Below, piece by piece: positions 1 through 64,000 of a stretch of 64,000 bases of DNA (positions are counted from its first letter, which is position 1; each line of letters starts with the position of its first letter). Origin of the DNA: Thermotoga petrophila RKU-1 (GTDB taxonomy: Bacteria > Thermotogota > Thermotogae > Thermotogales > Thermotogaceae); NCBI RefSeq assembly GCF_000016785.1, contig NC_009486.1:62001-126000 (forward strand). The letters are read 5' to 3'. The position numbers were made by a program, and so were the translations under genes. Below the pieces are notes generated by a model. The model was not told the origin of the DNA. It did no database searches and was given only the letters and a program-made list of their open reading frames with translations.

Positions 1-211
1 TCAACACAGTCCACACGTCATCCACAACATCGGAAGGATTTTCCGTTTCCTGAAGAACTTCAACCATGTATTCGATCCTTGCACCACCTTTTATATCCAA
101 ACCAAGACGAATATTGGATATCCATCCTCCTTTACTGGGCCAAAAGATGGCGAGCAGAGCGCCAGCCAGTACCAGTAGAACCACTACGAGTCTTACTCTG
201 TCTCCCCTCAT
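1..211 (-). CDS. secD: Protein translocase subunit SecD, N-terminal part
   Basis: This is the N-terminal 70 codons of SecD; the rest lies beyond the left edge of the window. The reading frame gives a start, one hydrophobic segment (about residues 7-22, rich in Val and Leu) and then the SecD hallmark LGLDIKGGARIEYMVE that opens the first periplasmic domain. SecD works with SecF and the SecYEG channel, using the proton gradient to finish export of proteins across the inner membrane. The ATG is chosen because AGGAGG lies 8 bases upstream; nearby ATG triplets are out of frame. The start is 3 bases after the yajC stop, so the two genes are surely cotranscribed, as is usual for yajC-secD. Confidence 0.93.
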   Translation of the reverse strand, partial: MRGDRVRLVVVLLVLAGALLAIFWPSKGGWISNIRLGLDIKGGARIEYMVEVLQETENPSDVVDDVWTVL

Positions 212-214
212 TCA

Positions 215-565
215 TCATCCCTCCTGATCTTCCTGTGACCTCTCCTTTATAACCGTGGAAATAGCTCTTTTTGTTATCTCGAGTTCCGTGGAATTTGCCG
301 TTTTGATCTTGACGGTGTCTTTTTTGATATCGATGACTTTCCCGACAATTCCTCCGATTGTGACGACCGTGTCTCCTCGTTTCATCTGACTTATCATCTG
401 CTGGAACTGTTTTTCCCTTCTCCTCTGGGGAAGGATGATCATGAAGTAAAAAATAGCTATGAAGAATATCAGCATGAAGAGTAGACTTCCCCAGCCACCA
501 CCTGTTGTGGTTGTGGTGGTACCGTTCGAAGCACCTGGAGCTGCTGCGTAGATGATCTCAGGCAT
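215..565 (-). CDS. yajC: Preprotein translocase accessory protein YajC
   Basis: This 116-residue protein has a Thr/Gly-rich N-terminal linker, one membrane helix (about residues 27-47, ending in ILPQRRREKQ) and a cytoplasmic tail with the YajC signature of a GDTVVTIGGIVGKV-type motif. YajC is an accessory subunit of the SecDF complex and is encoded here immediately before secD, its normal partner. An in-frame TTG seven codons upstream exists, but the ATG at 565 has a GGGAGG site at good distance and gives a normal YajC length. The start overlaps the end of the upstream ECF transporter gene by 8 bases, pointing to translational coupling. Confidence 0.93.
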   Translation of the reverse strand: MPEIIYAAAPGASNGTTTTTTGGGWGSLLFMLIFFIAIFYFMIILPQRRREKQFQQMISQMKRGDTVVTIGGIVGKVIDIKKDTVKIKTANSTELEITKRAISTVIKERSQEDQEG

Positions 566-1064
566 TCTCCTTTCCTCCCTTCTCAAATATCAATTGAAGC
601 CGTCTGTAAACCAGTGGAACCAAAATGAATTGAAGAACGATACCGGGAATACCCGTGGTGAAACTCAACAAAATGGAGGTTAACGGCTGAAGCTTGATAC
701 CAATGAGAGCCCCAAGAACGTAGTAAGAAACCGAGTAAACGAGTCTTCCAAGAACCACAGCGATGAGGATTCTAACGAATATGTTTTTCTTCATAACCCC
801 CATAACGAAACCGTACGTGAACACCTCAGGTATCATAAAGAGAAACATTGGAAATGGTGGCATTCCCATCGTTAAAAACGAAAGAATAGGAAGTACCGCA
901 CCTGTTACTCCTCCCACAAAGGCTCCAGAGGTCGCTCCAGCGAGCATAGCTACCAGGTGAAGAGGCAAGAACATTCTCCCAAGGTTCACCAGGTGAAAAA
1001 GATAGGCAAGAGCTACACCAACAGCGAGCCACATGGCAGTGTAGGTCAGCTTCCGCATCTGCAT
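558..1064 (-). CDS. ECF transporter substrate-binding (S) component, substrate unknown
   Basis: This is a 168-residue integral membrane protein with about five or six hydrophobic helices. Its composition, Gly/Ala-rich helices and a PLHLVAMLAGATSGAFVGG-like segment fit the S components of energy-coupling factor transporters, which bind a vitamin and dock on a shared EcfAAT module encoded elsewhere. I cannot assign the substrate, because no riboswitch or vitamin gene lies next to it. It sits between ribF and yajC with almost no gaps, so riboflavin would be a tempting guess, but the protein does not show an obvious RibU pattern. Two ATGs (1064 and 1058) share one GGGGTGAT ribosome site. Confidence 0.75.
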   Translation of the reverse strand: MQMRKLTYTAMWLAVGVALAYLFHLVNLGRMFLPLHLVAMLAGATSGAFVGGVTGAVLPILSFLTMGMPPFPMFLFMIPEVFTYGFVMGVMKKNIFVRILIAVVLGRLVYSVSYYVLGALIGIKLQPLTSILLSFTTGIPGIVLQFILVPLVYRRLQLIFEKGGKENA

Positions 1065-1065
1065 A

Positions 1066-1947
1066 TCACCCCTCTTTTTCGAACTTCGAATTGATTATAT
1101 CATCTATTATGTTCCTGGCGTTTTTCACATCCTGGTCAATAGCAGCCTTCAGCTCTTCGATTGAATCAAATTTCTTCTCTTCCCTCATGAATTTCAACAC
1201 TTCCAGTTTCAGCTTCTTTCCGTAAAGATCGCCTTCGAAATCCAGGATGTACACCTCGTACTTCACGTTTCTCGCATCACCCACGGTGGGCCTGAAACCC
1301 ACGTTCATGACACCAAATTTTTTCTTTCCATCTGGAAAATGAACTCTCACCAGATAAACTCCTCTTTTCAAATCTACAAGTTTTTCATTTCCTCTATCGA
1401 TGTTAGCGGTTGGAAATCCCAACTTTCTTCCAAACTCCCTGTCTCTGTGGACGATTCCTTCGATCTCGAAATATCTGCCAAGATACACAGGTATTTCCTC
1501 TGCTCTTCCCTTCTGAACGAGATCTCTGATCAGAGAACTGCTCACTCTTATTCCCTGAACAACGATATCTTCAATTTCATAGACTTCCACACCTTTCTTT
1601 CTGAGAAAAGACGTGTCTCCACTCGCGTTCTTGCCAAATCTGAAATCCCTTCCAACAACAACAGCCGATACTCCAGATAGATACCTTTCGACGAACCCTT
1701 CTGGGGTGAGATCTTTTATTCTGAAAAAATCCAGAACAACGGTTCTGGCGTAGCGAGAGAGCATCTCCACCCTGCTTTCTACCGTCATGAGAAGACCGGG
1801 AAAATTCGGCGAGAAATATTCGGGAGGATAGGATATGGTGTAGATCAGGCTATCGTCCTTCCTGAAAAATGCTATTTCCTTCATGGTCCTCAAGACCTTC
1901 TGATGCCCGATGTGAACTCCATCGAAAACTCCGATGCTGACAACCAT
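1066..1947 (-). CDS. ribF: Bifunctional riboflavin kinase / FAD synthetase
   Basis: RibF converts riboflavin to FMN and then FMN to FAD. The N-terminal nucleotidyltransferase half carries GVFDGVHIGHQ near the start and the SSSLIR motif that plays the role of KMSKS. The C-terminal kinase half begins after about residue 155 and has the GFPTANI motif of riboflavin kinases. The length of 293 residues matches the family and the T. maritima protein solved by structural genomics. I start at the ATG at 1947, six bases after GAGGTG, rather than at the GTG three codons upstream that lies inside that ribosome site. The gene follows truB with a 5-base gap. Confidence 0.95.
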   Translation of the reverse strand: MVVSIGVFDGVHIGHQKVLRTMKEIAFFRKDDSLIYTISYPPEYFSPNFPGLLMTVESRVEMLSRYARTVVLDFFRIKDLTPEGFVERYLSGVSAVVVGRDFRFGKNASGDTSFLRKKGVEVYEIEDIVVQGIRVSSSLIRDLVQKGRAEEIPVYLGRYFEIEGIVHRDREFGRKLGFPTANIDRGNEKLVDLKRGVYLVRVHFPDGKKKFGVMNVGFRPTVGDARNVKYEVYILDFEGDLYGKKLKLEVLKFMREEKKFDSIEELKAAIDQDVKNARNIIDDIINSKFEKEG

Positions 1948-1952
1948 TCCTT

Positions 1953-2882
1953 TCACCTCGTGTTAAAGACCTTTCTGAGAGTCAAAACTCGCTCGTTTCT
2001 TTCGTGCTTTCTCAAGGTTTCCAGAAAAGAAGAATTTCTTTCCGCTTCAGCCAGAGCAAGTAACCGTCCTTCTTCGTTGAATACTCTGACAACTTCCCCC
2101 TTTTTGAAACCGTCCCATTCTTTGAGCATCTCAAGGTGTATTTGAGAACCGTTGAGAATCGTTTTCGTTGATTCCTGATGAACGACAACACGCGGCAGCC
2201 ACTCAAGGCATTTTTCGAGTGGTATGATCCTGTTTTCAATCTCTTCAGGAGCGGCTTCGAATACGTTCAAACTTTCCTCAATTGTATAAGATCCCACGCT
2301 CTCTCGTACGAGCTCAACGGCGGTGGCACCACAGCCGAGCTTGTAACCTATATCCATACAGAGAGATCTTATGTAGGTGCCGGGAGACACTTCCGCTCTG
2401 AAAGAGACGTCTCTCCCCTCAACATTCACATCCCATATCTTGAAGATCTTCACTCGCTTTGGAGGAAGATTTATGATCTTTCCCTCTCTCGCCAGTTTGT
2501 AGAGACGTTCGCCTTTGTGTTTCTTGGCAGAATAAGCGGGCGGAACCTGGTCGTATTCTCCCACAAAGGAAAAGATTGCTTCTCTTATTTCTTCTTCGGT
2601 GGCATTGCATTCTCGTTCCTCAACAACTTCGCCTGTTATATCGAAGGTCTCAGTTATCAAACCGAGCCTCATCTTCACCCAGTACACCTTTTTCAAATCT
2701 TTGTAGAACTCAAGAATTCTCGTACCTTGGTTGACACCGATTATGAGAACACCACAGGCGAACGGATCGAGAGTTCCACCGTGTCCGACTTTCCTCGTCT
2801 TCAATTTTTTTCTCACTTCGTCCACAACATCGTGCGATGTGGGTCCTTTAGGTTTGTAGGCTACAAGGATTCCGTGCTTCAC
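1953..2882 (-). CDS. truB: tRNA pseudouridine(55) synthase TruB
   Basis: TruB isomerises uridine 55 in the T-loop of nearly all tRNAs. The catalytic aspartate is D39 in GGTLDPFACG, and the PUA RNA-binding domain occupies roughly the last 75 residues. The T. maritima orthologue is a crystallographic model for this family. The start is a GTG whose last bases overlap the rbfA stop (GTGA). The order rbfA-truB-ribF is the classic translation-associated arrangement of many bacteria. Confidence 0.96.
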   Translation of the reverse strand: MKHGILVAYKPKGPTSHDVVDEVRKKLKTRKVGHGGTLDPFACGVLIIGVNQGTRILEFYKDLKKVYWVKMRLGLITETFDITGEVVEERECNATEEEIREAIFSFVGEYDQVPPAYSAKKHKGERLYKLAREGKIINLPPKRVKIFKIWDVNVEGRDVSFRAEVSPGTYIRSLCMDIGYKLGCGATAVELVRESVGSYTIEESLNVFEAAPEEIENRIIPLEKCLEWLPRVVVHQESTKTILNGSQIHLEMLKEWDGFKKGEVVRVFNEEGRLLALAEAERNSSFLETLRKHERNERVLTLRKVFNTR

Positions 2883-3274
2883 TCTTCTTCCTTATCCTCC
2901 TCTTTCTTTTCTTTGTCCTTCAGAGGATCGTATCCAAGTTGAACCAGCAGCTGGTGAACTTTTACACTCGCTTCTATGCCTTTGTCCTCGTAAAAGCGGA
3001 TTTCCGGAGCAACGTAGAGCCTCAGATTTTTGGAGATAAAGGTTCTGAAAAAACCCTTCGCCCTGTTCAATATTTCAACCGTTTCCTTTCGTTCTTCCGG
3101 TGTTCCGAGAAAACTGACATAGACGTCTGCGTACCTTTTGTCCTTTGATAACTCCACTCTGGAAAAAGTGACAAAATCTTTCTTCAAGCGGGGATCTCTC
3201 AGCTGTTGAAGTGCTTCCATCAAAAGTTTTTGAATCTCCGATTCGAGCATGGCCTTTCTATAGGCTGGATTCAT
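2879..3274 (-). CDS. rbfA: Ribosome-binding factor A
   Basis: RbfA binds the 30S subunit during late maturation of the 16S rRNA 5' end and is needed for growth in the cold in mesophiles. The 131-residue protein has the single KH-like fold expected: an N-terminal helix, the strand carrying FVTFSRVELSKDKRYADVYVS, and a C-terminal KVHQLL helix. The tail of about 15 residues is almost entirely Lys, Asp and Glu. I chose the ATG at 3274, seven bases after AGGAGGT, over a GTG three codons upstream inside that site. It overlaps the truB start by 4 bases. Confidence 0.95.
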   Translation of the reverse strand: MNPAYRKAMLESEIQKLLMEALQQLRDPRLKKDFVTFSRVELSKDKRYADVYVSFLGTPEERKETVEILNRAKGFFRTFISKNLRLYVAPEIRFYEDKGIEASVKVHQLLVQLGYDPLKDKEKKEEDKEEE

Positions 3275-3286
3275 TCTTTCCACCTC

Positions 3287-4192
3287 CTAATCTATCTGCA
3301 AGAATTCCTGAGCCTTGCTGTACTTCTCCTTAGATTTATCCAGTATTCGCAAAAAAGTTTTCGGTTTCATCTTCAATACATTCAAGGCGAAAGGTGAAAG
3401 TTCCGGATCTCCCCACGAAAGAGATGCTCCTCTCATCATGATATTCGCTATCACATCTCCAATGTGGACCATAGAAACTTGATTGACGAAGAGTTCGTTT
3501 GGGTTACCCTCGACGTTGTGGTGGTATTCAGCAGACAAAATAAGAAGATCTGGAAAGTTCCACTTCCTGAGCAACTTTGCGCCCACTTCGGAGTGCGGTG
3601 GAATCCCAAGCTCCTCTTCTATGTCTATGAGGTTCCTCTTCGTCTTTTGAGCGATTCTGACTTCCGCTTCGAGTATATCGGAGAACAGGAGATCATAAAC
3701 CACTTTGCCCAGATCGTGGAGGAGTCCTGCTATGAAGATCTCCTCCTTGAGGGGATAGCCCATTGTTTCCGCGATCGTTTCCGAAGCGATAGCAGTCGCT
3801 ATGAAATGTTCCCAGAGTTTTTCGCGATCGATGCCGGAAGAACCGTTTTTGAAAACCATATCGTAAGTGAAAACGCTGAGAGCGAGATTTCTCACCGTTT
3901 TGAAACCAAGGATCATCACCGCTTCACTCAACGTGGTTATCTTTCTTGGAACGCCATAATAGGCTGAGTTGGCCAGCTTCAACACCCTGGCGCTCAGACT
4001 TGCGTCCATCATGAGAGTGTTCGCTACTTCTGTCGAAGACGCATCCGGCTTCGAACAAACGGCGATTATCCTTTGAACAACAACATTCGGTGAGGGTAAC
4101 TTGTCTATCTCTTCAATTATCCTGTCTATTATCTTCGCCGGCACGGTCTTTTGGGATCCATACAAAGAATCTGGATCCCTTCCCCACCTCAC
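3287..4192 (-). CDS. HDOD domain signalling protein
   Basis: Most of the protein is an HDOD domain, a degenerate relative of the HD phosphohydrolase domain used in signalling: LPSPNVVVQRI opens it and FIAGLLHDLGKVVYDLL marks the HD-like helix. HDOD proteins usually act as output or docking modules for two-component and second-messenger systems. It lies directly downstream of the HK853-type kinase and overlaps its 3' end. The start is uncertain. The GTG used here overlaps the kinase by 80 bases, while another GTG at 4144 (residue 17) would cut the overlap to 32 bases but has a weak ribosome site. The family call is firm; the biological role is unknown. Confidence 0.85.
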   Translation of the reverse strand: MRWGRDPDSLYGSQKTVPAKIIDRIIEEIDKLPSPNVVVQRIIAVCSKPDASSTEVANTLMMDASLSARVLKLANSAYYGVPRKITTLSEAVMILGFKTVRNLALSVFTYDMVFKNGSSGIDREKLWEHFIATAIASETIAETMGYPLKEEIFIAGLLHDLGKVVYDLLFSDILEAEVRIAQKTKRNLIDIEEELGIPPHSEVGAKLLRKWNFPDLLILSAEYHHNVEGNPNELFVNQVSMVHIGDVIANIMMRGASLSWGDPELSPFALNVLKMKPKTFLRILDKSKEKYSKAQEFLQID

Positions 4193-5594
4193 TTTCCACC
4201 CATATCTTGCCGCCGTGAAGTTCCACGATCTCTTTTGTTATGGTAAGGCCAAGTCCTGTTCCAGGCACTTCGTAGGTCAACGAAGAATCTACCCTGTAAA
4301 ACTGTTCGAATATCCTATCCTTTGCGTGATCCGGTATTCCTATACCGTTGTCTTCCACGGTTATGAGAACACCGCCATCTTTCTCATCCAAGATCACCCT
4401 CACGTACTTGTCGGGTACATCTTTCTTTGAATACTTCACCCCGTTGTTGAGAAGATTCAAAAGTACCTGTCTGATTCTTGTTGGATCGACGTAAGCTTCC
4501 ACAGGGCATGGAACATTACTCTCAAAGAGAACATTCACGTTGTGAGATGAAGCAAATTCCTTGATCGCGTTCACCGCACTTTCTATGAGACCACAGAGAT
4601 CAATTTTTTCTCTGTTTATTTGAAGGGATTTTCTTTCAAGCCTAGAAAAGTCAAGTAACTCGTTCAGGAGATTTTCAAGGTGGCTGCTTTGATCCATTAT
4701 CACTTCGAGGAATTCCTTGAGGGTACCGAGATCCAGTTCCTCCAGAGTGTTGTAAATTGTCTCCGCATAAGCTTTTATGGCTGTTAGAGGGGTTCTTAGC
4801 TCGTGCGAGATATTCGCTATGAATTCCGTTTTCATCCTGTCTATACGCTTCAGTCTTTCGAGTTCTTTCGATTCCGTTACGTTTTCAACGATCGTCAGCG
4901 CCTGGACTTCACTGCCGAGGACAAGAGGTATCGAGGTGATGGAAAAGAATTCTTCCCCTGATATCACTTCACCCACTCTTTGTGTTCGCAGAGATATTGC
5001 TTCTTCTGATAGAGAAATGGCCTTTTTCAAAACTTCATCTGGAAAATTCTCTTCTTTGAACTTTTCATTCTGGAATTTTATTTCTCCACTCGAGTAAACA
5101 AAGATCCCTTCTGGAAGACCATTGAGAATAACGTTCACGTAGTTGTAAGTTTCTTCTAATTCTCTGTACAGCTTTATATTTTCCAGAACGATCGCTGAAA
5201 GAAACGAAAGAACTTTGAAAATCTCCGTTTCTTCCATCGATGGCTGGTGGTTAAGGAGTACGATTAAACTCCCAAACATCCTGTCTTGTTTCACAACAGG
5301 AACTATTCCAACATAACCGTACCCATCTTCCACAAAGACAGGATTGGATTGTCTGATGGACCAGTCAATGAACTCTTCGAATCTTTTTATATCGACATCT
5401 CTTCCCCAGATTTTTCTCTTGTTTTCATCGACGAGGATCACTTCTTTAATATCAACCACTTTCTTTACAAGGTCCAAAAGACCCTGAAGAATATCGTTTT
5501 CTGTTTTCGCATTGGAAAACTCCATTATCATTATCGAAAGGAGTAAAAACAGACGATCGCTCTGTTTTTTTATCTTTTCTTGTGTTTCCTCCAA
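4113..5594 (-). CDS. Sensor histidine kinase of the HK853 type
   Basis: This is the orthologue of T. maritima HK853, a model histidine kinase. The C-terminal half has the DHp helix with the phosphoacceptor His264 in NISHELRTP, then a HATPase domain with N box (LLNLLNNGVKYS), DNGIGIP and GTGLGLT. The first 240 residues look like a GAF-like domain (about 30-140) and a PAS domain (about 148-240). I see no clear pair of transmembrane helices apart from a hydrophobic stretch near residues 15-24. The start is a TTG preceded by GAGGTG with an 8-base spacer. Its known partner regulator RR468 is not in this window. The gene just downstream encodes an HDOD protein that may share the pathway. Confidence 0.94.
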   Translation of the reverse strand: MEETQEKIKKQSDRLFLLLSIMIMEFSNAKTENDILQGLLDLVKKVVDIKEVILVDENKRKIWGRDVDIKRFEEFIDWSIRQSNPVFVEDGYGYVGIVPVVKQDRMFGSLIVLLNHQPSMEETEIFKVLSFLSAIVLENIKLYRELEETYNYVNVILNGLPEGIFVYSSGEIKFQNEKFKEENFPDEVLKKAISLSEEAISLRTQRVGEVISGEEFFSITSIPLVLGSEVQALTIVENVTESKELERLKRIDRMKTEFIANISHELRTPLTAIKAYAETIYNTLEELDLGTLKEFLEVIMDQSSHLENLLNELLDFSRLERKSLQINREKIDLCGLIESAVNAIKEFASSHNVNVLFESNVPCPVEAYVDPTRIRQVLLNLLNNGVKYSKKDVPDKYVRVILDEKDGGVLITVEDNGIGIPDHAKDRIFEQFYRVDSSLTYEVPGTGLGLTITKEIVELHGGKIWVESEVGKGSRFFVWIPKDRAGEDNRQDN

Positions 5595-5601
5595 GGAAAA
5601 A

Positions 5602-6609
5602 TCACCTCACGATTTCCGTCGCCGCTTTTCTCAGACGATTCATCACAGCAAACAGAATTCCCCGTTCTTCAAATCCCTCAACAATTATATACTCTTTACC
5701 CCTTTTTTCTGCTTCTCGCAGAACAGAAAAGATGTTTTGGGCGATACTGTAGGGATTTTTCAAAGATCCCACAACGATTATATCGTCATACAGCTCCTTT
5801 CTCTCATCAACACAGATGACCACATGGTTTGGATACTTTTTCAATACTTCTTCCATCTTCGTCAAATCTTCTACGAGTATCAAAGGCTTTGAAGGAGCGT
5901 AGTGTCGGTATTTCATTCCCGGTGCAAGCGGTCTGCCTTTAAAATTCCCTTTTCGTACGAAATCAGGTACTACGAGTTCCGGAAAGAGCTCCCTCAATCG
6001 CTCAACCTCCACTGGCCCTGGCCTCAGAAGAACGGGCTTTTCTTTTGTGAGGTCCACAATGGTGGACTCCAGGCCAAAGGGGGTATTCCCCGCGTCGATT
6101 ATCAGCTTAACTTTACCCATGAAGTCTTCTATGACGTGTTGCACGTTGGTAGCGCTGGGTCTCCCCGATAGATTTGCGCTTGGAGCGGCTATAGGATTTC
6201 CAAAGAGTTCTATCAACTTCAGGGCCACCGGATGTGCCGGCATCCTCACAGCCACTGTTGAAAGACCAGCGGTCACCACGAGAGGTATCTTTTCAGATTT
6301 TTTTCGAAGAATAACTGTCAGCGGTCCCGGCCAGAACTTTTTCAAAAAGTCCAGATGAGCTTCATAACCCTCTGCGATTTCTTCCAGCTGATCGAAAGAA
6401 TGTATATGAACAATGAGGGGATTGTCAGTGGGTCTTCCCTTCAACTCGAAGATCTTCCTGCAGGCTTCTTCGTTGTACGCGTCCGCTCCTATTCCGTAAA
6501 CGGTTTCAGTGGGGAAAATGATAACTTCTCCGTTCCGGAGAAGCTCGACTGCTTCTTTCAAAACTTCTTCGTCGGGGAAGAGGGGATCCACCTTTAACAC
6601 TTTAGTCAC
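5602..6609 (-). CDS. sua5: L-threonylcarbamoyladenylate synthase, Sua5 type
   Basis: This enzyme makes threonylcarbamoyl-AMP from threonine, bicarbonate and ATP for the t6A37 modification of ANN-reading tRNAs. The N-terminal YrdC domain (about 1-205) has the KxR...S/T-x-N pattern in LKGRPTDNPL and PSANLSGRPSATN. A C-terminal Sua5 domain of about 120 residues follows, after the linker RPLAPGMKYRHYAP. Length 335 fits Sua5 rather than short TsaC. Open frame continues upstream through the tRNA-Leu, but the GTG at 6609 with AGGAGG nine bases before it is the believable start. A terminator lies between the tRNA and this gene. Confidence 0.93.
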   Translation of the reverse strand: MTKVLKVDPLFPDEEVLKEAVELLRNGEVIIFPTETVYGIGADAYNEEACRKIFELKGRPTDNPLIVHIHSFDQLEEIAEGYEAHLDFLKKFWPGPLTVILRKKSEKIPLVVTAGLSTVAVRMPAHPVALKLIELFGNPIAAPSANLSGRPSATNVQHVIEDFMGKVKLIIDAGNTPFGLESTIVDLTKEKPVLLRPGPVEVERLRELFPELVVPDFVRKGNFKGRPLAPGMKYRHYAPSKPLILVEDLTKMEEVLKKYPNHVVICVDERKELYDDIIVVGSLKNPYSIAQNIFSVLREAEKRGKEYIIVEGFEERGILFAVMNRLRKAATEIVR

Positions 6610-6633
6610 AGGTTTCTCCCTCCTGATATGATA

Positions 6634-6660
6634 CAAAATAAAGGGGCTCTCTGGAGCCCC
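6634..6660 (-). terminator. Rho-independent terminator after tRNA-Leu(CAA)
   Basis: On the minus strand a GC-rich 7-bp stem (GGGGCTC / GAGCCCC, 6643-6660, 4-base loop) is followed by TTTATTTT. It ends the tRNA-Leu transcript. The Sua5 ribosome site lies about 15 bases beyond the T run, leaving no room for a separate promoter, so Sua5 probably depends on read-through. Confidence 0.85.
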
Positions 6661-6663
6661 CTG

Positions 6664-6750
6664 TGGTGCCGAGGGCGGGACTTGAACCCGCACGGGGTCA
6701 TCCCCCAGCTGATTTTGAGTCAGCCGCGTCTGCCATTCCGCCACCTCGGC
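6664..6750 (-). tRNA. tRNA-Leu (anticodon CAA)
   Basis: This is an 87-base tRNA with a 7-bp acceptor stem (GCCGAGG / CCTCGGC), a long variable arm, a GGTTCAAGTC T-arm and an encoded 3' CCA. The anticodon loop CTCAAAA places CAA at positions 34-36, reading UUG leucine codons. The long variable arm is typical of class II tRNAs (Leu, Ser). Confidence 0.96.
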
Positions 6751-6762
6751 CCTCCAATATAT

Positions 6763-6792
6763 ATAGTACCAGTTTCTTCTTTTTAAAGTCAA
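6763..6792 (-). promoter_or_regulatory. Sigma-70 type promoter of tRNA-Leu(CAA)
   Basis: On the minus strand TTGACT and TACTAT are separated by 18 bases and end 13 bases before the tRNA 5' end. The position and the AT-rich TATATA discriminator region fit a strong stable-RNA promoter. Confidence 0.7.
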
Positions 6793-6815
6793 GATCAGAG
6801 AATTTCGCTTTCTTC

Positions 6816-6844
6816 TTGAATTCTTTTAAAATGTGTGCTAAACT
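6816..6844 (+). promoter_or_regulatory. Promoter of the hrcA-grpE-dnaJ operon
   Basis: TTGAAT, a 17-base spacer and TAAACT form a sigma-70 type promoter whose expected start point (about 6851) falls at the left edge of the CIRCE operator. Binding of HrcA there would block initiation. Confidence 0.75.
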
Positions 6845-6849
6845 TATTA

Positions 6850-6876
6850 TTAGCACTCAAAAGAAGGGAGTGCTAA
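6850..6876 (+). promoter_or_regulatory. CIRCE operator (HrcA binding site)
   Basis: The sequence is a perfect CIRCE element: TTAGCACTC, nine bases, GAGTGCTAA. It lies immediately upstream of hrcA, and its right arm contains the ribosome-binding GGGAG. It should therefore repress at both the transcript start and, as an RNA hairpin, at translation initiation. Confidence 0.97.
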
Positions 6877-6879
6877 ATC

Positions 6880-7896
6880 ATGAGAAGGCTCAACAGGAAG
6901 AACAGTGATGCTTCGAAAAAATTGAATGATCGCCAGAGAAAGGTGCTTTACTGCATCGTGAGAGAGTACATAGAAAACAAAAAACCCGTGAGCTCACAGA
7001 GAGTTCTGGAAGTGAGCAACATAGAGTTCAGCAGTGCCACTATAAGAAACGATATGAAAAAACTGGAATATCTTGGATACATATACCAGCCCCACACATC
7101 AGCAGGTAGGATTCCAACTGACAAGGGGCTGAGGTTTTACTACGAGGAGATGTTGAAAATCTCAAAAGAGACATCAGAAGCAGATCTTGCTGTGGAGACT
7201 TTCAAATCGATGCCCCTAGCTGATCCAGAAAAAGTTCTCTTCCTCGCGGGAAATCTCTTAGCCCGATTGACGGAGGGTTACGTCCTCATAGAAAGACCAA
7301 ACACCAGAGATTTGAAAATACTCAGGGTGATGCTCATTCCCGTTTCGGAGGATTACCTCATCTTTTCCATATTGACGGAGTTCGGTGTTTCCAGAGTTAC
7401 TCCCATCAAAACTCAGGAACGACTGAATTGGGAAGAAATCGAAAGACAACTCAATTTCCTCCTCAGAGGCAAAACAATAGGAGAAGTATTGTTGGGTAGA
7501 ATAGAAAGCCTGAAAGGGAGTGGATTCCTCAGACTGATAGAATCTCTAATAGGCGAGACCATCGAAAGATATCTGGATGCAGGTCTTGAAAACCTTCTAA
7601 AAGACGAGACACTCGCTCTGGAAGACATCAGAAACCTTCTTGAAGAGATCAAAGATCAGAAATTTCTTGAGAGCTTAGTTGGAGAAGGCATAAGCGTCAT
7701 GATAGGAAGGGAAATTGGCAGAAAAAATCTGGAGAAATTCGCTGTTTTTTCAGGAAGATACTTCAAAGGAGAATCTCCTATCGGTAGTGTGTACTTCTTC
7801 ACGTCGAAGGTTACAAGGTACGATAGAAATCACAAAATATTTGAGTACATTTTGAACCGTCTTTCGGAGTATTTCACTTCGACCTCCAGGAGGTGA
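6880..7896 (+). CDS. hrcA: Heat-inducible transcription repressor HrcA
   Basis: HrcA represses chaperone genes by binding CIRCE operators and is kept active by GroEL. The 338-residue protein has an N-terminal winged helix (about 15-85, with SSATIRNDMKKLEYLGYI as the recognition region), a GAF-like middle and a dimerisation insert. The T. maritima orthologue supplied the family's crystal structure. The ATG at 6880 has GGGAG nine bases upstream. The gene is autoregulated by the CIRCE element directly before it and leads the operon hrcA-grpE-dnaJ, with no dnaK in the cluster. Confidence 0.97.
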   Translation: MRRLNRKNSDASKKLNDRQRKVLYCIVREYIENKKPVSSQRVLEVSNIEFSSATIRNDMKKLEYLGYIYQPHTSAGRIPTDKGLRFYYEEMLKISKETSEADLAVETFKSMPLADPEKVLFLAGNLLARLTEGYVLIERPNTRDLKILRVMLIPVSEDYLIFSILTEFGVSRVTPIKTQERLNWEEIERQLNFLLRGKTIGEVLLGRIESLKGSGFLRLIESLIGETIERYLDAGLENLLKDETLALEDIRNLLEEIKDQKFLESLVGEGISVMIGREIGRKNLEKFAVFSGRYFKGESPIGSVYFFTSKVTRYDRNHKIFEYILNRLSEYFTSTSRR

Positions 7897-7901
7897 AAAA
7901 G

Positions 7902-8420
7902 ATGAGTGAAAAGGACAAAAAGGAACTCACACAGGAATGTGAAGAACTGAAAGAAAAATATAAAGAACTGGAAGAGTACGCAAAAAGACTGAAGGCCGAA
8001 TACGAAAACTACCGCGAGGAAGTCGCCCGTGAAAAAAGAGAACTGATAAAGAACGCAAACGAATACCTCATATTGAAACTCATTCCCGTTCTTGATGATT
8101 TCGAAAGGGCATTGAATCAAGGGGAAAAGAGAGACGCCTTCTATGAAGGCGTGAAAATGATATACAAAAAACTCCTGAACGTCTTGGAAAAAGAAGGACT
8201 CACAAAGATCCACGTAGGAGAGAAATTCGATCCCTTTGAACACGAAGCAGTTGAAAGAGTGGAAACGGAAGATGTGGAAGAGTACACCGTCCTCGAGGTA
8301 GTAGAGAGTGGTTACAAATTCCACGGGAAAGTCCTGAAACCCGCAAAAGTGAAGGTTGCAGTGAAACCACGAAAGAAGGAAGCAGAGAAGGTTGAAAAAC
8401 CTTCTGACGAGAAGGAGTGA
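7902..8420 (+). CDS. grpE: Nucleotide exchange factor GrpE
   Basis: GrpE releases ADP from DnaK and so resets the chaperone cycle. The first 60 or so residues form a highly charged Lys/Glu-rich coiled coil. The globular beta part follows, with the signature DPFEHEAVERVE and a Lys-rich C-terminal tail. The ATG at 7902 is placed properly behind AGGAGGTG; a GTG at 7893 lies within that site and is unlikely. The gene starts 5 bases after the hrcA stop. Confidence 0.96.
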   Translation: MSEKDKKELTQECEELKEKYKELEEYAKRLKAEYENYREEVAREKRELIKNANEYLILKLIPVLDDFERALNQGEKRDAFYEGVKMIYKKLLNVLEKEGLTKIHVGEKFDPFEHEAVERVETEDVEEYTVLEVVESGYKFHGKVLKPAKVKVAVKPRKKEAEKVEKPSDEKE

Positions 8421-8426
8421 TGAATC

Positions 8427-9536
8427 ATGAAACGTGAAAAAAAGGACTACTACGAAATTCTCGGTGTTCCCAGAGACGCCACACAGGAAGAAATAAAAAG
8501 GGCTTACAAAAGACTGGTGAAAGAGTGGCACCCGGATCGACATCCAGAAAACAGAAAAGAGGCCGAACAACGTTTTAAGGAAATTCAGGAGGCCTACGAA
8601 GTCCTCAGCGATCCACAAAAAAGGGCCATGTACGATCGTTTCGGGTACGTAGGAGAACAGCCCACGTATCAGGAAACAGAATCTGGTGGCTTCTTCGAGG
8701 ATATATTCAAAGAGTTCGAAAATATTTTCAACAGGGACATTTTCGATGTTTTCTTTGGTGAGAGACCCGGTCAGGAAGAGAAAAGAGAATACGCCCGAAG
8801 AGGTGAAGATATACGGTACGAAATAGAAGTAACTCTCTCCGATCTGATCAATGGAGCAGAGATACCCGTGGAATACGAAAGGTACGAAACCTGTCCGAGA
8901 TGTGGCGGAACAGGCGTGGAACCCAATGCCGGATACATAAACTGTCCAAGTTGTGGTGGAACGGGAAGGATCAGAGAAGAACGAAGATCGTTCTTTGGTT
9001 ACTTCGTCAGTGAGAGAACCTGTGAGAGATGCGGTGGCACGGGGAAGATTCCACGGGAATACTGCCACGAGTGTGGTGGAAGTGGTAGAGTTCTCAGAAA
9101 GGTCAGGAGAACGGTGAAAATACCGCCAAATGTGGAAGATGGAACTCAGCTTAGAATCACTGGCGGTGGAAATGCTGGATATTACGGCGGACCTTACGGT
9201 GATCTGATAGTCATCGTCCGCGTGAAACCAGATCCTAGATTCAAAAAATCCGGTTCGGATCTCGTGTACGATGTTACAATAGACTACCTCCAGGCCATTT
9301 TGGGAACAACCGTTGAAGTTCCCCTTCCAGAAGGTGGTACGACAATGCTGAAGATTCCTCCGGGAACTCAGCCGGAAACCGTCTTCAGATTGAAGGGAAA
9401 AGGCCTTCCAAACAGGTATGGAAGACGCGGAGATCTCATCGTAAATGTACACGTTGAGATACCAAAGACTCTTTCCAGAGAGGAAAGAAAAGTCCTTGAA
9501 GACCTGGCGAAAAAACGCGGGGTCACGATCGGTTAA
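8427..9536 (+). CDS. dnaJ: Co-chaperone DnaJ (Hsp40)
   Basis: DnaJ delivers unfolded proteins to DnaK and stimulates its ATPase. The J domain occupies residues 1-75 with HPD at 35-37. A short Gly/Phe region follows, then four zinc-binding repeats of the CxxCGG type (CPRCGGTG, CPSCGGTG, CERCGGTG, CHECGGSG), then the two beta-sandwich substrate domains. It is a full-length type I DnaJ of 369 residues. Its stop codon overlaps the stop of the convergent yqeH by a few bases (9533-9536). Confidence 0.97.
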   Translation: MKREKKDYYEILGVPRDATQEEIKRAYKRLVKEWHPDRHPENRKEAEQRFKEIQEAYEVLSDPQKRAMYDRFGYVGEQPTYQETESGGFFEDIFKEFENIFNRDIFDVFFGERPGQEEKREYARRGEDIRYEIEVTLSDLINGAEIPVEYERYETCPRCGGTGVEPNAGYINCPSCGGTGRIREERRSFFGYFVSERTCERCGGTGKIPREYCHECGGSGRVLRKVRRTVKIPPNVEDGTQLRITGGGNAGYYGGPYGDLIVIVRVKPDPRFKKSGSDLVYDVTIDYLQAILGTTVEVPLPEGGTTMLKIPPGTQPETVFRLKGKGLPNRYGRRGDLIVNVHVEIPKTLSREERKVLEDLAKKRGVTIG

Positions 9537-10624
9537 CGTTTGGGATTGACGAGTGCTTCTCTTACAACAAGCTTAACGTTATCTGGAACCGTGACTTCGA
9601 CGGTGAAAGGGCCTCTTCGGACACTCATCCATCCCAGTCCTGCCACCGCCAGTTCTTCTCCTTCTTTTAATGTGAAAATTTCTCTCTTCCACTTGAAGTT
9701 TTCAAATTCTGTTTTGGAACACGGAGGAATCAACAGATCTCCCAGTCTGTTTCTCATGAGCTCATCTGCTCTTTCCCTCTTCGTTTCATGGAAGGTTACT
9801 TCTTTAGAGGAGAAAAGCAGAAAGATCGGATTCTTTTCTGTTTCAAAATGGATATCGAATCGGCACAGTCCCCCCATGAAGATGGTTCTTCCATTATCCG
9901 GCTTGAAGGTTTTCCTGGAGAGCTCTTCTCTTGGTAAAACTCTTTTTTGACATTCAGAATCCAGAAGATCGAGAATTCTATCGTTTGTCATGATACCTGG
10001 GGTATCGTAGAGATACAGATTCGCTTCTCTTACCTTTCTTCTGAGAATACCCAGAGTTGTCCCCGGGAAGGGACTTATGGTGTTCTCATGGGTACAGATC
10101 TTGTTCATCAGAGAAGATTTTCCAACGTTCGTTACTCCCACCACCAGCGCCTTGTCGGTCAACAGTGAAAGATACTTCACAAGCGAGCTCAGACCAAAAC
10201 TTTTTTCAGCACTGACGATCCTTATGTCATCCGGATTGTGTACTCTTATCCTTTTCTTCACCCATTCTTTGATTTCCTTCACTGTAACCACCCTTGGCAG
10301 GAGATCGACCTTGTTTATGGCGTAGATAACCCTCTTCCCCTTCAAAATTTCTGCTATATCCTCTCTGTAAGTTCCCTCGAAATCGAAAATATCGATCACC
10401 CAGACCACAACATCGAATCCTCCAAGGTACGATTTCAACTGGTTTTTGAAATCCCAATTGAATTCGACTGGCTCCAGTTTGCCGTAATGTTTCATCCGAA
10501 AGCATCTTTGACAGAGTATTTCTCTTCCTTCTTCGAGCCTTCTTTCGTAGACCTCACGCGGGATGTACCCTGGTTTTTTTGGATCCTCAAACTGAATGGC
10601 TGCTCCGCATCCGGGACACTTCAT
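9533..10624 (-). CDS. yqeH: Circularly permuted GTPase YqeH
   Basis: YqeH helps assemble the 30S ribosomal subunit. The GTPase motifs run in permuted order: G4 (INKVDLL) and G5 first, then the P-loop GVTNVGKSS and finally the DTPG switch motif. An N-terminal zinc finger (CPGC near residue 3 and CQRC near residue 38) is the family's hallmark. It is followed downstream of the GTPase by a C-terminal RNA-interaction region. The gene lies upstream of nothing on its own strand and ends tail-to-tail on dnaJ. It follows era by 11 bases, so two ribosome-assembly GTPases are cotranscribed. Confidence 0.93.
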   Translation of the reverse strand: MKCPGCGAAIQFEDPKKPGYIPREVYERRLEEGREILCQRCFRMKHYGKLEPVEFNWDFKNQLKSYLGGFDVVVWVIDIFDFEGTYREDIAEILKGKRVIYAINKVDLLPRVVTVKEIKEWVKKRIRVHNPDDIRIVSAEKSFGLSSLVKYLSLLTDKALVVGVTNVGKSSLMNKICTHENTISPFPGTTLGILRRKVREANLYLYDTPGIMTNDRILDLLDSECQKRVLPREELSRKTFKPDNGRTIFMGGLCRFDIHFETEKNPIFLLFSSKEVTFHETKRERADELMRNRLGDLLIPPCSKTEFENFKWKREIFTLKEGEELAVAGLGWMSVRRGPFTVEVTVPDNVKLVVREALVNPKR

Positions 10625-10635
10625 CGAGTCTCACC

Positions 10636-11538
10636 TCATTTTATGTCGTCTTTCAATCCTATTTCCTGTAGTATGATGAAGTCCTTTTCTCTCCAATTTT
10701 CTTTTACCTTGACGTTCAGGTCGAGATACACTTTTCTTCCCACGAGAAACTCCAGTTCCTCACGGGCGAGCGTTCCAATTTTCTTTATCATGCTGCCGTT
10801 CTTTCCTATGAGAATTCCTTTCTGAGAATCGCGCTCCACGTATATGTTCGCTCGTATATAGAGAACACCATTTGGTCTATCCTTTATTTCCTCGATCACC
10901 ACGGCCGTGGAATGAGGCACTTCCTGTCGTGTGAGATGAAAGATCTTCTCCCTTATGATTTCAGCAGCCATGAAAGAGAGAGGACGATCCGTTACCATGT
11001 CCTCGGGGTAATACTGTGGCCCTTCCGGTAGTTCTTCTTTTATTTTCTCCAGAACTTCGAAGACACCCTCACCTTTCAGAGCGGATATGTAATGGACAGA
11101 CACAACGTTCTCCACCATACTTTTTGCGAGTTGTCCCACCGCTTTCGCCTTCTCTTCACCCGCCACATCGATCTTGTTCACAGCGATGATAGTTTTGGTT
11201 CCAGACTCGCTCACAATCTTCGCAACGTGTTCGTCTGTCTTCGTAAAGCCATCCGCCGCGTCCAGCATGAAGAGAATCAGATCCACTCCTTTAAGAGCCT
11301 GAACAGCAGCCTTCACCATGTATTCTCCAAGTCTGTGAAGAGGTTTGTGGATACCGGGAGTGTCCACAAATATGATCTGGCTATCTCTGTCCGTGTAGAT
11401 GCAGTTTATCCTGTTCCTGGTAGTTTGAGGTTTGTCTGAGACGATCACGACTTTTCTTCCCATAACAACGTTTATAAATGTCGATTTCCCAACATTCGGT
11501 TTTCCTGCCAGAGCAACAAAACCCGATTTAATGCTCAT
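10636..11538 (-). CDS. era: GTPase Era
   Basis: Era binds the 3' end of 16S rRNA and couples 30S maturation to growth. The N-terminal GTPase has the P loop GKPNVGKST, the DTPG motif and NKID. The C-terminal KH domain contains the [15 protein letters not shown]-binding loop. The exact start is uncertain: the ATG at 11538 sits very close to its GGAGGTG site, and a GTG lies one codon upstream. The 3' end of cdd overlaps this start. Confidence 0.96.
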
Positions 11539-11926
11539 CACCTCCCAGCTTGAATCCTCTTGGTAGGAGATCTTTCAATTTCATCACTTCAAAATTCCCA
11601 TCCCTATCCGCCATTATCACGTCCAGATCATCGGAAAATTCGTAAAGAACCTGTCTGCAAGCACCGCATGGAGCGGTTTTATCTGAAGAATCCGATGCTA
11701 TTGCTATTGCCACGAACTCCCTCTCTCCTTCAGAGACAGCCTTGAACACGGCTACTCTTTCAGCGCAGATCGTAAGACCATAAGAAGAATTCTCCACATT
11801 CACCCCCGTGTATATTTTTCCACTCTTCGCGAGCAAAGCGGCACCTACTCTGAAACCCGAGTACTTAGCGTACGCCTTTTTCCTGGCTTCCAGAGCCATT
11901 TTCACCAACTTTTCCGGGTCCACCAT
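11528..11926 (-). CDS. cdd: Cytidine deaminase
   Basis: This enzyme hydrolyses cytidine and deoxycytidine to uridine forms in pyrimidine salvage. The zinc site is clear: CAERVAV with the catalytic glutamate, and PCGACRQVL supplying the two further cysteines. That is the tetrameric all-cysteine type of about 130 residues. I take the ATG at 11926; a TTG six codons upstream would also be possible. The start lies inside the 3' end of the CorC-type gene (62-base overlap), and the end overlaps era. Confidence 0.94.
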
Positions 11927-13232
11927 CGATCTCTTCCCCCTCAAGTATCTTTATCATGACTTTCTCTATTCTGTTTTTTCCGACAGCGAGTATTTTGAAG
12001 TACAGATTTCCGATCACCGCTTCTTCTCCAACGTTCGGTATCCTTTTGAAGTGCTCGAGCAGATATCCCGCTATCGTTTCGTACTCTGTCTCTGGAAATT
12101 GAACACGCAACTCCATTTCGATGTCGTTTATCGGTGTGGTCCCATCTACCACAAAAGTCCTTTCATCGATCTTTCTTATACCGGAGATCTCATCGTAGTC
12201 GTACTCGTCCATTATGTTTCCAAAGAGTTCTTCGATGATGTCTTCCAGTGTTACGATACCGGCTGTGCCCCCGTACTCATCCACAACGATCGCTATATGA
12301 ATCTTCTTGGCTTTGAGGATTTTAAGAAGTTCGTCTATATTCATCGTCTCAGGAACGTACAGGGCTTCTCTCATGATATCTTTCACTTTCATAGCTTTTA
12401 CTTCTTCACAATCTTTTGCAGCCAGAATCGAAAGCACGTCCTTAGCGTAGCAGATACCCACGATGTTGTCTATGGTTTCTTTATAAACGGGTATTCTGGA
12501 GTACCCTTCGTCTTCAACCAGTTCGATGAGGTCTTTCACTGTCTGGTTCTCCTCTATCGCCACTATGTCGACCCGCGGTGTCATGATTTCTTTCACGGCT
12601 ATCTGCTTCATTTCAAAAGCGCGCTTGATGATCCTTTCTTCTTCCTCCTCTATGACACCCATTTCTCCTCCGACCTGAACAATAGAAACGATATCCTCCT
12701 CAGTTATGAACAGATCTTCAGAGACCTTTTTTCCATCTCTCAGGGAGATGATACCGTCTGCTATTTTCACAAGTAACCTTCCCATGGGATCCAGTACACG
12801 GGTAAGAAATCTGATAACACCTATCGATCTGCGGAACACGCGTTCTGGATCTGATCGTGCCAGGACCTTTGGTGTGATTTCACCAAAGATGAGAAGGATG
12901 GTGGTAATGAAGAGTGTGGATACAATCGCCACAAACTCTTCACTCATGTTTCTGAGTAGATTCAAGAAGATGAGAGTGGAGATAGAGGATGCAAAGAGAT
13001 TGACGAGGTTGTTACTTATGAGAATCGTTGTAAGATACTTGTTGAACAGGTGTATGTAACTTGCCTTTTCAGAGTTTTCCTCCTTTTCTTCCAGAAACTC
13101 TTTGATCTTAACCTTGCTCATGAGAGTGAGAGCAGTCTCCGAAGAAGAGAAAAAGTTCGACAGATAGATCAGGACAAACAGCAGCAGCGACTCCAGTCCA
13201 AGAGTCAAAGCACTACTGACAGGATCTTCCAC
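11865..13232 (-). CDS. CorC/HlyC-type membrane protein with CBS pair
   Basis: This is a 455-residue member of the hemolysin C / CorC family (CNNM-like). It has an N-terminal DUF21 domain of three or four membrane helices (about 1-150), two CBS domains (about 200-320, including RIPVYKETIDNIVGI) and a C-terminal CorC_HlyC transporter-associated domain. Relatives take part in magnesium or cobalt export or resistance. The GTG at 13232 is preferred because GGAGGTGG lies 7 bases upstream, just after the rlmH stop. The last 20 residues are Gly-rich and are encoded in the overlap with cdd. Confidence 0.88.
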   Translation of the reverse strand: MEDPVSSALTLGLESLLLFVLIYLSNFFSSSETALTLMSKVKIKEFLEEKEENSEKASYIHLFNKYLTTILISNNLVNLFASSISTLIFLNLLRNMSEEFVAIVSTLFITTILLIFGEITPKVLARSDPERVFRRSIGVIRFLTRVLDPMGRLLVKIADGIISLRDGKKVSEDLFITEEDIVSIVQVGGEMGVIEEEEERIIKRAFEMKQIAVKEIMTPRVDIVAIEENQTVKDLIELVEDEGYSRIPVYKETIDNIVGICYAKDVLSILAAKDCEEVKAMKVKDIMREALYVPETMNIDELLKILKAKKIHIAIVVDEYGGTAGIVTLEDIIEELFGNIMDEYDYDEISGIRKIDERTFVVDGTTPINDIEMELRVQFPETEYETIAGYLLEHFKRIPNVGEEAVIGNLYFKILAVGKNRIEKVMIKILEGEEIDGGPGKVGENGSGSQEKGVR

Positions 13233-13248
13233 TTTTGTTCCACCTCCA

Positions 13249-13704
13249 TCAATAGTGATAGTTTTCCCCATGGATTATTTTAAACGCTCTGAATATCTGC
13301 TCCAGAACTATCAGAACGGTCATACCATGTGTAAAGGTCATTTTCGATAATGAAAAAACACGGTGGGCCTTCGCGAAGATCTCCTCATTCAACCCATGGG
13401 GCCCACCTATCAGGATCGTTATATCCTTTCCCTTCATTTCCAGATCTTTGAGAAAGTCGGCAAACTCCTCTGAAGAAACTTCCTCCCCTCTCCTATCCAT
13501 GACCATAACAAAACTTCCGAGGAGAATCCTGTTTGCCAGATCCTCTGTTTCCTTCCTGACGATTTCTTCGATGCTTCCTCTGTGAACTCGCTTTATTTCG
13601 AGAACTTCAAGCTTACAAAATCGTCTCAAGAACTTTTCGTAGTGCTTTATACCTTCTTTGATAAAACCGTCCAGTTTCCCAACCACCGCTATTCTTACTT
13701 TCAT
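13249..13704 (-). CDS. rlmH: 23S rRNA pseudouridine(1915) N3-methyltransferase RlmH
   Basis: RlmH is a small SPOUT (knotted) methyltransferase that modifies pseudouridine 1915 in helix 69 of 23S rRNA on assembled ribosomes. At 151 residues it is the usual length. The AdoMet-binding knot is seen in [12 protein letters not shown] and the C-terminal [26 protein letters not shown] segment. It overlaps the ftcD stop by 4 bases (ATGA). Confidence 0.95.
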
Positions 13705-14615
13705 TTCTCACTCTCTCTAACGAGTATTTCCAGAAGACTGGATTCTATGACCTTTTTAGCGTTGAGGTCCGTTCTCAGGTAGTAAGAAACCGTCTTCAAC
13801 AGAGATTCGAGCGGGAAAAGTCCCACTATCTCTGATCCCAGAACCGGTACCCCGTATCGTTCGGCTTCCATCTTTATGAGTTCAAAAACTCGATAGAGAG
13901 GTGTTCTTTTGTGATCTGTTATGTTGATAGAAACCTGGACAACTCCCTTTCCTTTCAAATCAACACCTATCGCTTTGACGTACCTGAGCCCTCCGCTGGA
14001 GAATCTGATTGCCCTGGCTATTTTTTCGGCTATCTTCACATCCCACGTTCCAAGGTTCACGTTGAAAGCTATGAGAAATTCACGCGCACCAACCGCCGTC
14101 ACACCCGCTGTGGGATGTACGCGGTCGGGGCCGAAGTCGGGCTTCCACAGGGGATCTTTTATTTTCTCGAAAAAGCCTTCGAACTCTCCCCTTCTGATAT
14201 CTGCAAGATTTTGTCTTTCAGGTCGTGTGGCAGATTTTTCATAAAGATACACGGGAATACCCAGTTCCTCTCCTATCCTGCGTCCGAGTATTTTCGAATA
14301 CTCCACACACTCTTCCATGGTCGTGTTGTAGAGGGGCACAAGTGGTATGACGTCCGCTGCACCCATTCTGGGATGCTGGCCTGTGTGATTTCTCAAATCG
14401 ATGAGTTCGGCCGCCTTTTTCGTCATATCGAAGAGAGCGTTTATGAGGTTCTCCGGTTCTCCCACGAGCGTTACCACCGATCTGTTGTGGTCCGCATCCA
14501 TTGACCAGTCGAGTACCCATACCCTGTCGTATTTTTTCGCTTCCGCGACGATCTTTTCAACTACTTCCTTTCTTCTCCCTTCACTGAAGTTTGGTACCGA
14601 TTCTATCAGTTTCAA
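13701..14615 (-). CDS. ftcD: Glutamate formimidoyltransferase
   Basis: This enzyme transfers the formimino group between tetrahydrofolate and glutamate, in histidine breakdown and one-carbon metabolism. The 304-residue chain covers the N and C subdomains of formiminotransferase (opening [10 protein letters not shown], active-site region [13 protein letters not shown]). It lacks the cyclodeaminase domain that is fused in animals. No other hut genes are adjacent. The neighbours are rlmH and a response regulator, each overlapping by 4 bases, so its place here is operon packing rather than pathway clustering. Confidence 0.93.
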
Positions 14616-15373
14616 CTCTCATTCCCCCTTGGTTTGGACATTCTATCTTTCAGAGTTAAAATGATTTCCTCATAGGTTTTACCATCGTCCGGGTAACACA
14701 CGTACGTGTAGCTGAAACGTTCGGAAAGTTTCTCTTTCATCCTCTTTGTAACGGCCTCTATTCCGTGTTTTCCCGTCAGTGTCAGTACAAACAGGTATTC
14801 GCTGGCAGAGATGGGTAGGATGTAATCTGTTTCCCTGAAGAATTTCTTGATAGTCTCGTAGTCTCTCATGATATCTTCGAACTTAACGTACATGACGCAG
14901 AAACGAGAACCTGTCCTGTTGGAACGCTTTATTTCTTTTCTCACGATATCTTCGAACTTGAGGGTGATCTCAAGATCCTCGATATTTTTCTTGAGAGAAA
15001 CGGTGAGCCTGGGTGCGGAAGAAATGATTTTTTTGACTCTTTCCAAGAGATAATCGAGCTTGAAGGGTTTGAGAATGTAGTCAATCGCACCCGCTCTCAC
15101 CGAATTAATAATTAGATCTTTGTCAACGTAGGCGCTCAGAACCGCGACCTTCGTGTCGGGAAACTCTTCACGTATTCTTCTTATCAAATTCAGGCTCTCT
15201 TCACCTTCGAACACATCTACGAACACGAGATCGATCTTTTCGCGGCGAAGGAGCGTGAACGCTTCCTGCTCGTTTTTTGCCCAAATCACATTGAAACCGT
15301 CTTTTTCAAGGGCATTTTTGACGGCAAGGAAGGTGATTCTGGATTCATCCACTACCATAACCGTTGGAGTCAC
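14612..15373 (-). CDS. Response regulator with degenerate GGDEF-like output domain
   Basis: Residues 1-125 form a CheY-like receiver: VMVVDES supplies acidic residues, VFVDVF the phosphoacceptor Asp, and LKPF the conserved Lys. The remaining 125 residues resemble a diguanylate cyclase fold in layout, but the GGDEF signature is replaced by SASEY. A catalytic role is therefore unlikely, and it may bind a partner or a nucleotide instead. The GTG at 15373 has AAGGAGG eight bases upstream and gives a normal receiver N-terminus; longer in-frame starts lack a ribosome site. No kinase is adjacent. Confidence 0.85.
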   Translation of the reverse strand: MTPTVMVVDESRITFLAVKNALEKDGFNVIWAKNEQEAFTLLRREKIDLVFVDVFEGEESLNLIRRIREEFPDTKVAVLSAYVDKDLIINSVRAGAIDYILKPFKLDYLLERVKKIISSAPRLTVSLKKNIEDLEITLKFEDIVRKEIKRSNRTGSRFCVMYVKFEDIMRDYETIKKFFRETDYILPISASEYLFVLTLTGKHGIEAVTKRMKEKLSERFSYTYVCYPDDGKTYEEIILTLKDRMSKPRGNES

Positions 15374-15411
15374 CGTGAACTCCTCCTTATTACCATTAAT
15401 TTTAACATCGA

Positions 15412-16782
15412 TCACTCTATCCTGTTCATGATGAACTTGAAGTATTCTTCTTCATCGTCAAAAGTGATGGTTTTCACGATCGTTCTGTAACCGGGTTTCA
15501 CGATCGTGATCTCGTAGGTTCCTGCCTGGATGTATAGAGTGATGGGTGTTTCACCGTGGTAGTACCCGTTTAGGTATATCGTAGCTCTCGATGGATCGGT
15601 CTCTATTCTAACCTCTGAAAAGACCACTCTCTTCTCCAGTTTTCTGAAAATCTCCTTTTCTTCTCCTGGTCCGAAATTCACCGTGAAGCGATCTGTTTCG
15701 TACCCTTCTTTTTCCAGTTTTATCTCGTACGTTCCAGGATCAAGAATGAGATTCAAACCGTTCTGATCAGTCGTTCCCACGTATCTTCCGTTGATATAGA
15801 CGTCGACTCCAGAAGGATCCGTTCTCAGTTTCAAAGAAGATTGTGCTGGTTTCAGCGTGACGTACACGGATCTAGTTTCTCCCGCACTGAGGGTTATGTT
15901 CCGGGTCTCTTCGCGGTACCCTTCTTTTCTGAACGTGACAGTGTAATTTCCAGGAGAGAGGTTCAACGTCAGAGGAGTCTTTCCTTGATAGACTCCGTTC
16001 AGGTAGACACTCGCACCACTCGGGCTTGAACTGAGAGAGAGTTGAGCGAGAGGCAAAGTGGCTATCACCTTCACCGTCTGATCTCTTCCCACATAGACTT
16101 CCTTGTAGAACGTGTAGTTTTCAAAATACACCGTCACGTAGTGTGTTCCTTCGTCCACTGATACCGTGACCGGTGTCTTTCCTTTGTAAGAACCATCAAT
16201 ATAGACAGTCATTCCTGGAGGTGTCGAGTCAACGATCAGCGTTCCGAACGCGGGGGCTCTTCCCACGTAGAAATAAGTGAGATCGGAGACCCATTCACCC
16301 GTGAGATAGGGTTTCAATTTATTTTGAACGTATTCTTCGACGTTGTCAGACAGCGTTGGAAAGGCTTGAGCGGTTCCGAGTTCTTTCAGCTGGTTGAAAA
16401 TCGGTATCGGTCTGGTGCTTGCGATCACCTGAATGTACTCTTTTCCATACGGTGGTGAAACTCTGAGAGAGTAGGTGGATTTCGAAGGAATCTTTTTTAT
16501 CTCATTTGCCCTGACGAAATTGTCGCTTTCGTATTTGTTCGGGAAAATGAGAGTCACCTTACCCTGTGCGTTGATGTCGTAGACGAGTATGTACGCGTCT
16601 CTGGAAGATTTGACGAAGATCTCCATCCTCTCTCCCACTTCATAGACGGATCCTTCCGGTTTGTTGAGCCACACATCCACCGTGAAGTAGGGTCTCTCGG
16701 GTACTATGATGATGCTCTTTGCGTCGAAAGAGAAAGCCACCATCGAGACAAGAATCAGAAGAAGAAACACATATCTCCTCAT
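15412..16782 (-). CDS. Secreted PEGA-repeat protein with DUF4384-like domain
   Basis: A signal peptide (about residues 1-18) is followed by a DUF4384-like beta domain (about 30-130, with AYILVYDINAQGKVTLIFPN). Four PEGA repeats then start near residues 180, 248, 315 and 390, each with a pattern like V-x-I-D/N-G-x-Y-x-G-x-T-P. PEGA domains are small surface beta-sandwiches found in S-layer and envelope proteins. It probably sits in or outside the envelope of the toga-bearing cell. It follows a lipoprotein gene by 16 bases and lies in the operon with rodA and ftsZ. Confidence 0.85.
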   Translation of the reverse strand: MRRYVFLLLILVSMVAFSFDAKSIIIVPERPYFTVDVWLNKPEGSVYEVGERMEIFVKSSRDAYILVYDINAQGKVTLIFPNKYESDNFVRANEIKKIPSKSTYSLRVSPPYGKEYIQVIASTRPIPIFNQLKELGTAQAFPTLSDNVEEYVQNKLKPYLTGEWVSDLTYFYVGRAPAFGTLIVDSTPPGMTVYIDGSYKGKTPVTVSVDEGTHYVTVYFENYTFYKEVYVGRDQTVKVIATLPLAQLSLSSSPSGASVYLNGVYQGKTPLTLNLSPGNYTVTFRKEGYREETRNITLSAGETRSVYVTLKPAQSSLKLRTDPSGVDVYINGRYVGTTDQNGLNLILDPGTYEIKLEKEGYETDRFTVNFGPGEEKEIFRKLEKRVVFSEVRIETDPSRATIYLNGYYHGETPITLYIQAGTYEITIVKPGYRTIVKTITFDDEEEYFKFIMNRIE

Positions 16783-16798
16783 GGGTCACACCTCCTTG

Positions 16799-17446
16799 TT
16801 ATTTTATCCATCTGACTTCCGCACCGAGGATCTTTGTGTTTGATACAGGCACAAGAGTTCGATTAGAAGGAGCTTCCTGAACGAAAGCGACAAAACCATC
16901 AACACCGCTTAAAGGACCAAGGTGATAAACTCCTTTATCATCACAGTATATTTCGCTTTCATCTTCATCTTTTACATCTACTACTTCACAGTAATTACCG
17001 ACTTTTTTGAAAGTTACCACAAAAAACTTCGTGATTTTAACATCTTTCGTCAAATCTTTCACCCTTGCCTGCCATTCTCCCTGATCTGCCTGCCACCACA
17101 CATCCACGTCGTAAATTGGATAGTAACTGCTCCAGATCTGGTTCAAGTCATCTTTAAGATCTGCCGTATCAACGATCTCCCCCGCAGCCGCGACGAAGTC
17201 GTTGTTTTGCTCATAGAATGCCGCCCTTTCACTGTAAGCATAACTTCCATCCGGATAGTAGAGTACAATCACAGGGTGTTCCTGAACAAGATAATCACCA
17301 TAGGATGGTTGATACCAATCCATCACATCGTCAAGATAAGCATTTCCAACCACTTCGACGATGAACTCGTGTCTTTCCTCAAGTGGTGGCAGACAAGCTG
17401 TCAAAATCAGAAGAATCAACCCCAGAAAGGGAAAAAATCTCTTCAT
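16799..17446 (-). CDS. Putative lipoprotein of unknown function
   Basis: This 215-residue protein starts with a lipoprotein signal peptide: MKRFF, a hydrophobic core, and the lipobox LTAC at about residues 15-18. The mature part is acidic and rich in Tyr, Trp and Asp, with a possible disulfide pair (NYCEVV and IYCDD). I recognise no known domain. The ATG at 17446 is eight bases after GAGGGGG, so the upstream GTG is not needed. It sits between rodA and the PEGA protein and is probably part of the same envelope-related operon. Confidence 0.75.
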   Translation of the reverse strand: MKRFFPFLGLILLILTACLPPLEERHEFIVEVVGNAYLDDVMDWYQPSYGDYLVQEHPVIVLYYPDGSYAYSERAAFYEQNNDFVAAAGEIVDTADLKDDLNQIWSSYYPIYDVDVWWQADQGEWQARVKDLTKDVKITKFFVVTFKKVGNYCEVVDVKDEDESEIYCDDKGVYHLGPLSGVDGFVAFVQEAPSNRTLVPVSNTKILGAEVRWIK

Positions 17447-17494
17447 TTTCTTCACCCCCTCAAATCTAAGACTTTCAAGTAAAGAAGAGAGTTC

Positions 17495-18517
17495 TCAAAA
17501 TTTCTTTTCCACTCTTGCCAGTGCAATCCCTTTGAGAATGAGTCCGACGAGAATGGAAAACATGAGTGTAGAGGTTCCACCGTAGCTGATGAATGGAAGA
17601 GGAACACCAGTGACTGGAAGGAGTCCCAGGTTCATCGAGACGTTTTCGAAGACGTGGAACCATATCAGTCCACACGCAGAAACCATCAACATTTCCCAGT
17701 ATTCGTCTTTCACGTTAAGAATCCACCTGGAAACTTCGAAGAACAGAAAACCGAAAAGCGAAAGCAGAAAGACTATTCCGATGAATCCGAATTCCTCACC
17801 GATCACCGATACGATGAAATCAGTGTACGAGACAGGGACGTACCCCATAAGGTTCGCCTTTCCTTTCATGTATCCTGCTCCAAAGAGTCCACCGGCTCCG
17901 ATCGCGTGAATCGACTGTAGAACGTTGTAGGAGTAACTCTCACCGTACTTTTCCGGGTTGAGAAAAGAGAGTATCCTTGCCCTCTGATAGTCCTTCAGCC
18001 CAAAGAAAAAGAAAACAGGAAGAAACACAATGGCCAGTATCAACAGGATCACAAGGGGCTTCTTATTCACATTCGAGGCCAGAACCGCAAACAACCAGAT
18101 CAATCCCACAGAAAGCGTGGTGCCAAGATCAGGTTCAAGAAATATGAGAACAGCGGGGACAACCGTGAGGAAAAGACTTCTCCAGAACCACTTCTTCTCC
18201 AGAAGGTAAGGGAGCAGAACGATGAGAGAAAGCTTTGCAAAATCTGAAGGCTGGAAACTGAATCCCATGATTCTGAACCATCTCTTTGAACCACCGATGG
18301 GTGTTCCTTTCACAAGAAGGACTGCCAGTAAAACAACAGAGAAAACGTAGAGAATGATCGAAAAATTTCTAATCGTTCTGTCTTTGATGAACAAAATCAG
18401 AAACATCAACGAGAAACCGGCTACATCCCACACAATCTGCCTCGTGAAAAGCTGTTCGTTTTCTCCGTAAGTTGCGCTTCTCAAAGTTGCAAGTCCAAAC
18501 AACATCAAGATGGACAC
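17495..18517 (-). CDS. rodA: Peptidoglycan glycosyltransferase RodA (SEDS family)
   Basis: This is a polytopic membrane protein with about ten helices. It carries SEDS motifs: GSKRWFRIMGFSFQPSDFAK, EPDLGTT, the RodA-like GGLFGAGYMKG, and PLPFISYGGTS near the end. RodA polymerises glycan strands with a class B penicillin-binding protein during elongation. The conventional first start is the GTG at 18517. The codons upstream, back to an ATA at 18562, encode a typical RodA N-terminus (R-I-D-W followed by hydrophobics) with GAGG placed 7 bases before the ATA. The true protein is therefore probably 15 residues longer. The usual QPSE is QPSD here. Confidence 0.9.
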   Translation of the reverse strand: MSILMLFGLATLRSATYGENEQLFTRQIVWDVAGFSLMFLILFIKDRTIRNFSIILYVFSVVLLAVLLVKGTPIGGSKRWFRIMGFSFQPSDFAKLSLIVLLPYLLEKKWFWRSLFLTVVPAVLIFLEPDLGTTLSVGLIWLFAVLASNVNKKPLVILLILAIVFLPVFFFFGLKDYQRARILSFLNPEKYGESYSYNVLQSIHAIGAGGLFGAGYMKGKANLMGYVPVSYTDFIVSVIGEEFGFIGIVFLLSLFGFLFFEVSRWILNVKDEYWEMLMVSACGLIWFHVFENVSMNLGLLPVTGVPLPFISYGGTSTLMFSILVGLILKGIALARVEKKF

Positions 18518-18571
18518 AAGAACAACAATGATCCAGTCTATTCTTTTGTTCTCGTGTGGTATGGTCCCACC

Positions 18572-19777
18572 TCACTCTGAAACGACTATCTCCATTTCCT
18601 TCATCAGCCTGTCTTCTTCACTTTCTATCACAACGATGAGTTTGTAAGTCCCGGGATCCTCGAGTTTTATGATATCGTAACTGGTCGTCTTAAAAATTTC
18701 TCTTGAGGAATATCCTTCGATCGTCATCCTGTATTCTTCAGAATAAGCATACGAGAACACCGGTTCCTTGTGCGTCAAAACGATCATGATGTTTTTCAAA
18801 ACTATGTACTTTCGTTTCTTTTCTTCGTTCAAAAGCTTCACAGAGAAATCGTATCTTTCACCGGATGCTACAAACTTCTTCCCTTCGATGATAAGGGAGA
18901 GTCCCTTCAAATCTTTTTGATACTCCTGCGTCACGAAAAGAGGTATCGAGCTTTCTATCAAACCATCTTTTGTCTTCAATTTCAATTCAACGATGTAATC
19001 TCCAGATTCTTTTGGGACGGAAAAGCTCACTTCGTGGATCTGCTCGACCATCATCGGATTTATCACGAAGTCTTTTTCTATTGGAATATCTCTTTCAAAG
19101 ACAGTCTCGTTCCCCTTAAGGATAATAAGGCTGATCGACTCCACGTGAATTTTTCGACTCTTCGAACTTATGTTTTCCAAATAGACAGAAAAATACACGT
19201 TTTCGTAAGGGAAATAAAAATCTTTCAGGTCTTCAACTTCGACTTGCCACTTTTCAATCACCGAAACACTCTTACTGATAACCACCCTCTGGCCATTCAA
19301 CTTGACAGAGACTGTGATCGTGTAATTTCCCCCAGATAGATTTGACAGCTCTTCCTCCCTCAAAAGATCAAAAACCAGGACACTTTCAAAAGCTTCCATC
19401 TCTTTTTCCACACGCTGCGGAAAGTGAAATTCGTACACTGTGTCATTTCCTCTTTTGATGGAAAATACGAAGTCTTCCAGCACAAGATTCTCTTTTTTTC
19501 TCTCTCTGTTGAACACTTTCACCCGCACATCGAGGGAATCGTTTGGAAGGTAGGACTCTTTTGTCTCTATCACCAGCTGGAAGGGCCCAATCACACCTTC
19601 CGATTTGTTGGAAAAAAACGCTTTCGTGAAAAACACCAGGAAAACTACTATCACAAGATTCACAACAAGAATAAAATTCGCCCTGCGGCGAATTCTGTCT
19701 TTTCTGTTTCTGAACTCTCTTTCTCTTTCTTCGTCTCTTTTTTGCCACTCTTCAGGGCTCTTAGAAAAATACCTCAT
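18572..19777 (-). CDS. Single-pass membrane protein with repeated extracytoplasmic beta domains, unknown function
   Basis: The N-terminal 33 residues are strongly charged (Arg, Glu, Lys) and cytoplasmic. One transmembrane helix follows (about 34-55), then some 345 residues outside with three similar beta-sandwich stretches. Each has patterns such as Y-x-P-N-D-S-L-D-V-R-V-K-V and G-x-Y-x-I-x-V-x-L-K, like Ig-fold or BsuPI/CARDB modules. I do not recognise a named family. It overlaps the PilB-like gene by 4 bases and precedes rodA, so a role in envelope assembly or in a pilus-like machine is plausible. Confidence 0.75.
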   Translation of the reverse strand: MRYFSKSPEEWQKRDEEREREFRNRKDRIRRRANFILVVNLVIVVFLVFFTKAFFSNKSEGVIGPFQLVIETKESYLPNDSLDVRVKVFNRERKKENLVLEDFVFSIKRGNDTVYEFHFPQRVEKEMEAFESVLVFDLLREEELSNLSGGNYTITVSVKLNGQRVVISKSVSVIEKWQVEVEDLKDFYFPYENVYFSVYLENISSKSRKIHVESISLIILKGNETVFERDIPIEKDFVINPMMVEQIHEVSFSVPKESGDYIVELKLKTKDGLIESSIPLFVTQEYQKDLKGLSLIIEGKKFVASGERYDFSVKLLNEEKKRKYIVLKNIMIVLTHKEPVFSYAYSEEYRMTIEGYSSREIFKTTSYDIIKLEDPGTYKLIVVIESEEDRLMKEMEIVVSE

Positions 19778-21477
19778 AGCGGTGTGGTCACCCTGAAAAC
19801 CTCTTCGATGCTCGTCTGCCCAAGAAGAACCTTTTCGAGGGCATCCTGGAACATGGTGCGCATACCTTTTTTCACTGCGAGCTTTGCAATCTCTGTTTCA
19901 CTCACTCTGGAAGAGATCAGTTCTCTCAACTCTTCGTCCACAATTAAAACTTCTCCTATAGCCATTCTTCCTCTGTATCTCATTCCCCTACAGGCAGGAC
20001 ATCCCTCTTCTGAAGGATAGTAAATCTGATCTGGTACCTTTCCAAAGAATTGTTCGAAATAAGATTTTACCTGTTCATCTCGAACCTCTCCAGGCATTTT
20101 ACACTCATCACAGAGCTTTCTCACCAGCCTTTGACCTATGACTCCGATGAGAGAGGCTCCAAGAAGGTGAGGGTCTATTCCCATTTCTATGAGCCTTGAA
20201 ACAGCACCGGCGGCGGTGTTGGTGTGAAGTGTACTCAGAACTAAGTGTCCCGTGAGGGAAGCTTCCACCGCAAGCTGTGCGGTTTCTCTGTCTCTGATCT
20301 CACCCACCATGATGATGTCGGGGTCCTGTCTGAGGAAAGCTCTCAAGTACCGAGCAAACGTGAGACCTATTTCCGGGAAAACCTGACACTGAGTAACCCC
20401 TTCGATGGTGTATTCCACAGGGTCTTCCGCTGTTACTATGTTCACACTTTCATTCTTCAAATAATTTATCATAGCGACAAGTGTAGTGGATTTCCCGCTT
20501 CCCGTTGGTCCAGTGACCAGGATGATACCGTATGGTTTTTCAAGTAATGATAGTATTCGTTTCAAGTTGTATTCACTGTATCCAAGTTCCTCAAGACGTC
20601 TGTTCGCATCGGATACCTTCAATATTCTCAGCACGACTTTCTCTCCGAAGGTGGAAGGCATGGTTGACACGCGAAAATCGTACTGCTCACCGCTTTTTAT
20701 TGTGTAAAACTTCCCGTCCTGCGGAAGCCTTCTTTCCGACACATCAAGGCTGCTCATAATCTTGATGCGTGCCACAACAGAGTTGTGTTGAAGTTTTTGA
20801 TACTCAAGAACCTTTCTCAAAACGCCATCTACTCTGAATCTCACTCTCACGGTTCTTTTCATCGGTTCTATATGAATATCACTCGCTCCCATCTCTATGG
20901 CACGGTTTACGATATTGTTGACAAGCCGTACAATGGGAGCTTCTTCTATTTCCCTTTCTTCTTCTTCCTCTTCTTCCTCAACCTGTTCTGGTGTTTCTTC
21001 TATAGCAACGTAAGGCTCCTCGAAAAGTTCGAGTGGTACACCAAGAACATACGTTTGATACAAAACAGAAAAATCTCTACTCGTTACAAGATAAATCTCC
21101 GGATTTTTTCCCGTGAGAAAACGAATTTCCTGTTTGATCCTCGGAATGTTCGTCCCGTTATCCGTCACCACCACGAGAGTTCCGTCTTCCTTCTTTTCTA
21201 CAGGAATGACGTGCAGAGATTCGATGATGTTCTTTGGAATAGAGCCCACCACGTTGAGAGGAATGTTTTTTGGTAGTTCCTTCAGGATTGGAACCCCGTA
21301 CTGCTCACTCAAAGCCTCCAGCAGTTGATCTTCCGTGATGTACCCAGTCTCAATTAAAACTTCCCCGAGTGGCTTCTTTTCCTCTTTTTGAATTTCAAGA
21401 GCCCTCTCTAACTCTTCTCTGGTTATGAACCCTTTCTCCACAAGAATTTCTCCCAGCTTTCTGTATCTTCTCAGCAT
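19774..21477 (-). CDS. PilB/GspE-type secretion ATPase
   Basis: This is an AAA-like ATPase that would drive assembly of type IV pili or a type II secretion pseudopilus. The N-terminal MshEN-type domain contains two tandem helical repeats (LGEILVEKGFITREEL and LGEVLIETGYITEDQL). The core has Walker A GPTGSGKST, an Asp box, a Walker B with DPDIIMVGEIRD and a His box (LSTLHTNTAAGA). A zinc-binding CxxC pair follows (CDEC and CPAC). Length is 567. It lies between ftsZ and an unknown membrane protein, with no pilC or pilin genes nearby, which is an unusual setting. Confidence 0.9.
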   Translation of the reverse strand: MLRRYRKLGEILVEKGFITREELERALEIQKEEKKPLGEVLIETGYITEDQLLEALSEQYGVPILKELPKNIPLNVVGSIPKNIIESLHVIPVEKKEDGTLVVVTDNGTNIPRIKQEIRFLTGKNPEIYLVTSRDFSVLYQTYVLGVPLELFEEPYVAIEETPEQVEEEEEEEEREIEEAPIVRLVNNIVNRAIEMGASDIHIEPMKRTVRVRFRVDGVLRKVLEYQKLQHNSVVARIKIMSSLDVSERRLPQDGKFYTIKSGEQYDFRVSTMPSTFGEKVVLRILKVSDANRRLEELGYSEYNLKRILSLLEKPYGIILVTGPTGSGKSTTLVAMINYLKNESVNIVTAEDPVEYTIEGVTQCQVFPEIGLTFARYLRAFLRQDPDIIMVGEIRDRETAQLAVEASLTGHLVLSTLHTNTAAGAVSRLIEMGIDPHLLGASLIGVIGQRLVRKLCDECKMPGEVRDEQVKSYFEQFFGKVPDQIYYPSEEGCPACRGMRYRGRMAIGEVLIVDEELRELISSRVSETEIAKLAVKKGMRTMFQDALEKVLLGQTSIEEVFRVTTPL

Positions 21478-22532
21478 CAGAGAAGCCCCTCCAGGCCGTA
21501 TCTGTAAATGGCCGGTATGTCACCCTCCGGGAAGAGAATCTTGTCTTCATCTGGAAATCTCGTAGCTATGAAGATCACACGAATTTCGTCATCGGGTATC
21601 TCATCGTCGAAGATGAGGCCGAATTTAACATCCGCATCCTCACTGCTGTTCTGCCTTATGATCATGGCTGCCTCGTGTACTTCCTCCATTCTTATATTGC
21701 TGGGAGCAGTTATATTGAACACGATCGAACTCGCGTTTTCTACAGGATGCTCTATCAACTTGCTTTCCATAGCCTTCTTAGCAGCTTCTCTTGCTCTGTG
21801 TTCACCCTTTCCAACGCCTATACCAAGGATCGCTGCACCGGCGTCTTTCATCACCGACTCTATGTCTGCAAAGTCGAGATTTATGTAACCCCTCTTCGTT
21901 ATCAGTTCCGAAATTCCTTTCACTCCCTGGTGAAGAGTCTCGTCAGCCTTCAGAAAAGCATCCTTTATCTTGACATCCCTCGGGAGTTCTTCCATGAGTT
22001 TGTTGTTGGATATCTTTATGAGGGTATCCACATGTTTTCGAAGTTTTTTGAGCCCCTCTATCGCTTTTTTGAGTCTCTCCGGGCCTTCGAAATAGAAGGG
22101 AGTCGTCACTATGGCTACAGTCAGGATTCCCATTTCTTTGGCTATCTTTGCTATGACAGGGGAAGCACCTGTTCCCGTCCCTCCTCCGAACCCTGCAGTT
22201 ATGAAGACCATGTGGGTATCCTGGAGCACTTCTTTGATTTTTTCCTCGCTCTCGAGAGCGGCCTGCTCTCCTATATCGGGGCGTCCTCCCGCACCAAGGC
22301 CCCGTGTGATGTTCTCACCGATCTGAATCTTCACGTCAGCGTTAGAAGCCTCCAGTACCTGAAGATCGGTGTTCACCGCGACAAATTCAACACCGTGTAT
22401 TCCTATTTCTATCATCCTGTTTATGGCATTGTTTCCGGCACCGCCGACTCCTATGACTTTTATTTTCAAATTGTTCGCCTGGGGGATGTTTCTATTTTCC
22501 CTTTTTTTCTCAACATCAAGGTCAAATCCCAT
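21477..22532 (-). CDS. ftsZ: Cell division protein FtsZ
   Basis: FtsZ is the tubulin-like GTPase that forms the division ring. The tubulin signature GGGTGTG is at residues 116-122. The T7 loop has [11 protein letters not shown], and the C-terminal peptide ([10 protein letters not shown]) is the tail that binds FtsA. A short N-terminal extension of about 20 charged residues precedes the core. Length 351 matches T. maritima. It follows ftsA by 16 bases, and its stop overlaps the next start by one base. Confidence 0.97.
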
Positions 22533-22548
22533 ACTTTTAACCTCCTAC

Positions 22549-23808
22549 TCACTCCATCAATTCTTTGAAGAGTCTGAAAATTTTCTTCAGCGGATTTTCA
22601 CTTTTCACCGGAGTTTCCTCGTAAGGATTCTCTGAGACGGCAAAAACATTTCCAAACGCCGCAGCAAAGGAAGGGTCATTGGCAACTTCATCCGCGTTGA
22701 TAATGGACGGTCTGTCGGAATTTGCGTAACAACCTGTTCTCACCGGAGATTTAAACACCTCTGTGGCCAGTTCGTTTATTCGTGGAATTTTGGCCCCTCC
22801 CCCAGTGAGAACCACACCACCAGGTATCCCTATTTCCCCTTCCTCTATTATCTTCGCTTCAACTTCCCTGAAAAATTTCTTGGATTTGCTCATTATCTCT
22901 CTGAGACGTGCGTGTATAATGACAGAAAGTTTTTTCGCAGTGGTCGTTTTTATGGTGTTTCCGTCGAGTCCTCTGTACTGTACTTCGTCCTCTTTCAGAT
23001 CGTTATAAACGGCACTTCCATGAGTTATAATGAGTCTTTCCGACTCTTCAAAAGAGGTGTCAAGGACAGCGGAAACATCTTTTATAACATGTTTCATCCC
23101 CACAGGGACGTAGGATATCTTTATGGGAACACCGTTTTTGTACGCTATCAACCCGGTGAAGTTGTAACCCAGATTCACGACCACTACACCCCGATCTTTC
23201 TCGGGCGTGGTGAGAACTCCTTCGGCAGTTGAAACAAGAGAAGACTTCAACTGAAATGGGCTTTTAACGGTATCCTGCAAGAAATTGTAGAACATCTCAT
23301 AAACTTTCAAAGGTACGACAATGGAGGTGTACTCGATGGCTATCTTCGAAGCCTTCATATCGAGAGGATTGAAAACGATCCTTTCGTCGTCCAGGAGATA
23401 TCTTTTCGAAAATATGTGAAGAGGAGTTTTCCCGTTCTCTTTCAATTTCTCAAGAGCTTCCGATTGCATCTCACTCAAGATGTCCAGGGTGATAGATCGT
23501 TTCTCTTCACCGAAGTCCCTTTCGATCACGGTGTCTTCTCTTTCAAAACTCACGCTGCTGAAAGAAATGACAAAATCACTTCTCAGAGATTTTTGCAGCT
23601 GTTCTTCGAGTTCTTTAAGCAGTGTGTTCACAGATTCTTTGAAAGCGATGGCGTCTTTTATTTCACCCTCATCCAGCCCTCTCGATTTCACACTCGAAAA
23701 GGCCAGTGCTTCCCATTCTTGATCACGTTTTCCAAGAACGAGTCCCTTTATGTATCTTGAACCTATATCGATCGAGGTATAAAAGACAGTTTTTGACAAG
23801 TCAATCAC
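22549..23808 (-). CDS. ftsA: Cell division protein FtsA
   Basis: FtsA is an actin-like ATPase that tethers FtsZ filaments to the membrane. The phosphate-1 motif is SIDIGSRYIKGLV, the 1C subdomain follows, and an adenosine motif VVLTGGGAKIP lies near residue 345. The last residues (PLKKIFRLFKELM) form the amphipathic membrane-targeting helix. At 419 residues it matches the crystallised T. maritima protein. The start is a GTG at 23808 overlapping the FtsQ-like gene by 8 bases; a TTG three codons later is an alternative. Confidence 0.96.
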   Translation of the reverse strand: MIDLSKTVFYTSIDIGSRYIKGLVLGKRDQEWEALAFSSVKSRGLDEGEIKDAIAFKESVNTLLKELEEQLQKSLRSDFVISFSSVSFEREDTVIERDFGEEKRSITLDILSEMQSEALEKLKENGKTPLHIFSKRYLLDDERIVFNPLDMKASKIAIEYTSIVVPLKVYEMFYNFLQDTVKSPFQLKSSLVSTAEGVLTTPEKDRGVVVVNLGYNFTGLIAYKNGVPIKISYVPVGMKHVIKDVSAVLDTSFEESERLIITHGSAVYNDLKEDEVQYRGLDGNTIKTTTAKKLSVIIHARLREIMSKSKKFFREVEAKIIEEGEIGIPGGVVLTGGGAKIPRINELATEVFKSPVRTGCYANSDRPSIINADEVANDPSFAAAFGNVFAVSENPYEETPVKSENPLKKIFRLFKELME

Positions 23809-24355
23809 CCCTTATCCACATCAATCTTCCATCATCCGTCAGGAAATACCTTTCCTTCGCTTTCATTTTCTCAGATTGCTCCATTATTACCTGAAAGTTC
23901 TCGACAAGATCTTTCCATTCTTCAAACATGATTCTGGATCCCTTCAGCAGAACAACTTCTTTTGACTCAAAAAAAACAGCGGACACTACAGAACTTTTCA
24001 GAATCGGAATCAACATCTCCAGAATTTCCCTGTCGCTCTTTGAAAGTCGAAGCCCTTCAAGATTAACTTCCAGAAACACTGGGTAGAATTTGAATAGGTC
24101 CTTTTTCGATAACGAAGCTACCAAACTTCCATCTTCAGCACACAGATAGTAATTCCCTTCATAGAAAACTATTCCTACGGTCTTTTTCGAATCTATTATA
24201 ATACTTTTTGGAGAAATGTTAAAATTTTCTATCAAATATGAATACACTTTTTCTGGAACCCTCACGTGTTCTCTACGACTTTGAAAAAAAGAATTCACAA
24301 AGAACAGAATGTAAAGAACAATCATCGTGATGAGGAGAACTCTCAAGGATCTCAT
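23801..24355 (-). CDS. FtsQ/DivIB-like division protein (divergent)
   Basis: This is a 184-residue protein with a short basic cytoplasmic start, one transmembrane helix (about residues 5-24) and an extracytoplasmic domain. It lies directly before ftsA, exactly where ftsQ usually sits. The segment YEGNYYLCAEDGSLVASL followed by PVFLEV resembles the FtsQ beta domain, in which a Tyr-rich strand precedes an Asp-x-x-Gly turn and a Leu-Pro-x-hydrophobic strand. The POTRA region would be unusually short. The call rests on topology, position and this weak pattern. Sequence identity alone would not prove it. Confidence 0.6.
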   Translation of the reverse strand: MRSLRVLLITMIVLYILFFVNSFFQSRREHVRVPEKVYSYLIENFNISPKSIIIDSKKTVGIVFYEGNYYLCAEDGSLVASLSKKDLFKFYPVFLEVNLEGLRLSKSDREILEMLIPILKSSVVSAVFFESKEVVLLKGSRIMFEEWKDLVENFQVIMEQSEKMKAKERYFLTDDGRLMWIRGD

Positions 24356-24357
24356 GG

Positions 24358-26268
24358 TCAGATATCCAGTTCTTTCACTTTCAGAGCGTGCCTTTCTATG
24401 AACTCCCTTCTGCTGGATGGATCGTTACCCATGAGAATTTCAAAGAGTCTATCCGCTTCTTCGGCATCTTCTATAGTTACCCTTATGATTTTTCTCGTTT
24501 CTGGATTCATCGTTGTTTCCCAGAGCTGCTCAGGATTCATCTCACCAAGTCCTTTGTACCGTTGAATTTCGATCCTTTTTCCCTGGAGTTTCTCTTTGTA
24601 TTCCGCCAGCTCCTGGTCACTGTAAACGTAGAACTCTTCTCTTCCAGCTTTGATCCTGTAGAGAGGTGGGAGTGCTATGTATACCCTGCCCTGTTCGATG
24701 AGGGGTCTCATGTATCTATAGAAGAGTGTCAGAAGGAGAGTTCTTATGTGTGCACCGTCTATATCGGCGTCGGTCATGATGATAATCCTACCGTATCTGA
24801 GCTTGCTTTCGTCGAAATCATCTCCTATGCCCGTTCCCACTGCAACAATTATGTCACTGATCTGCTCGTTTTTCAGTAATCTATCGAGGGATGATTTTTC
24901 CACGTTCAAAATCTTTCCTCTTATGGGAAGAACCGCTTGAAATTCTCTGTCTCTGGCCTGCTTTGCAGATCCACCAGCAGAGTCACCTTCCACGATGAAA
25001 AGCTCCGTTTTCTCTCTATGTGTGGAACTGCAGTCCGCCAGTTTCCCCGGAAGTGCTGTGTTTTGAAGAACGTTTTTCCTCCTCACCATCTCTCGAGCTC
25101 TTTTTGCCGCTTCTCTTGCTTGTTTGGTACTCATGATCTTTGAAAGAATAGCTTTCACAAGATCGGAATTTGCGTCGAATATTTTTTTCAGCTCTTCTCT
25201 CATAGCCTTGGTTACCGCTTCCTTGACTTCTTCGTTGCCGAGTTTTGACTTTGTTTGTCCTTCAAATTCGGGGTTTTTCACGTAAACACTGATAACCGCA
25301 GTGAGACCTTCTCTCACATCTTCACCCTGGAAGGAATCGTCTTTCTTGAGAAAATTATGTTTTTTCCCATACTCGTTCATGAGTCTTGTGAGGGTGCTCT
25401 TAAAGGCTGTAACATGAGTTCCACCATCGACAGTTTTTATGGTGTTTGCAAAAGACACGATATCTTCAGAATACGAATCAGTGTATTGAAAGGCGATCTC
25501 CACTATCACTTCGTCTTCACCATTTTTTGTTTTCACTTTTTCCGTTCTCTTTATGTGTATCACATCGTGTAGAGCTTTTTTCCCACGGTTCAAATACTTC
25601 ACATACTCCACTATGCCTCCGTCGAATTTGAAGGTTTTCTTCTCTCCGTTTATTCTGTCTTCGAATTCTATTTTGAGTCCTGGTACTAGGAAAGCTATCT
25701 CTCTCAACCTGTGTTCCAGTACGTCAGGATCGAATTCCGTTTCTGAGAATATGAGAGGGTCGGGTTTGAATCGAACGATCGTGCCGTGCTTATCGGTCTC
25801 TCCTATTACTTCCACAGGTGTGACCGGTTTACCTCTTTCATATCGCTGCCGATAAATCTTCCCATCACGATGCACCCGCACCTCCAACCACTCCGAAAGA
25901 GCGTTCACCACCGATACACCAACACCATGCAAACCGCCACTTATCTTGTAAGAGTCCTTGGAAAACTTCCCTCCTGCATGAAGAACCGTGAAAACCACTT
26001 CCAGAGCGCTTCTTCCTTCTTCGGGATGTATATCAACGGGTATTCCTCTCCCGTTATCCTCGACTTCCACACTTCCATCTTCATGGAGAGTCACACGTAT
26101 CCAGTCACAGTATCCTGCCAGTGCCTCGTCAACACTGTTGTCCACCACTTCGTACACGAGGTGATGCAATCCACGCTTTCCTGTGGATCCTACGTACATT
26201 CCGGGTCGCATTCGGACAGGTTCCAGCCCCTTCAAAACCTTTATACTTTCAGCGGAGTACTTTTCCAT
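24358..26268 (-). CDS. gyrB: DNA gyrase subunit B
   Basis: GyrB is the ATPase subunit of gyrase, which adds negative supercoils. The GHKL ATPase domain shows EVVDNSVDEALAG, DNGRGIPVD and GGLHGVGVSVVNALS. The Toprim domain shows EGDSAGGSAKQ and DADIDGAHIRTLLL, and ends with QRYKGLGEMNPEQLWETTM. At 636 residues it has the short form without an extra insert. It begins within the 3' end of the DciA-like gene (20-base overlap) and is followed after 2 bases by the FtsQ-like gene. Confidence 0.97.
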   Translation of the reverse strand: MEKYSAESIKVLKGLEPVRMRPGMYVGSTGKRGLHHLVYEVVDNSVDEALAGYCDWIRVTLHEDGSVEVEDNGRGIPVDIHPEEGRSALEVVFTVLHAGGKFSKDSYKISGGLHGVGVSVVNALSEWLEVRVHRDGKIYRQRYERGKPVTPVEVIGETDKHGTIVRFKPDPLIFSETEFDPDVLEHRLREIAFLVPGLKIEFEDRINGEKKTFKFDGGIVEYVKYLNRGKKALHDVIHIKRTEKVKTKNGEDEVIVEIAFQYTDSYSEDIVSFANTIKTVDGGTHVTAFKSTLTRLMNEYGKKHNFLKKDDSFQGEDVREGLTAVISVYVKNPEFEGQTKSKLGNEEVKEAVTKAMREELKKIFDANSDLVKAILSKIMSTKQAREAAKRAREMVRRKNVLQNTALPGKLADCSSTHREKTELFIVEGDSAGGSAKQARDREFQAVLPIRGKILNVEKSSLDRLLKNEQISDIIVAVGTGIGDDFDESKLRYGRIIIMTDADIDGAHIRTLLLTLFYRYMRPLIEQGRVYIALPPLYRIKAGREEFYVYSDQELAEYKEKLQGKRIEIQRYKGLGEMNPEQLWETTMNPETRKIIRVTIEDAEEADRLFEILMGNDPSSRREFIERHALKVKELDI

Positions 26269-26554
26269 CTACTTTTCCCCTCCTGAATCTTATATCTTTG
26301 AACAGTTCTTTACCTGATTTTTCATTCAGAATTCTGAGCAAACGATCCTTCTGCATGGAGAGCTCCGTCATCCACAATGAATCATCGCAAACAACGTAAA
26401 CTGTTCCGTTTTCCACTTTTTCCACCTTCGTGTGCTTTGCTATCACAGGTCCAACTATCTTGTCCCATTCAGAAAGGAGCATCTTTATCTTCAATTCAAA
26501 AAAAAGAGGTTGTTTGGTGGAAAGTTCTTCGAACAGTTGTCTGAGAAGGATCAT
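26249..26554 (-). CDS. DUF721 / DciA-like protein
   Basis: This short protein of 101 residues carries the DUF721 core: W-x-x-I-V-G-P-V-I-A-K-H-T near residue 30, then a strand with VYVVCDDSLWMTEL and the LLRILN segment. DUF721 includes DciA, the ancestral loader of the replicative helicase. Position upstream of gyrB agrees with a replication role, since the gene is often found near dnaA, recF or gyrB. It lacks any long N- or C-terminal extension. The function is inferred from the family. Confidence 0.75.
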   Translation of the reverse strand: MILLRQLFEELSTKQPLFFELKIKMLLSEWDKIVGPVIAKHTKVEKVENGTVYVVCDDSLWMTELSMQKDRLLRILNEKSGKELFKDIRFRRGKVDGKVLR

Positions 26555-27372
26555 ATTCCCACCCAGTTTTCTTCAAGGTTTAAGATAAAAGGCTCAAAGT
26601 TTTCCATCAAAGTCGCTGTCACGGGTCCTGGTTCTTCCTCAAAGAATAAGTGCTCGTTCAACCTTCTAACAGGAACCACTCCCACACTCGTGTGTGTGAG
26701 AAACATTTCATCCGCTTCGAACAGTTCCCAAACCCAAACCACTCTTTCTTCAACAGGTATTTCAAGACTTTTTGCAAGTTTTATCACATTCTCCCGCGTG
26801 ATGCCATCCAGAATACCGCTGTCGAGCGAAGGTGTAACCAATTTGCCTTCTTTCACCAAAAACACATTGCTGAAACTTCCCTCACAAACCTGCCCGTTCA
26901 AACCAAGCAGAATTACATCGTAGCAGTCCACTATTTCCCTTCTTGCAAGCACTATGTCGGTACGTCCAGTTATTTTGAGAGCCGGTGGGGTGGAGAGATC
27001 AGGTATTCTTCGAACGCTCGATATTTTCACATCAACTCCTGACTCCACATCCGGCACATTGAAGGGTGAGAACACAAAAAAGATCTCCCCGGAATCAGGA
27101 AAAAGATAGACCTTGATTCTCACTTCCTGTTTGAATTCCTGAGCACCTGTCTTCAGCACTTCTGAAAACTCATCAAAACTCAAAGAAAAGGGGATTTTAA
27201 AGAAATCGACAGATCTCTTCAATCTGGAATAATGTTTGTAAGCTGCAAACGGGATTCCATTGTAAGTTCTCAAGGTTTCGTACACTGCCCCCTGAAGCGA
27301 CTTTTCAAACAGGGAGAAATCCAGCGAAATTTCATCCGCGCGCTGAAACTTTCCCCTCCACCATATCAACAC
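26551..27372 (-). CDS. Class IV aminotransferase (PLP-dependent)
   Basis: This is a fold-type IV pyridoxal phosphate enzyme of 273 residues, in the group of branched-chain and D-alanine aminotransferases and aminodeoxychorismate lyase. The N-terminal pattern WWRGKF...VYETLRTYNG is typical. The likely Schiff-base lysine is in PALKITGRTD, and the cofactor phosphate loop appears in GSFSNVFLV and SGILDGITR. Substrate cannot be told from sequence. The GTG start lies 41 bases inside the end of mtaB, and the first residues coded there match the family, so the overlap is real. Confidence 0.85.
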   Translation of the reverse strand: MLIWWRGKFQRADEISLDFSLFEKSLQGAVYETLRTYNGIPFAAYKHYSRLKRSVDFFKIPFSLSFDEFSEVLKTGAQEFKQEVRIKVYLFPDSGEIFFVFSPFNVPDVESGVDVKISSVRRIPDLSTPPALKITGRTDIVLARREIVDCYDVILLGLNGQVCEGSFSNVFLVKEGKLVTPSLDSGILDGITRENVIKLAKSLEIPVEERVVWVWELFEADEMFLTHTSVGVVPVRRLNEHLFFEEEPGPVTATLMENFEPFILNLEENWVGI

Positions 27373-28636
27373 GACAGGAAATCACTCCCTCTTCCGAAAG
27401 GGATTTCACCCTTACATTATGGAATTCCCCCACTCGATCTCCCACAAACTCATGCTTCACGTAATATTCGTCATAACCAGAAAGGATACCCTTCATGACG
27501 TACCATTCGGCGAGAACTTTTCTTTCTTTCCCAATGATTCTCTTCCTGTACCTGATAGAAACATCTTTCGCTTTCTCTTTTAAAACATCCAGACGCTCTT
27601 TTTTCTTCGATTCGGGAACACTTCCTCCCATTCTACTCGCTGGAGTTCCGGGGCGCGGTGAAAATCTGAAGATATGCACTCTACTGAACCCCACTTTTTC
27701 AACCAGATCAAGAGTTTTCTGGAAATCGTCGTCCGTTTCTCCTGGAAAACCAACGATTATGTCCGTTGTTATCGAAAAATCTGGATCGATACTTCTCAAT
27801 TTGTCAACAACACGCATGAAATCAGAGATTCTGTATTTTCTTCCCATTCTTTTCAACACATCATCGGATCCGCTCTGAACTGAAATGTGAAGATGCGGAC
27901 ACAATCTGGGATTTCTCTTGAAAGCCTCCACAATTTCGTCGTTCACATCTTCCACATTTATGGAGCTGAGACGCACTCGATAATCCCCAGGAACTTTCTC
28001 GATGACCTTCAGAAGTTCAGCAAGAGAAGAACCCATGTCCTTTCCATATTTTCCAAGGTTGACACCGGTTATTACGATCTCTTTGTAACCCTTTGCCACC
28101 ATTTCGACAAATTCATCTTTGAATATTTCGAGCGGTTTACTTCTGATCTTACTGCCACGGGCCAACCTGATAGCACAGTAGGTACAGGTGTTGTCACACC
28201 CGTCTTCAACCTTTATGTAAGAACGGGTTCTGTCTTCAAAACTCCCCTTTACTTTCTCGTAAACGGGCCGGCCGGGTTCAGATACAATAACCTGTTGTTT
28301 TCCGTTCAGGGAGTTAATATGATCCACTATGTGTTTTTTCTCATCGATTCCCAGAACCATGTCCACCGAAAGATTCCTTGCCTCATCCGGAGAAAGCTGG
28401 GCAAAACAACCGGTGAGGATGATTTTTGCGTTCCTGTTCCTGTTTCTGATGCTCTTTATCAATCTCTTCACTTTCTTCTCAACTTCCTTGGTAACGGCAC
28501 ACGAGTTCACTATATAGTAAGAAACATCCCCGTCGGGTAAAACCACGTACCCGGCTTTTTCTAACTGTTCAGCCATGTATTCACTTTCGTACTGATTCAC
28601 CTTACAGCCGAAAGTCTCTATCCTGACAGTTTTCAT
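27332..28636 (-). CDS. mtaB: tRNA methylthiotransferase MtaB
   Basis: MtaB adds a methylthio group to t6A37, giving ms2t6A in tRNAs that read ANN codons. The N-terminal UPF0004 domain supplies three cluster cysteines (FGCKVNQ, NSCAVT, TGCFAQ). The radical SAM domain has CDNTCTYC, and a TRAM domain ends the protein. The motif order and the length of 434 fit MtaB better than MiaB or RimO. Sua5, which makes the t6A precursor, is elsewhere in the same window. Confidence 0.9.
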   Translation of the reverse strand: MKTVRIETFGCKVNQYESEYMAEQLEKAGYVVLPDGDVSYYIVNSCAVTKEVEKKVKRLIKSIRNRNRNAKIILTGCFAQLSPDEARNLSVDMVLGIDEKKHIVDHINSLNGKQQVIVSEPGRPVYEKVKGSFEDRTRSYIKVEDGCDNTCTYCAIRLARGSKIRSKPLEIFKDEFVEMVAKGYKEIVITGVNLGKYGKDMGSSLAELLKVIEKVPGDYRVRLSSINVEDVNDEIVEAFKRNPRLCPHLHISVQSGSDDVLKRMGRKYRISDFMRVVDKLRSIDPDFSITTDIIVGFPGETDDDFQKTLDLVEKVGFSRVHIFRFSPRPGTPASRMGGSVPESKKKERLDVLKEKAKDVSIRYRKRIIGKERKVLAEWYVMKGILSGYDEYYVKHEFVGDRVGEFHNVRVKSLSEEGVISCRVDMVEGKVSARG

Positions 28637-29085
28637 ATTTCCAGCTTTCCCTCCGAAACTACCCTCAGAATGTCTATTCTTCTCACTATGCCAACGAGCT
28701 GCATGGCTTCATCGACAACAGGAAGCGATTTAAAGCCGTGTCTTATGAGATAATCCGCTGCTACGATGAGTGGATCGTCTTCTTTCACAACGACAGGAGG
28801 CTTGTTCATAAAATCAGACACGGGTCTGTCTTTTATTTTGACTACGTTTCTTATCAGCTGGTTGGTATCTGGAATGAAAGAAGCGGATCTCAAAAGCGAG
28901 AAATAACTGGGCACAAGGGCCTTTATGAGATCGCTCTCGCTGACAAAACCCACTACTCTCATATCATGGTCGACAACAGGAACTCCTGAGAGGTTCTGTC
29001 TGGAAAGAAGCTTTATCACTGTTTCAACCGTCTCATCTTCAAAAACAGCGGAAATATCATAGATGACGGCATCCTTTACTTTCAT
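28633..29085 (-). CDS. CBS domain pair protein
   Basis: The whole 150-residue protein is two CBS domains (about 8-60 and 90-145), recognisable by SGVPVVDHDMRVVGFVSESDLI and KSLPVVDEAMQLVGIVRRIDIL. Such stand-alone pairs bind adenine nucleotides and regulate partner proteins. There is no fused output domain. It overlaps the mtaB start by 4 bases and abuts the PfkB kinase gene, but no target is obvious. Confidence 0.88.
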   Translation of the reverse strand: MKVKDAVIYDISAVFEDETVETVIKLLSRQNLSGVPVVDHDMRVVGFVSESDLIKALVPSYFSLLRSASFIPDTNQLIRNVVKIKDRPVSDFMNKPPVVVKEDDPLIVAADYLIRHGFKSLPVVDEAMQLVGIVRRIDILRVVSEGKLEI

Positions 29086-30045
29086 TTACTTCACCCTCTC
29101 TACGGTGAAGTGATCGTACTCCTTCTTTATAACCTCGAGGTCGGGCATGTACTTCTCTTTTCTTCGAGTGGCAGCCAGTGCGGAGGCAAAACCAAACTTT
29201 GCCATTTCGAGGAAGTTGGCTCCGTGCTTGATGAAGTAATAGACCATACCAGCCACGTACGCGTCCCCCGCACCCAGAAGATGTGATGTGTCTATTTCTT
29301 CTTTGGATTTTATAAGCCAGACTCCTTCTCTTGTTGCAACAATATCGTTCTTCACCTCGTAAGACACCACGGAGATCTGCGATTTTTCGGCGAGTTTTTC
29401 GGCAAGCTTCACATAATCATCAAAGGTTTTCAATTCAACACCAAGAAAAGAAGCGTGATTACCTCTCAAATCCGGTTTCACAACGTTAGGATACTCTGGT
29501 CCTTCATAGATTCTCTCAAGCAATCTGGGAGTCTGTTCGACAAAAACAAAGATTCCCCTTTCACGTGCAAGCCTCACCAATTCGTTGCATATTTCTTCGT
29601 TCACTCCTGGTGGAATACTCCCCGATATGACAACGCAATCGACTTTCGAAAGCGTCATCTTGTATCTTCTCAGAAAGTGTTCCACATCCATCTCTGTAAC
29701 ATTTGGACCGGGAAAATTTATAGCAGTTATTGTTTTATTCTTTTCGTCGATTATCTCTATGTTTTCTCTCGTTTCTCCCTCCACGTAAACAAAATTCGTC
29801 GTGATCAGCTTTGAAATTTTTCTCAATTCCTCCACAAGAATCTTCCCCATGTACCCACCCACGAATCCGGTGGCGACTGACGGCACCCCCAGTCTGGAAA
29901 GGGCTATAGAAACGTTTATACCCTTCCCACCCGGAGACATTTGAGTTTTAGAAAGATCTCTTATTCTGTACAGCCGGTTCACCTGAAAATCTTCTATGAA
30001 AATTTCCCTGTCTAAAGCAGGATTGAGGGTCACCGTCAGGACCAT
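29086..30045 (-). CDS. PfkB-family carbohydrate kinase (1-phosphofructokinase-like)
   Basis: This is a 319-residue ribokinase-fold sugar kinase. Evidence is the opening TLNPALDREIFIEDFQ (a 1-phosphofructokinase/tagatose-6-phosphate kinase feature), SPGGKGINVS and the C-terminal GAGDAYVAGM with the catalytic Asp. It probably phosphorylates a sugar phosphate, but no sugar transporter or PTS gene is nearby to name the substrate. The ATG has GAGGTGATTGT directly before it. The T. maritima orthologue was solved by structural genomics without a proven activity, as I recall. Confidence 0.88.
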   Translation of the reverse strand: MVLTVTLNPALDREIFIEDFQVNRLYRIRDLSKTQMSPGGKGINVSIALSRLGVPSVATGFVGGYMGKILVEELRKISKLITTNFVYVEGETRENIEIIDEKNKTITAINFPGPNVTEMDVEHFLRRYKMTLSKVDCVVISGSIPPGVNEEICNELVRLARERGIFVFVEQTPRLLERIYEGPEYPNVVKPDLRGNHASFLGVELKTFDDYVKLAEKLAEKSQISVVSYEVKNDIVATREGVWLIKSKEEIDTSHLLGAGDAYVAGMVYYFIKHGANFLEMAKFGFASALAATRRKEKYMPDLEVIKKEYDHFTVERVK

Positions 30046-30074
30046 ACAATCACCTCGAAATCAGAAGTGGGGAA

Positions 30075-30779
30075 TCACATTTTTAAAACGAAATCCTTGG
30101 GACTCCCAACATAATTGATTTTACCATTATTCAGTATAACCAACAAATCGGCGATGTAGAGAAACCTTTGAAGGATACGAGTGGATATGACAAAAGTTCG
30201 TTCTTCCTTCATCTTGAGGAACATGTCCATTATCTTCTCTAGGTTTTCATCGTCGAGGTGATCCAGCAGACAGTCCATCAAAATGATACGAGGTTTTTTC
30301 TGTTCGAGAATGAAAAGAAGGAGGGAAATCTTTTCGGCTGGAGAGAACACAGAAAGGGGTGTTTTTCGACCGCGAATAAGCATCCTCAGTATTCCAAGAT
30401 CATCGAGTTTCTCGGAAAAATCCTCCAGAGAAATTTTCCTTTTCAGGGCAAGCTTAAGAAACTCATCGAATGTGTAGCGATTCATCGCATCGATGAAACT
30501 GGTATCAAGGTACAGAGCGTTTTTCCTGAGATAGATGTCGTCAAGATCCTGCACATTTTGATCGAACAAATAGACGGAACCACTTCTGGAAATCTCGTTG
30601 AATATTTCAACGTTCAATTTGACGATAGATCTGAGGAGAAAAGATTTTCCGGATCCTCTTGGGCCATAAAGGACGTTCATTCCTTCAACAAAGGAAACGG
30701 TTATATTCTCAAGTACACTTTTACCATCCACAGATATGGAAAAATTTTCAAACCTTATCGGAAACTTTTCGCTTTTCAT
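30075..30779 (-). CDS. Degenerate ABC-type ATPase, PstB-like
   Basis: This is a 234-residue stand-alone ABC ATPase. Walker A is intact (GPRGSGKS), but every catalytic site is altered. The Q-loop lacks its Gln, the LSGGQ signature is replaced by FSPAEK, Walker B reads ILMDC with Cys for the catalytic Glu, and the switch His is replaced (STRIL). The stretch around KLNVEIF...GSVYLFD...DDIYLRKN recalls the phosphate transporter ATPase PstB. It may bind ATP but probably hydrolyses it poorly. The ATG at 30779 lies inside the last codons of a small upstream gene, suggesting coupled translation. No permease is nearby. Confidence 0.75.
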   Translation of the reverse strand: MKSEKFPIRFENFSISVDGKSVLENITVSFVEGMNVLYGPRGSGKSFLLRSIVKLNVEIFNEISRSGSVYLFDQNVQDLDDIYLRKNALYLDTSFIDAMNRYTFDEFLKLALKRKISLEDFSEKLDDLGILRMLIRGRKTPLSVFSPAEKISLLLFILEQKKPRIILMDCLLDHLDDENLEKIMDMFLKMKEERTFVISTRILQRFLYIADLLVILNNGKINYVGSPKDFVLKM

Positions 30780-30918
30780 CGTTATCTCTTTCTCTCTTCT
30801 CGTCAAGACCCAAACGTCTCTTTATTTCCCTGAGAGCACTTTCATCTCCATCGGTCATCAATTTGAGCAGATCTATCTGCGACAAAACACGGGGATTTCT
30901 GGATACTTTTTTCTCCAA
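30748..30918 (-). CDS. Small highly charged protein of 56 residues, unknown
   Basis: A TTG start at 30918 lies 7 bases after a strong GAGGTG site and opens 56 codons ending with TGA at 30748-30750. The product is helical and charged: it begins with EKKVSRNPRVLSQIDLL and has a middle with ALREIKRRLGL and a Lys/Glu/Asp-rich end. The ATG of the degenerate ABC ATPase falls within its last 11 codons in another frame, as expected for translational coupling. I know no family. The ribosome site, the coupling and the codon use support a real gene. Confidence 0.6.
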   Translation of the reverse strand: MEKKVSRNPRVLSQIDLLKLMTDGDESALREIKRRLGLDEKRERDNDEKRKVSDKV

Positions 30919-30977
30919 GAGGCATCACCTCGTTTTTGATTCTAACCCCAAACCTTTAATTGGACTTGTATGGATCA

Positions 30978-31006
30978 TTACAATTAGAACCCAGAAAATG
31001 TAATAA
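30978..31006 (+). promoter_or_regulatory. Promoter of the first radical SAM gene
   Basis: TTACAA (30978-30983), 17 bases and TAATAA (31001-31006) form a good sigma-70 type promoter about 40 bases before the start of the plus-strand radical SAM gene. The region is divergent: the small gene and ABC ATPase gene leave on the other strand. Confidence 0.6.
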
Positions 31007-31045
31007 AACGTCTCCAGGGTTAAAATCTATCCTGGAGGTGATTGA

Positions 31046-32017
31046 ATGCGAAATCCACCTTTCATCGTGGAATACGAACTGACACTGCGATGTAACTTCA
31101 GGTGCAAACACTGCTACTGCAAGGCTGGAAAGCCCCATCCTGAAGAGTTGAGTTTTGAAGAAATAAAAGAACTGATACTTGACATGAAAGAACTGGGCAC
31201 CTGGGCTCTCGATATTGTAGGTGGCGAACCTCTCCTCCATCCTCAAATACTGGATATTCTTGCCTTTGGAAAAGAGGTCGGACAGCGTCTCATGATCAAC
31301 ACCAACGGATCGCTTGCCACCAAGGAAATGGTACAGAAAATAAAAAAGGCCAATCCCGACGTGCTTGTTGGTGTTTCTCTTGAAGGCCCAGAGCCCGAGA
31401 CCAACGATTTTGTGAGAGGAATCGGAAACTTCGAAAGAGCTGTTCAGGGCATCAAAAACTTCGTAAGTGAAGGGCTTCAAATCACCATTTTAAATGTGAT
31501 AAACAGGAGAAATTGGAGGAAATTCGAAAACATGGTAAAACTCGCACTGGAACTGGGAGTTAATGCTCTGTACGTAGATAGGTTCATACCAGTCGGAAGG
31601 GGCATGATCCATGCAAGAGAACTGGATATGAATCCAGAGGAATGGAAAGTAGCTATAAAACACGTTCTTGGAGTGATAGAAAACTACAAAGACTGCTTGA
31701 CATTTTACGTGGAAGAATCCATATCGGGAAGGCCGTGTTCCGCAGGAATCACGCACGCGTCGGTTCTGGTCGATGGCACAGTTGTTCCCTGTGGTCACTT
31801 CAGATATAGAAAGGAATTCTACATGGGGAACGTGAAAGAAAAGAAATTCTCGGAAATCTGGAACGAGTACACTCCTATTCCTTCCCCAACTTCCTGTCAG
31901 CAGTGTCCTATCCTGAACGAATGTGGTGGTGGTTGCAAAGCTTACTATCTGCTGAGAGGACGCGAAAAAGACGAAGCCCTCTGTTCTCTGAACAAAGCTC
32001 GATACAACATAAAGTAA
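31046..32017 (+). CDS. Radical SAM / SPASM domain protein
   Basis: The radical SAM cluster motif is CNFRCKHC (C16, C20, C23), followed by VGGEPLLHP as the SAM-binding GGE loop. The C-terminal SPASM domain has the full seven-cysteine set (C231, C249, C284, C287, C293, C297, C313) in the spacing C-x17-C...C-x2-C-x5-C-x3-C-x15-C, enough for two auxiliary iron-sulfur clusters. Such enzymes modify peptides, proteins or cofactors (PqqE, anSME, heme pathway types). No precursor peptide gene is convincing nearby. The start has CTGGAGGTGATT before it. It is the first gene of a three-gene plus-strand cassette with a second radical SAM enzyme and a TetR regulator. Confidence 0.9.
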   Translation: MRNPPFIVEYELTLRCNFRCKHCYCKAGKPHPEELSFEEIKELILDMKELGTWALDIVGGEPLLHPQILDILAFGKEVGQRLMINTNGSLATKEMVQKIKKANPDVLVGVSLEGPEPETNDFVRGIGNFERAVQGIKNFVSEGLQITILNVINRRNWRKFENMVKLALELGVNALYVDRFIPVGRGMIHARELDMNPEEWKVAIKHVLGVIENYKDCLTFYVEESISGRPCSAGITHASVLVDGTVVPCGHFRYRKEFYMGNVKEKKFSEIWNEYTPIPSPTSCQQCPILNECGGGCKAYYLLRGREKDEALCSLNKARYNIK

Positions 32018-32033
32018 CTTAAATGAAATCTGA

Positions 32034-32061
32034 TTGTCACTCTGTGTGCATAGAATATTTT
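32034..32061 (+). promoter_or_regulatory. Promoter of the second radical SAM gene
   Basis: TTGTCA (32034-32039), 16 bases and TATTTT (32056-32061) make a plausible promoter between the two radical SAM genes. The TetR-type palindrome begins at the last base of the -10 element, where bound repressor would block initiation. Confidence 0.55.
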
Positions 32062-32074
32062 TACCGACCGGTAA
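32061..32074 (+). promoter_or_regulatory. Palindromic TetR-type operator
   Basis: TTACCG-AC-CGGTAA is a perfect 6+6 inverted repeat with a 2-base centre. This is the shape seen for many TetR/AcrR-family operators. It lies at the transcription start expected for the second radical SAM gene, and a TetR-family gene follows that gene by 15 bases. Autoregulation of the radical SAM-tetR pair is the simplest reading. Confidence 0.75.
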
Positions 32075-32099
32075 GTAAAAAAAATATGGAGGTGATTCA

Positions 32100-33548
32100 A
32101 TGGCAGTAGGTGGAATCAAAGGAATGATCTATCACCAGGCGGGAAAACTCGTCGGTTCATTCGTTAAAAACGCTGAAGTGGAAACTCTTGGAAAGATCTT
32201 CGGTACTTTGAGCATGTTCACGAAGGAGCCCGCGAAGAGCGGCCTTCGAAAACTGGCTGACCTCGCAAAAGAAAGACATCCCATGGTGATGTCATGGGTG
32301 AACGTTTTCAAAAAAGCAAGTCCAAAGTGTGTTGAAGGGGTTATAAACAACCTGATCATCAACGAGTTCGCTCTCGGAGAACCTATCAGGCAGGAAAAGA
32401 TGCACGAGTACAAAACGGTGCTCCCAAAACTCCTCGTTCTGAGCCCTACATACGCCTGTAATCTGAACTGCGTTGGGTGCTATGCGGGACTTTACGGTAG
32501 AAAATACGAGCTCTCCCACGATGAAGTCAGAGACATCTTGAAACAGGCCAACGACCTGGGAATATACTTCTTCATCATCACCGGTGGTGAGCCCTTCTTC
32601 TGGCCTCACCTGATGGACATATTCGAAGAATTCAAGGACAGTTACTTCTTGGTCTACAGCAATGGAACTCTGATAAAAGAAGAAACCGCTAAGAAACTCT
32701 CAGAACTCGGAAATGTGACGGTTTCGATATCTGTGGAGGGTTTCGAAACTGACACAGACTGGAGAAGAGGAAGGGGAATATTCAAAAGAATCCTCGAAGC
32801 TTGGGAAAGACTCAGAAGACACGGTGTGATCTTTGGAGCTTCAGTGACAGCAACACGAATGAACCACGATACCATCATGAAGGATGATTTCTGGGATTTC
32901 CTCCAAGAACAGGGAGTCTCTTACGTGTGGATTTACCAGTTCATGCCTGTGGGAATGAATCCAACGATGGATCTTGTTCCCACACCGCAACAGAGATACG
33001 AAAGATTCCACAAACTTGAACAGCTCAGACTCAGCGGAAGATTCGCTTTCGTTGCCGATTTCTGGAACCACGGATTTCTCACTAACGGCTGTCTCGCAGC
33101 GGGTGCCAAGTACCTCCACATAAACGCAAAGGGTTACGTGGAACCTTGCGTCTTCCAGCAGTTCGCGGTGGACAGCATCCGCGAGAAAAAACTCATCGAC
33201 ATTCTGAGATCACCGTTCTTCGAAGCTTACAAGAGGATGATCCCCTACAGTGACAATCTCTTCAGACCGTGTCCAATAATCGACAATCCGAAAGTCTTCA
33301 GAGCCATGGTGAGGGCGTTCAACGCAAAACCACAGCACGAGGGATCCGAAAGGGTCATCACAGATCTTGCACCCGAGTTGGACAAACTCGCGGCCGAATG
33401 GAAGAAATACGCCGACAAACTCTGGTACGAAGAAGGGTACTCTGAGATCTATCCAGCCAACAGGGGAGTTTACAGTTACGAAGTGAGAATGAGAAAGTAC
33501 GCGGACAAAGAAAAGCTTCTCGCGGTGGACAAACGCTACAGGGACTGA
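32100..33548 (+). CDS. Radical SAM enzyme with 110-residue N-terminal extension
   Basis: A helical N-terminal region of about 110 residues precedes the radical SAM core: cluster motif CNLNCVGC (C120, C124, C127), GGE at 162-164 and SVEG near 211. Three further cysteines, C331, C350 (GYVEPC) and C391 (RPCP), suggest one SPASM-like auxiliary cluster. The C-terminal 90 residues are Lys/Tyr-rich. It is clearly different from the neighbouring radical SAM protein. In my judgement the architecture and the TetR partner are compatible with bacterial membrane-spanning lipid (diabolic acid) synthases, which are radical SAM enzymes. That assignment is inference only. A strong GGAGGTGAT site precedes the ATG. 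Confidence 0.88.
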   Translation: MAVGGIKGMIYHQAGKLVGSFVKNAEVETLGKIFGTLSMFTKEPAKSGLRKLADLAKERHPMVMSWVNVFKKASPKCVEGVINNLIINEFALGEPIRQEKMHEYKTVLPKLLVLSPTYACNLNCVGCYAGLYGRKYELSHDEVRDILKQANDLGIYFFIITGGEPFFWPHLMDIFEEFKDSYFLVYSNGTLIKEETAKKLSELGNVTVSISVEGFETDTDWRRGRGIFKRILEAWERLRRHGVIFGASVTATRMNHDTIMKDDFWDFLQEQGVSYVWIYQFMPVGMNPTMDLVPTPQQRYERFHKLEQLRLSGRFAFVADFWNHGFLTNGCLAAGAKYLHINAKGYVEPCVFQQFAVDSIREKKLIDILRSPFFEAYKRMIPYSDNLFRPCPIIDNPKVFRAMVRAFNAKPQHEGSERVITDLAPELDKLAAEWKKYADKLWYEEGYSEIYPANRGVYSYEVRMRKYADKEKLLAVDKRYRD

Positions 33549-33563
33549 TGTGGAGGGATCGAA

Positions 33564-34136
33564 TTGAGCTTCGAAACAAGAAAAAAAATCCTCGAAGCGG
33601 CAAGGAAAGCATTCTCAAAATACGGTTACGATGGAGTCAGCATGGAAGAAATCGCACGTGAAGCTGGTGTGAAAAAGGCTCTCATCTACTACTATTTTCC
33701 AAGCAAGGACAAACTTTTCGAAGAGATCTGGAGAGAAGCACTCGAGGAACTGGAGAGTCATCTTTTTTCCGTCACTGAAGAGACGAACTCCTACTTTGCG
33801 AAAATAAAAAAGTTTCTGAAGTCCTACGTCGACTTTGTTCTGAATAAGACCATTTTGAACGAAATCATCGAAAAAGAAAAATCGACCGTCAGATTCGAAA
33901 GAGAAAAGTGGTCGAAACTCAGAGAGCGTTATGAGAACTTCATAAAGCGAGTCGAAGAACTAATAGAAGAAGGGAAGAAGCAAAACTACGTTTACAAAGA
34001 TCTCGATTCCCGAGCTGCCGCGGAGCTGATAGTCAACTCGTTCGGAGACGTTCCAAAGGATAAGAGACTGCTTCAGAACATCCAGGAAATGATACTCAGA
34101 GGATTGCTCAATGTGAAAACAGAAGAGGGGCGTTAG
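33564..34136 (+). CDS. TetR/AcrR-family transcriptional regulator
   Basis: The N-terminal 50 residues form the TetR helix-turn-helix: KKILEAARKAFSKYGYDGVSMEEIAREAGV with the recognition helix KKALIYYYFPSKDKLFEE. The C-terminal 140 residues are an all-helical ligand-binding and dimer domain with high Lys/Glu content. It starts at a TTG 7 bases after GGAGG and follows the second radical SAM gene by 15 bases. It probably controls that gene through the palindrome at 32061-32074. Its stop codon lies in the loop of the terminator hairpin. Confidence 0.92.
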   Translation: MSFETRKKILEAARKAFSKYGYDGVSMEEIAREAGVKKALIYYYFPSKDKLFEEIWREALEELESHLFSVTEETNSYFAKIKKFLKSYVDFVLNKTILNEIIEKEKSTVRFEREKWSKLRERYENFIKRVEELIEEGKKQNYVYKDLDSRAAAELIVNSFGDVPKDKRLLQNIQEMILRGLLNVKTEEGR

Positions 34137-34145
34137 CCCCTCTTC
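34122..34145. terminator. Bidirectional terminator between tetR and pheT
   Basis: A 10-bp perfect stem (GAAGAGGGGC / GCCCCTCTTC) with loop GTTA separates the convergent tetR and pheT genes. The TAG stop of tetR falls in the loop and right arm. T-rich sequence follows better on the minus strand (TGTTTT) than on the plus strand. Confidence 0.75.
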
Positions 34146-34154
34146 ATCTTAATC

Positions 34155-36521
34155 TCAGAATCTTCTTCTTATTCCAAACTCCTCTTCCGTTTTCTGTACC
34201 ATCTCTTCGAAAATTCTGTTCACTTCTTCGTCGGTCAGAGTTCTTTCCGGGTGCCTGAACACCACATAGAATGTAACACTCACCATATCCTCCGGGATTC
34301 CTCTTCCTTCATAGACATCAAACACTCCCACTTCCTCCACCAGATCTCCTCCGCTCTTTTTGAAAAGTTCGATGATCTTCACAGACTCGAATCCCTTCGG
34401 AAGCAGGAAGGAGATATCTCTTCTCACAGCAGGAAATTTTGGTGTGGGCCTGTAAGCAGGTCTCTTCGATGCACATTCTCTCAGAAGTTCCATGTCTATC
34501 TCGAAGAAGTAGGTGTCTTCTTTCACATCGTACTCATCGAGGAGCTTTGGATCAACCATTCCAATGAAACCGATCTCCCTGTTTTCCACGTAGATGCGAG
34601 CGGATCTAGTCGGGAACAATCCAGGTATCTCCGCGACTCTGTATTCGACATTCACACCGAACCTGAAGAAGAGTTCATCGAGAATTCCTTTGGTCGTGTA
34701 GAAGGACACGTTTCTTTTATCGGTGTAGTCTCCCGGATTTTCCAAACCACAGCTCATCGCAGAGAGCGTCTCTATCTCCATGAAGTTTCCGTTCTCCTTG
34801 AAGTAAACCTTTCCAATTTCGAAGAGTTTCAGATCCCTGTTCTGCCTCTTGAAATTCTCAGCGAGCACCTGTATCAGGCTGTAAAATTGTGACGTTCTCA
34901 TCACGTCCATATCTGAAACGATAGGATTGGAGAGAGTTATGGGTTCTCTGCCCACCAGAGGCCATCTTTTAACCTTCTGGGAATCCACAAAAGAGAAAGT
35001 CACCACTTCATCGAAACCCATTCCTTTCATGAATTGAGAAATTTCCCTTCTGAAGAGCTGTTTCTCGTCCCAGCCACGGTTTATTGCAGGAACGCTTATC
35101 ACCTTCGATTCGACTTTCTCGTACCCGTAAATCCTTCCTATCTCTTCTATGAGGTCTATCTCCCTTTCAACGTCCGGTCTGAAGGTGGGAACAAGAACTT
35201 CGTAACTGTCTCCTCTGTCCTCCACCTGGAATTCAAGGCGTTTGAGAATATTGCCCGGCTCTTCAACTTTCGTTCCCAGTATCTTTTCGATTCTGGCTTT
35301 TCTGAGCATCACCTTTTTGGATTCTATCTTTCGAGGATAAACATCCCAGAATTTCCCAAGAACATGACCGCCGGCCAGCTTTTGAATCAATTCTGCAAGC
35401 CTCAAAGACACAAGTTCCACATCGTTCGGATCCACACCTCGTTCGAACCTGTAAGAAGACTCAGAACTGATTCCAAGCGCTTTGGATGCCTTTCTTATCC
35501 TCACAGGATCGAAGTAAGCCACTTCCAGCACCAGATCTCTGGTGTCATCGTACACACCAGATTCCATTCCTCCCATGATTCCGCCAAGTGCGAGGACGTT
35601 CTCACCGTCCGTTATCAAGATCTCTCCGCCCTTCAGTTTGTACTCCTTTTCATCGAGTAGCAGGACTCTTTCTCCACCCTTTGCAGATTTCACAACGATT
35701 ATCTTGTTTTTGAGCCTGTTCAGATCGAACGCGTGAACGGGATGTCCCAGCTCGATCATCACGTAGTTCGTGGCGTCGACCACGTTGTTCAGAGAACGAA
35801 CCCCTGCCGCTACGAGCCTCGCCTTCATCCAGAGCGGCGAATCCTTCACGGTGACACCTTTCATTATTCGAGCAGAGTATCTGGGACAACCCTCCACGTC
35901 TTCTATCTCCACATCGAACTGAACATCTTCATCCACAAAAGAAACATCGGGTTGAGGCTTATTCAAAGGCCTTCCGCTGAGGGCAGAAAGCTCTCTCGCA
36001 ACACCAATAATCGAAAGACAATCAGGCCTGTTTGGAGTTATCTCTATGTCCAGGACTCTTTCGTTGAGTCCATATTCCTCTACCACGTTCACACCGAGCT
36101 CCACGGGATCAGGGAAACGATAAACTCTGTCGGATTTTTCCTCAAGTCCCAATTCTTCAAGTGAGCAAAGCATACCCTCCGAGATAACCCCTTTGAACTC
36201 ACGAGGCTCTATCTTGAGACCGTTGTTCAAGGTAGCTCCTTCGAGAGCCAGTATGACGTAGTCTCCTTCGTTCACGGTTTTATCGGCTGTGATGACCGTG
36301 TAGATTCTCTTTCCGGTGTCCACCTTGCACACGATGAGCTTTTCTGAGGCGGGATGATCGAACCTTTCTATCACCCTCGCTGTGATTATCTCTCCGGAAA
36401 CGTTGAAAGGTCTCAGAATATCCTCCACACTCGTGCCAGAAAAAGTGAGTCTTTCCGCTATTTGCTCGATGTCCCAGTCGAGATCTACGAATTCTCTGAG
36501 CCAAGACTCGGGAACTCTCAC
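34155..36521 (-). CDS. pheT: Phenylalanine-tRNA ligase beta subunit
   Basis: This is the large subunit of PheRS, 788 residues, with the standard order: N-terminal B1 domain, an EMAP-like tRNA-binding fold (about 40-150), the B3/B4 editing region, the B5 DNA-binding-like fold, the catalytic-like core that pairs with PheS, and a C-terminal FDX-ACB anticodon-binding domain ending FGIRRRF. It starts at a GTG after GGGGGTG. The gene follows pheS by 15 bases, the usual pheST operon. Confidence 0.97.
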   Translation of the reverse strand: MRVPESWLREFVDLDWDIEQIAERLTFSGTSVEDILRPFNVSGEIITARVIERFDHPASEKLIVCKVDTGKRIYTVITADKTVNEGDYVILALEGATLNNGLKIEPREFKGVISEGMLCSLEELGLEEKSDRVYRFPDPVELGVNVVEEYGLNERVLDIEITPNRPDCLSIIGVARELSALSGRPLNKPQPDVSFVDEDVQFDVEIEDVEGCPRYSARIMKGVTVKDSPLWMKARLVAAGVRSLNNVVDATNYVMIELGHPVHAFDLNRLKNKIIVVKSAKGGERVLLLDEKEYKLKGGEILITDGENVLALGGIMGGMESGVYDDTRDLVLEVAYFDPVRIRKASKALGISSESSYRFERGVDPNDVELVSLRLAELIQKLAGGHVLGKFWDVYPRKIESKKVMLRKARIEKILGTKVEEPGNILKRLEFQVEDRGDSYEVLVPTFRPDVEREIDLIEEIGRIYGYEKVESKVISVPAINRGWDEKQLFRREISQFMKGMGFDEVVTFSFVDSQKVKRWPLVGREPITLSNPIVSDMDVMRTSQFYSLIQVLAENFKRQNRDLKLFEIGKVYFKENGNFMEIETLSAMSCGLENPGDYTDKRNVSFYTTKGILDELFFRFGVNVEYRVAEIPGLFPTRSARIYVENREIGFIGMVDPKLLDEYDVKEDTYFFEIDMELLRECASKRPAYRPTPKFPAVRRDISFLLPKGFESVKIIELFKKSGGDLVEEVGVFDVYEGRGIPEDMVSVTFYVVFRHPERTLTDEEVNRIFEEMVQKTEEEFGIRRRF

Positions 36522-36536
36522 CTCATCACACCCCCA

Positions 36537-37514
36537 TCAGTAGCTACTGAGAAATCTCACGTCGTTTCTGACGAACTCTCTTATGTCTGTTATGCCGTAC
36601 TTCAGCATGGCGATTCTTTCCACTCCCATTCCAAAAGCGTAACCCGTCCATTCTTCCGGATCGTATCCTACGTTCAAAAAGACGTTCGGATCGACCATGC
36701 CCGCTCCCAGAATCTCCAACCATCCGTACCCGGAAAGATAGACATCCACCTCAAAACTCGGTTCCGTGAACGGGAAAAAGCTCGGCCTCAAACGCACCTT
36801 CGCACCCTCGCCGAACATTCTTCGAGCGAACTCTTCGAGGGTGAATTTCAAATGAGCCACGCTGAGATCTCTATCTACGTGCAACCCTTCCACCTGGTGA
36901 AACATGGGAAGGTGCGTCGCATCGTAGTCTCTTCTGTAAACTTTTCCGGGTGATATGATAGCGATGGGAGGTTTTCTCTCGAGCATTGTTCTGATCTGAA
37001 CGGGAGAAGTGTGAGTTCTGAGAAGGAGATCATCCGTTATGTAGAAAGAATCGTGTTCGTCCCTGGCTGGATGCCATTCCGGTGTGTTCAGTGCGTCGAA
37101 GTTGTGCCAGGTTGTTTCGATCTCCGGCCCTTCCACCACATCGAATCCCATCGATACAAAGATTCTCTCTATCTCTTCCATAACCTTCAGAACAGGGTGA
37201 GAATGTCCAAGTTTCCTCCTTGCCCCCGGTACTGTGACGTCTATTCTCATTTTTTCCATCTTTTCCTGTTCGAGTATCCTTTGGATTTGCTGTCTCTTTT
37301 CTTCGAAGAGTTTTTCTATCTTCTCTCTGAGTTCGTTCACTCTTTTACCGTAGGCAGGCCTTTCTTCAGGTGGGAGATTCTTGAGGTTTTTCATCAAGCC
37401 AGTGATTTTTCCTTTCTTTCCGAGAAACTCTATCCTGAAACTTTCCAGCTCCTGAACGTTCGATATCTTCGATAATTTCTCGATGGCTTCCTTTTCGACG
37501 GCTTCTATCTCCAT
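36537..37514 (-). CDS. pheS: Phenylalanine-tRNA ligase alpha subunit
   Basis: PheS carries the aminoacylation site. An N-terminal coiled coil (about 1-90) binds tRNA. The class II core shows [14 protein letters not shown], the motif 2 region [10 protein letters not shown] and motif 3 near [11 protein letters not shown]. Open frame runs upstream into the tRNA-Ser, but the ATG at 37514 behind GGGGGTA gives the normal PheS N-terminus. Only T-rich sequence, with no strong hairpin, separates the upstream tRNA from pheS, so read-through from the tRNA promoter is likely. Confidence 0.97.
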
Positions 37515-37547
37515 CTCTCGTACCCCCTGTTCTGTTATACAAAAAAA

Positions 37548-37636
37548 TGGCGGAGGCGGTGGGACTCGAACCCACAAGGGCCTCACGGCCCACCGGTTTT
37601 CGAGACCGGCTCCTTAGCCAGTTCGGACACGCCTCC
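37548..37636 (-). tRNA. tRNA-Ser (anticodon CGA)
   Basis: An 89-base class II tRNA with acceptor stem GGAGGCG / CGCCTCC, a long variable arm (GGGCCGTGAGGCCC), T-arm GGTTCGAGTCC and an encoded CCA. The anticodon loop CTCGAAA gives CGA, reading UCG serine codons. Confidence 0.96.
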
Positions 37637-37654
37637 GCGTCCTTCCATCTTCAT

Positions 37655-37683
37655 ATTTTATTTCATTTCGCCGCTAATTTCAA
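37655..37683 (-). promoter_or_regulatory. Promoter of tRNA-Ser, inside the end of the alcohol dehydrogenase gene
   Basis: On the minus strand TTGAAA, 17 bases and TAAAAT match the sigma-70 consensus well. They end 18 bases before the tRNA 5' end. The -35 and most of the spacer lie within the last codons of the upstream dehydrogenase gene. Confidence 0.75.
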
Positions 37684-38850
37684 TATTTCACGAACGTCTT
37701 CTCTTTCGAGCACCATTATTCTTCCCAAACTCGCTCCTTTAGGTTTCAGATTCTTTTCCACAAGAAGCATGACGTTGTCCACGATCTTGTCTATGTCTTC
37801 TTCTGGGATTCCCGCATCTTTGAGGGACACAGGAGCTCCTACCTTCTTCAGCCAGTTTTTGAAAGCTTCTATCCCTTTCAGAATCAGTTCCTCTCCCTCA
37901 CCCTCAAATCCGAAGATTTTTTTCGCAAACCTTTCGAACTGCGCAGGATTCTTTCTGTACACATACTTCATCCACGCCGGAAACACAATGGCGAGACCCG
38001 CTCCGTGTGCAATATCGTAAAGAGCGCTGAGGGAGTGCTCGATCCTGTGACAAGCCCACTCTCCGCCCCTTCTTCCGACTGCCATCGTTCCATTGAGAGC
38101 GATCGTTGCAGACCACGCGAGATTTGCCCTTGCTTCGTAGTCATCCGGTTTTTCTATCAATCTTTCTGTCATTTTCATGATCGTTCTGATAGTACCTTCC
38201 GCTATTTCGTTGGAGATCTCAGGACTGCTCCCATCGAAATAGTACTCGAGGATGTGTGAGATCGCATCCACCGCTCCATAAACTGTTTGTTCTTTTGGAA
38301 GAGTGAATTGAACAGAAGGATCGATTATGGATACTTTTGGATAGAGAGCCTTCGAACTCACTCCATATTTTTCCTTCGTTTTCTCGTTCGTTATCACAGC
38401 ATTACCGTTCATCTCCGTTCCCGTAGCCGAAATTGTTAGCACATCGAAAATAGGAAGGGCTTTCTCGATCTGGTATTTACCGATAAAAGCATCCCATATG
38501 TCGCCCTCGTATAGGGCACCAGCCGCTACTGCTTTTGCAGAATCCACAACGCTTCCTCCACCAACACCAAGAACAGCCTCCACCTTTTCTTTTTTCGCCA
38601 CCTCGACGGCTTCGTGGACCTTGGAAAGGACTGGATTCGGCTTGACACCAGATACTTCTACCCACTCTATTCCGTGCTTTTTCAGTGAATCGACAACCTG
38701 ATCATAAACGCCATTTTTCTTTATCGATCCACCACCGTATAGGAACAGCATCTTTCTGATTCCCGCGTTCTTTATCTCTTCTCCTATTTTTGGAATCGTT
38801 CCTCTTCCAAAGACGATCTTCGTGGGATTGTGGAAGACGAAGTTCTTCAT
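37663..38850 (-). CDS. Iron-containing alcohol dehydrogenase (butanol dehydrogenase type)
   Basis: This 395-residue group III alcohol dehydrogenase reduces aldehydes with NAD(P)H. The dinucleotide motif is GVGGGSVVDSAK near residue 95. The iron ligands are an Asp and three His in AVDAISHILEYY and the region HRIEHSLSALYDIAHGAGLAIVFP. It is close to BdhA/YqhD-type enzymes, and the T. maritima orthologue was annotated as NADH-dependent butanol dehydrogenase. It is a single gene with its own GGAGGTGG site, placed between the uracil permease and the tRNA-Ser. Confidence 0.93.
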   Translation of the reverse strand: MKNFVFHNPTKIVFGRGTIPKIGEEIKNAGIRKMLFLYGGGSIKKNGVYDQVVDSLKKHGIEWVEVSGVKPNPVLSKVHEAVEVAKKEKVEAVLGVGGGSVVDSAKAVAAGALYEGDIWDAFIGKYQIEKALPIFDVLTISATGTEMNGNAVITNEKTKEKYGVSSKALYPKVSIIDPSVQFTLPKEQTVYGAVDAISHILEYYFDGSSPEISNEIAEGTIRTIMKMTERLIEKPDDYEARANLAWSATIALNGTMAVGRRGGEWACHRIEHSLSALYDIAHGAGLAIVFPAWMKYVYRKNPAQFERFAKKIFGFEGEGEELILKGIEAFKNWLKKVGAPVSLKDAGIPEEDIDKIVDNVMLLVEKNLKPKGASLGRIMVLEREDVREILKLAAK

Positions 38851-38888
38851 CGATTACCACCTCCTCATTTCGATTGTATCATGATGGC

Positions 38889-40088
38889 TCAATCTCTATC
38901 TGGAAGGATCAGATTCAGGAAGATACCGACGAGGGCGGCAAGCCCTATTCCTTTCAGCTCCACCCTTCCTACTTTCAAAACAGCTCCACCGATACCAACA
39001 GTGAGCATCAAAGCGGTGATCATGAGGTTTCTTGGCTTAGAGAAATCCACCTCTGCGTTCACCATGGTTCTCACACCTACGGAAGTGATCATACCGAAGA
39101 GGATGAGACTCACTCCACCCATCACTGCCTGAGGGATCGTTTGAAGGATCGCACCGAACTTCGACACGAAGGCGGCGAATATGGCCACAAGGGCTGCTCC
39201 TCTGAGAACGGAAGGATCGTACACCCTCGTGAGGGCCAGCACTCCCGTGTTTTCACTGTAAGTGGTGTTCGCAGGACCTCCAAGAAGACCGGCCACAGCC
39301 GTTGCGAGTCCATCACCGAGGAGTGTTCTGTGAAGACCGGGCTTGTCGAAGAAATTCTTACCGACAACCGCCCCGTTAGTGGTGATATCTCCAAGATGTT
39401 CCATGAAGGTAGCGAGGGTCACCGGGACGATCATGAATATCGCTCCGTAGTCGAACTTCGGAAGCATTACTTTTGGTACACTGAAGAGAGGTGTGCTCAC
39501 TATCACACTGGTATCGATCTTTCCCATGAAGAGTCCTGCTACGTATCCAACAACGACTCCTGTGATCACTGGAACCATGCTGAAGAAGCCTCTCGTCATG
39601 GTTGAAACGAAAACGACAGTGGCTATGACGATGAGGGCAAGCGGCCAATCACTCGATGCCATCTGGATGGCAACGGGGCTGAGCGTGAGCCCTATCACCA
39701 TGATCATACTTCCGGTGACAACGGGAGGGAGAATCTTTTTCACCTTTTCCGGACCAACTGCCTTCACTATCAAAGCGTACAAAACATAGAACAGACCCGC
39801 TACGAATATTCCGCCCGTCGCGTAGGCGAGATCTCCGTAGATCTCTTTCACTGCCAGAATAGGAGCGATGAAGGCAAAGCTCGACCCAAGAAAGACTGGT
39901 ACAATCCCGCCTGTTACAAAATGGAAGATGAGCGTGCCGATTCCCGCGGTGAGAAGCGCTACAAGAGGATCGAGCCCCGTGATGAGAGGGACCAGAACGG
40001 TGGCACCGAACATGGCAACGAAGTGCTGAAGTGCCAGCAGGAACCATCTCCATCCACTGACCTTGGTAACCGCTCCTTCGAACTCCAT
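38889..40088 (-). CDS. uraA: Uracil permease (NCS2 family)
   Basis: This is a 399-residue membrane protein with about 14 helices of the nucleobase:cation symporter 2 family. Recognisable parts are [10 protein letters not shown], the [12 protein letters not shown] region with the substrate-binding Glu, [14 protein letters not shown], and [15 protein letters not shown]. It imports uracil with protons. The ATG at 40088 has AGGAGGT upstream; an ATG six codons earlier lies before that site. A strong terminator sits immediately before the gene with no space for a promoter, so attenuation or read-through control is possible. Confidence 0.92.
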
Positions 40089-40106
40089 GGGAACACCTCC
40101 TGACAT

Positions 40107-40140
40107 TTAAAAATAAAGGCTCTTTGAATCAAAGAGCCTT
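40107..40140 (-). terminator. Strong terminator between wecG and uraA
   Basis: An 11-bp perfect stem (AAGGCTCTTTG / CAAAGAGCCTT, 40116-40140) with a 3-base loop is followed on the minus strand by TATTTTTAA. It starts right at the wecG stop codon and ends about 10 bases before the uraA ribosome site. Confidence 0.9.
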
Positions 40141-40871
40141 CAGTTTCTGTTTTTCAATTTTTCTCTCAAAACGAAAAAGACGAACTTTGAAACCTGCACC
40201 GGTACCTTTCTTTTACTCAAAGGAGACTGGAAAAACCTGTAAAGCCACTCCAGGTTCATCCTCTGAACCCATTCCGGTGCGCGTTTCTTTTTGCCCGATA
40301 CGACGTCTATGGATCCTCCAACACCCATGGCGAGCTTCACGTTCAGCTGTGGAAAGTTCCTATATATCCACTCCTCCTGACGGGGAACACCCATCCCGAC
40401 AAAGAGAAGATCGGTTGAACTTCTGTTTATATCTTCAACGATTTTCGGTGATTCTTTTTCGGAGAAGAAACCGTCGTGACAGCCCACAACTCTCACACCC
40501 GATCTCTCCAGTACTTGTTTTGCCTTCTCAACGATTTCCCTTTTCGTTCCGAGAAGATACACCTTCCAGCCTTTTTCTTTCGATCTTTCACAGAGGTGTT
40601 TCATGATCTCTATTCCAGGCAACCTTTCAGTCGTCTCCCCTGTGAGAGTTTTCATAGCCCAGACAACACCGAAACCATCGGGTACAACGAGGTCCGCAGA
40701 GTTCACGATAGCTCTATATCCTGCATCTTCTATGGCTTTCAAAAGAATCGAAGCGTTCATGGTGACAACGAAGGTTTTAATGTCTTTCTCTATCCTCTCC
40801 TCGATCGCGTTCAGGAATTCCCGCCTTGTCCCCGATAGAACTTTCGTTCCGAAAAGTTCGATCTCTTTCAC
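40140..40871 (-). CDS. WecG/TagA/CpsF-family glycosyltransferase
   Basis: This 243-residue GT26 enzyme transfers a sugar such as N-acetylmannosamine or its uronate to a lipid-linked GlcNAc during envelope polymer synthesis. Family motifs are TMNASILLKA, LVVPDGFGVVWA, GMGVPRQEEW and GVGGSIDVVSG. The GTG at 40871 with GGAGG eight bases upstream is the start; the open frame beyond it is read-through of tRNA-Leu. A WecA/TagO-like lipid carrier transferase, the enzyme that normally acts before it, is at 57835-58758. Confidence 0.9.
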   Translation of the reverse strand: MKEIELFGTKVLSGTRREFLNAIEERIEKDIKTFVVTMNASILLKAIEDAGYRAIVNSADLVVPDGFGVVWAMKTLTGETTERLPGIEIMKHLCERSKEKGWKVYLLGTKREIVEKAKQVLERSGVRVVGCHDGFFSEKESPKIVEDINRSSTDLLFVGMGVPRQEEWIYRNFPQLNVKLAMGVGGSIDVVSGKKKRAPEWVQRMNLEWLYRFFQSPLSKRKVPVQVSKFVFFVLREKLKNRN

Positions 40872-40884
40872 CCCGTTTTCCTCC

Positions 40885-40913
40885 AAAAAAAAGCGGAGGG
40901 AAGACCTCCGCTT
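40885..40913 (-). terminator. Terminator after tRNA-Leu(CAG)
   Basis: A 9-bp stem (AAGCGGAGG / CCTCCGCTT) with a 5-base loop is followed on the minus strand by a run of eight T. The ribosome site GGAGG of the next gene begins immediately after this T run. Confidence 0.92.
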
Positions 40914-40918
40914 TCTGC

Positions 40919-41005
40919 TGGTGCCGAGGGCGGGACTTGAACCCGCACGGGGAAACCCCCACATGATCCTGAGTCATGCGCGTCTGCCAGTTCCGCCACC
41001 TCGGC
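40919..41005 (-). tRNA. tRNA-Leu (anticodon CAG)
   Basis: An 87-base class II tRNA, nearly the same in acceptor, D and T arms as the tRNA-Leu at 6664-6750. The anticodon loop is CTCAGGA (anticodon CAG, reading CUG). The CCA end is encoded. Confidence 0.96.
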
Positions 41006-41023
41006 ACTCCTCTCCGTTCAGAT

Positions 41024-41052
41024 AGTTTAGCACCTTCTTCCGCGAGCGTCAA
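41024..41052 (-). promoter_or_regulatory. Promoter of tRNA-Leu(CAG)
   Basis: TTGACG, 17 bases and TAAACT on the minus strand, ending 18 bases before the tRNA. The -35 overlaps the stop codon of the upstream RND gene. Confidence 0.8.
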
Positions 41053-43073
41053 GAGTTTTCCCTCTTTTCCAGTATCATCGGCTGGACGATCAGCGTGAAA
41101 ACGGCCCCAACACCTATTCCGAGCATCATAAGCAGAGATATGTTTTTAAAGAGTGCGAGTTCAGAGAAGAGAAGAACGGCGAATCCCGAGATCAATCCCA
41201 GCGCGTTTGTGAGAACAGATGGTCCCACGTTCTTGACCACAAGGTACGGATCTCTCAGCCTCTTCTCTTCCGAAGCAATGTGAATGGAATAATCTATCAC
41301 AAGACCCATGAGAATACCGGAGGTGATCGATGTTGACACATCCAGACTGATCCCAAAGAGGGCCATGAACAGGAAGTTGAACACCGTCGTGAAAGCGATT
41401 GGAACCATCACACTGAGTGTGGTGAGCGGTCTTCGGAATATGATGAAGACCATGGCAAAGATCAGAACTGAAGCAATGACGATGCTCTGTATCTGTGATT
41501 TCATGATGCTTTCGTTGATATCGTCCCAGATCAGAACGGATCCCGCCACATAGTGTGACCAGCCCGTTTCGCTCATCACTTTGTTGATCAGATCTACCAC
41601 TTTTTTCACATGTTCGTATCCTTCCGGTGTGAGATTGACGATCAACCTTATCCTGTTTCTATCTCCGATGAAGGTCTTGAGAAACGGGTTCGTTCTGGAG
41701 AGCGCGTACATTATCGGAACGGGAATATCCACAGGAAACACCACACTGGAGACGTACTCGCTCTTTTCTATCTTTTCGATTAGCTCTTTCAAGGTCTTGG
41801 AATCCGTTCCAACGAATGGAACAGTTTTCTCCAGCACCAGATAGATCGGCTCTCTCGTGTTGAACTTTTCCACGATGAGGTCGTAAGCTTTTCTGAGTTC
41901 GGAATCCCTCTCAAAATAGGACACCATATCTGAACCCACCTGTACTCTTTTGAGCAGAAACGGTGAAAGAGCCGCCATCACCAGGAAAACAACGAGAACG
42001 ATCAAAGCGATCTTTCTTCCCACGTACTTCATTCCAAAGCTCCTTGGAGTTCTCTTTGGAGTGTAGTTTCTGAAGATCTCCACACCGGATGTGAATATCA
42101 CAAGAACCACAACAGCGAGTCCGGAAGAAACCAGAATTCCGAGTTCTCTGAACGCCCTTATATCGATGAAGACGAAAGACATGAATCCCGCTGCGGTGGT
42201 GAGCATCGAAAAAAGTATGGGTTTGAAGATGTGTTTTACCGCCTCTTTTTTTTCACTGAACCTGAACAGCGCGTTGTAGAAGTGAAGCCCGTACGCAGAG
42301 CCGATGATGAGGAGAAAGGTGATGGTCATCACGGTCATGGTGTTGAGGCTCTTTCCCATAGCGAAAAACACAGCGAACACAAAAAACGTGGACAGCACAG
42401 GAACCATCAAAGAAAAGAGCGCTGCTCTGAAGGATCTCAGCTGGTAGTAGAAGAGAAGAAAGATCACAAGAAACATGAAAATAGGATAAACGAAAGTCTG
42501 CCTCACCAGCTCTTTGAAAAGAGCGCTGTCTATCACTGGTTCACCAAACAGGTAATTTTTCTCGAAGTAGCCGGACACGAGACTTTTTATCTCGGGTATT
42601 TTGTCCCTTGCGTTGACACCTTCTTTGAATATCACGTTCAAAAGCGCGTACTTCCCATCTTCTGTGATGAAACTCTTCGCGTTCGGGTCATTCAAAACGT
42701 CGTTTGAAATTTTCCCATCTTTGAAGTAATAGTCCATTCTGAAACCAGAAAACCTTGGAAGGTTCACGGGACTCATAACACTCGAGATGTCTTCTCTTTT
42801 TTCCAGAGCCTCGTGGAGTTCGTACAGAGCCCTTGCGTCTTCGAAGAAGTTCTTATCACCTTCGACAACGATCACAATCGAGGAACTTCCGCCGAACTCC
42901 CTGTTCACACGAAAGAGGTTCTTCACGTTTTCGTTCGTGGTCTTTTCAGGATCTCCATTGTAACCCGGAAGGAACACCTCAGGACCGGTCTCTATCTTTC
43001 CAAGAGAAAAAACAACAAGGAACGAAAGGAAAACCAGCACCACGTATATTGTGGTGAAGAAGTACCTTCTCAT
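41049..43073 (-). CDS. RND/MMPL-family exporter
   Basis: This is a 674-residue membrane protein in two homologous halves. Each half has one N-terminal helix, a large extracytoplasmic loop and a bundle of five helices, about twelve helices in all. The MMPL signature appears in the first half (ITFLLIIGSAYGLHFYNALF) and again in the second (GILMGLVIDYSIHIASE). Relatives export lipids or hydrophobic compounds. It follows its likely regulator, the MarR gene, by one base, so expression is probably tied to that regulator. Confidence 0.9.
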   Translation of the reverse strand: MRRYFFTTIYVVLVFLSFLVVFSLGKIETGPEVFLPGYNGDPEKTTNENVKNLFRVNREFGGSSSIVIVVEGDKNFFEDARALYELHEALEKREDISSVMSPVNLPRFSGFRMDYYFKDGKISNDVLNDPNAKSFITEDGKYALLNVIFKEGVNARDKIPEIKSLVSGYFEKNYLFGEPVIDSALFKELVRQTFVYPIFMFLVIFLLFYYQLRSFRAALFSLMVPVLSTFFVFAVFFAMGKSLNTMTVMTITFLLIIGSAYGLHFYNALFRFSEKKEAVKHIFKPILFSMLTTAAGFMSFVFIDIRAFRELGILVSSGLAVVVLVIFTSGVEIFRNYTPKRTPRSFGMKYVGRKIALIVLVVFLVMAALSPFLLKRVQVGSDMVSYFERDSELRKAYDLIVEKFNTREPIYLVLEKTVPFVGTDSKTLKELIEKIEKSEYVSSVVFPVDIPVPIMYALSRTNPFLKTFIGDRNRIRLIVNLTPEGYEHVKKVVDLINKVMSETGWSHYVAGSVLIWDDINESIMKSQIQSIVIASVLIFAMVFIIFRRPLTTLSVMVPIAFTTVFNFLFMALFGISLDVSTSITSGILMGLVIDYSIHIASEEKRLRDPYLVVKNVGPSVLTNALGLISGFAVLLFSELALFKNISLLMMLGIGVGAVFTLIVQPMILEKRENS

Positions 43074-43074
43074 G

Positions 43075-43503
43075 CTACCTTCCCTCCCTCGACAAGGCTT
43101 CCACCATTCGATTGAATCCTTCGCTCACCACTTTGAGATCTTCCTCGGAAAATTTCTCAAGAACACTTTTCAAAAGACTTTCGAAGTTCGAAAGAATCTC
43201 TTCGAAGATTTTCTTTCCCTTTTCGGTCAAGACCACCCGGTACGTTCTTCTATCAACAGGGTCCATCTCTCTGACGACCAGGCCTCTTTTCTCCAGAGAA
43301 TCCACCACGTTCGTTACGTTGCTCTTCGTTGTGGAAAGAAACTCCGCTATCTCCTTCATCTTTTTTGGACCGAAGAGAGCCACGTAGAGGAACGCGTAGA
43401 GCTCCGTTGTTTTCATGTCAGAGATCTCTTCGTTCGATGGAAGATAACTGGAAAACCTCATCACCAGCGAAAAGAGTGTTTTGAATATCTCCAGAGCATC
43501 CAT
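43075..43503 (-). CDS. MarR-family transcriptional regulator
   Basis: This 142-residue winged-helix protein has the MarR core at about 30-110: AEFLSTTKSNVTNVVDSLEKRGLV is the recognition region and DPVDRRTYRVVLTEKGKKIF the wing. It probably represses its own operon with the RND exporter. The ATG at 43503 follows GGGAGGTGA. Two copies of a 12-bp repeat cover its promoter, and an inverted copy lies in the promoter of the divergent lipoprotein gene. Confidence 0.92.
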   Translation of the reverse strand: MDALEIFKTLFSLVMRFSSYLPSNEEISDMKTTELYAFLYVALFGPKKMKEIAEFLSTTKSNVTNVVDSLEKRGLVVREMDPVDRRTYRVVLTEKGKKIFEEILSNFESLLKSVLEKFSEEDLKVVSEGFNRMVEALSREGR

Positions 43504-43524
43504 GTCTTCACCTCCCATTTTTTG

Positions 43525-43552
43525 ACAGTTCAATTATAGAACAGTTCAATTA
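43525..43552. promoter_or_regulatory. Paired 12-bp repeats, probable MarR operators
   Basis: ACAGTTCAATTA occurs twice on the plus strand (43525-43536 and 43541-43552), 16 bp apart. One copy overlaps the -10 of the marR promoter and the other fills its spacer. Bound protein would block the promoter, typical of MarR autorepression. Confidence 0.75.
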
Positions 43553-43561
43553 TTTTACCAA
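43533..43561 (-). promoter_or_regulatory. Promoter of the marR-RND operon
   Basis: On the minus strand TTGGTA, 17 bases and a perfect TATAAT. The element is covered by the repeated MarR-like sites and lies 30 bases before the start codon. Confidence 0.75.
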
Positions 43562-43661
43562 ATGGTTCGTTTCCAAAATCAACAAAGGGAAAGGACTCGT
43601 TTTTGGATGTTAATTAGTTAAGACAAAGATTTTTGCAAGATTTGTAAATTCTTTCATAAAC

Positions 43662-43690
43662 TTGCGCACTAATTGAACTTTTGGTATAAT
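43662..43690 (+). promoter_or_regulatory. Promoter of the lipoprotein gene with inverted MarR-like site
   Basis: TTGCGC, 17 bases and TATAAT. The spacer contains TAATTGAACT (43670-43679), the reverse complement of ten bases of the repeats at the marR promoter. The divergent gene is therefore probably under the same regulator. Confidence 0.75.
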
Positions 43691-43724
43691 TCCAAGAGAA
43701 CATCTTTCAAAAGGGGGGATTAAG

Positions 43725-44429
43725 ATGAAGAAAATTTTCTTGTCTCTTTCGATAGCCGCAATCCTGCTTTTCACTATGGGAACCAGCTGTGAATCGAGGG
43801 TTCAAGTACCTGTGCCTTTCCCGGAGGTGAAGGTGGAAACACCTAAGGTGGATCTTGGATTCAAAGTGGTGAAACCAACCGGAACAGAGGATTTCTTTGA
43901 AGATTTCGAATCCTATGGTCAGGGCCAGGTTGCTCCGTTCGGTCCCTGGAAAGTCTTGGAAGAAAGTCCTCACGTTGAAGAAGGAGTCCAACCTGATAAA
44001 ACTATCGGAAAGATATTGAGAGTGGAGGGAAATCAGGGAATCTTCACACCTGGGGAGTGGACAAATTTTATCCTCGAGTGTAACCTGAGGCTCAACGGAA
44101 TTCTTGCAGACGGGATAGTTCTATTCAGGTTATCCGATGATGCAAAAAAGGGGTTCTATGTTAACATCAATCTCTTTGGTGCTTCACTGCACAAATTTGC
44201 GGGGAGTATCGATATGAAGATTGCTGAGAACACAAGTGTTAAAGCCAGTGAGGACGTGTGGCACTACCTAAAGTTGGTGGTCAACGGACAGAACATAAAG
44301 GTGTATCTGGATGGAAAGAAAATTATAGATGTTCAAGATCCGGATGTATTCCCTGGAGGAATTGGGTTTGCAAGAGCTGAGGATACAGCTTTCTACGACA
44401 ATGTAAGGGTTGAAACTCTCATTGAATAA
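43725..44429 (+). CDS. Putative lipoprotein with lectin-like beta domain
   Basis: A signal peptide (about residues 1-22) ends at a possible lipobox (MGTSC). A linker rich in Pro, Val and Lys follows, then from about residue 55 a concanavalin-like sandwich of the LamG / DUF1080 type: FFEDFESYGQGQVAPFGPW, FILECNLRL, WHYLKLVVNGQNIKVYLDGK and a final FYDNVRVETL. Such domains bind or hydrolyse glycans on the surface; no catalytic residues are evident. It is divergent from marR and carries a matching site in its promoter, so it may be induced with the exporter. Confidence 0.75.
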   Translation: MKKIFLSLSIAAILLFTMGTSCESRVQVPVPFPEVKVETPKVDLGFKVVKPTGTEDFFEDFESYGQGQVAPFGPWKVLEESPHVEEGVQPDKTIGKILRVEGNQGIFTPGEWTNFILECNLRLNGILADGIVLFRLSDDAKKGFYVNINLFGASLHKFAGSIDMKIAENTSVKASEDVWHYLKLVVNGQNIKVYLDGKKIIDVQDPDVFPGGIGFARAEDTAFYDNVRVETLIE

Positions 44430-44637
44430 ATGAATGTAGAGTTTCTTCATATTTGTTTCTTTTCATCCATTTCATCATCTTCCTGAAGTGAAATCCAGCT
44501 GTCATTTCACCCACCACTTGTTCCAGAAAACGTGAGACTCTCTGTGTATCTTCAGAGAGTCCTTCAACTATCTGATCATCTCACCAAATAGTTCACTTTC
44601 CGAACCATCAGGTGTAAAATAGATACCGGTGATGAAG

Positions 44638-46032
44638 ATGAAATATTCACTCTTGAAGAGTTACCTTCCAAAGGAAGAAGTACCAGGGATCAGAAAAGAA
44701 CTCATAAAATTAGCACTCCCTGCCATGGGAGAAAACGTGCTCCAGATGCTCTTTGGAATGGCAGACACCGCCTTTTTGGGACATTACTCATGGAAAGCGA
44801 TGAGCGGTGTGGGACTCTCCAACCAGGTATTCTGGGTGGTTCAGGTCGTTCTGATCGCCGCCAGTATGGGAGCCACCGTCACGATAGCGAACGCCATCGG
44901 AGCGGGCAACAGGAAAGCTGTGAGGTCCCTTGCCTGGAACAGTGTCTTTCTCGCCATATTCACGGGTGTTATTCTCACCGCCCTCACACCGCTCTCCGAT
45001 GTACTGATAAACATCTTTCCGAATCTGGAAGGAGAAATAGAATCATCCGCGAAGGAGTATCTGAAAGTCATCCTTTCCGGTTCCATGGGCTTTTCCATCA
45101 TGGCCGTGTTCTCTGCGATACTCAGGGGTGCTGGTGACACAAAAACGCCGATGATCGTCACTGGTCTCACGAACTTTCTGAACATCTTCCTCGATTACGC
45201 CATGATCTTTGGAAAGTTCGGATTCCCGGAGATGGGGGTCAGAGGAGCAGCAGTTGCGACGATCCTCTCAAGATTTGTGGGAGCAGCGATCCTCACGTAC
45301 GTGATATTCAAAAGAGAGGAGTTCCAGCTCAGAAAAGGGTTTGTTCCTCCCAAGTGGTCCAGTCAAAAAGAAATTCTCCGTGTTGGATTTCCAACTGCCA
45401 TAGAGAACTTCGTTTTTTCCACAGGTGTTTTGATGTTTGCGAACATCCTGCTCATCGCAGGAGCTGAAGCGTACGCTGGACACAGAATAGGTATAAACGT
45501 CGAGTCTCTATCTTTCATGCCCGCGTTTGGAATCTCGGTCGCTATCACCACACTGGTTGGAAGGTACAACGGAATGGGAAACAAGGAACACGTTCTTGGA
45601 GTCATTCGACAGGGATGGATCCTGAGTCTTCTGTTTCAGGTGACGGTTGGTATTATAATCTTTCTTTTTCCAGAGCCACTGATACGCATCTTCACCAGTG
45701 ATCCACAGATAATAGAGATCTCAAAACTCCCCGTCAAGATAATTGGACTCTTCCAATTTTTCCTCGCAATAGATTCAACCATGAACGGTGCCCTCAGGGG
45801 GACGGGAAACACCCTTCCACCGATGATCATCACCTTCATCTCCATCTGGACCGTGAGGCTTCCCGTCGCCTTCGTGATGGTGAAGTACTTCCAGCTTGGG
45901 CTTCTCGGTGCCTGGATCGGAATGATCGCAGACATCATCTTTCGAAGTACACTGAAGCTCCTCTTCTTCCTCTCCGGCAAGTGGGAAAAGAGAGCCGTCC
46001 TCACACGGGAGAGAGTGAAAGAGTTGGGATAA
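44638..46032 (+). CDS. MATE-family multidrug exporter
   Basis: This membrane protein of about 464 residues has twelve helices in two halves, with MATE motifs near MLFGMADTAFLGHYS in the first half and the mirrored region NILLIAGAEAYAGHRIG in the second. It exports cationic or organic compounds using sodium or proton gradients. An in-frame GTG at 44629 could also start it; I prefer the ATG at 44638 because GGTGATGA lies just before. It ends 5 bases from the convergent nagA stop, with no terminator between. Confidence 0.92.
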   Translation: MKYSLLKSYLPKEEVPGIRKELIKLALPAMGENVLQMLFGMADTAFLGHYSWKAMSGVGLSNQVFWVVQVVLIAASMGATVTIANAIGAGNRKAVRSLAWNSVFLAIFTGVILTALTPLSDVLINIFPNLEGEIESSAKEYLKVILSGSMGFSIMAVFSAILRGAGDTKTPMIVTGLTNFLNIFLDYAMIFGKFGFPEMGVRGAAVATILSRFVGAAILTYVIFKREEFQLRKGFVPPKWSSQKEILRVGFPTAIENFVFSTGVLMFANILLIAGAEAYAGHRIGINVESLSFMPAFGISVAITTLVGRYNGMGNKEHVLGVIRQGWILSLLFQVTVGIIIFLFPEPLIRIFTSDPQIIEISKLPVKIIGLFQFFLAIDSTMNGALRGTGNTLPPMIITFISIWTVRLPVAFVMVKYFQLGLLGAWIGMIADIIFRSTLKLLFFLSGKWEKRAVLTRERVKELG

Positions 46033-46037
46033 TTCAT

Positions 46038-47132
46038 TCATCTGGATCGAAAAACTACCTCACCCTCTTTGATCGTCATCACAACGTTCAAATCTTCATC
46101 GAGGAGAACAAGATCCGCCCTCGTTCCTTCGGCTATTCTTCCTCTGTCATCCAGTCCCAGTTCAACACAGCTGTTGTACGAGGACACTTTTGCAAGTTCT
46201 GTAAGGGAACACCCCGTGAACTTTCTGAAGTTCTTCACGGCCTGCGAGAAAAGGAGCGTGCTTCCCGCGAGTGTACCATCTTCCAACCTCGGAACACCGC
46301 CTTCCACCTTCACCACGAGATCTCCCAGGGTGGTCGTTCCATCTTTGAGACCCGCCACGGATATAGAATCTGTGACCAGAACGATTCCATCCGCTTTTTT
46401 CACTTTGTAGACGAGTTTCACCATCTCCTTAGAAAGATGCACCCCGTCGCAGATGAGCTCCAGCTTCACATCGTCCAACAAAAGTCCCGCCCCCGTGATT
46501 CCTATCTCTCTGTGATGAAGAGGCTTCAATCCGTTCGGAAAATGTGTGATTCTCTTGACACCCTCTTTGTAGAATTTCATGAACTCCTCAAAAGTTGCAA
46601 TGGAGTGTCCCGCAGAGAGAACGATGTCTCTTTCCACAAGTTTCAAAAGAAGTTCGGAGCTTTCTATCTCAGGTGCGAAGGTGAGCATCTTCACCGGAGA
46701 ATCGATTTCCCTCAGTTCTTCTTCTGAAGGTGGTCTTATGTGTCCTTCTGAGTGCGCCCCTTTCTTTTCTTTGGAGATGTACGGTCCTTCCAGATGAACG
46801 CCCAGCAGCGATGTTGACGGGTTTTCAAGGATGTATTCTCTTGCCTTCTCCAGAATTTCTTTCATTTTTTCGAGCGAAGTGGAAACAGTTGTGGCAAGGA
46901 ACGTGGTGACTCCCTGAGAGTAGAGAAATTCTTCCATTTCAGAGAAGTCGCAGTTCATGGTGTCTGCACCCACCACACCGTGGATGTGCGGATCAACAAA
47001 CCCGGGCATGAGAACACCCCGTGGAATGCATTCTCTCTTCTCAACTTTCACGATCTTTCCCTCTTCTATCTCCACGTCCCCGGTGAACTCTCCATCGATG
47101 GGATCAACGATCAGAACTTTCTCAACAATCAT
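46038..47132 (-). CDS. nagA: N-acetylglucosamine-6-phosphate deacetylase
   Basis: NagA removes acetate from GlcNAc-6-phosphate. The amidohydrolase fold shows the metal motif PGFVDPHIHG, later metal and active-site residues in HLEGPY, SAGHS and THFPNG, and the late LAGSTLLFSQAV segment. Length 364 matches the T. maritima structure. The ATG at 47132 has GAGGTG six bases upstream, so the longer frame is not used. It is the last gene of the chitobiose/GlcNAc operon. Confidence 0.96.
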   Translation of the reverse strand: MIVEKVLIVDPIDGEFTGDVEIEEGKIVKVEKRECIPRGVLMPGFVDPHIHGVVGADTMNCDFSEMEEFLYSQGVTTFLATTVSTSLEKMKEILEKAREYILENPSTSLLGVHLEGPYISKEKKGAHSEGHIRPPSEEELREIDSPVKMLTFAPEIESSELLLKLVERDIVLSAGHSIATFEEFMKFYKEGVKRITHFPNGLKPLHHREIGITGAGLLLDDVKLELICDGVHLSKEMVKLVYKVKKADGIVLVTDSISVAGLKDGTTTLGDLVVKVEGGVPRLEDGTLAGSTLLFSQAVKNFRKFTGCSLTELAKVSSYNSCVELGLDDRGRIAEGTRADLVLLDEDLNVVMTIKEGEVVFRSR

Positions 47133-47142
47133 AGAATGCACC

Positions 47143-48135
47143 TCACAGAACAACGGTCTTTTCCAAATGAGGTGGCTTGTCTGGTGAGATACCCCGGGAA
47201 ATCGCCTTCTGGTACCCGAGAATCTGAGCGGGAACAGTTCTCAAAAAGGCAGATCTCCAGTCGTTGCTCACCGGGATATCTCCACCTTCCCCTACTTCCA
47301 GAACGGTGGCACCGAGTGACTCGAGTTCTTTTCTCAAGCGCTTCTCCTGTTCATCCATTCCCGACACTTTTTGCATGAAAACGAGGGTGCCTTTTTTCAC
47401 CAGAGCCTTTGGACCGTGTCTGTATTCAAGCGTTGAATACGCCTCCGAGAAAGTGAGCGACATCTCGATACATTTTAAAGCCGATTCAAGGCTAACTCCA
47501 AAAAACTCTGACATGCCAAGAAACACGAAGTGATCGTGTTCTTTCAGATCGATCTTTTCAATCACTTTCCAGGAGATATCGAAGAACTCGGGCGAATACC
47601 CAACGAGTTCTGAGAACCTCTCCGTTGAATTTCCGGCTATCTTGTCCGCAAGAAACATCAAAGAGAGCAGGATCATACTGAAAGACTTCGTCATCACGAT
47701 CGCTTCTTCTCGTACGGGAAACACGAGTGGAAGATCACTCTCTTTTGCGAGTCTCGATTCTTCTTCTATAGTGATCCCTACTGTTCTGTAGTTTCGTTTC
47801 CTCAGAACATCGTTTGCGAGAAGTACCTCCGTTGTGTTCCCGGTTCTCGAGAAAAGAAAGGCCAGTCCTTCCTCCTTGAGATCTGGAACCTTCTGGAAAG
47901 CCACTTCACCTGCTGGAATCGCCTTCGTTCTTATCTTTAACACTCTCTCAAAATAATTGGAGATGGTGAGAGCGAGGTTGTACGAACTCCCACATCCCAC
48001 AAAGAGCACTTCATCGGTCAGATTCTTCTGTATTTCACTGAATATTTCCGTTTTTTCCAGATTCAGAACAAAATTCCCAAAGAACTCCTTCAACTCGTTT
48101 TTCTGGTCTGTGATCTCTTTCAGCGTTTTGCTCAT
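47143..48135 (-). CDS. Glucosamine-6-phosphate deaminase, SIS type (NagB-II)
   Basis: This protein of 330 residues carries two SIS domains resembling the isomerase half of GlmS, without the glutaminase half. Motifs are VGCGSSYNLALTIS and FSRTGNTTEVLLA in the first SIS domain and SEAYSTLEYRHGPKALV near the active site. It takes the place of classic NagB: GlcN-6-P to fructose-6-P plus ammonia. Position directly before nagA and after the GlcNAc transporter supports this function. Confidence 0.9.
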   Translation of the reverse strand: MSKTLKEITDQKNELKEFFGNFVLNLEKTEIFSEIQKNLTDEVLFVGCGSSYNLALTISNYFERVLKIRTKAIPAGEVAFQKVPDLKEEGLAFLFSRTGNTTEVLLANDVLRKRNYRTVGITIEEESRLAKESDLPLVFPVREEAIVMTKSFSMILLSLMFLADKIAGNSTERFSELVGYSPEFFDISWKVIEKIDLKEHDHFVFLGMSEFFGVSLESALKCIEMSLTFSEAYSTLEYRHGPKALVKKGTLVFMQKVSGMDEQEKRLRKELESLGATVLEVGEGGDIPVSNDWRSAFLRTVPAQILGYQKAISRGISPDKPPHLEKTVVL

Positions 48136-48148
48136 AATCTTCCCTCCT

Positions 48149-48964
48149 TCAGTATTTCACGCCACCGGCAATAGCGTTTATTATGTACCTCTGAGCGAAG
48201 ATGAACAGTACCACAACAGGAAGTATTGCCAGAACGATTCCGGCTGCGGTGTATCTGAAATTCACCTGAAAAGTGCTGTTCAGATAAACGAGTGCCACAG
48301 AGAGAGGATACTTGTTGGAATCGGACAGAACTATGAGAGGCCACAGGAAATTGTCCCACCAGGTGATCACCTGGAACACAACGAGAGTGGCAATATCTGG
48401 TTTTATCAGAGGTGTGATTATCCTCCACCATATGTAGAGTTCTCCGGCACCATCTATCCTTGCAGCGTCTTCGAAGCTCTTCGGAACACTCAAATAAGCC
48501 TGTCTCATCATGAATATACCGAAGATCGTAACAGCCTGGGGGAGAATCACCCCGGTGTAGGTGTTCAGAAGACTGAGCTTTCTGAGGGTGAGGTAGTTGA
48601 CTATCAGGGTGTTCTGAACTGGAATCATCATTGGAAGAAGAATCAGAAAGAGCACCAGCTGTTTCCCTTTGAAGTCTATTCTGGCGAGAGGATAGGCCAC
48701 CATCAGCGAGAAAAGCACGTTCAAAAGTGTGCCAAAACCCGCTATTATAATCGTGTTCAGATAGTAATTTCCAAGCTTCACCGTTTTCCATGCCCCAACG
48801 TAGTTTGAAAAGGTTGCCGGGTACGGAATGAGACTCGGTGGATACTTGTACACGTTGCCCCCTGCCTCGAAAGAGGTCTTTGCAATCCAGTAAAACGGCC
48901 ACACTGAAAGAATCGAAAAAAGAACAAGGACCACATAAGTCAAGATCTTTCTGATCTTAGGCAT
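48149..48964 (-). CDS. ABC sugar transporter permease (MalG type)
   Basis: This is a 271-residue permease with six helices and the EAA loop ARIDGAGELYIWWRIITPLIKP that docks on the ATPase. It belongs to the CUT1 family and is the second permease of the chitobiose/GlcNAc importer. It overlaps the first permease gene by 8 bases. No ATPase is encoded here, so a shared MsiK-like ATPase from elsewhere must energise it. Confidence 0.92.
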   Translation of the reverse strand: MPKIRKILTYVVLVLFSILSVWPFYWIAKTSFEAGGNVYKYPPSLIPYPATFSNYVGAWKTVKLGNYYLNTIIIAGFGTLLNVLFSLMVAYPLARIDFKGKQLVLFLILLPMMIPVQNTLIVNYLTLRKLSLLNTYTGVILPQAVTIFGIFMMRQAYLSVPKSFEDAARIDGAGELYIWWRIITPLIKPDIATLVVFQVITWWDNFLWPLIVLSDSNKYPLSVALVYLNSTFQVNFRYTAAGIVLAILPVVVLFIFAQRYIINAIAGGVKY

Positions 48965-49859
48965 AATAGCTCTTCAAACCTCCTTCCCTGAACAGATAGA
49001 AGTTCAAAAGCGAAAATGCAATCACAACGAAGCTGAACAGAACAGCGGCAGCGTTCGAGTACCCGAACTGGAGATATTCAAAAGCTCGATTGTATATGAA
49101 AATTCCCATTGTTTCCGTTGCGTGAACCGGTCCACCCTTTGTCATAGCGTAAATCTCTCCGAAGACGTTCAAAGCCGCTATGGACGACATGGTTGAGCAA
49201 AACAAGATGTACGGTTTCAGAAGGGGAATCGTCACCTTGAAAAAGACTTGAGAAGGTTTCGCACCGTCAACCCTGGCAGCTTCTATCAATTCCCTGGGGA
49301 TGCTCTGGAGCCCCGCCAGATATATGACCATGTAGTAACCGAAGCCCTTCCACATGGTGACAAACATGATAGCGAAGAGAGCTATCTTGGGATCCGAGAG
49401 GAAAGCAATCGGCTCGTCTATAATATGAAGTGATTGGAGAAGAAAGTTGATGAATCCTTTTTCTCTGTACATCCACTGCCATGTGATCGCAGCGATGGTG
49501 ATGGGAGTAACCACTGGAAGAAAGATGAGAGTTCTGAAAAGATTCCTACCCCTTATGGCCCTGTCGAGCAGGACCGCAAGCAGTATAGAAATGAGCTGGA
49601 GCGGAGGTACAACAAGCAGGTACAAAAGACTGTTTTTGAAGGCGTTCCAGAATAAAGGATCGCGAAGCAGATCGACGTAGTTTTTCAGTCCAATATAAAG
49701 AGATTCTCCCACTATGTCGTACTGGTAAAAGGATATTTTGATACCGAACACGAGAGGATAATATATGAAAAGCACCATGAGGAGAGTTGGGATCGTTATG
49801 AAGAAGAATGCAAGAAGAAGCTGTTTTTTTCTCAGACTCTTGTAGTACCTTCCTGGCAT
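48957..49859 (-). CDS. ABC sugar transporter permease (MalF type)
   Basis: This 300-residue permease has six helices and the EAA loop ARVDGAKPSQVFFKVTIPLLKP. The open frame extends upstream, but the ATG at 49859 with AAAGGAG seven bases before gives a normal CUT1 N-terminus (basic residues then a helix). A hairpin lies between the binding-protein gene and this one. Confidence 0.92.
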   Translation of the reverse strand: MPGRYYKSLRKKQLLLAFFFITIPTLLMVLFIYYPLVFGIKISFYQYDIVGESLYIGLKNYVDLLRDPLFWNAFKNSLLYLLVVPPLQLISILLAVLLDRAIRGRNLFRTLIFLPVVTPITIAAITWQWMYREKGFINFLLQSLHIIDEPIAFLSDPKIALFAIMFVTMWKGFGYYMVIYLAGLQSIPRELIEAARVDGAKPSQVFFKVTIPLLKPYILFCSTMSSIAALNVFGEIYAMTKGGPVHATETMGIFIYNRAFEYLQFGYSNAAAVLFSFVVIAFSLLNFYLFREGGLKSYYA

Positions 49860-49876
49860 TCTCTCTCTCCTTTCGA

Positions 49877-49898
49877 AAGGGAGGGGGACACACCCCTC
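49877..49898 (-). terminator. Intra-operon hairpin after the binding-protein gene
   Basis: An 8-bp GC-rich stem (GGGAGGGG / CCCCTCCC, 6-base loop) lies between the solute-binding protein gene and the first permease. It has no long T run, so it probably acts as a partial terminator or RNA-stability hairpin. That would give more binding protein than permease. Confidence 0.7.
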
Positions 49899-49908
49899 CC
49901 CATCTTTT

Positions 49909-51171
49909 TTATTTCGATTGCTGAGTCTGAATGAGATATCTCCAGTACTTCGCGGTCTCTTTGAGCGCCGTTTCGGGATCTTTCTGTCCAAGGAACACCT
50001 GAATAATGGCATCCTTCAGTCTGTCGAACGCTTCTTTTCTGAATGGTATGTCATCGTTGTAGAACGTGATGTTCTCAAGATACTTGGCTCCCATGATCCT
50101 GGCTTTGGCAGCGAGCGTTCCATCGTCTTTTGAGAACCACGGATCGTTCACCGCTGCTTTGAGAGTCGGGAATATGGTCACGAGCTTACAGAATGCGATC
50201 TGGTTCTCGAGGTTTGCAACGAACGCTGCGAATTTAGCGGCTTCCTTAGGATTCTTGGATCCTCTGACTACGTTCAGAGTTGAGTACCATCCACTCATTC
50301 TCACACCCGGTTTTGGAGCTGGAATAGGAGCAACATCGGATTTTTCGTATATTTCCGGAGCGTTCCATTTCACTCTGTCCGCGAACTGAACACCAGTGAT
50401 CAACATGGCGAGTTCTCCAGCCTGATAGAGTTCTGTTGCTCTCGTCCATTCTCCACCCTGGACGATTTCACTCGGGATGTACTTCTGTTTGTAGAGAGTG
50501 GCCCATTTGTTGAGAGTGTGAGCGTATTCCGGTCTGTCGAAGAGCACTTCTTTTATTCTGTTGTTTTCATCCACCGTGTAGAGATTCAATCCGTCCCAGT
50601 TGAAGATCGCAGAGGGATCTTGGAAGATCGTAGGAAGAGCACCGTATTTTCCCGTTTTTTCCTTGATCAAAACTGAGTAGAGGAGTATTTCATCCCAGGT
50701 TCGAGGTGGATACTTCGGATCCAGTCCAGCTTTTTCGAAGATCTCTTTGTTGTAGAATATCACGTCCACAGCTGTGTACCAGGGAATTCCATAAATTCCG
50801 TCTTTCCAAGTGAGTCCTTTGATCATGTTGTCGAAGTACTGGTTGATAACTTCTTCGGGTAGCAAATCGTTCAAGGGGAACAGGACTTTCTTCTGAGCGA
50901 ATTCGATGGTCCACTGAGCGTTCAGGTTCACAACATCGGGTGGATTTCCAGAAGAGAAGGCCGCAAGAAGCTTCTGCTGGAGAACGTCCCATGGAACATC
51001 TTCCCAGACGATTTCAACATCCGGGTTCAACTCTTCATACCTGTCGATGATTCCCTGAATGAAATCTGTGAAGGTCGGTTTCAACGACATGGTCCAGAAG
51101 ACTATCTTGGTTTTGGACAGTGCCAGAACTGCGAGAAGAACTACCATGAGAATGACCAAAAACTTCCTCAT
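49909..51171 (-). CDS. ABC sugar-binding protein, probable chitobiose/GlcNAc
   Basis: This extracellular solute-binding protein (family 1, 420 residues) starts with a signal peptide (hydrophobic core about 5-18, cleavage near LALS-KT). Typical segments are KIVFWTMSL, NPPDVVNLNAQW, GIPWYTAVDVIFYNKEIFEKAGL and KNPKEAAKFAAFV. The substrate is inferred from the operon, which contains a hexosaminidase, GlcNAc-6-P deacetylase and deaminase. Stop-start overlap with the hexosaminidase gene is 4 bases. Confidence 0.88.
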   Translation of the reverse strand: MRKFLVILMVVLLAVLALSKTKIVFWTMSLKPTFTDFIQGIIDRYEELNPDVEIVWEDVPWDVLQQKLLAAFSSGNPPDVVNLNAQWTIEFAQKKVLFPLNDLLPEEVINQYFDNMIKGLTWKDGIYGIPWYTAVDVIFYNKEIFEKAGLDPKYPPRTWDEILLYSVLIKEKTGKYGALPTIFQDPSAIFNWDGLNLYTVDENNRIKEVLFDRPEYAHTLNKWATLYKQKYIPSEIVQGGEWTRATELYQAGELAMLITGVQFADRVKWNAPEIYEKSDVAPIPAPKPGVRMSGWYSTLNVVRGSKNPKEAAKFAAFVANLENQIAFCKLVTIFPTLKAAVNDPWFSKDDGTLAAKARIMGAKYLENITFYNDDIPFRKEAFDRLKDAIIQVFLGQKDPETALKETAKYWRYLIQTQQSK

Positions 51172-52565
51172 GAATCACACCTCCCTAAAAAATGTTCTAA
51201 GGATTTATAGATAGAAATGGGTTTCGTCGATCTTGTGACGACTATCTTTCTTCCCTCGAAATACCTGACATCGAACGGATTTCTCAGAACGAAGTAAACG
51301 GTCTTTTCTGCCGGAAGGCTCAGATGGGCTTTCAAAGCCTTTTCGTTCGGTATGTCGGCTACAAAATCGAAGATCAAATCACCTTCAACGAACTCGGGAC
51401 CGTCTTCTACGGTGTATCGAACAACATTCTCGACTTCGAAAAATCTGGAAACGATCTCTGGAATCTGATCGTAATCGCCCCCCGTGGTGTCTGCCTGACT
51501 CAGATTCTCACTGGAAGGAACGAGAAGAGTCACTTCACTGGTATGATCTATCTTTTCAAAACCGAGGAATTCCACAGCCTTTGCCGAAGAATCGGCGAGG
51601 AAACCAACACCGCTGTTTTTCTTCGCAAAAGCAAGATATTTTTCCACCATCCTTATGGAGCGCTCCACTTTGTCCTTCTGGACCTTTCCATCCTCGAGGA
51701 GTTTCACCAGCGTTTCATAGTAAACCGGAAGATTTCTGTAATCACCGAGAAGGATCATGTTTCCTCCCGCGTTCAGAAAGAGACTCACAATCTCTTCAAC
51801 AGAGAAATTGTTCGACACAGCGCTCATTTCCATAGCGTCACTGATCACAAGACCGTCGAAACCGATCTTTTTTCTGAGAACGTCCGTTATGATCTTCTCC
51901 GAAAGAGTAGCCGGGAGACTGTCTATCGAAGAGTATCTGACGTGGGCCGTCATGACCGTGACCTTTTTCTCCCTTTCCAGCACCTTTCTGAACGGCAGAA
52001 GATCCTCTTCCCAGAGTTTTTCAAAGGGTGCATCGACCACAGGAAGGGTGAGGTGAGAGTCTTCTCTTGCTCTTCCGTGACCTGGAAAGTGCTTGATGCA
52101 GGGCATAACTCCACCTTCCAGATAACCTTCACAGGCTTTTGCCCCGTGCTCGGCTACGATTTTGGGATCTGAGCCGTAGCTTCTCATGTCGATCACCGAA
52201 GAGCTTTCCTCAGAAAGAAGATCCAGAACAGGAGCAAAAACCATGTTGAACCCCACAATCTCCATGATCTTTCCTGCGATCTTGGAATATCTGTAAGTCA
52301 CATCTGGTGAGTTTTTCCCAAAGGCAAGATTTCCCGGAGACGAGGGAACGTATTTCAACACCTCAAGCTGGCCACCCTCGTGATCGGAACTGACGAGAAA
52401 ATCTCCTTCCTTCGATAGAAAACTCATGAAATCCATTAGAAGGTACTCTTTCGAAAGAACTCCTGGATAGATCAAAATACCGGCCGGTCTGTATTTTCTG
52501 ATTATTTCCTTGACTTCTTCGTTGAAGTCGTTGAAACCGCAGAAGAACAGCTTTCCAAGATCCAC
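51168..52565 (-). CDS. nagZ: Beta-N-acetylhexosaminidase, glycoside hydrolase family 3
   Basis: This GH3 enzyme splits terminal GlcNAc from chitobiose or muropeptide sugars. The NagZ signature KHFPGHGRAREDSH carries the acid/base His-Asp pair, and VISDAMEM carries the nucleophile Asp. A second domain of about 150 residues follows the TIM barrel, as in chitobiose-type members. There is no signal peptide, so it acts in the cytoplasm on imported disaccharide. Three consecutive GTG codons could start it; 52565 has AAGGAG eight bases upstream. Confidence 0.92.
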   Translation of the reverse strand: MDLGKLFFCGFNDFNEEVKEIIRKYRPAGILIYPGVLSKEYLLMDFMSFLSKEGDFLVSSDHEGGQLEVLKYVPSSPGNLAFGKNSPDVTYRYSKIAGKIMEIVGFNMVFAPVLDLLSEESSSVIDMRSYGSDPKIVAEHGAKACEGYLEGGVMPCIKHFPGHGRAREDSHLTLPVVDAPFEKLWEEDLLPFRKVLEREKKVTVMTAHVRYSSIDSLPATLSEKIITDVLRKKIGFDGLVISDAMEMSAVSNNFSVEEIVSLFLNAGGNMILLGDYRNLPVYYETLVKLLEDGKVQKDKVERSIRMVEKYLAFAKKNSGVGFLADSSAKAVEFLGFEKIDHTSEVTLLVPSSENLSQADTTGGDYDQIPEIVSRFFEVENVVRYTVEDGPEFVEGDLIFDFVADIPNEKALKAHLSLPAEKTVYFVLRNPFDVRYFEGRKIVVTRSTKPISIYKSLEHFLGRCDS

Positions 52566-52578
52566 GTCCACCACTCCT

Positions 52579-53631
52579 TCATTTCAGAATCTTGCCGGCG
52601 AACTCGTAGTCTTCCAGAATCCTTTTCCAGAAGGCTTTTGCTGCACCGAAGGCGACCGTCCAGAGACCTCTTTCATCGAAGAGAACCTCAACGTCAGAGA
52701 TGTGTCTTTTTTCAAGGCGGTCCTGAACGTTCTTTGCCAGCTCACTATGAAACTCATGGGAAAACAACGTTATGTCTCCACCAAAAATCACGGTTTCGGG
52801 ATCTAAAAGATAGCTAACGAAAGAAGCAACCTCCGAAAGCTTCGAAAGAAGCTTCAAGAGTGAATCGGAAGAAAGGTTTTTCAAATCTACTTCATCGAGT
52901 GTGGCTGGTTCAGACAGAATGGGCGGCAGGATGTCAATTTCGAATTCACCCGCGGCACCGTTGGAACCCTGGTACAGGCTTCCTTCCAGCCAGAGTCCCG
53001 CTCCAACACCCACCGGCTGGTTCAGATAGTAAGGAACAGAGATCAGAAAATAAACTACATTTTTCTTTTGAAAACCGTATCCCACAACTGCCGCGTTTGC
53101 GTCGTTAAGAACGAAAATCTCTGTTCCAAATTCCCTGGAGAGAATTCCTCCAAGATCGAGATCTTCAATACCGAGGGCCGAAGAAAAGATCACCTTGTTT
53201 TCTTTTATGATTCCAGGCATACCGATGGAAATTCCCACTGTACTCGGATAGCTTTCTTTAAAAGCCATAACACAATCAACAAGAGCGTTTACGATCTCAT
53301 CTCCACGAAAGTTTCTGTGTATTTCACTTTTTTCAACCTCGTTTCCCTTCGCATCGATCACAACACCGATCAACCTGTTCTGCTCAACTCCAATCCCCAG
53401 AACGAAGAACTTATTCGGGTTTGCCGTATAGAGAGCGGTTTTTCTACCTCCCGAGGAACCAGGAGATGCTTCTTCGACCTTCAGAGCAAAACCCGATTCC
53501 AGCAGAGAACGAAAATTCCTGGACACGGTGGACATGTTCACAGAAAGCTTTTCACTGATTTCTCTCATCGATATCTTTTCGTTTTCTATGAGAAGTTTGA
53601 GAATCTTGTGTTGAGTGGGTGAAATATTCAA
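52579..53631 (-). CDS. ROK-family repressor, probable chitobiose regulator ChiR
   Basis: The protein has an N-terminal winged helix (about 1-70, recognition helix STVSRNFRSLLESGF) fused to a ROK sugar-kinase-like domain used as sensor. The ATP-binding and kinase motifs are weak, and the zinc motif CxCGxxGC is missing, which fits a sensor rather than a kinase. The start is a TTG seven bases after GGGAGGG. It leads the chitobiose operon and should bind the palindrome at 53653-53673. I recall the T. maritima orthologue being named ChiR in comparative work; treat that name as likely. Confidence 0.9.
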   Translation of the reverse strand: MNISPTQHKILKLLIENEKISMREISEKLSVNMSTVSRNFRSLLESGFALKVEEASPGSSGGRKTALYTANPNKFFVLGIGVEQNRLIGVVIDAKGNEVEKSEIHRNFRGDEIVNALVDCVMAFKESYPSTVGISIGMPGIIKENKVIFSSALGIEDLDLGGILSREFGTEIFVLNDANAAVVGYGFQKKNVVYFLISVPYYLNQPVGVGAGLWLEGSLYQGSNGAAGEFEIDILPPILSEPATLDEVDLKNLSSDSLLKLLSKLSEVASFVSYLLDPETVIFGGDITLFSHEFHSELAKNVQDRLEKRHISDVEVLFDERGLWTVAFGAAKAFWKRILEDYEFAGKILK

Positions 53632-53652
53632 AAGGGGTCCCTCCCATCAGTT

Positions 53653-53673
53653 AGTTGCATGCTGCAAACAACT
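53653..53673. promoter_or_regulatory. Palindrome upstream of the ROK regulator, probable operator
   Basis: TTGCA-TGC-TGCAA (53655-53667) forms a perfect 5+5 inverted repeat, flanked by AGTTG (53653-53657) and CAACT (53669-53673). It lies 22 bases before the chiR start. Two TTGACA boxes stand farther upstream on the minus strand (53692-53687 and about 53713-53708), but I find no convincing -10. Confidence 0.65.
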
Positions 53674-53754
53674 TCATAAATTATTGTCAACCAATAGGTC
53701 ACGCTTTGTCAAGTTACAGTTTCATTTCGTTAACTGATGGAGGAATTTAAGGAG

Positions 53755-53789
53755 GGAAAAACGAAAAGGTGGCTCCAGAAGGAGCCACC
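53755..53789 (-). terminator. Terminator of the peroxiredoxin gene
   Basis: A 9-bp stem GGTGGCTCC / GGAGCCACC (53768-53789) with a 4-base loop is followed on the minus strand by TTTTCGTTTTT. It lies 24 bases after the peroxiredoxin stop. Confidence 0.9.
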
Positions 53790-53812
53790 CGCTTTCTTGT
53801 TTTTATTTTCTG

Positions 53813-54460
53813 TTATACCTTTTTGTAGCAGAACCACCAGTCGTAGCACTCGAAATCTTTCGATTCCAGTCTCTCTCTTGCTTCTTCCACACTGCTTGCC
53901 GGAGGAACGATCACAGAATCGTTTATGAGCTCGTTGCTTGGCCAGTTGGCAGGAATGGCAACTCCTTTTTCATCTGACGTCTGAAGAGCTCTCACCGCTC
54001 TGAGAATTTCATCGATGTTTCTTCCAACTTCCTGCGGGTAGTAGACGATGGCCCTTATGATTCCGTTCGGATCGACTATGAAAACGGCCCTCACTGTGTT
54101 TGTTCCCTTGCTGGGATGAATCAATCCGAGCCTTCTGGAAACTTCTCCTAAGTCATCTGCTATGACAGGAAATTCGATTTCGACTCCCAGTTTTTCCTTG
54201 ATCCACTCGATCCACTTGATGTGTGAAAAAACCTGGTCGATGCTGAGACCTATGAGTTCCGTGTTGAGTTTTTTGAACTCATCGTACCTCTTCTGAAACG
54301 CAACGAACTCGGTGGTACACACCGGAGTGAAATCAGCCGGATGGCTGAAGAGAACGAACCACTTTCCCCTGAAGTCGTCCGGAAGAATCTTTTTTCCATG
54401 AGTGGTCTTCACTTCCAATCTTGGGAACTCTTCACCTATGAGAGGAATTCTTCCTTCCAT
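53813..54460 (-). CDS. Peroxiredoxin of the archaeal-type Prx6/AhpC group
   Basis: This 215-residue thiol peroxidase removes hydrogen peroxide and alkyl peroxides. The peroxidatic cysteine is C48 in FTPVCTTE, with the Arg partner in the C-terminal half. Two further cysteines close to the end, C205 and C211 (CYDWWFC), match the pattern of archaeal peroxiredoxins such as those of Aeropyrum and Pyrococcus, where they help resolve the sulfenic acid. The ATG at 54460 lies behind GGAGGTG. Monocistronic, with a terminator after it. An archaeal origin is possible but not shown by the sequence alone. Confidence 0.93.
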
Positions 54461-54591
54461 ACAAAACACCTCCTCGTAAATTTTTAAAATGATTCTAATT
54501 TGATATCCATTCTCAATAATACACGTATTGTGTTTCTTGAATTTTTCTGTTCTGTATCAAATTCGAATCATTAAGGATTTCAAACAGAGAA

Positions 54592-54618
54592 CAAAAAACG
54601 GGGAGAATCTCTCCCCGT
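54592..54618 (-). terminator. Terminator of the O-antigen-ligase-like gene
   Basis: A 9-bp stem (ACGGGGAGA / TCTCCCCGT) with a 3-base loop followed on the minus strand by TTTTTTG, two bases past the stop codon at 54621. The next 130 bases to the peroxiredoxin start are AT-rich and probably hold the peroxiredoxin promoter. Confidence 0.9.
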
Positions 54619-54620
54619 CT

Positions 54621-57600
54621 CTACAAGCTTTCTTCTATCGTTTTCAAAAATTCTTCTGATTTCTTCAATCGTTCCATCACTTGATCTTTTGTTTCGAACT
54701 TTTCATCGTTCCAGAGGTTCACGCTCCAGTCTTCCAGTATCATCTTCCACTCCTCATCAGAAGCTACGCTGTAGGCTTTTTCCAGAGTTCTCAAGAAGTT
54801 CCTTGCATCGTTCAGAATGAGCCTGTAGTGTTCGAGGAATCTTATGTATCTTTCGAAAACAAGAACATCTCTGAGTTCGTACAGATCGTTGTAGATCCTG
54901 GAAAGCACTTCGCTGATTCTGGAAGCTTCAACATTTTTTTGCTTCATATAGCTTTCGAAGTTTTTCATCCTTTCTACGAGAAGTTCTGCCCATGGATTCA
55001 ACTTGTACGTGTAGTTCTTCTCTGATATGAATTTGTTCATTTCCTGAACGTTGATGGACAGCCAGTTCAGATTCTTGAAGCTTTCAAAAAGGTCCTTGAA
55101 GAGTTTTTCGAATTGATTCGCGTACTCTTTTCCCAGATTACTTTCGAGGTATTCCTTCAGTTCCTCCAGAACGCTTTCAAATGTCTTTTCTGCTCTACTT
55201 TCGTACAGCGATATGGATTCTTTTGCGTTTCTGTAGCTCTCATTGTAAATCTTCAGGACGTCTTCGGATACGAACAAGGCCTCCTGACGATTGTTTGAAG
55301 AGACGTATTCGAAAGGCATCGCATGCAGAAAATCGAGAACACCATCTGGAACTCCCCAGACACCCGCTTTGCTCATGCTTTCAACTGCCCAGATTTCTTT
55401 TTTAGCAAGGTAGAATAGAAACTCTCTGTTCTTCTGAACGGTGAGCGGTTGAGCTTCCGCAGCTTTCGTAGCGAAATATCTGTAGATATCCTGCCCCGCA
55501 ACGGCTTTCCTGAGATCGTAGTGTTTCCAGTCGGGAAATCTGTTCCACGCACCCGGAAGAATCTTCACCGTGAGCTTCGCGTAATTCGTGAAACTATCGA
55601 AATACCTTGATGTCAACTCAGCGAAGGCTTTCTGTATCAGATCGTCCTGGGCTTTCGAGAACAAAATCTTCATGATCTGGTGAAGCCCTACATACCTTGT
55701 TGCAAGGCCTCTGTATGTGTTTCTCTCGTTGAAAGACTTCAAAGAGGAAAGGTACAGAGAAACGGAATCGAGGAGGACCTGAGCGGTGATGAGATTGTCC
55801 TCTCCCAGATCGTTGATCGTGGAAAGACTCGCGTTCTCAAGAAACGTCAGATCAGTCTTCTTCACATCCGAAAAGACCACCTTCTGGTAATCATCAAAGT
55901 TCTGTTCAAAAAACGCATTGTAATCCTCTTTTGTCTTCAGCTTCGCTTTCAATTCGTCGATTCGGTACTCGCTTGTTGCAAGCGATGCAAGGTAGAAATA
56001 AGATCTTCCGTACGTTTTGTTCACTTGAACGGATTTCAAGAAGTACTCTTTCGCTTTCCTGTAGAGTTCTATTTTTTGATTCGTGAGTTGATTCCTATAA
56101 GATGCTATCTGCTGAAGAGCGTTCTGCAACTTCTGCCTTTCTTTTTGAATGGTCTCGAGCCTCAATCTTTCTATCTCCAGGTTAGAAGGCTTCACCGGAA
56201 GGTTCTGACTTTCAACGAACTTCTTGAATTCGTCGGATTTCAGGTAACTGTAACGTCCACTCAGAGAGCTCAGCTCTTCCATGGCTGTCTTTACCTGCTG
56301 TTCGTAGTTGTCCAGTTTGGCCATGTCTTCTTCCACTTTCCTTATAGAAAGATAGGCAGAATTTCCCCATTTGAAATAAACTTCAGAAATGAAGTAGTTC
56401 CATTTCAAGTAAGCGGAAACGACACCAACCAGAAGAACGATCGTTCCAAACACAACGACCTTCTTTCGTTGAATCTCCACTTTCCTTCCGTCGTAGAAGT
56501 ACCCACCAACCGCTATGGAAGCAATTGTCATCACAAGAAAACCGTTTGGAAGTAGATGCGCCGGAAAGCTGAACGCGCTGTGCATCATGAACGTGATGAA
56601 AGAACTGGCAAGTGTCAGAAAGAGCAAGAGATCATCCCGTACCGTGATCCTTCGAATTATTTTGAAGAACAGTATCCCAAGCGACAGAGCGAGAAAGACG
56701 ACGGAAACAAATCCGACAATTCCCATTTCTCCAAGAACCTGAAGGTAATCGTTGTGCGTTCTCTTGAAGTTGTTCCAGCCGTACATCAGAATCGGGTGGT
56801 CTTCTATAACATCTCCCATGTAGTTTATCGTGAGAATCTGATACGTTCCGATTCCGGTACCGAGAATCTTGTGTGTTCTCCACTGGTATATCGATGAGAA
56901 CCAGGACAGAAGCCTCTCGTGCCAGGAACTCACCTCGGCAACCGCCTGAATTCTTCCTGCGGGAGATACCATTCCGTAACCGTTCAGAGGAGTGGGAAGA
57001 TTGTAGAGAACAACGAGGACGATCGAAGCGATCAGAACGAAAGTCGTGAGAGCTTTACTCATACTCAGAACTTCTCTGTCTGTCTCTTTCGAAACCTTCT
57101 TTTTTCTGAAGATCATGTAGAACACAGAGAAAATACAGAGGGAGATGATGTTCGCAACGTACAGCGATCTCGTCTGAGACACCAGTATTCCCGAAACTAT
57201 GAGAAGCGCAGAAACTGAAGCTATCACTTTGATTACGGACGCTTCTTTTCTTTTGAAATCGGCTGACGCTATGAGATAGATAGCGAGCGGAAGGTTCAGG
57301 GAGAGAAAGTTCGAAACGAAGTTCACGTTTCCTATGGTCGCCTTCACGGTTGCCCTCGAAAAGGGACTCCCCACACTTCCAAGAAAAACATCGACACCGC
57401 CGTAGAAGTTCAAAAGCGCGTCGAAAGCTATGAATCCCGCAAGAGCCACACTGACTGTGAGGAATCTCCTTATTCTCTCCTTTGTAACAAAGAAGTTCGA
57501 GATGAAGATCGATGTGAAGAACATGAGAAGAACGTAGATCGCTATGTCAAAGGAATATCTGAAATAGACAGGATTATCGCGATAGACATTTATCGTAGAT

Positions 57601-57818
57601 AAAAGAGCGGAGATAGCGAAGGCAAAAAAAGCCACGTGGGCCATGTTGAATCTGATTTCCAGTTTCTCCTTCCTGAGAATCTTCATCAGGATCATGAAGA
57701 ACATGACGCTCAGAAACACCGTGATCAAAGCGTACTTTGGAACGCTGAACTCGTACGTGAGTTTCCTGGACGAGAAAAGGGCAACGACAACGTACATGAT
57801 GTAAAACAGAATCTCCAT
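54621..57818 (-). CDS. Very large O-antigen-ligase-like membrane protein with helical C-terminal half
   Basis: The first half (about 1-470) has some twelve transmembrane helices and the Wzy_C/O-antigen ligase loop, visible in LGTGIGTYQI and KRTHNDYLQVLGEMGIVG. Proteins of this type join or polymerise surface glycans on a lipid carrier. The second half, some 590 residues, is soluble and helical with coiled-coil or TPR-like repeats (SLSGRYSYLKSDEFKKF, YFLKSVQVNKTYGRSYFYLAS). It is much larger than usual ligase tails. The ATG at 57818 with AGGAGGG eight bases upstream is the start. It follows a WecA/TagO-like gene, consistent with envelope glycan assembly. Confidence 0.82.
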   Translation of the reverse strand: MEILFYIMYVVVALFSSRKLTYEFSVPKYALITVFLSVMFFMILMKILRKEKLEIRFNMAHVAFFAFAISALLSTINVYRDNPVYFRYSFDIAIYVLLMFFTSIFISNFFVTKERIRRFLTVSVALAGFIAFDALLNFYGGVDVFLGSVGSPFSRATVKATIGNVNFVSNFLSLNLPLAIYLIASADFKRKEASVIKVIASVSALLIVSGILVSQTRSLYVANIISLCIFSVFYMIFRKKKVSKETDREVLSMSKALTTFVLIASIVLVVLYNLPTPLNGYGMVSPAGRIQAVAEVSSWHERLLSWFSSIYQWRTHKILGTGIGTYQILTINYMGDVIEDHPILMYGWNNFKRTHNDYLQVLGEMGIVGFVSVVFLALSLGILFFKIIRRITVRDDLLLFLTLASSFITFMMHSAFSFPAHLLPNGFLVMTIASIAVGGYFYDGRKVEIQRKKVVVFGTIVLLVGVVSAYLKWNYFISEVYFKWGNSAYLSIRKVEEDMAKLDNYEQQVKTAMEELSSLSGRYSYLKSDEFKKFVESQNLPVKPSNLEIERLRLETIQKERQKLQNALQQIASYRNQLTNQKIELYRKAKEYFLKSVQVNKTYGRSYFYLASLATSEYRIDELKAKLKTKEDYNAFFEQNFDDYQKVVFSDVKKTDLTFLENASLSTINDLGEDNLITAQVLLDSVSLYLSSLKSFNERNTYRGLATRYVGLHQIMKILFSKAQDDLIQKAFAELTSRYFDSFTNYAKLTVKILPGAWNRFPDWKHYDLRKAVAGQDIYRYFATKAAEAQPLTVQKNREFLFYLAKKEIWAVESMSKAGVWGVPDGVLDFLHAMPFEYVSSNNRQEALFVSEDVLKIYNESYRNAKESISLYESRAEKTFESVLEELKEYLESNLGKEYANQFEKLFKDLFESFKNLNWLSINVQEMNKFISEKNYTYKLNPWAELLVERMKNFESYMKQKNVEASRISEVLSRIYNDLYELRDVLVFERYIRFLEHYRLILNDARNFLRTLEKAYSVASDEEWKMILEDWSVNLWNDEKFETKDQVMERLKKSEEFLKTIEESL

Positions 57819-57834
57819 AAGTTTTCCCTCCTGC

Positions 57835-58758
57835 TCAATCGTAATGAAGAAGCCTGAGGCCTTTGATGAGAACAAAAGAAAACACAACGGCTAAAACGAG
57901 CGTCACACCACTCATTACGATATTTCCCAGAGCTCCAAAGCTGAACCCACAGAACACAGCGTGCGTTGCTATCATGATGAAGAGAGCTCTTTTCACCCCG
58001 AATCTTCGGGAAAGCTTGTCGTACATGTGATCCCTGTCTCCTCTGAAGATCGATTTTTTGTTCCTGTACCTCCTCAGAACACTCGCCAGAAAATCCAAAA
58101 AGAAGATCCAGAGAGGAAAAATCATCGTGAGGAATGTATCGAAAGAGGCAAATCGATTCTGGGAAAGAACGATCGCGGATAGCAAAACAGCCATCAGATA
58201 ACTTCCCGCATCGCCCATGAAGATCCTCGCGGGTGGAAAATTGAAAACAAGATAGCCAAGAGATGCACCGAGAAGGGAGAGAGATAGGTTTTCGAAGAAC
58301 ACGCCTCTAACCAGAAAGAAATAGGAGAGCGCCGACAGAGCCACAAGACTTCCACAGAGCCCATCCATACCGTCCATCATGTTCACGGAATTTATGAGAA
58401 CAACGACAAAGAACAACCAGAAAGCGGAAACCAGTAAATTGTCGAGGCCGATGAATCGCCACACGAGCAGAAGCGAAATGCCGAATTCTGCGATCAACCT
58501 TGAAAAGGGAGAAATAGAGAACAGATCATCCATCAATCCCAGAGCAAGAGCGATCGATGCCGAAAGAAGAACCACCGTGTCGTTCCACAAGAACGGAAGG
58601 ACCCCCACAAATATTCCCAGCCCACCCAGGTAAGGTGTTTCTCTCCCGTGAGGCTTCAGAACACCATCCGGCCTGTCCACGATGTTCAGTCTTTTCGCAA
58701 TTCTTCCGAAGAACCAGACACCGAACAGACTCAAAAGAAAACTCAAAAGAAAAGCCAT
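57835..58758 (-). CDS. Undecaprenyl-phosphate GlcNAc-1-phosphate transferase (WecA/TagO type)
   Basis: This integral membrane enzyme of 307 residues transfers a sugar-1-phosphate to undecaprenyl phosphate, the first step of many envelope polymers. Family signatures are the Asp-rich LGLMDDLFSIS, NMMDGMDGLCGS and FMGDAGSYL, and a later basic HMYDKLSRRFG loop. It is shorter than MraY and lacks MraY-specific residues. It sits directly before the ligase-like gene and after a PHP phosphatase gene. Confidence 0.92.
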   Translation of the reverse strand: MAFLLSFLLSLFGVWFFGRIAKRLNIVDRPDGVLKPHGRETPYLGGLGIFVGVLPFLWNDTVVLLSASIALALGLMDDLFSISPFSRLIAEFGISLLLVWRFIGLDNLLVSAFWLFFVVVLINSVNMMDGMDGLCGSLVALSALSYFFLVRGVFFENLSLSLLGASLGYLVFNFPPARIFMGDAGSYLMAVLLSAIVLSQNRFASFDTFLTMIFPLWIFFLDFLASVLRRYRNKKSIFRGDRDHMYDKLSRRFGVKRALFIMIATHAVFCGFSFGALGNIVMSGVTLVLAVVFSFVLIKGLRLLHYD

Positions 58759-58762
58759 TCCT

Positions 58763-59464
58763 TCACCTCGGTTTCACGGTGACGAGTTTTTTCCCATCGA
58801 CGACGAGGTACTCGAAATCGAACTTTTTGAGTTCTTTCATGACTTCTTCTATTCCTCGACCTATATGTTGCGATTCGTGTGCGTCCGAGCCGATCGTTAC
58901 GACTCTCCCACCGAGGTCGTAATACATCTCCACTATCCAGTAGTCCGGGTTGGGTTTCCCGTGCTTGAAGAGACCAGCGGTGTTGATTTCAAGGACCCTT
59001 TCGTTTTTCACGAGGAACACCAGAATCTTTTCTATCAAATCTCTGTTCGCTTTGAAATCTGCCTTCGCGTATCTTGCCGGATAGTCCAGGTGTGCAAGTG
59101 TGTGGAATTTCACCCTTTCCATCACAAAGAGCGTTCGCTCAAGATAGTCTCTTGCGAGCTCATCCGGTGGAAGGTTCTCATCGTACCGATGTATCCCAAG
59201 AAGAAGGTAGTCGAAACCCTCGGGAAAAATCGCCTCTCCCACACCATCCCAGCTGATCTCCGCTCCCTTCGGAAGATCGTATTTCTCCATGGTGAGAAAG
59301 TACTCTTCAACGTTGAAATCGTGAACGAGTTCTCCGTTTTCGTATTCGTAGTGATCTGTGATACAGAAATGTTCGATGCCGAGCTTCTGCACTTGAGAGA
59401 TTATGCCGTCTATTTCTGCCTTTCCGTCGTAGGAAAACGTGGAGTGAAGGTGCATGTCTATCAT
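58763..59464 (-). CDS. PHP-domain phosphatase, histidinol-phosphatase-like
   Basis: This 233-residue PHP protein has the four metal motifs: DMHLHSTFSYDG, TDHYEY, the GIHRYD histidine and GSDAHESQHIG. The closest well-known group is HisK/HisJ-type histidinol phosphatase, but the family also contains nucleotide and protein phosphatases. The neighbours (WecA-like and pyrG) do not point to histidine synthesis, so the substrate is open. Confidence 0.85.
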   Translation of the reverse strand: MIDMHLHSTFSYDGKAEIDGIISQVQKLGIEHFCITDHYEYENGELVHDFNVEEYFLTMEKYDLPKGAEISWDGVGEAIFPEGFDYLLLGIHRYDENLPPDELARDYLERTLFVMERVKFHTLAHLDYPARYAKADFKANRDLIEKILVFLVKNERVLEINTAGLFKHGKPNPDYWIVEMYYDLGGRVVTIGSDAHESQHIGRGIEEVMKELKKFDFEYLVVDGKKLVTVKPR

Positions 59465-61035
59465 TGTGATCCCTCCAGGACTTTTCTCAAATAGACAAAA
59501 ATCGGGTGCGGTGCTCCCACTTTGCTCTTGTACTCGGGATGAAACTGAACACCAACAAAGAAAGGATGATCTTCAAGCTCAACAGCCTCTATGAAGTCGG
59601 ATTTCGCAGACACGACGAGCTTGTACCCCTCTTCTCCCGGTTTTTTGAACAGCTCTGGAAACGCCTCCTCATTGGCTTCGTATCTGTGCCTGTGCCTTTC
59701 GGAAACTTCCTCAACTCCGCCGTAAACTTCGTAGAGTTTCGTTTTTGGAAAAATTTTCACCTTTTGGGCTCCAAGCCTCATCGTACCACCGAGCTTCAAT
59801 ATTCTCTTCTGCTCCTCCATGAGATCCACAACAGGATAAGGTGTGTTCGGATCGAACTCGGTGGAATTGGCCTCTTTGTAGCCAAATACGTTGCGTGCGA
59901 ACTCTATGACCATGAGCTGCATACCGAGACATATTCCAAGTATGGGCTTCTTGTTTTCACGTGCGTACTTTATAGCTTTTATCTTGCCTTCTACACCTCT
60001 TCTTCCAAATCCACCGGGTATGATGAGGGCATCGTATTCGTCGAGCACTCTCTTCACTTCTTCGTCGTTCATGTCTTCGAGCATCTGACTGTCCACCACG
60101 GTGGGCTTTTCTATTCCTGTCAGAAAGACCGACTCTATGATGCTTTTGTACGCGTCGTCTGTTCCAAGATATTTTCCAACGAGCGCTATCCTGTAGGGTT
60201 TGAAAGCTTTGGGATAGGACCAGTTGAACGTGGATTTTTTCAGCTCAACGTTCAATTTGGAAGCAATCTTCTCGTGCAAACCCATATCTCTCAGTATTTC
60301 TGGAACTTCATACACGTTCTTCGTATCGGGCAGGTTTATCACAAAATCGCGTGGAACACCGGAGAAAAGGGCCACCTTGTTCATACTGGGAACATCAAGG
60401 GGAAACTCGCTCCTCACGATGACCATATCCGGTGTGATCCCTATTCTTCTCAGAAGTTGAACGGATTGTTGAGTGGGTTTCGTCTTGAACTCGTTGGTCG
60501 TTCGAAGGTAAGGAACGTACGTGACGTGAGCGAAAAGGAAGTTTTCCTTTCCTTCTTCCATCTGGAGTTCTCTCACAGCCTCCAGAAAGACTTCCCCCTC
60601 GATGTCTCCAACGGTACCTCCTATCTCAACCACGAGGAGTTCCGCCTCGAGCGCCCTTATTCTGTCTTTTATCTCCTCGGTGAGATGCGGCACGATCTGA
60701 ACGGTGTTCCCAAGGTATTTTCCCTGTCTTTCTTTCTCTATGACGCGAAGGTACACCTGCCCTGCCGTCATGTTGTTCTGCCTCGTCATGTCTCTTCCAA
60801 GGAATCTCTCGTAGTGACCGAGATCCAGATCCGCTTCGTAACCGTCTTCGGTGACGAAGACTTCTCCGTGCTGGTTGGGATTCATGGTACCAGCGTCCAC
60901 GTTGAGATAAGGATCGATTTTCAACACGTTCACATCGACACCGTGTTCTTTCATCAACCTCGCTAAGGAAGCCGAGAATATTCCCTTCCCAATACCGCTG
61001 AGGACTCCTCCCGTCACGATCACGTATTTCTTCAT
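59461..61035 (-). CDS. pyrG: CTP synthase
   Basis: CTP synthase aminates UTP using glutamine and ATP. The N-terminal synthetase (about 1-265) starts with VTGGVLSGIGKGIFSASLARLM. The C-terminal glutamine amidotransferase has the nucleophile Cys in ILGICLGMQLMV and the His-Glu pair in VQFHPEYKSK. Length 524 is slightly short but complete. The ATG follows AGGAGGG by six bases. It is divergent from fabF. Confidence 0.97.
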   Translation of the reverse strand: MKKYVIVTGGVLSGIGKGIFSASLARLMKEHGVDVNVLKIDPYLNVDAGTMNPNQHGEVFVTEDGYEADLDLGHYERFLGRDMTRQNNMTAGQVYLRVIEKERQGKYLGNTVQIVPHLTEEIKDRIRALEAELLVVEIGGTVGDIEGEVFLEAVRELQMEEGKENFLFAHVTYVPYLRTTNEFKTKPTQQSVQLLRRIGITPDMVIVRSEFPLDVPSMNKVALFSGVPRDFVINLPDTKNVYEVPEILRDMGLHEKIASKLNVELKKSTFNWSYPKAFKPYRIALVGKYLGTDDAYKSIIESVFLTGIEKPTVVDSQMLEDMNDEEVKRVLDEYDALIIPGGFGRRGVEGKIKAIKYARENKKPILGICLGMQLMVIEFARNVFGYKEANSTEFDPNTPYPVVDLMEEQKRILKLGGTMRLGAQKVKIFPKTKLYEVYGGVEEVSERHRHRYEANEEAFPELFKKPGEEGYKLVVSAKSDFIEAVELEDHPFFVGVQFHPEYKSKVGAPHPIFVYLRKVLEGSQ

Positions 61036-61104
61036 CCTATTCCCTCCTTCTCCTCAATATGTTATCACCTGGAGAGTAAATTTCTCATTTCCTTAACATG
61101 AGAG

Positions 61105-61129
61105 CACATCGGGATTGTAACCCGATGTG
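61105..61129. promoter_or_regulatory. 9-bp perfect inverted repeat over the fabF promoter
   Basis: CACATCGGG (61105-61113) and CCCGATGTG (61121-61129) with the 7-base centre ATTGTAA. It covers the -35 region of the fabF promoter. Because both adjacent genes point away from it, it cannot be a terminator, so an operator for a fatty-acid repressor is the simplest reading. Confidence 0.7.
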
Positions 61130-61144
61130 AGATTATGGTATAAT
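61115..61144 (+). promoter_or_regulatory. Promoter of the fabF-fabZ-fabK-bioY operon
   Basis: TTGTAA (61115-61120), 18 bases and a perfect TATAAT (61139-61144). The -35 is in the centre of the 9-bp inverted repeat. The start of fabF is about 26 bases downstream of the expected transcript start. Confidence 0.75.
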
Positions 61145-61176
61145 CATGCCAGATTTTTTTGTCAGGAGGTGGTATT

Positions 61177-62415
61177 TTGAAGCGGGTAGTTATCACGGGT
61201 ATGGGGATCGTGAGTCCCTTTGGTGTTGGAAAAGAGAAAAATTTAGAAGGGCTTAGAGAAACTAAAGTAACGATAGATCGGATATCTTCTTTTGACGCTT
61301 CTAACCTTCCTGTCCAGATCGCAGCAGAGGTGAGGGATTTCAAACCAGAAGAGTACATAAATCCGAAATTAGTCAAAAGAACAGACCGTTTCGTTCATTT
61401 CGCATTGGCCAGCACGAAAGAAGCTGTGGAAGACGCCAGTATAAATTTCGAGCCGTACGCCGACAGGACGGCCACCATCATAGGATCCGGCATGGGAGGA
61501 TTTCTGACGCTCGACAGCGAGAACAACAAATTCCTGAGTCAGGGTCCAGGCAGAGTCAGTCCGTTCTTGATTCCGATGATCCTCATCGACATGGCTTCCG
61601 GTGTCGTTGCAATGGAATACGGACTGAAAGGACCGAACTTCTCTTCTGTGAGCGCCTGTGCTTCTTCTCTCCACGCGGTGGCTCTCGGTGCTCTCCTCAT
61701 AAGACACGGGTACGCGGATGTGGCAGTCGTCGGGGGAACCGAGGCAACGATTGCTCCACTTCCCATCACCGGGTTTGCCAACATGAGAGCACTCTCAAGG
61801 AGGAACGACGATCCAAAGCGTGCTTCCCGTCCGTTCGATAAAGACAGAGACGGCTTTGTGATGGGTGAAGGCGGTGCGGTTCTCATACTCGAAGCCGAGG
61901 AAGTGGCAAAATCGAGAGGAGCGAAAATTCTCGCGGAGATCAAGGGAGTGGGTATGACGGACGACGCGTACCACTTCAGCGCTCCAGATCCGGAGGGCAG
62001 AGGGGCAGCAGAAGCCATGAAACTCGCCCTGAAAGAATCCGGTCTGGCTGTCGAAGACATCGACTACGTGAGCTGTCACGCCACAAGCACACCAGCAGGT
62101 GATGAAGCGGAACTCAAAGCGATAAAGAAAGTCCTTGGAGAACATGTAAAGAACGTCGCCATAAACTCTTCGAAAGCCCTTATAGGACATCTCCTTGGTG
62201 CTGCCGGTGCTTCCGAACTCGTTCTTGCCATCCTTCAGATGCAGAACTCTTTCGTCCACGGCATGCCGAACCTTGACAATCCGATCGACGAAGCGAAAGG
62301 AACCGGTCTTGTTGGTAAAGAGCCCGTTCAGATGGAGATCAAAAACTTTATAAAGAACTCCTTCGGTTTTGGCGGGCACAACGTGTCCATCGTGGTGGGG
62401 AGGTATGAATCATGA
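61177..62415 (+). CDS. fabF: Beta-ketoacyl-ACP synthase II
   Basis: FabF extends acyl chains by condensing acyl-ACP with malonyl-ACP. The active-site Cys lies in SACASSLHAV, the two histidines in SCHATSTPAGD and NSSKALIGHLLGAAG. At 412 residues it is full length. The TTG at 61177 has AGGAGGTGGTATT directly upstream, so the earlier in-frame TTG, which lies before that site, is not used. It opens a fatty acid operon fabF-fabZ-fabK-bioY with 4-base overlaps between the genes. Confidence 0.97.
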   Translation: MKRVVITGMGIVSPFGVGKEKNLEGLRETKVTIDRISSFDASNLPVQIAAEVRDFKPEEYINPKLVKRTDRFVHFALASTKEAVEDASINFEPYADRTATIIGSGMGGFLTLDSENNKFLSQGPGRVSPFLIPMILIDMASGVVAMEYGLKGPNFSSVSACASSLHAVALGALLIRHGYADVAVVGGTEATIAPLPITGFANMRALSRRNDDPKRASRPFDKDRDGFVMGEGGAVLILEAEEVAKSRGAKILAEIKGVGMTDDAYHFSAPDPEGRGAAEAMKLALKESGLAVEDIDYVSCHATSTPAGDEAELKAIKKVLGEHVKNVAINSSKALIGHLLGAAGASELVLAILQMQNSFVHGMPNLDNPIDEAKGTGLVGKEPVQMEIKNFIKNSFGFGGHNVSIVVGRYES

Positions 62416-62825
62416 ACATAGATTACGTGAAGTCGATCCTTCCGCACAGGTATCCATTTCTCCTCGTTGACGGCGTGATAGAAGAATCAGAAGACAGAAT
62501 CGTCGCCTTCAAGAACATCAGCATTTCCGATCCCGTCTTTCAGGGGCATTTCCCGGAGTATCCGATATACCCGGGTGTTCTCATCGTAGAGGGCCTTGCT
62601 CAGACCGCAGGAATTCTCCTTTTGAAGAGTGTAGAAGGAATTCCCCTGTTTCTTGGAATAGACGAAGCGCGTTTCAAAAAGGAGGTACGTCCGGGTGACA
62701 GGCTGATCTACGAAGTGAGAAAGCTCGGTGAAAAACTCGGAACGGTTCAGGTGGAAGGAGTCGCAAAGGTCGATGACAAAATCGTGGCGAAAGCCAGGCT
62801 TTTGCTGGGGGTGAAAAAGAAATGA
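62412..62825 (+). CDS. fabZ: 3-hydroxyacyl-ACP dehydratase
   Basis: FabZ removes water from 3-hydroxyacyl-ACP in the elongation cycle. The hot-dog fold protein of 137 residues has the catalytic motif LPHRYPFLLVD and GHFPEYPIYPGVLIVEGLAQ with the conserved His and Glu. It overlaps fabF by 4 bases and fabK by 4 bases. Confidence 0.97.
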   Translation: MNIDYVKSILPHRYPFLLVDGVIEESEDRIVAFKNISISDPVFQGHFPEYPIYPGVLIVEGLAQTAGILLLKSVEGIPLFLGIDEARFKKEVRPGDRLIYEVRKLGEKLGTVQVEGVAKVDDKIVAKARLLLGVKKK

Positions 62826-63766
62826 CCGTGAGAACAAGAGTGACAGATCTTCTGGAAATAGAGCATCCAATCCTCATGGGTGGAATGGCCTGGGCGGGAA
62901 CTCCCACCCTCGCAGCAGCGGTATCGGAAGCAGGAGGACTTGGAATCATCGGATCCGGAGCCATGAAACCGGACGACCTGAGGAAAGCGATCTCCGAGCT
63001 CAAACAGAAGACGGACAAACCTTTCGGTGTGAACATAATCCTCGTGTCTCCGTGGGCAGACGATCTCGTCAAGGTGTGCATAGAAGAGAAAGTACCCGTC
63101 GTCACGTTCGGTGCGGGAAACCCAACGAAGTACATAAGGGAACTCAAGGAAAACGGAACAAAGGTGATACCCGTTGTCGCTTCCGACTCTCTGGCAAAGA
63201 TGGTGGAAAGAGCGGGAGCGGATGCGGTGATAGCGGAAGGGATGGAGTCCGGTGGACACATAGGTGAAGTCACAACCTTCGTTCTCGTCAACAAAGTCTC
63301 CAGGAGTGTGAACATCCCCGTGATCGCAGCGGGAGGCATCGCCGACGGAAGAGGTATGGCAGCAGCCTTCGCACTCGGAGCGGAAGCCGTTCAGATGGGA
63401 ACCAGGTTTGTGGCGAGTGTAGAAAGCGACGTGCACCCGGTTTACAAAGAAAAGATCGTCAAGGCCTCCATAAGAGACACCGTTGTGACGGGAGCCAAAC
63501 TTGGACACCCCGCGCGCGTTCTCAGAACTCCCTTTGCGAGGAAGATCCAGGAGATGGAGTTTGAAAACCCCATGCAGGCTGAAGAAATGCTGGTGGGAAG
63601 TCTCAGAAGAGCGGTTGTTGAAGGCGATCTGGAGAGAGGATCCTTCATGGTAGGACAGAGCGCCGGTTTGATCGATGAGATAAAACCGGTGAAGCAGATC
63701 ATAGAGGATATCCTGAAGGAGTTCAAAGAAACGGTGGAGAAGCTGAGGGGGTACATTGGAGGATGA
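62822..63766 (+). CDS. fabK: FMN-dependent enoyl-ACP reductase
   Basis: FabK is the flavoprotein type of enoyl-ACP reductase, a TIM barrel that uses NAD(P)H and FMN. Seen are the opening HPILMGGMAWAGT, GGLGIIGSGAM, the phosphate-binding segment AGGIADGRGMAAAFALGAEAVQMG and the 2-nitropropane dioxygenase fold at 314 residues. The same family includes nitronate monooxygenases. Position after fabF and fabZ strongly favours FabK. It would replace FabI as the final step of the cycle. Confidence 0.93.
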   Translation: MTVRTRVTDLLEIEHPILMGGMAWAGTPTLAAAVSEAGGLGIIGSGAMKPDDLRKAISELKQKTDKPFGVNIILVSPWADDLVKVCIEEKVPVVTFGAGNPTKYIRELKENGTKVIPVVASDSLAKMVERAGADAVIAEGMESGGHIGEVTTFVLVNKVSRSVNIPVIAAGGIADGRGMAAAFALGAEAVQMGTRFVASVESDVHPVYKEKIVKASIRDTVVTGAKLGHPARVLRTPFARKIQEMEFENPMQAEEMLVGSLRRAVVEGDLERGSFMVGQSAGLIDEIKPVKQIIEDILKEFKETVEKLRGYIGG

Positions 63767-64000
63767 AACAGCTCGTAAAGGCAGGGATTTTCACAGCTCT
63801 CATCGTGGTGGGGGCATGGATCTCGATCCCTCTGGGGCCTGTTCCCTTTACCCTTCAGGTGTTCTTCGTCTTTCTTTCAGCATACGTTCTGGGAAAGAAA
63901 TACGGAACTCTTGCAGTCGCAACGTACGTTCTGCTTGGAGCCATGGGACTTCCCGTCTTTGCGAATTTCAAAGGTGGTGCGCAGGTCCTTGTGGGGCCAA
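63763..64000 (+). CDS. bioY: Biotin transporter BioY, N-terminal part
   Basis: This is the first 79 codons of BioY; the gene continues beyond the right edge. The frame encodes a basic start, a membrane helix (AGIFTALIVVGAWISIPLGP) and the family motifs PFTLQVFFVFLSA and GLPVFANFKGG. BioY is an ECF-type S component for biotin. It overlaps the fabK stop by 4 bases. Biotin feeds acetyl-CoA carboxylase, so cotranscription with fab genes makes sense. Confidence 0.93.
   Translation, partial: MKQLVKAGIFTALIVVGAWISIPLGPVPFTLQVFFVFLSAYVLGKKYGTLAVATYVLLGAMGLPVFANFKGGAQVLVGP

Follow-up and report, generated by a model that had tools for sequence, protein, structure and literature searches.

Organisation of the locus

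The window analysed in this work is a 64-kb stretch of the 1,823,511-bp genome of Thermotoga petrophila RKU-1. The genes and features of the locus are listed in Table 1. Both radical SAM genes, the tetR gene and the palindrome lie where the first-pass annotation of this DNA had placed them, with all of the ORFs on the plus strand. The 11-bp-phased direct repeat overlaps the 3' end of rSAM1. The scoring that gave the terminator-like stem-loop at 34122-34145 covered the minus strand only.

Table 1. Coordinates of the genes and predicted features of the rSAM2 locus in the window.
Feature	Position	Strand	Description
rSAM1	31046..32017	+	323 aa, SPASM radical SAM protein; neighbour, judged to lie outside the functional unit
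11-bp-phased direct repeat	32014..32040	+	Units at 32014, 32025 and 32036; candidate activator box
Weak promoter-like TTGTCA-16-TATTTT	32034..32061	+	No better than chance in this strain; relatives match better
Candidate TetR operator	32060..32075		Perfect palindrome TTACCGACCGGTAA at 32061-32074
rSAM2	32100..33548	+	482 aa radical SAM enzyme, probable Mss (membrane-spanning lipid synthase)
rSAM2 N-terminal five-helix extension	32100..32435	+	Residues 1-112, as predicted by structure models
tetR	33564..34136	+	190 aa; probable repressor of its own operon
Terminator-like stem-loop	34122..34145	-	Between tetR and the converging pheT-like gene

The rSAM1 protein is matched by Pfam Radical_SAM (102.5 bits) and SPASM (40.5 bits), and seven C-terminal cysteines can be read in it, in agreement with the seven-cysteine SPASM domain described earlier. 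None of the best 25 of its 79 NCBIfam matches reached its cut-off. The three genes had been described as a self-contained unit, which is not conserved. rSAM1 was found in 36 of the 103 Thermotogota genomes and adjoins rSAM2, in the same direction, in eight of them (all seven genomes of the genus and G090). The two genes are apart in the remaining 28 genomes, where rSAM1 is on the same contig hundreds of kb away (six), on another contig (21) or in a genome without rSAM2 at the cut-off (one). rSAM1 has no conserved neighbour in nine loci outside the window. A conserved rSAM1-rSAM2 pair was also considered and is ruled out by adjacency in only eight of the 36 genomes.

The adjacency and shared direction in the genus and G090 would fit rSAM1 and rSAM2 working together as a two-enzyme cassette under this TetR. 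However, rSAM1 is not beside rSAM2 in most of the genomes that carry it, and a separate predicted operator for rSAM2 lies between the two genes. The functional cassette is not supported, rSAM1 having no conserved partner, and this reading is scarcely credible.

Domains, cysteines and fold of rSAM2

rSAM2 is matched by Pfam Radical_SAM (94.1 bits) and by a weak, partial SPASM (27.0 bits against a cut-off of 21.5), and its radical SAM core begins near residue 115. The cysteines were compared in an alignment of 53 sequences (the window and 52 of 80 loci; partial loci and those with odd starts, e.g. L165, were excluded). Six cysteines are invariant in 53/53 sequences, namely C120, C124 and C127 of the CX3CX2C motif and the C-terminal C331, C350 and C391. 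The N-terminal extension has one more cysteine that is not conserved, and no conserved cysteine precedes C120. The helical extension and three extra cysteines reported from the first reading were borne out, by five-helix models and by C331, C350 and C391. These three residues, which do not make a full SPASM set, probably hold an auxiliary cluster. A fold search with the extension alone found nothing at E <= 0.001.

rSAM2 lacks any transmembrane-like stretch, and its best 19-residue hydropathy of 1.14 rules out an integral membrane protein. A membrane protein had been anticipated for the synthesis of membrane-spanning lipids, according to the available text of PMC8788747, and this counts against Mss.

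The best PDB matches of rSAM2 in both sequence and fold are SkfB, SuiB and the anaerobic sulfatase maturases. In fold, the SPASM peptide maturases are closer to it (SkfB, Z 26.8) than the archaeal Tes is (Z 18.3), which also counts against Mss. These matches would be expected if rSAM2 were a RiPP peptide maturase like SkfB or SuiB and TetR controlled a modified peptide pathway. However, rSAM2 has three auxiliary cysteines and not the full SPASM set. Its recurrent neighbours over the phyla are regulators only, and no recurrent small gene was found beside it among ORFs of 80 aa or longer, a size limit because of which short peptide precursors could be missed. rSAM2 is also near-universal in its phylum, unlike most RiPP enzymes. 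A role in peptide maturation is quite improbable.

Taxonomic distribution of rSAM2

rSAM2 is present in 97 of the 103 Thermotogota genomes. The 80 loci listed include relatives from Bacillota, Latescibacterota, Synergistota, Desulfobacterota, Actinobacteria, Omnitrophota and Woesearchaeota. Relatives were found in 144 of 299 genomes of the Desulfofundulus phylum and in 10 of 194 genomes of the Woesearchaeota group. The published matches of Mss, in the available part of PMC11868695, share several phyla with rSAM2 and include Woesearchaeia as the only archaea. Some of the published Mss phyla, for example Planctomycetota, Chloroflexota and Acidobacteria, have no rSAM2 relative among the 80 loci listed, which counts against Mss. 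Judged from sequence matches, the phyletic spread of rSAM2 resembles the published pattern of Mss, with several phyla in agreement, including Woesearchaeota.

Two genomes that probably belong to published producers of diabolic or iso-diabolic acid were examined, and both carry an rSAM2 homologue. The homologue in G091, which we take to be T. maritima, is 98% identical. The homologue in G392, which is presumably Caldicellulosiruptor owensensis, is the reciprocal best match of rSAM2 (36% identity, E 1.3e-105). C. owensensis is described as an iso-diabolic acid producer with Mss in the accessible text of PMC13274423. Among the papers listed for Petrotoga, Kosmotoga and Mesotoga, none mentions diabolic acid.

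Enterobacterales also carry rSAM2 homologues, and we know of no membrane-spanning lipids of this kind in that order. The enterobacterial occurrence counts against Mss. A blastn search of E. coli genomes for the enterobacterial homologue gave none.

Proposed assignment of rSAM2 to Mss

Mss was reportedly identified by Sahonero-Canavesi in 2022, in Sci Adv 8:eabq8652. The first-pass annotation had found no established function for the enzymes of this locus; the literature already holds one, as papers citing the work describe, in the parts available, Mss as a T. maritima radical SAM enzyme and bacterial membrane-spanning lipid synthase (PMC13274423, PMC11604127, PMC11868695, PMC11767167). The gene number of Mss was not found in the accessible portions of PMC11604127, PMC11868695, PMC13274423, PMC8788747, PMC11767167 and PMC10821996, and the identity of rSAM2 with Mss rests on published descriptions of Mss and not on a sequence match. 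rSAM2 is most likely the Thermotoga Mss, which would make it the bacterial enzyme by which two fatty-acid tails are linked to form a single membrane-spanning lipid. In one study, E. coli co-expressing T. maritima mss and ger gave no membrane-spanning lipid (PMC11604127, as far as its text was available), which counts against Mss.

Of the 37 radical SAM matches in the genome, 34 exceed the Pfam cut-off. Fifteen radical SAM frames, rSAM2 and 14 others, are reciprocal best matches with G392 at the published Mss cut-off. Two of the 14 have no NCBIfam name, and three belong to families that have, to our knowledge, no known function. The elimination of other radical SAM genes is incomplete because of these five frames. 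The lipid role suggested earlier for rSAM2 is supported indirectly, by the phyletic pattern, the probable producer, the cofactor anatomy and this elimination, the last of which is partial.

The same counts of radical SAM genes and of shared frames that are unnamed or in families of no known function leave room for rSAM2 to act on another lipid, an acyl compound or a small molecule, with Mss being another radical SAM gene here and a real TetR switch controlling that other reaction. However, the occurrence of rSAM2 relatives in Woesearchaeota and Omnitrophota agrees with the published Mss matches, as far as these were available, and its invariant three-cysteine auxiliary set fits lipid coupling. 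Another substrate is considered unlikely.

Tes couples lipid tails and is thought to store the radical on its auxiliary cluster, according to the available part of PMC9433317. In the reaction that we infer for rSAM2 as Mss, the 5'-deoxyadenosyl radical would arise at the C120/C124/C127 cluster, and the enzyme would remove a hydrogen near the end of the C16 acyl tail of a polar lipid. The tail radical would be held on the second cluster, which has only the cysteines C331, C350 and C391, and its coupling with another tail would then yield diabolic acid. The five helices of the N-terminal extension may help in holding the lipid or the membrane.

TetR, its predicted operator and a possible activator

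The third protein is matched by TetR_N (75.6 bits against a cut-off of 24). A TetR gene adjoins rSAM2 at 76 of 82 Thermotogota loci, downstream at 60 and upstream at 16. The durable unit is rSAM2 and a TetR, which is kept across nearly the whole phylum.

TTACCGACCGGTAA is a single exact copy in the window and in the genome. The operator was found at 58 of the 60 loci with an adjacent downstream tetR, in a count that left out L002 and L049 (both from the genome of L001) and L087 (with 82 bases of upstream sequence), and its score was reached by shuffles in 10 of 1,660 draws. Conservation is 1.57 bits per position in the operator against 0.07 upstream, after loci nearer than 80% or 75% identity were dropped, as was also done for the 11-bp repeat. 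The 103 genomes hold 102 exact sites, of which 76 are at the rSAM2 operon or before an unlinked tetR; in two genomes with an unlinked tetR, the site precedes both genes. The remaining 26 exact sites are no more numerous than the 36 reversed-control hits and indicate no wider regulon. A chance palindrome is ruled out by the phylum-wide conservation before rSAM2, the shuffles and the bits per position. The earlier call of an operator beside tetR is strongly supported as a phylum-wide predicted site of TetR.

The palindrome had also been placed on the promoter start site. This placement is clearer in relatives, where 12-of-12 promoters at L009 and L010 end two bases upstream of the operator, but sigma-70-like promoters in this strain do not stand out from shuffled sequence (3 found against a shuffle mean of 4.6). 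tetR is probably co-transcribed with rSAM2. A TetR dimer would bind TTACCGACCGGTAA at the transcription start and block transcription, and the operon would thereby stay self-repressed until TetR is released by a ligand, probably a fatty acid or acyl lipid.

The 11-bp-phased direct repeat sits farther upstream than the operator in Thermotogales, the order of the window. Its control is post hoc because the repeat was noticed by eye and then tested on nearly the same loci. In a search for a regulon, a strict triple box with one mismatch allowed matched at 7 places across the 103 genomes, 3 of which are at rSAM2, whereas the control gave 40 hits. These repeats may be recognised by a second protein, perhaps an activator of the OmpR/PhoB type. 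The account as a whole, in which rSAM2 is Mss with a three-cysteine auxiliary cluster, TetR autorepression and a possible activator, is considered quite probable.

All 16 Petrotogaceae loci examined have a diverged TetR gene upstream of rSAM2 (31% identity over 85 residues, in the DNA-binding half), and the exact operator is absent from seven of them, which counts against the account given above. Membrane-spanning lipid synthesis in Thermotogota may be run from a dedicated switch kept by the phylum, with a lipid-sensing TetR at the start site, an OmpR/PhoB-type activator on the 11-bp repeats as a second input in Thermotogales, and a repressor gene that was rearranged or replaced in Petrotogaceae with the operator kept in part of the family. 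This broader proposal is tentative and is rated a little short of even.

Comparison with known systems

The branched GDGT climate proxies are based on membrane-spanning lipids of bacteria. The spread of rSAM2, including Enterobacterales and Woesearchaeota, points to organisms with lipids worth measuring. What switches the synthesis of these lipids on was not found in the literature as far as its text was available, and the matches listed there do not mention TetR in this synthesis. A bacterial enzyme for this synthesis is already known, as Mss, and the proposed regulation by TetR and the operator is the part for which no description was found in the texts available. If rSAM2 is Mss, the operator would be a defined binding site and TetR a candidate sensor, with a class of ligands that can be tested. 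The switch could then help to explain the rise of diabolic acids towards stationary phase in T. maritima that is given in the available text of PMC8788747.

Mss and rSAM2 share the radical SAM motif, the Thermotoga origin, a probable published producer and, for several phyla, a similar phyletic pattern. No difference was found between rSAM2 and Mss as described in the available texts, which do not mention a TetR switch for Mss. The archaeal tetraether synthase Tes (GDGT-MAS, PDB 7tol) resembles rSAM2 in its radical SAM core and in the three cysteines of a C-terminal auxiliary cluster, the cluster of rSAM2 being a predicted one (Z 18.3, rmsd 3.2, 244 residues aligned). Unlike Tes, rSAM2 lacks the motifs of the rubredoxin and N-terminal [4Fe-4S] domains and has the helical extension instead. 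SkfB, SuiB and anSME share the core fold of rSAM2 (for SkfB, Z 26.8 and rmsd 3.5 over 303 aligned residues), whereas rSAM2 has only three auxiliary cysteines, the five-helix extension and, among nearby ORFs of 80 aa or longer, no peptide gene. This TetR resembles other local autoregulators of its family in the TetR_N domain, the gene within the operon and the palindromic operator at the promoter. It differs from them in its target, which is a probable lipid-coupling enzyme, and the Petrotogaceae differ in having the diverged TetR gene on the other side.

Gene arrangement and the conserved unit

The ORF reading agrees with the first-pass annotation on the positions and plus-strand order of two radical SAM genes (rSAM1 and rSAM2) and a TetR-family gene (tetR). 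The window covers bases 62001-126000 of the genome, a single contig of 1,823,511 bases. rSAM1 is a SPASM protein. Among the NCBIfam matches listed, no model reached its cut-off for rSAM1 (25 of 79 matches) or rSAM2 (25 of 56), and all 24 rows of the TetR protein were below cut-off.

Features of the rSAM2 region, in window positions
Feature	Position	Strand	Basis
rSAM1	31046-32017	+	ORF; Pfam Radical_SAM + SPASM
rSAM2	32100-33548	+	ORF; Pfam Radical_SAM + SPASM
tetR	33564-34136	+	ORF; Pfam TetR_N
Operator palindrome TTACCGACCGGTAA	32061-32074		Sequence match
11-bp repeat units	Starts 32014, 32025, 32036		Direct reading of window

The conserved unit is rSAM2 with TetR, not the radical SAM pair. 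Matches to rSAM2 were identified in 97 of 103 Thermotogota genomes (E <= 1e-30; 81 of the 82 more complete ones), to TetR in 77 (E <= 1e-15) and to rSAM1 in 36 (E <= 1e-40). The two radical SAM genes had been described as one cassette, a claim that fails outside a narrow group: rSAM1 adjoins rSAM2 only in the window genus (7 genomes) and in G090. In the other 28 genomes rSAM1 is separated from rSAM2 by hundreds of kilobases of one contig (6), lies on a different contig (21), or occurs with no rSAM2 at the cut-off (1, G102). The surroundings of rSAM1 vary among its 36 carriers, and no conserved neighbour was found in the 9 loci inspected.

Linkage was counted over 82 Thermotogota rSAM2 loci with enough upstream sequence. 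tetR lies directly 3' of rSAM2 on the same strand in 60 loci. At the 16 Petrotogaceae loci a diverged TetR ORF lies immediately upstream of rSAM2, with 7 to 100 bases between the end of its frame and the enzyme gene. Five loci from two deep families have no adjoining TetR, and at one locus the contig ends too early to judge. In G021 (2,169,170 bp), presumably Kosmotoga pacifica, the rSAM2 frame contains one internal TGA (contig 1, 2110959-2112389).

The operator and its upstream region

The palindrome before rSAM2 had been proposed as a matching operator, and its conservation strongly supports this. Among the 60 loci where tetR follows rSAM2, 58 carry a site with a score of 12 or more out of 16 no farther than 180 bases from the rSAM2 start; the exceptions are a run of N and L045, which scores 10. 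Shuffled regions reached 12 in 10 of 1,660 draws (1,680 minus 20 from the run of N). Information content over 51 thinned loci is 1.57 bits per position in the operator versus 0.07 at -70 to -50. No second exact copy of TTACCGACCGGTAA was found in the 1,823,511 bases.

The five deep-family loci retain the site before rSAM2 (scores 12 to 15). In two genomes of one of these families (G006 and G007) an exact site also precedes the unlinked tetR, which links the TetR regulator to its predicted binding site. Exact sites lie 450-900 bases 5' of rSAM2, ahead of the upstream tetR, in 11 Petrotogaceae genomes, and the exact operator is absent at 7 of the 16 Petrotogaceae loci fetched. The pattern TTKACYRAMCRGTMA has 102 exact matches over the 103 genomes. 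Of these, 59 precede rSAM2 by no more than 450 bases and 15 by 450-900, 2 stand before an unlinked tetR and 26 lie elsewhere. The reversed pattern has 36 (sum of control columns).

Some further sites were observed. Four genomes of Petrotogaceae genus g32 (G039, G040, G041 and G044) carry two copies of the operator, about 140 bp apart, in front of the upstream tetR. A second operator-like site, TTGACTGACCAGTCA, lies away from rSAM2 in three Thermotoga genomes (G000:C1:1719690, G091:C1:1046196 and G093:C10:13647) and may belong to another TetR. TTGACTAACCGGTCA or a one-base variant, away from rSAM2 in five genus g27 genomes (G024, G025, G028, G029 and G030), is possibly a second target or the site of another regulator.

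At two related loci (L009 and L010) a full TTGACA-17-TATAAT promoter is present and the operator starts two bases past the -10 box, so the operator covers the transcription start in these relatives. Promoter matches of at least 10 of 12 were found at 12 of 64 loci versus 26 of 1,280 shuffles. GTTAC- or GTAAC-like pentamers recur every 11 bp upstream, most commonly starting 43 bases before the operator. A pair at spacing 11 occurs at 21 of 53 thinned loci, each other spacing from 6 to 24 at 0 to 4, and shuffles give a mean of 0.11 (maximum 2), for a motif noticed in the same data before testing. Every locus with the repeat is from the window's order, in families f1 to f3. Since OmpR/PhoB-type response regulators typically use direct repeats spaced 11 bp, our guess is that this may be a box for such an activator. 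The strict triple box gave 7 matches, 3 of them at rSAM2, versus 40 control matches, and thus no wider regulon.

Spread of rSAM2 relatives

The best 80 of 476 relatives come from Enterobacterales, Photobacterium, Atribacterota, Bacillota, Latescibacterota, Synergistota, Desulfobacterota, Actinobacteria, Omnitrophota and Woesearchaeota. rSAM2 relatives occur in 144 of 299 genomes from the phylum of Desulfofundulus; in the phylum of a Woesearchaeota record the count is 10 of 194. The Enterobacterales and Photobacterium homologues (L047, L048 and L092-L098) show about 50-53% identity; two enterobacterial ones are plasmid-borne (Klebsiella pneumoniae and Escherichia albertii). blastn found no homologue in the E. 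coli genome collection.

Directly before the homologue lies a TetR gene in an Atribacteria record (L128), and HTH-like protein genes, by eye, in L162 (Woesearchaeota) and L163 (Atribacteria). Eight of the 80 loci, from Synergistota (L135, L136, L138, L139, L141, L142, L145 and L149), share a neighbourhood with secD- and secF-like genes (by eye). In L134 and L165 a B12-binding radical SAM-like protein (by eye) follows directly 3', overlapping or 85 bases on.

A probable lipid role for rSAM2

rSAM2 had been put forward as a candidate for diabolic acid synthesis, and this is probably right, given a reciprocal best hit in G392 and a partial overlap in phyla with Mss, the published membrane-spanning lipid synthase of T. 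maritima. G392 is probably Caldicellulosiruptor owensensis. It has 28 radical SAM matches, and its reciprocal best hit with rSAM2 has 36% identity (E 1.3e-105). When the cut-off published for Mss is applied (E <= 1e-30, identity >30%), 15 of the 37 radical SAM frames of the window's genome are reciprocal best hits with G392. Twelve of the 14 besides rSAM2 reach an NCBIfam cut-off (MiaB, RimO, MtaB, HydE, HydG, BioB, HemW, RlmN, KamA, YgiQ, TIGR03960 and AmmeMemoRadiSam); two have no NCBIfam match at E <= 1e-40. YgiQ, TIGR03960 and AmmeMemoRadiSam have no established function known to us, so the elimination of other Mss candidates is incomplete.

Passages of a 2026 paper (PMC13274423) place Mss in many Bacillota families, including Caldicellulosiruptoraceae, and report that C. 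owensensis contains extended iso-diabolic acid. The Black Sea survey, in the part cited, lists Mss homologues in Actinobacteriota, Desulfobacterota, Latescibacteriota, Omnitrophota and other phyla, with only Woesearchaeia among archaea; several of its other phyla are absent among our best 80 of 476 relatives (PMC11868695).

Other findings count against the lipid reading. An excerpt of PMC11604127 reports that T. maritima mss with ger (glycerol ester reductase, Ger) gave no membrane-spanning lipid in E. coli, and cites earlier work as showing activity of each alone. The Enterobacterales homologues, with two enterobacterial plasmids among their locations, are another such point; Enterobacterales are not known to have membrane-spanning lipids. 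Of 16 rSAM2 genomes, 9 carry DUF2229, a Ger-type domain; the three gammaproteobacterial genomes all lack it. The only match in the window's genome (G000:C1:421807-422436) lies outside the window, within a 1,417-aa frame that is a candidate Ger by its domain.

Comparison with known systems

Six cysteines are invariant in all 53 aligned sequences: the radical SAM triad and C331, C350 and C391, the three extra cysteines noticed at first reading. Their C-X18-C-X40/41-C spacing holds in 52. The helical N-terminal extension reported with them is predicted as five helices when modelled alone, with no fold match of its own; 87 to 146 residues precede the first core cysteine across the 53 relatives. 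rSAM2 has no stretch with the hydrophobicity of a transmembrane helix. It thereby differs from the membrane protein that a passage of PMC8788747 had expected of a lipid-joining enzyme.

The archaeal tetraether synthase Tes couples lipid tails, and the portion of PMC9433317 cited describes the first tail radical as thought to be held on a C-terminal auxiliary cluster. By analogy, a putative cluster held by the three cysteines of rSAM2 could hold the tail radical. The nearest folds to the predicted rSAM2 model (pLDDT 92.6, pTM 0.92) are those of SPASM-type peptide maturases (SkfB, Z 26.8); Tes is more distant (Z 18.3, rmsd 3.2, 244 residues). Tes has rubredoxin and N-terminal cluster domains, whereas rSAM2 has neither. 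Both differences count against rSAM2 as a member of the Tes family proper.

The regulatory module appears neither in the excerpts of the Mss and membrane-spanning lipid literature nor among the 8 of 13 papers listed by a whole-word search. The enzyme itself has most likely already been published as Mss. The regulatory module comprises the phylum-wide TetR-operator pair with rSAM2, the rearranged or replaced TetR of Petrotogaceae, and a possible activator box upstream of the operator.
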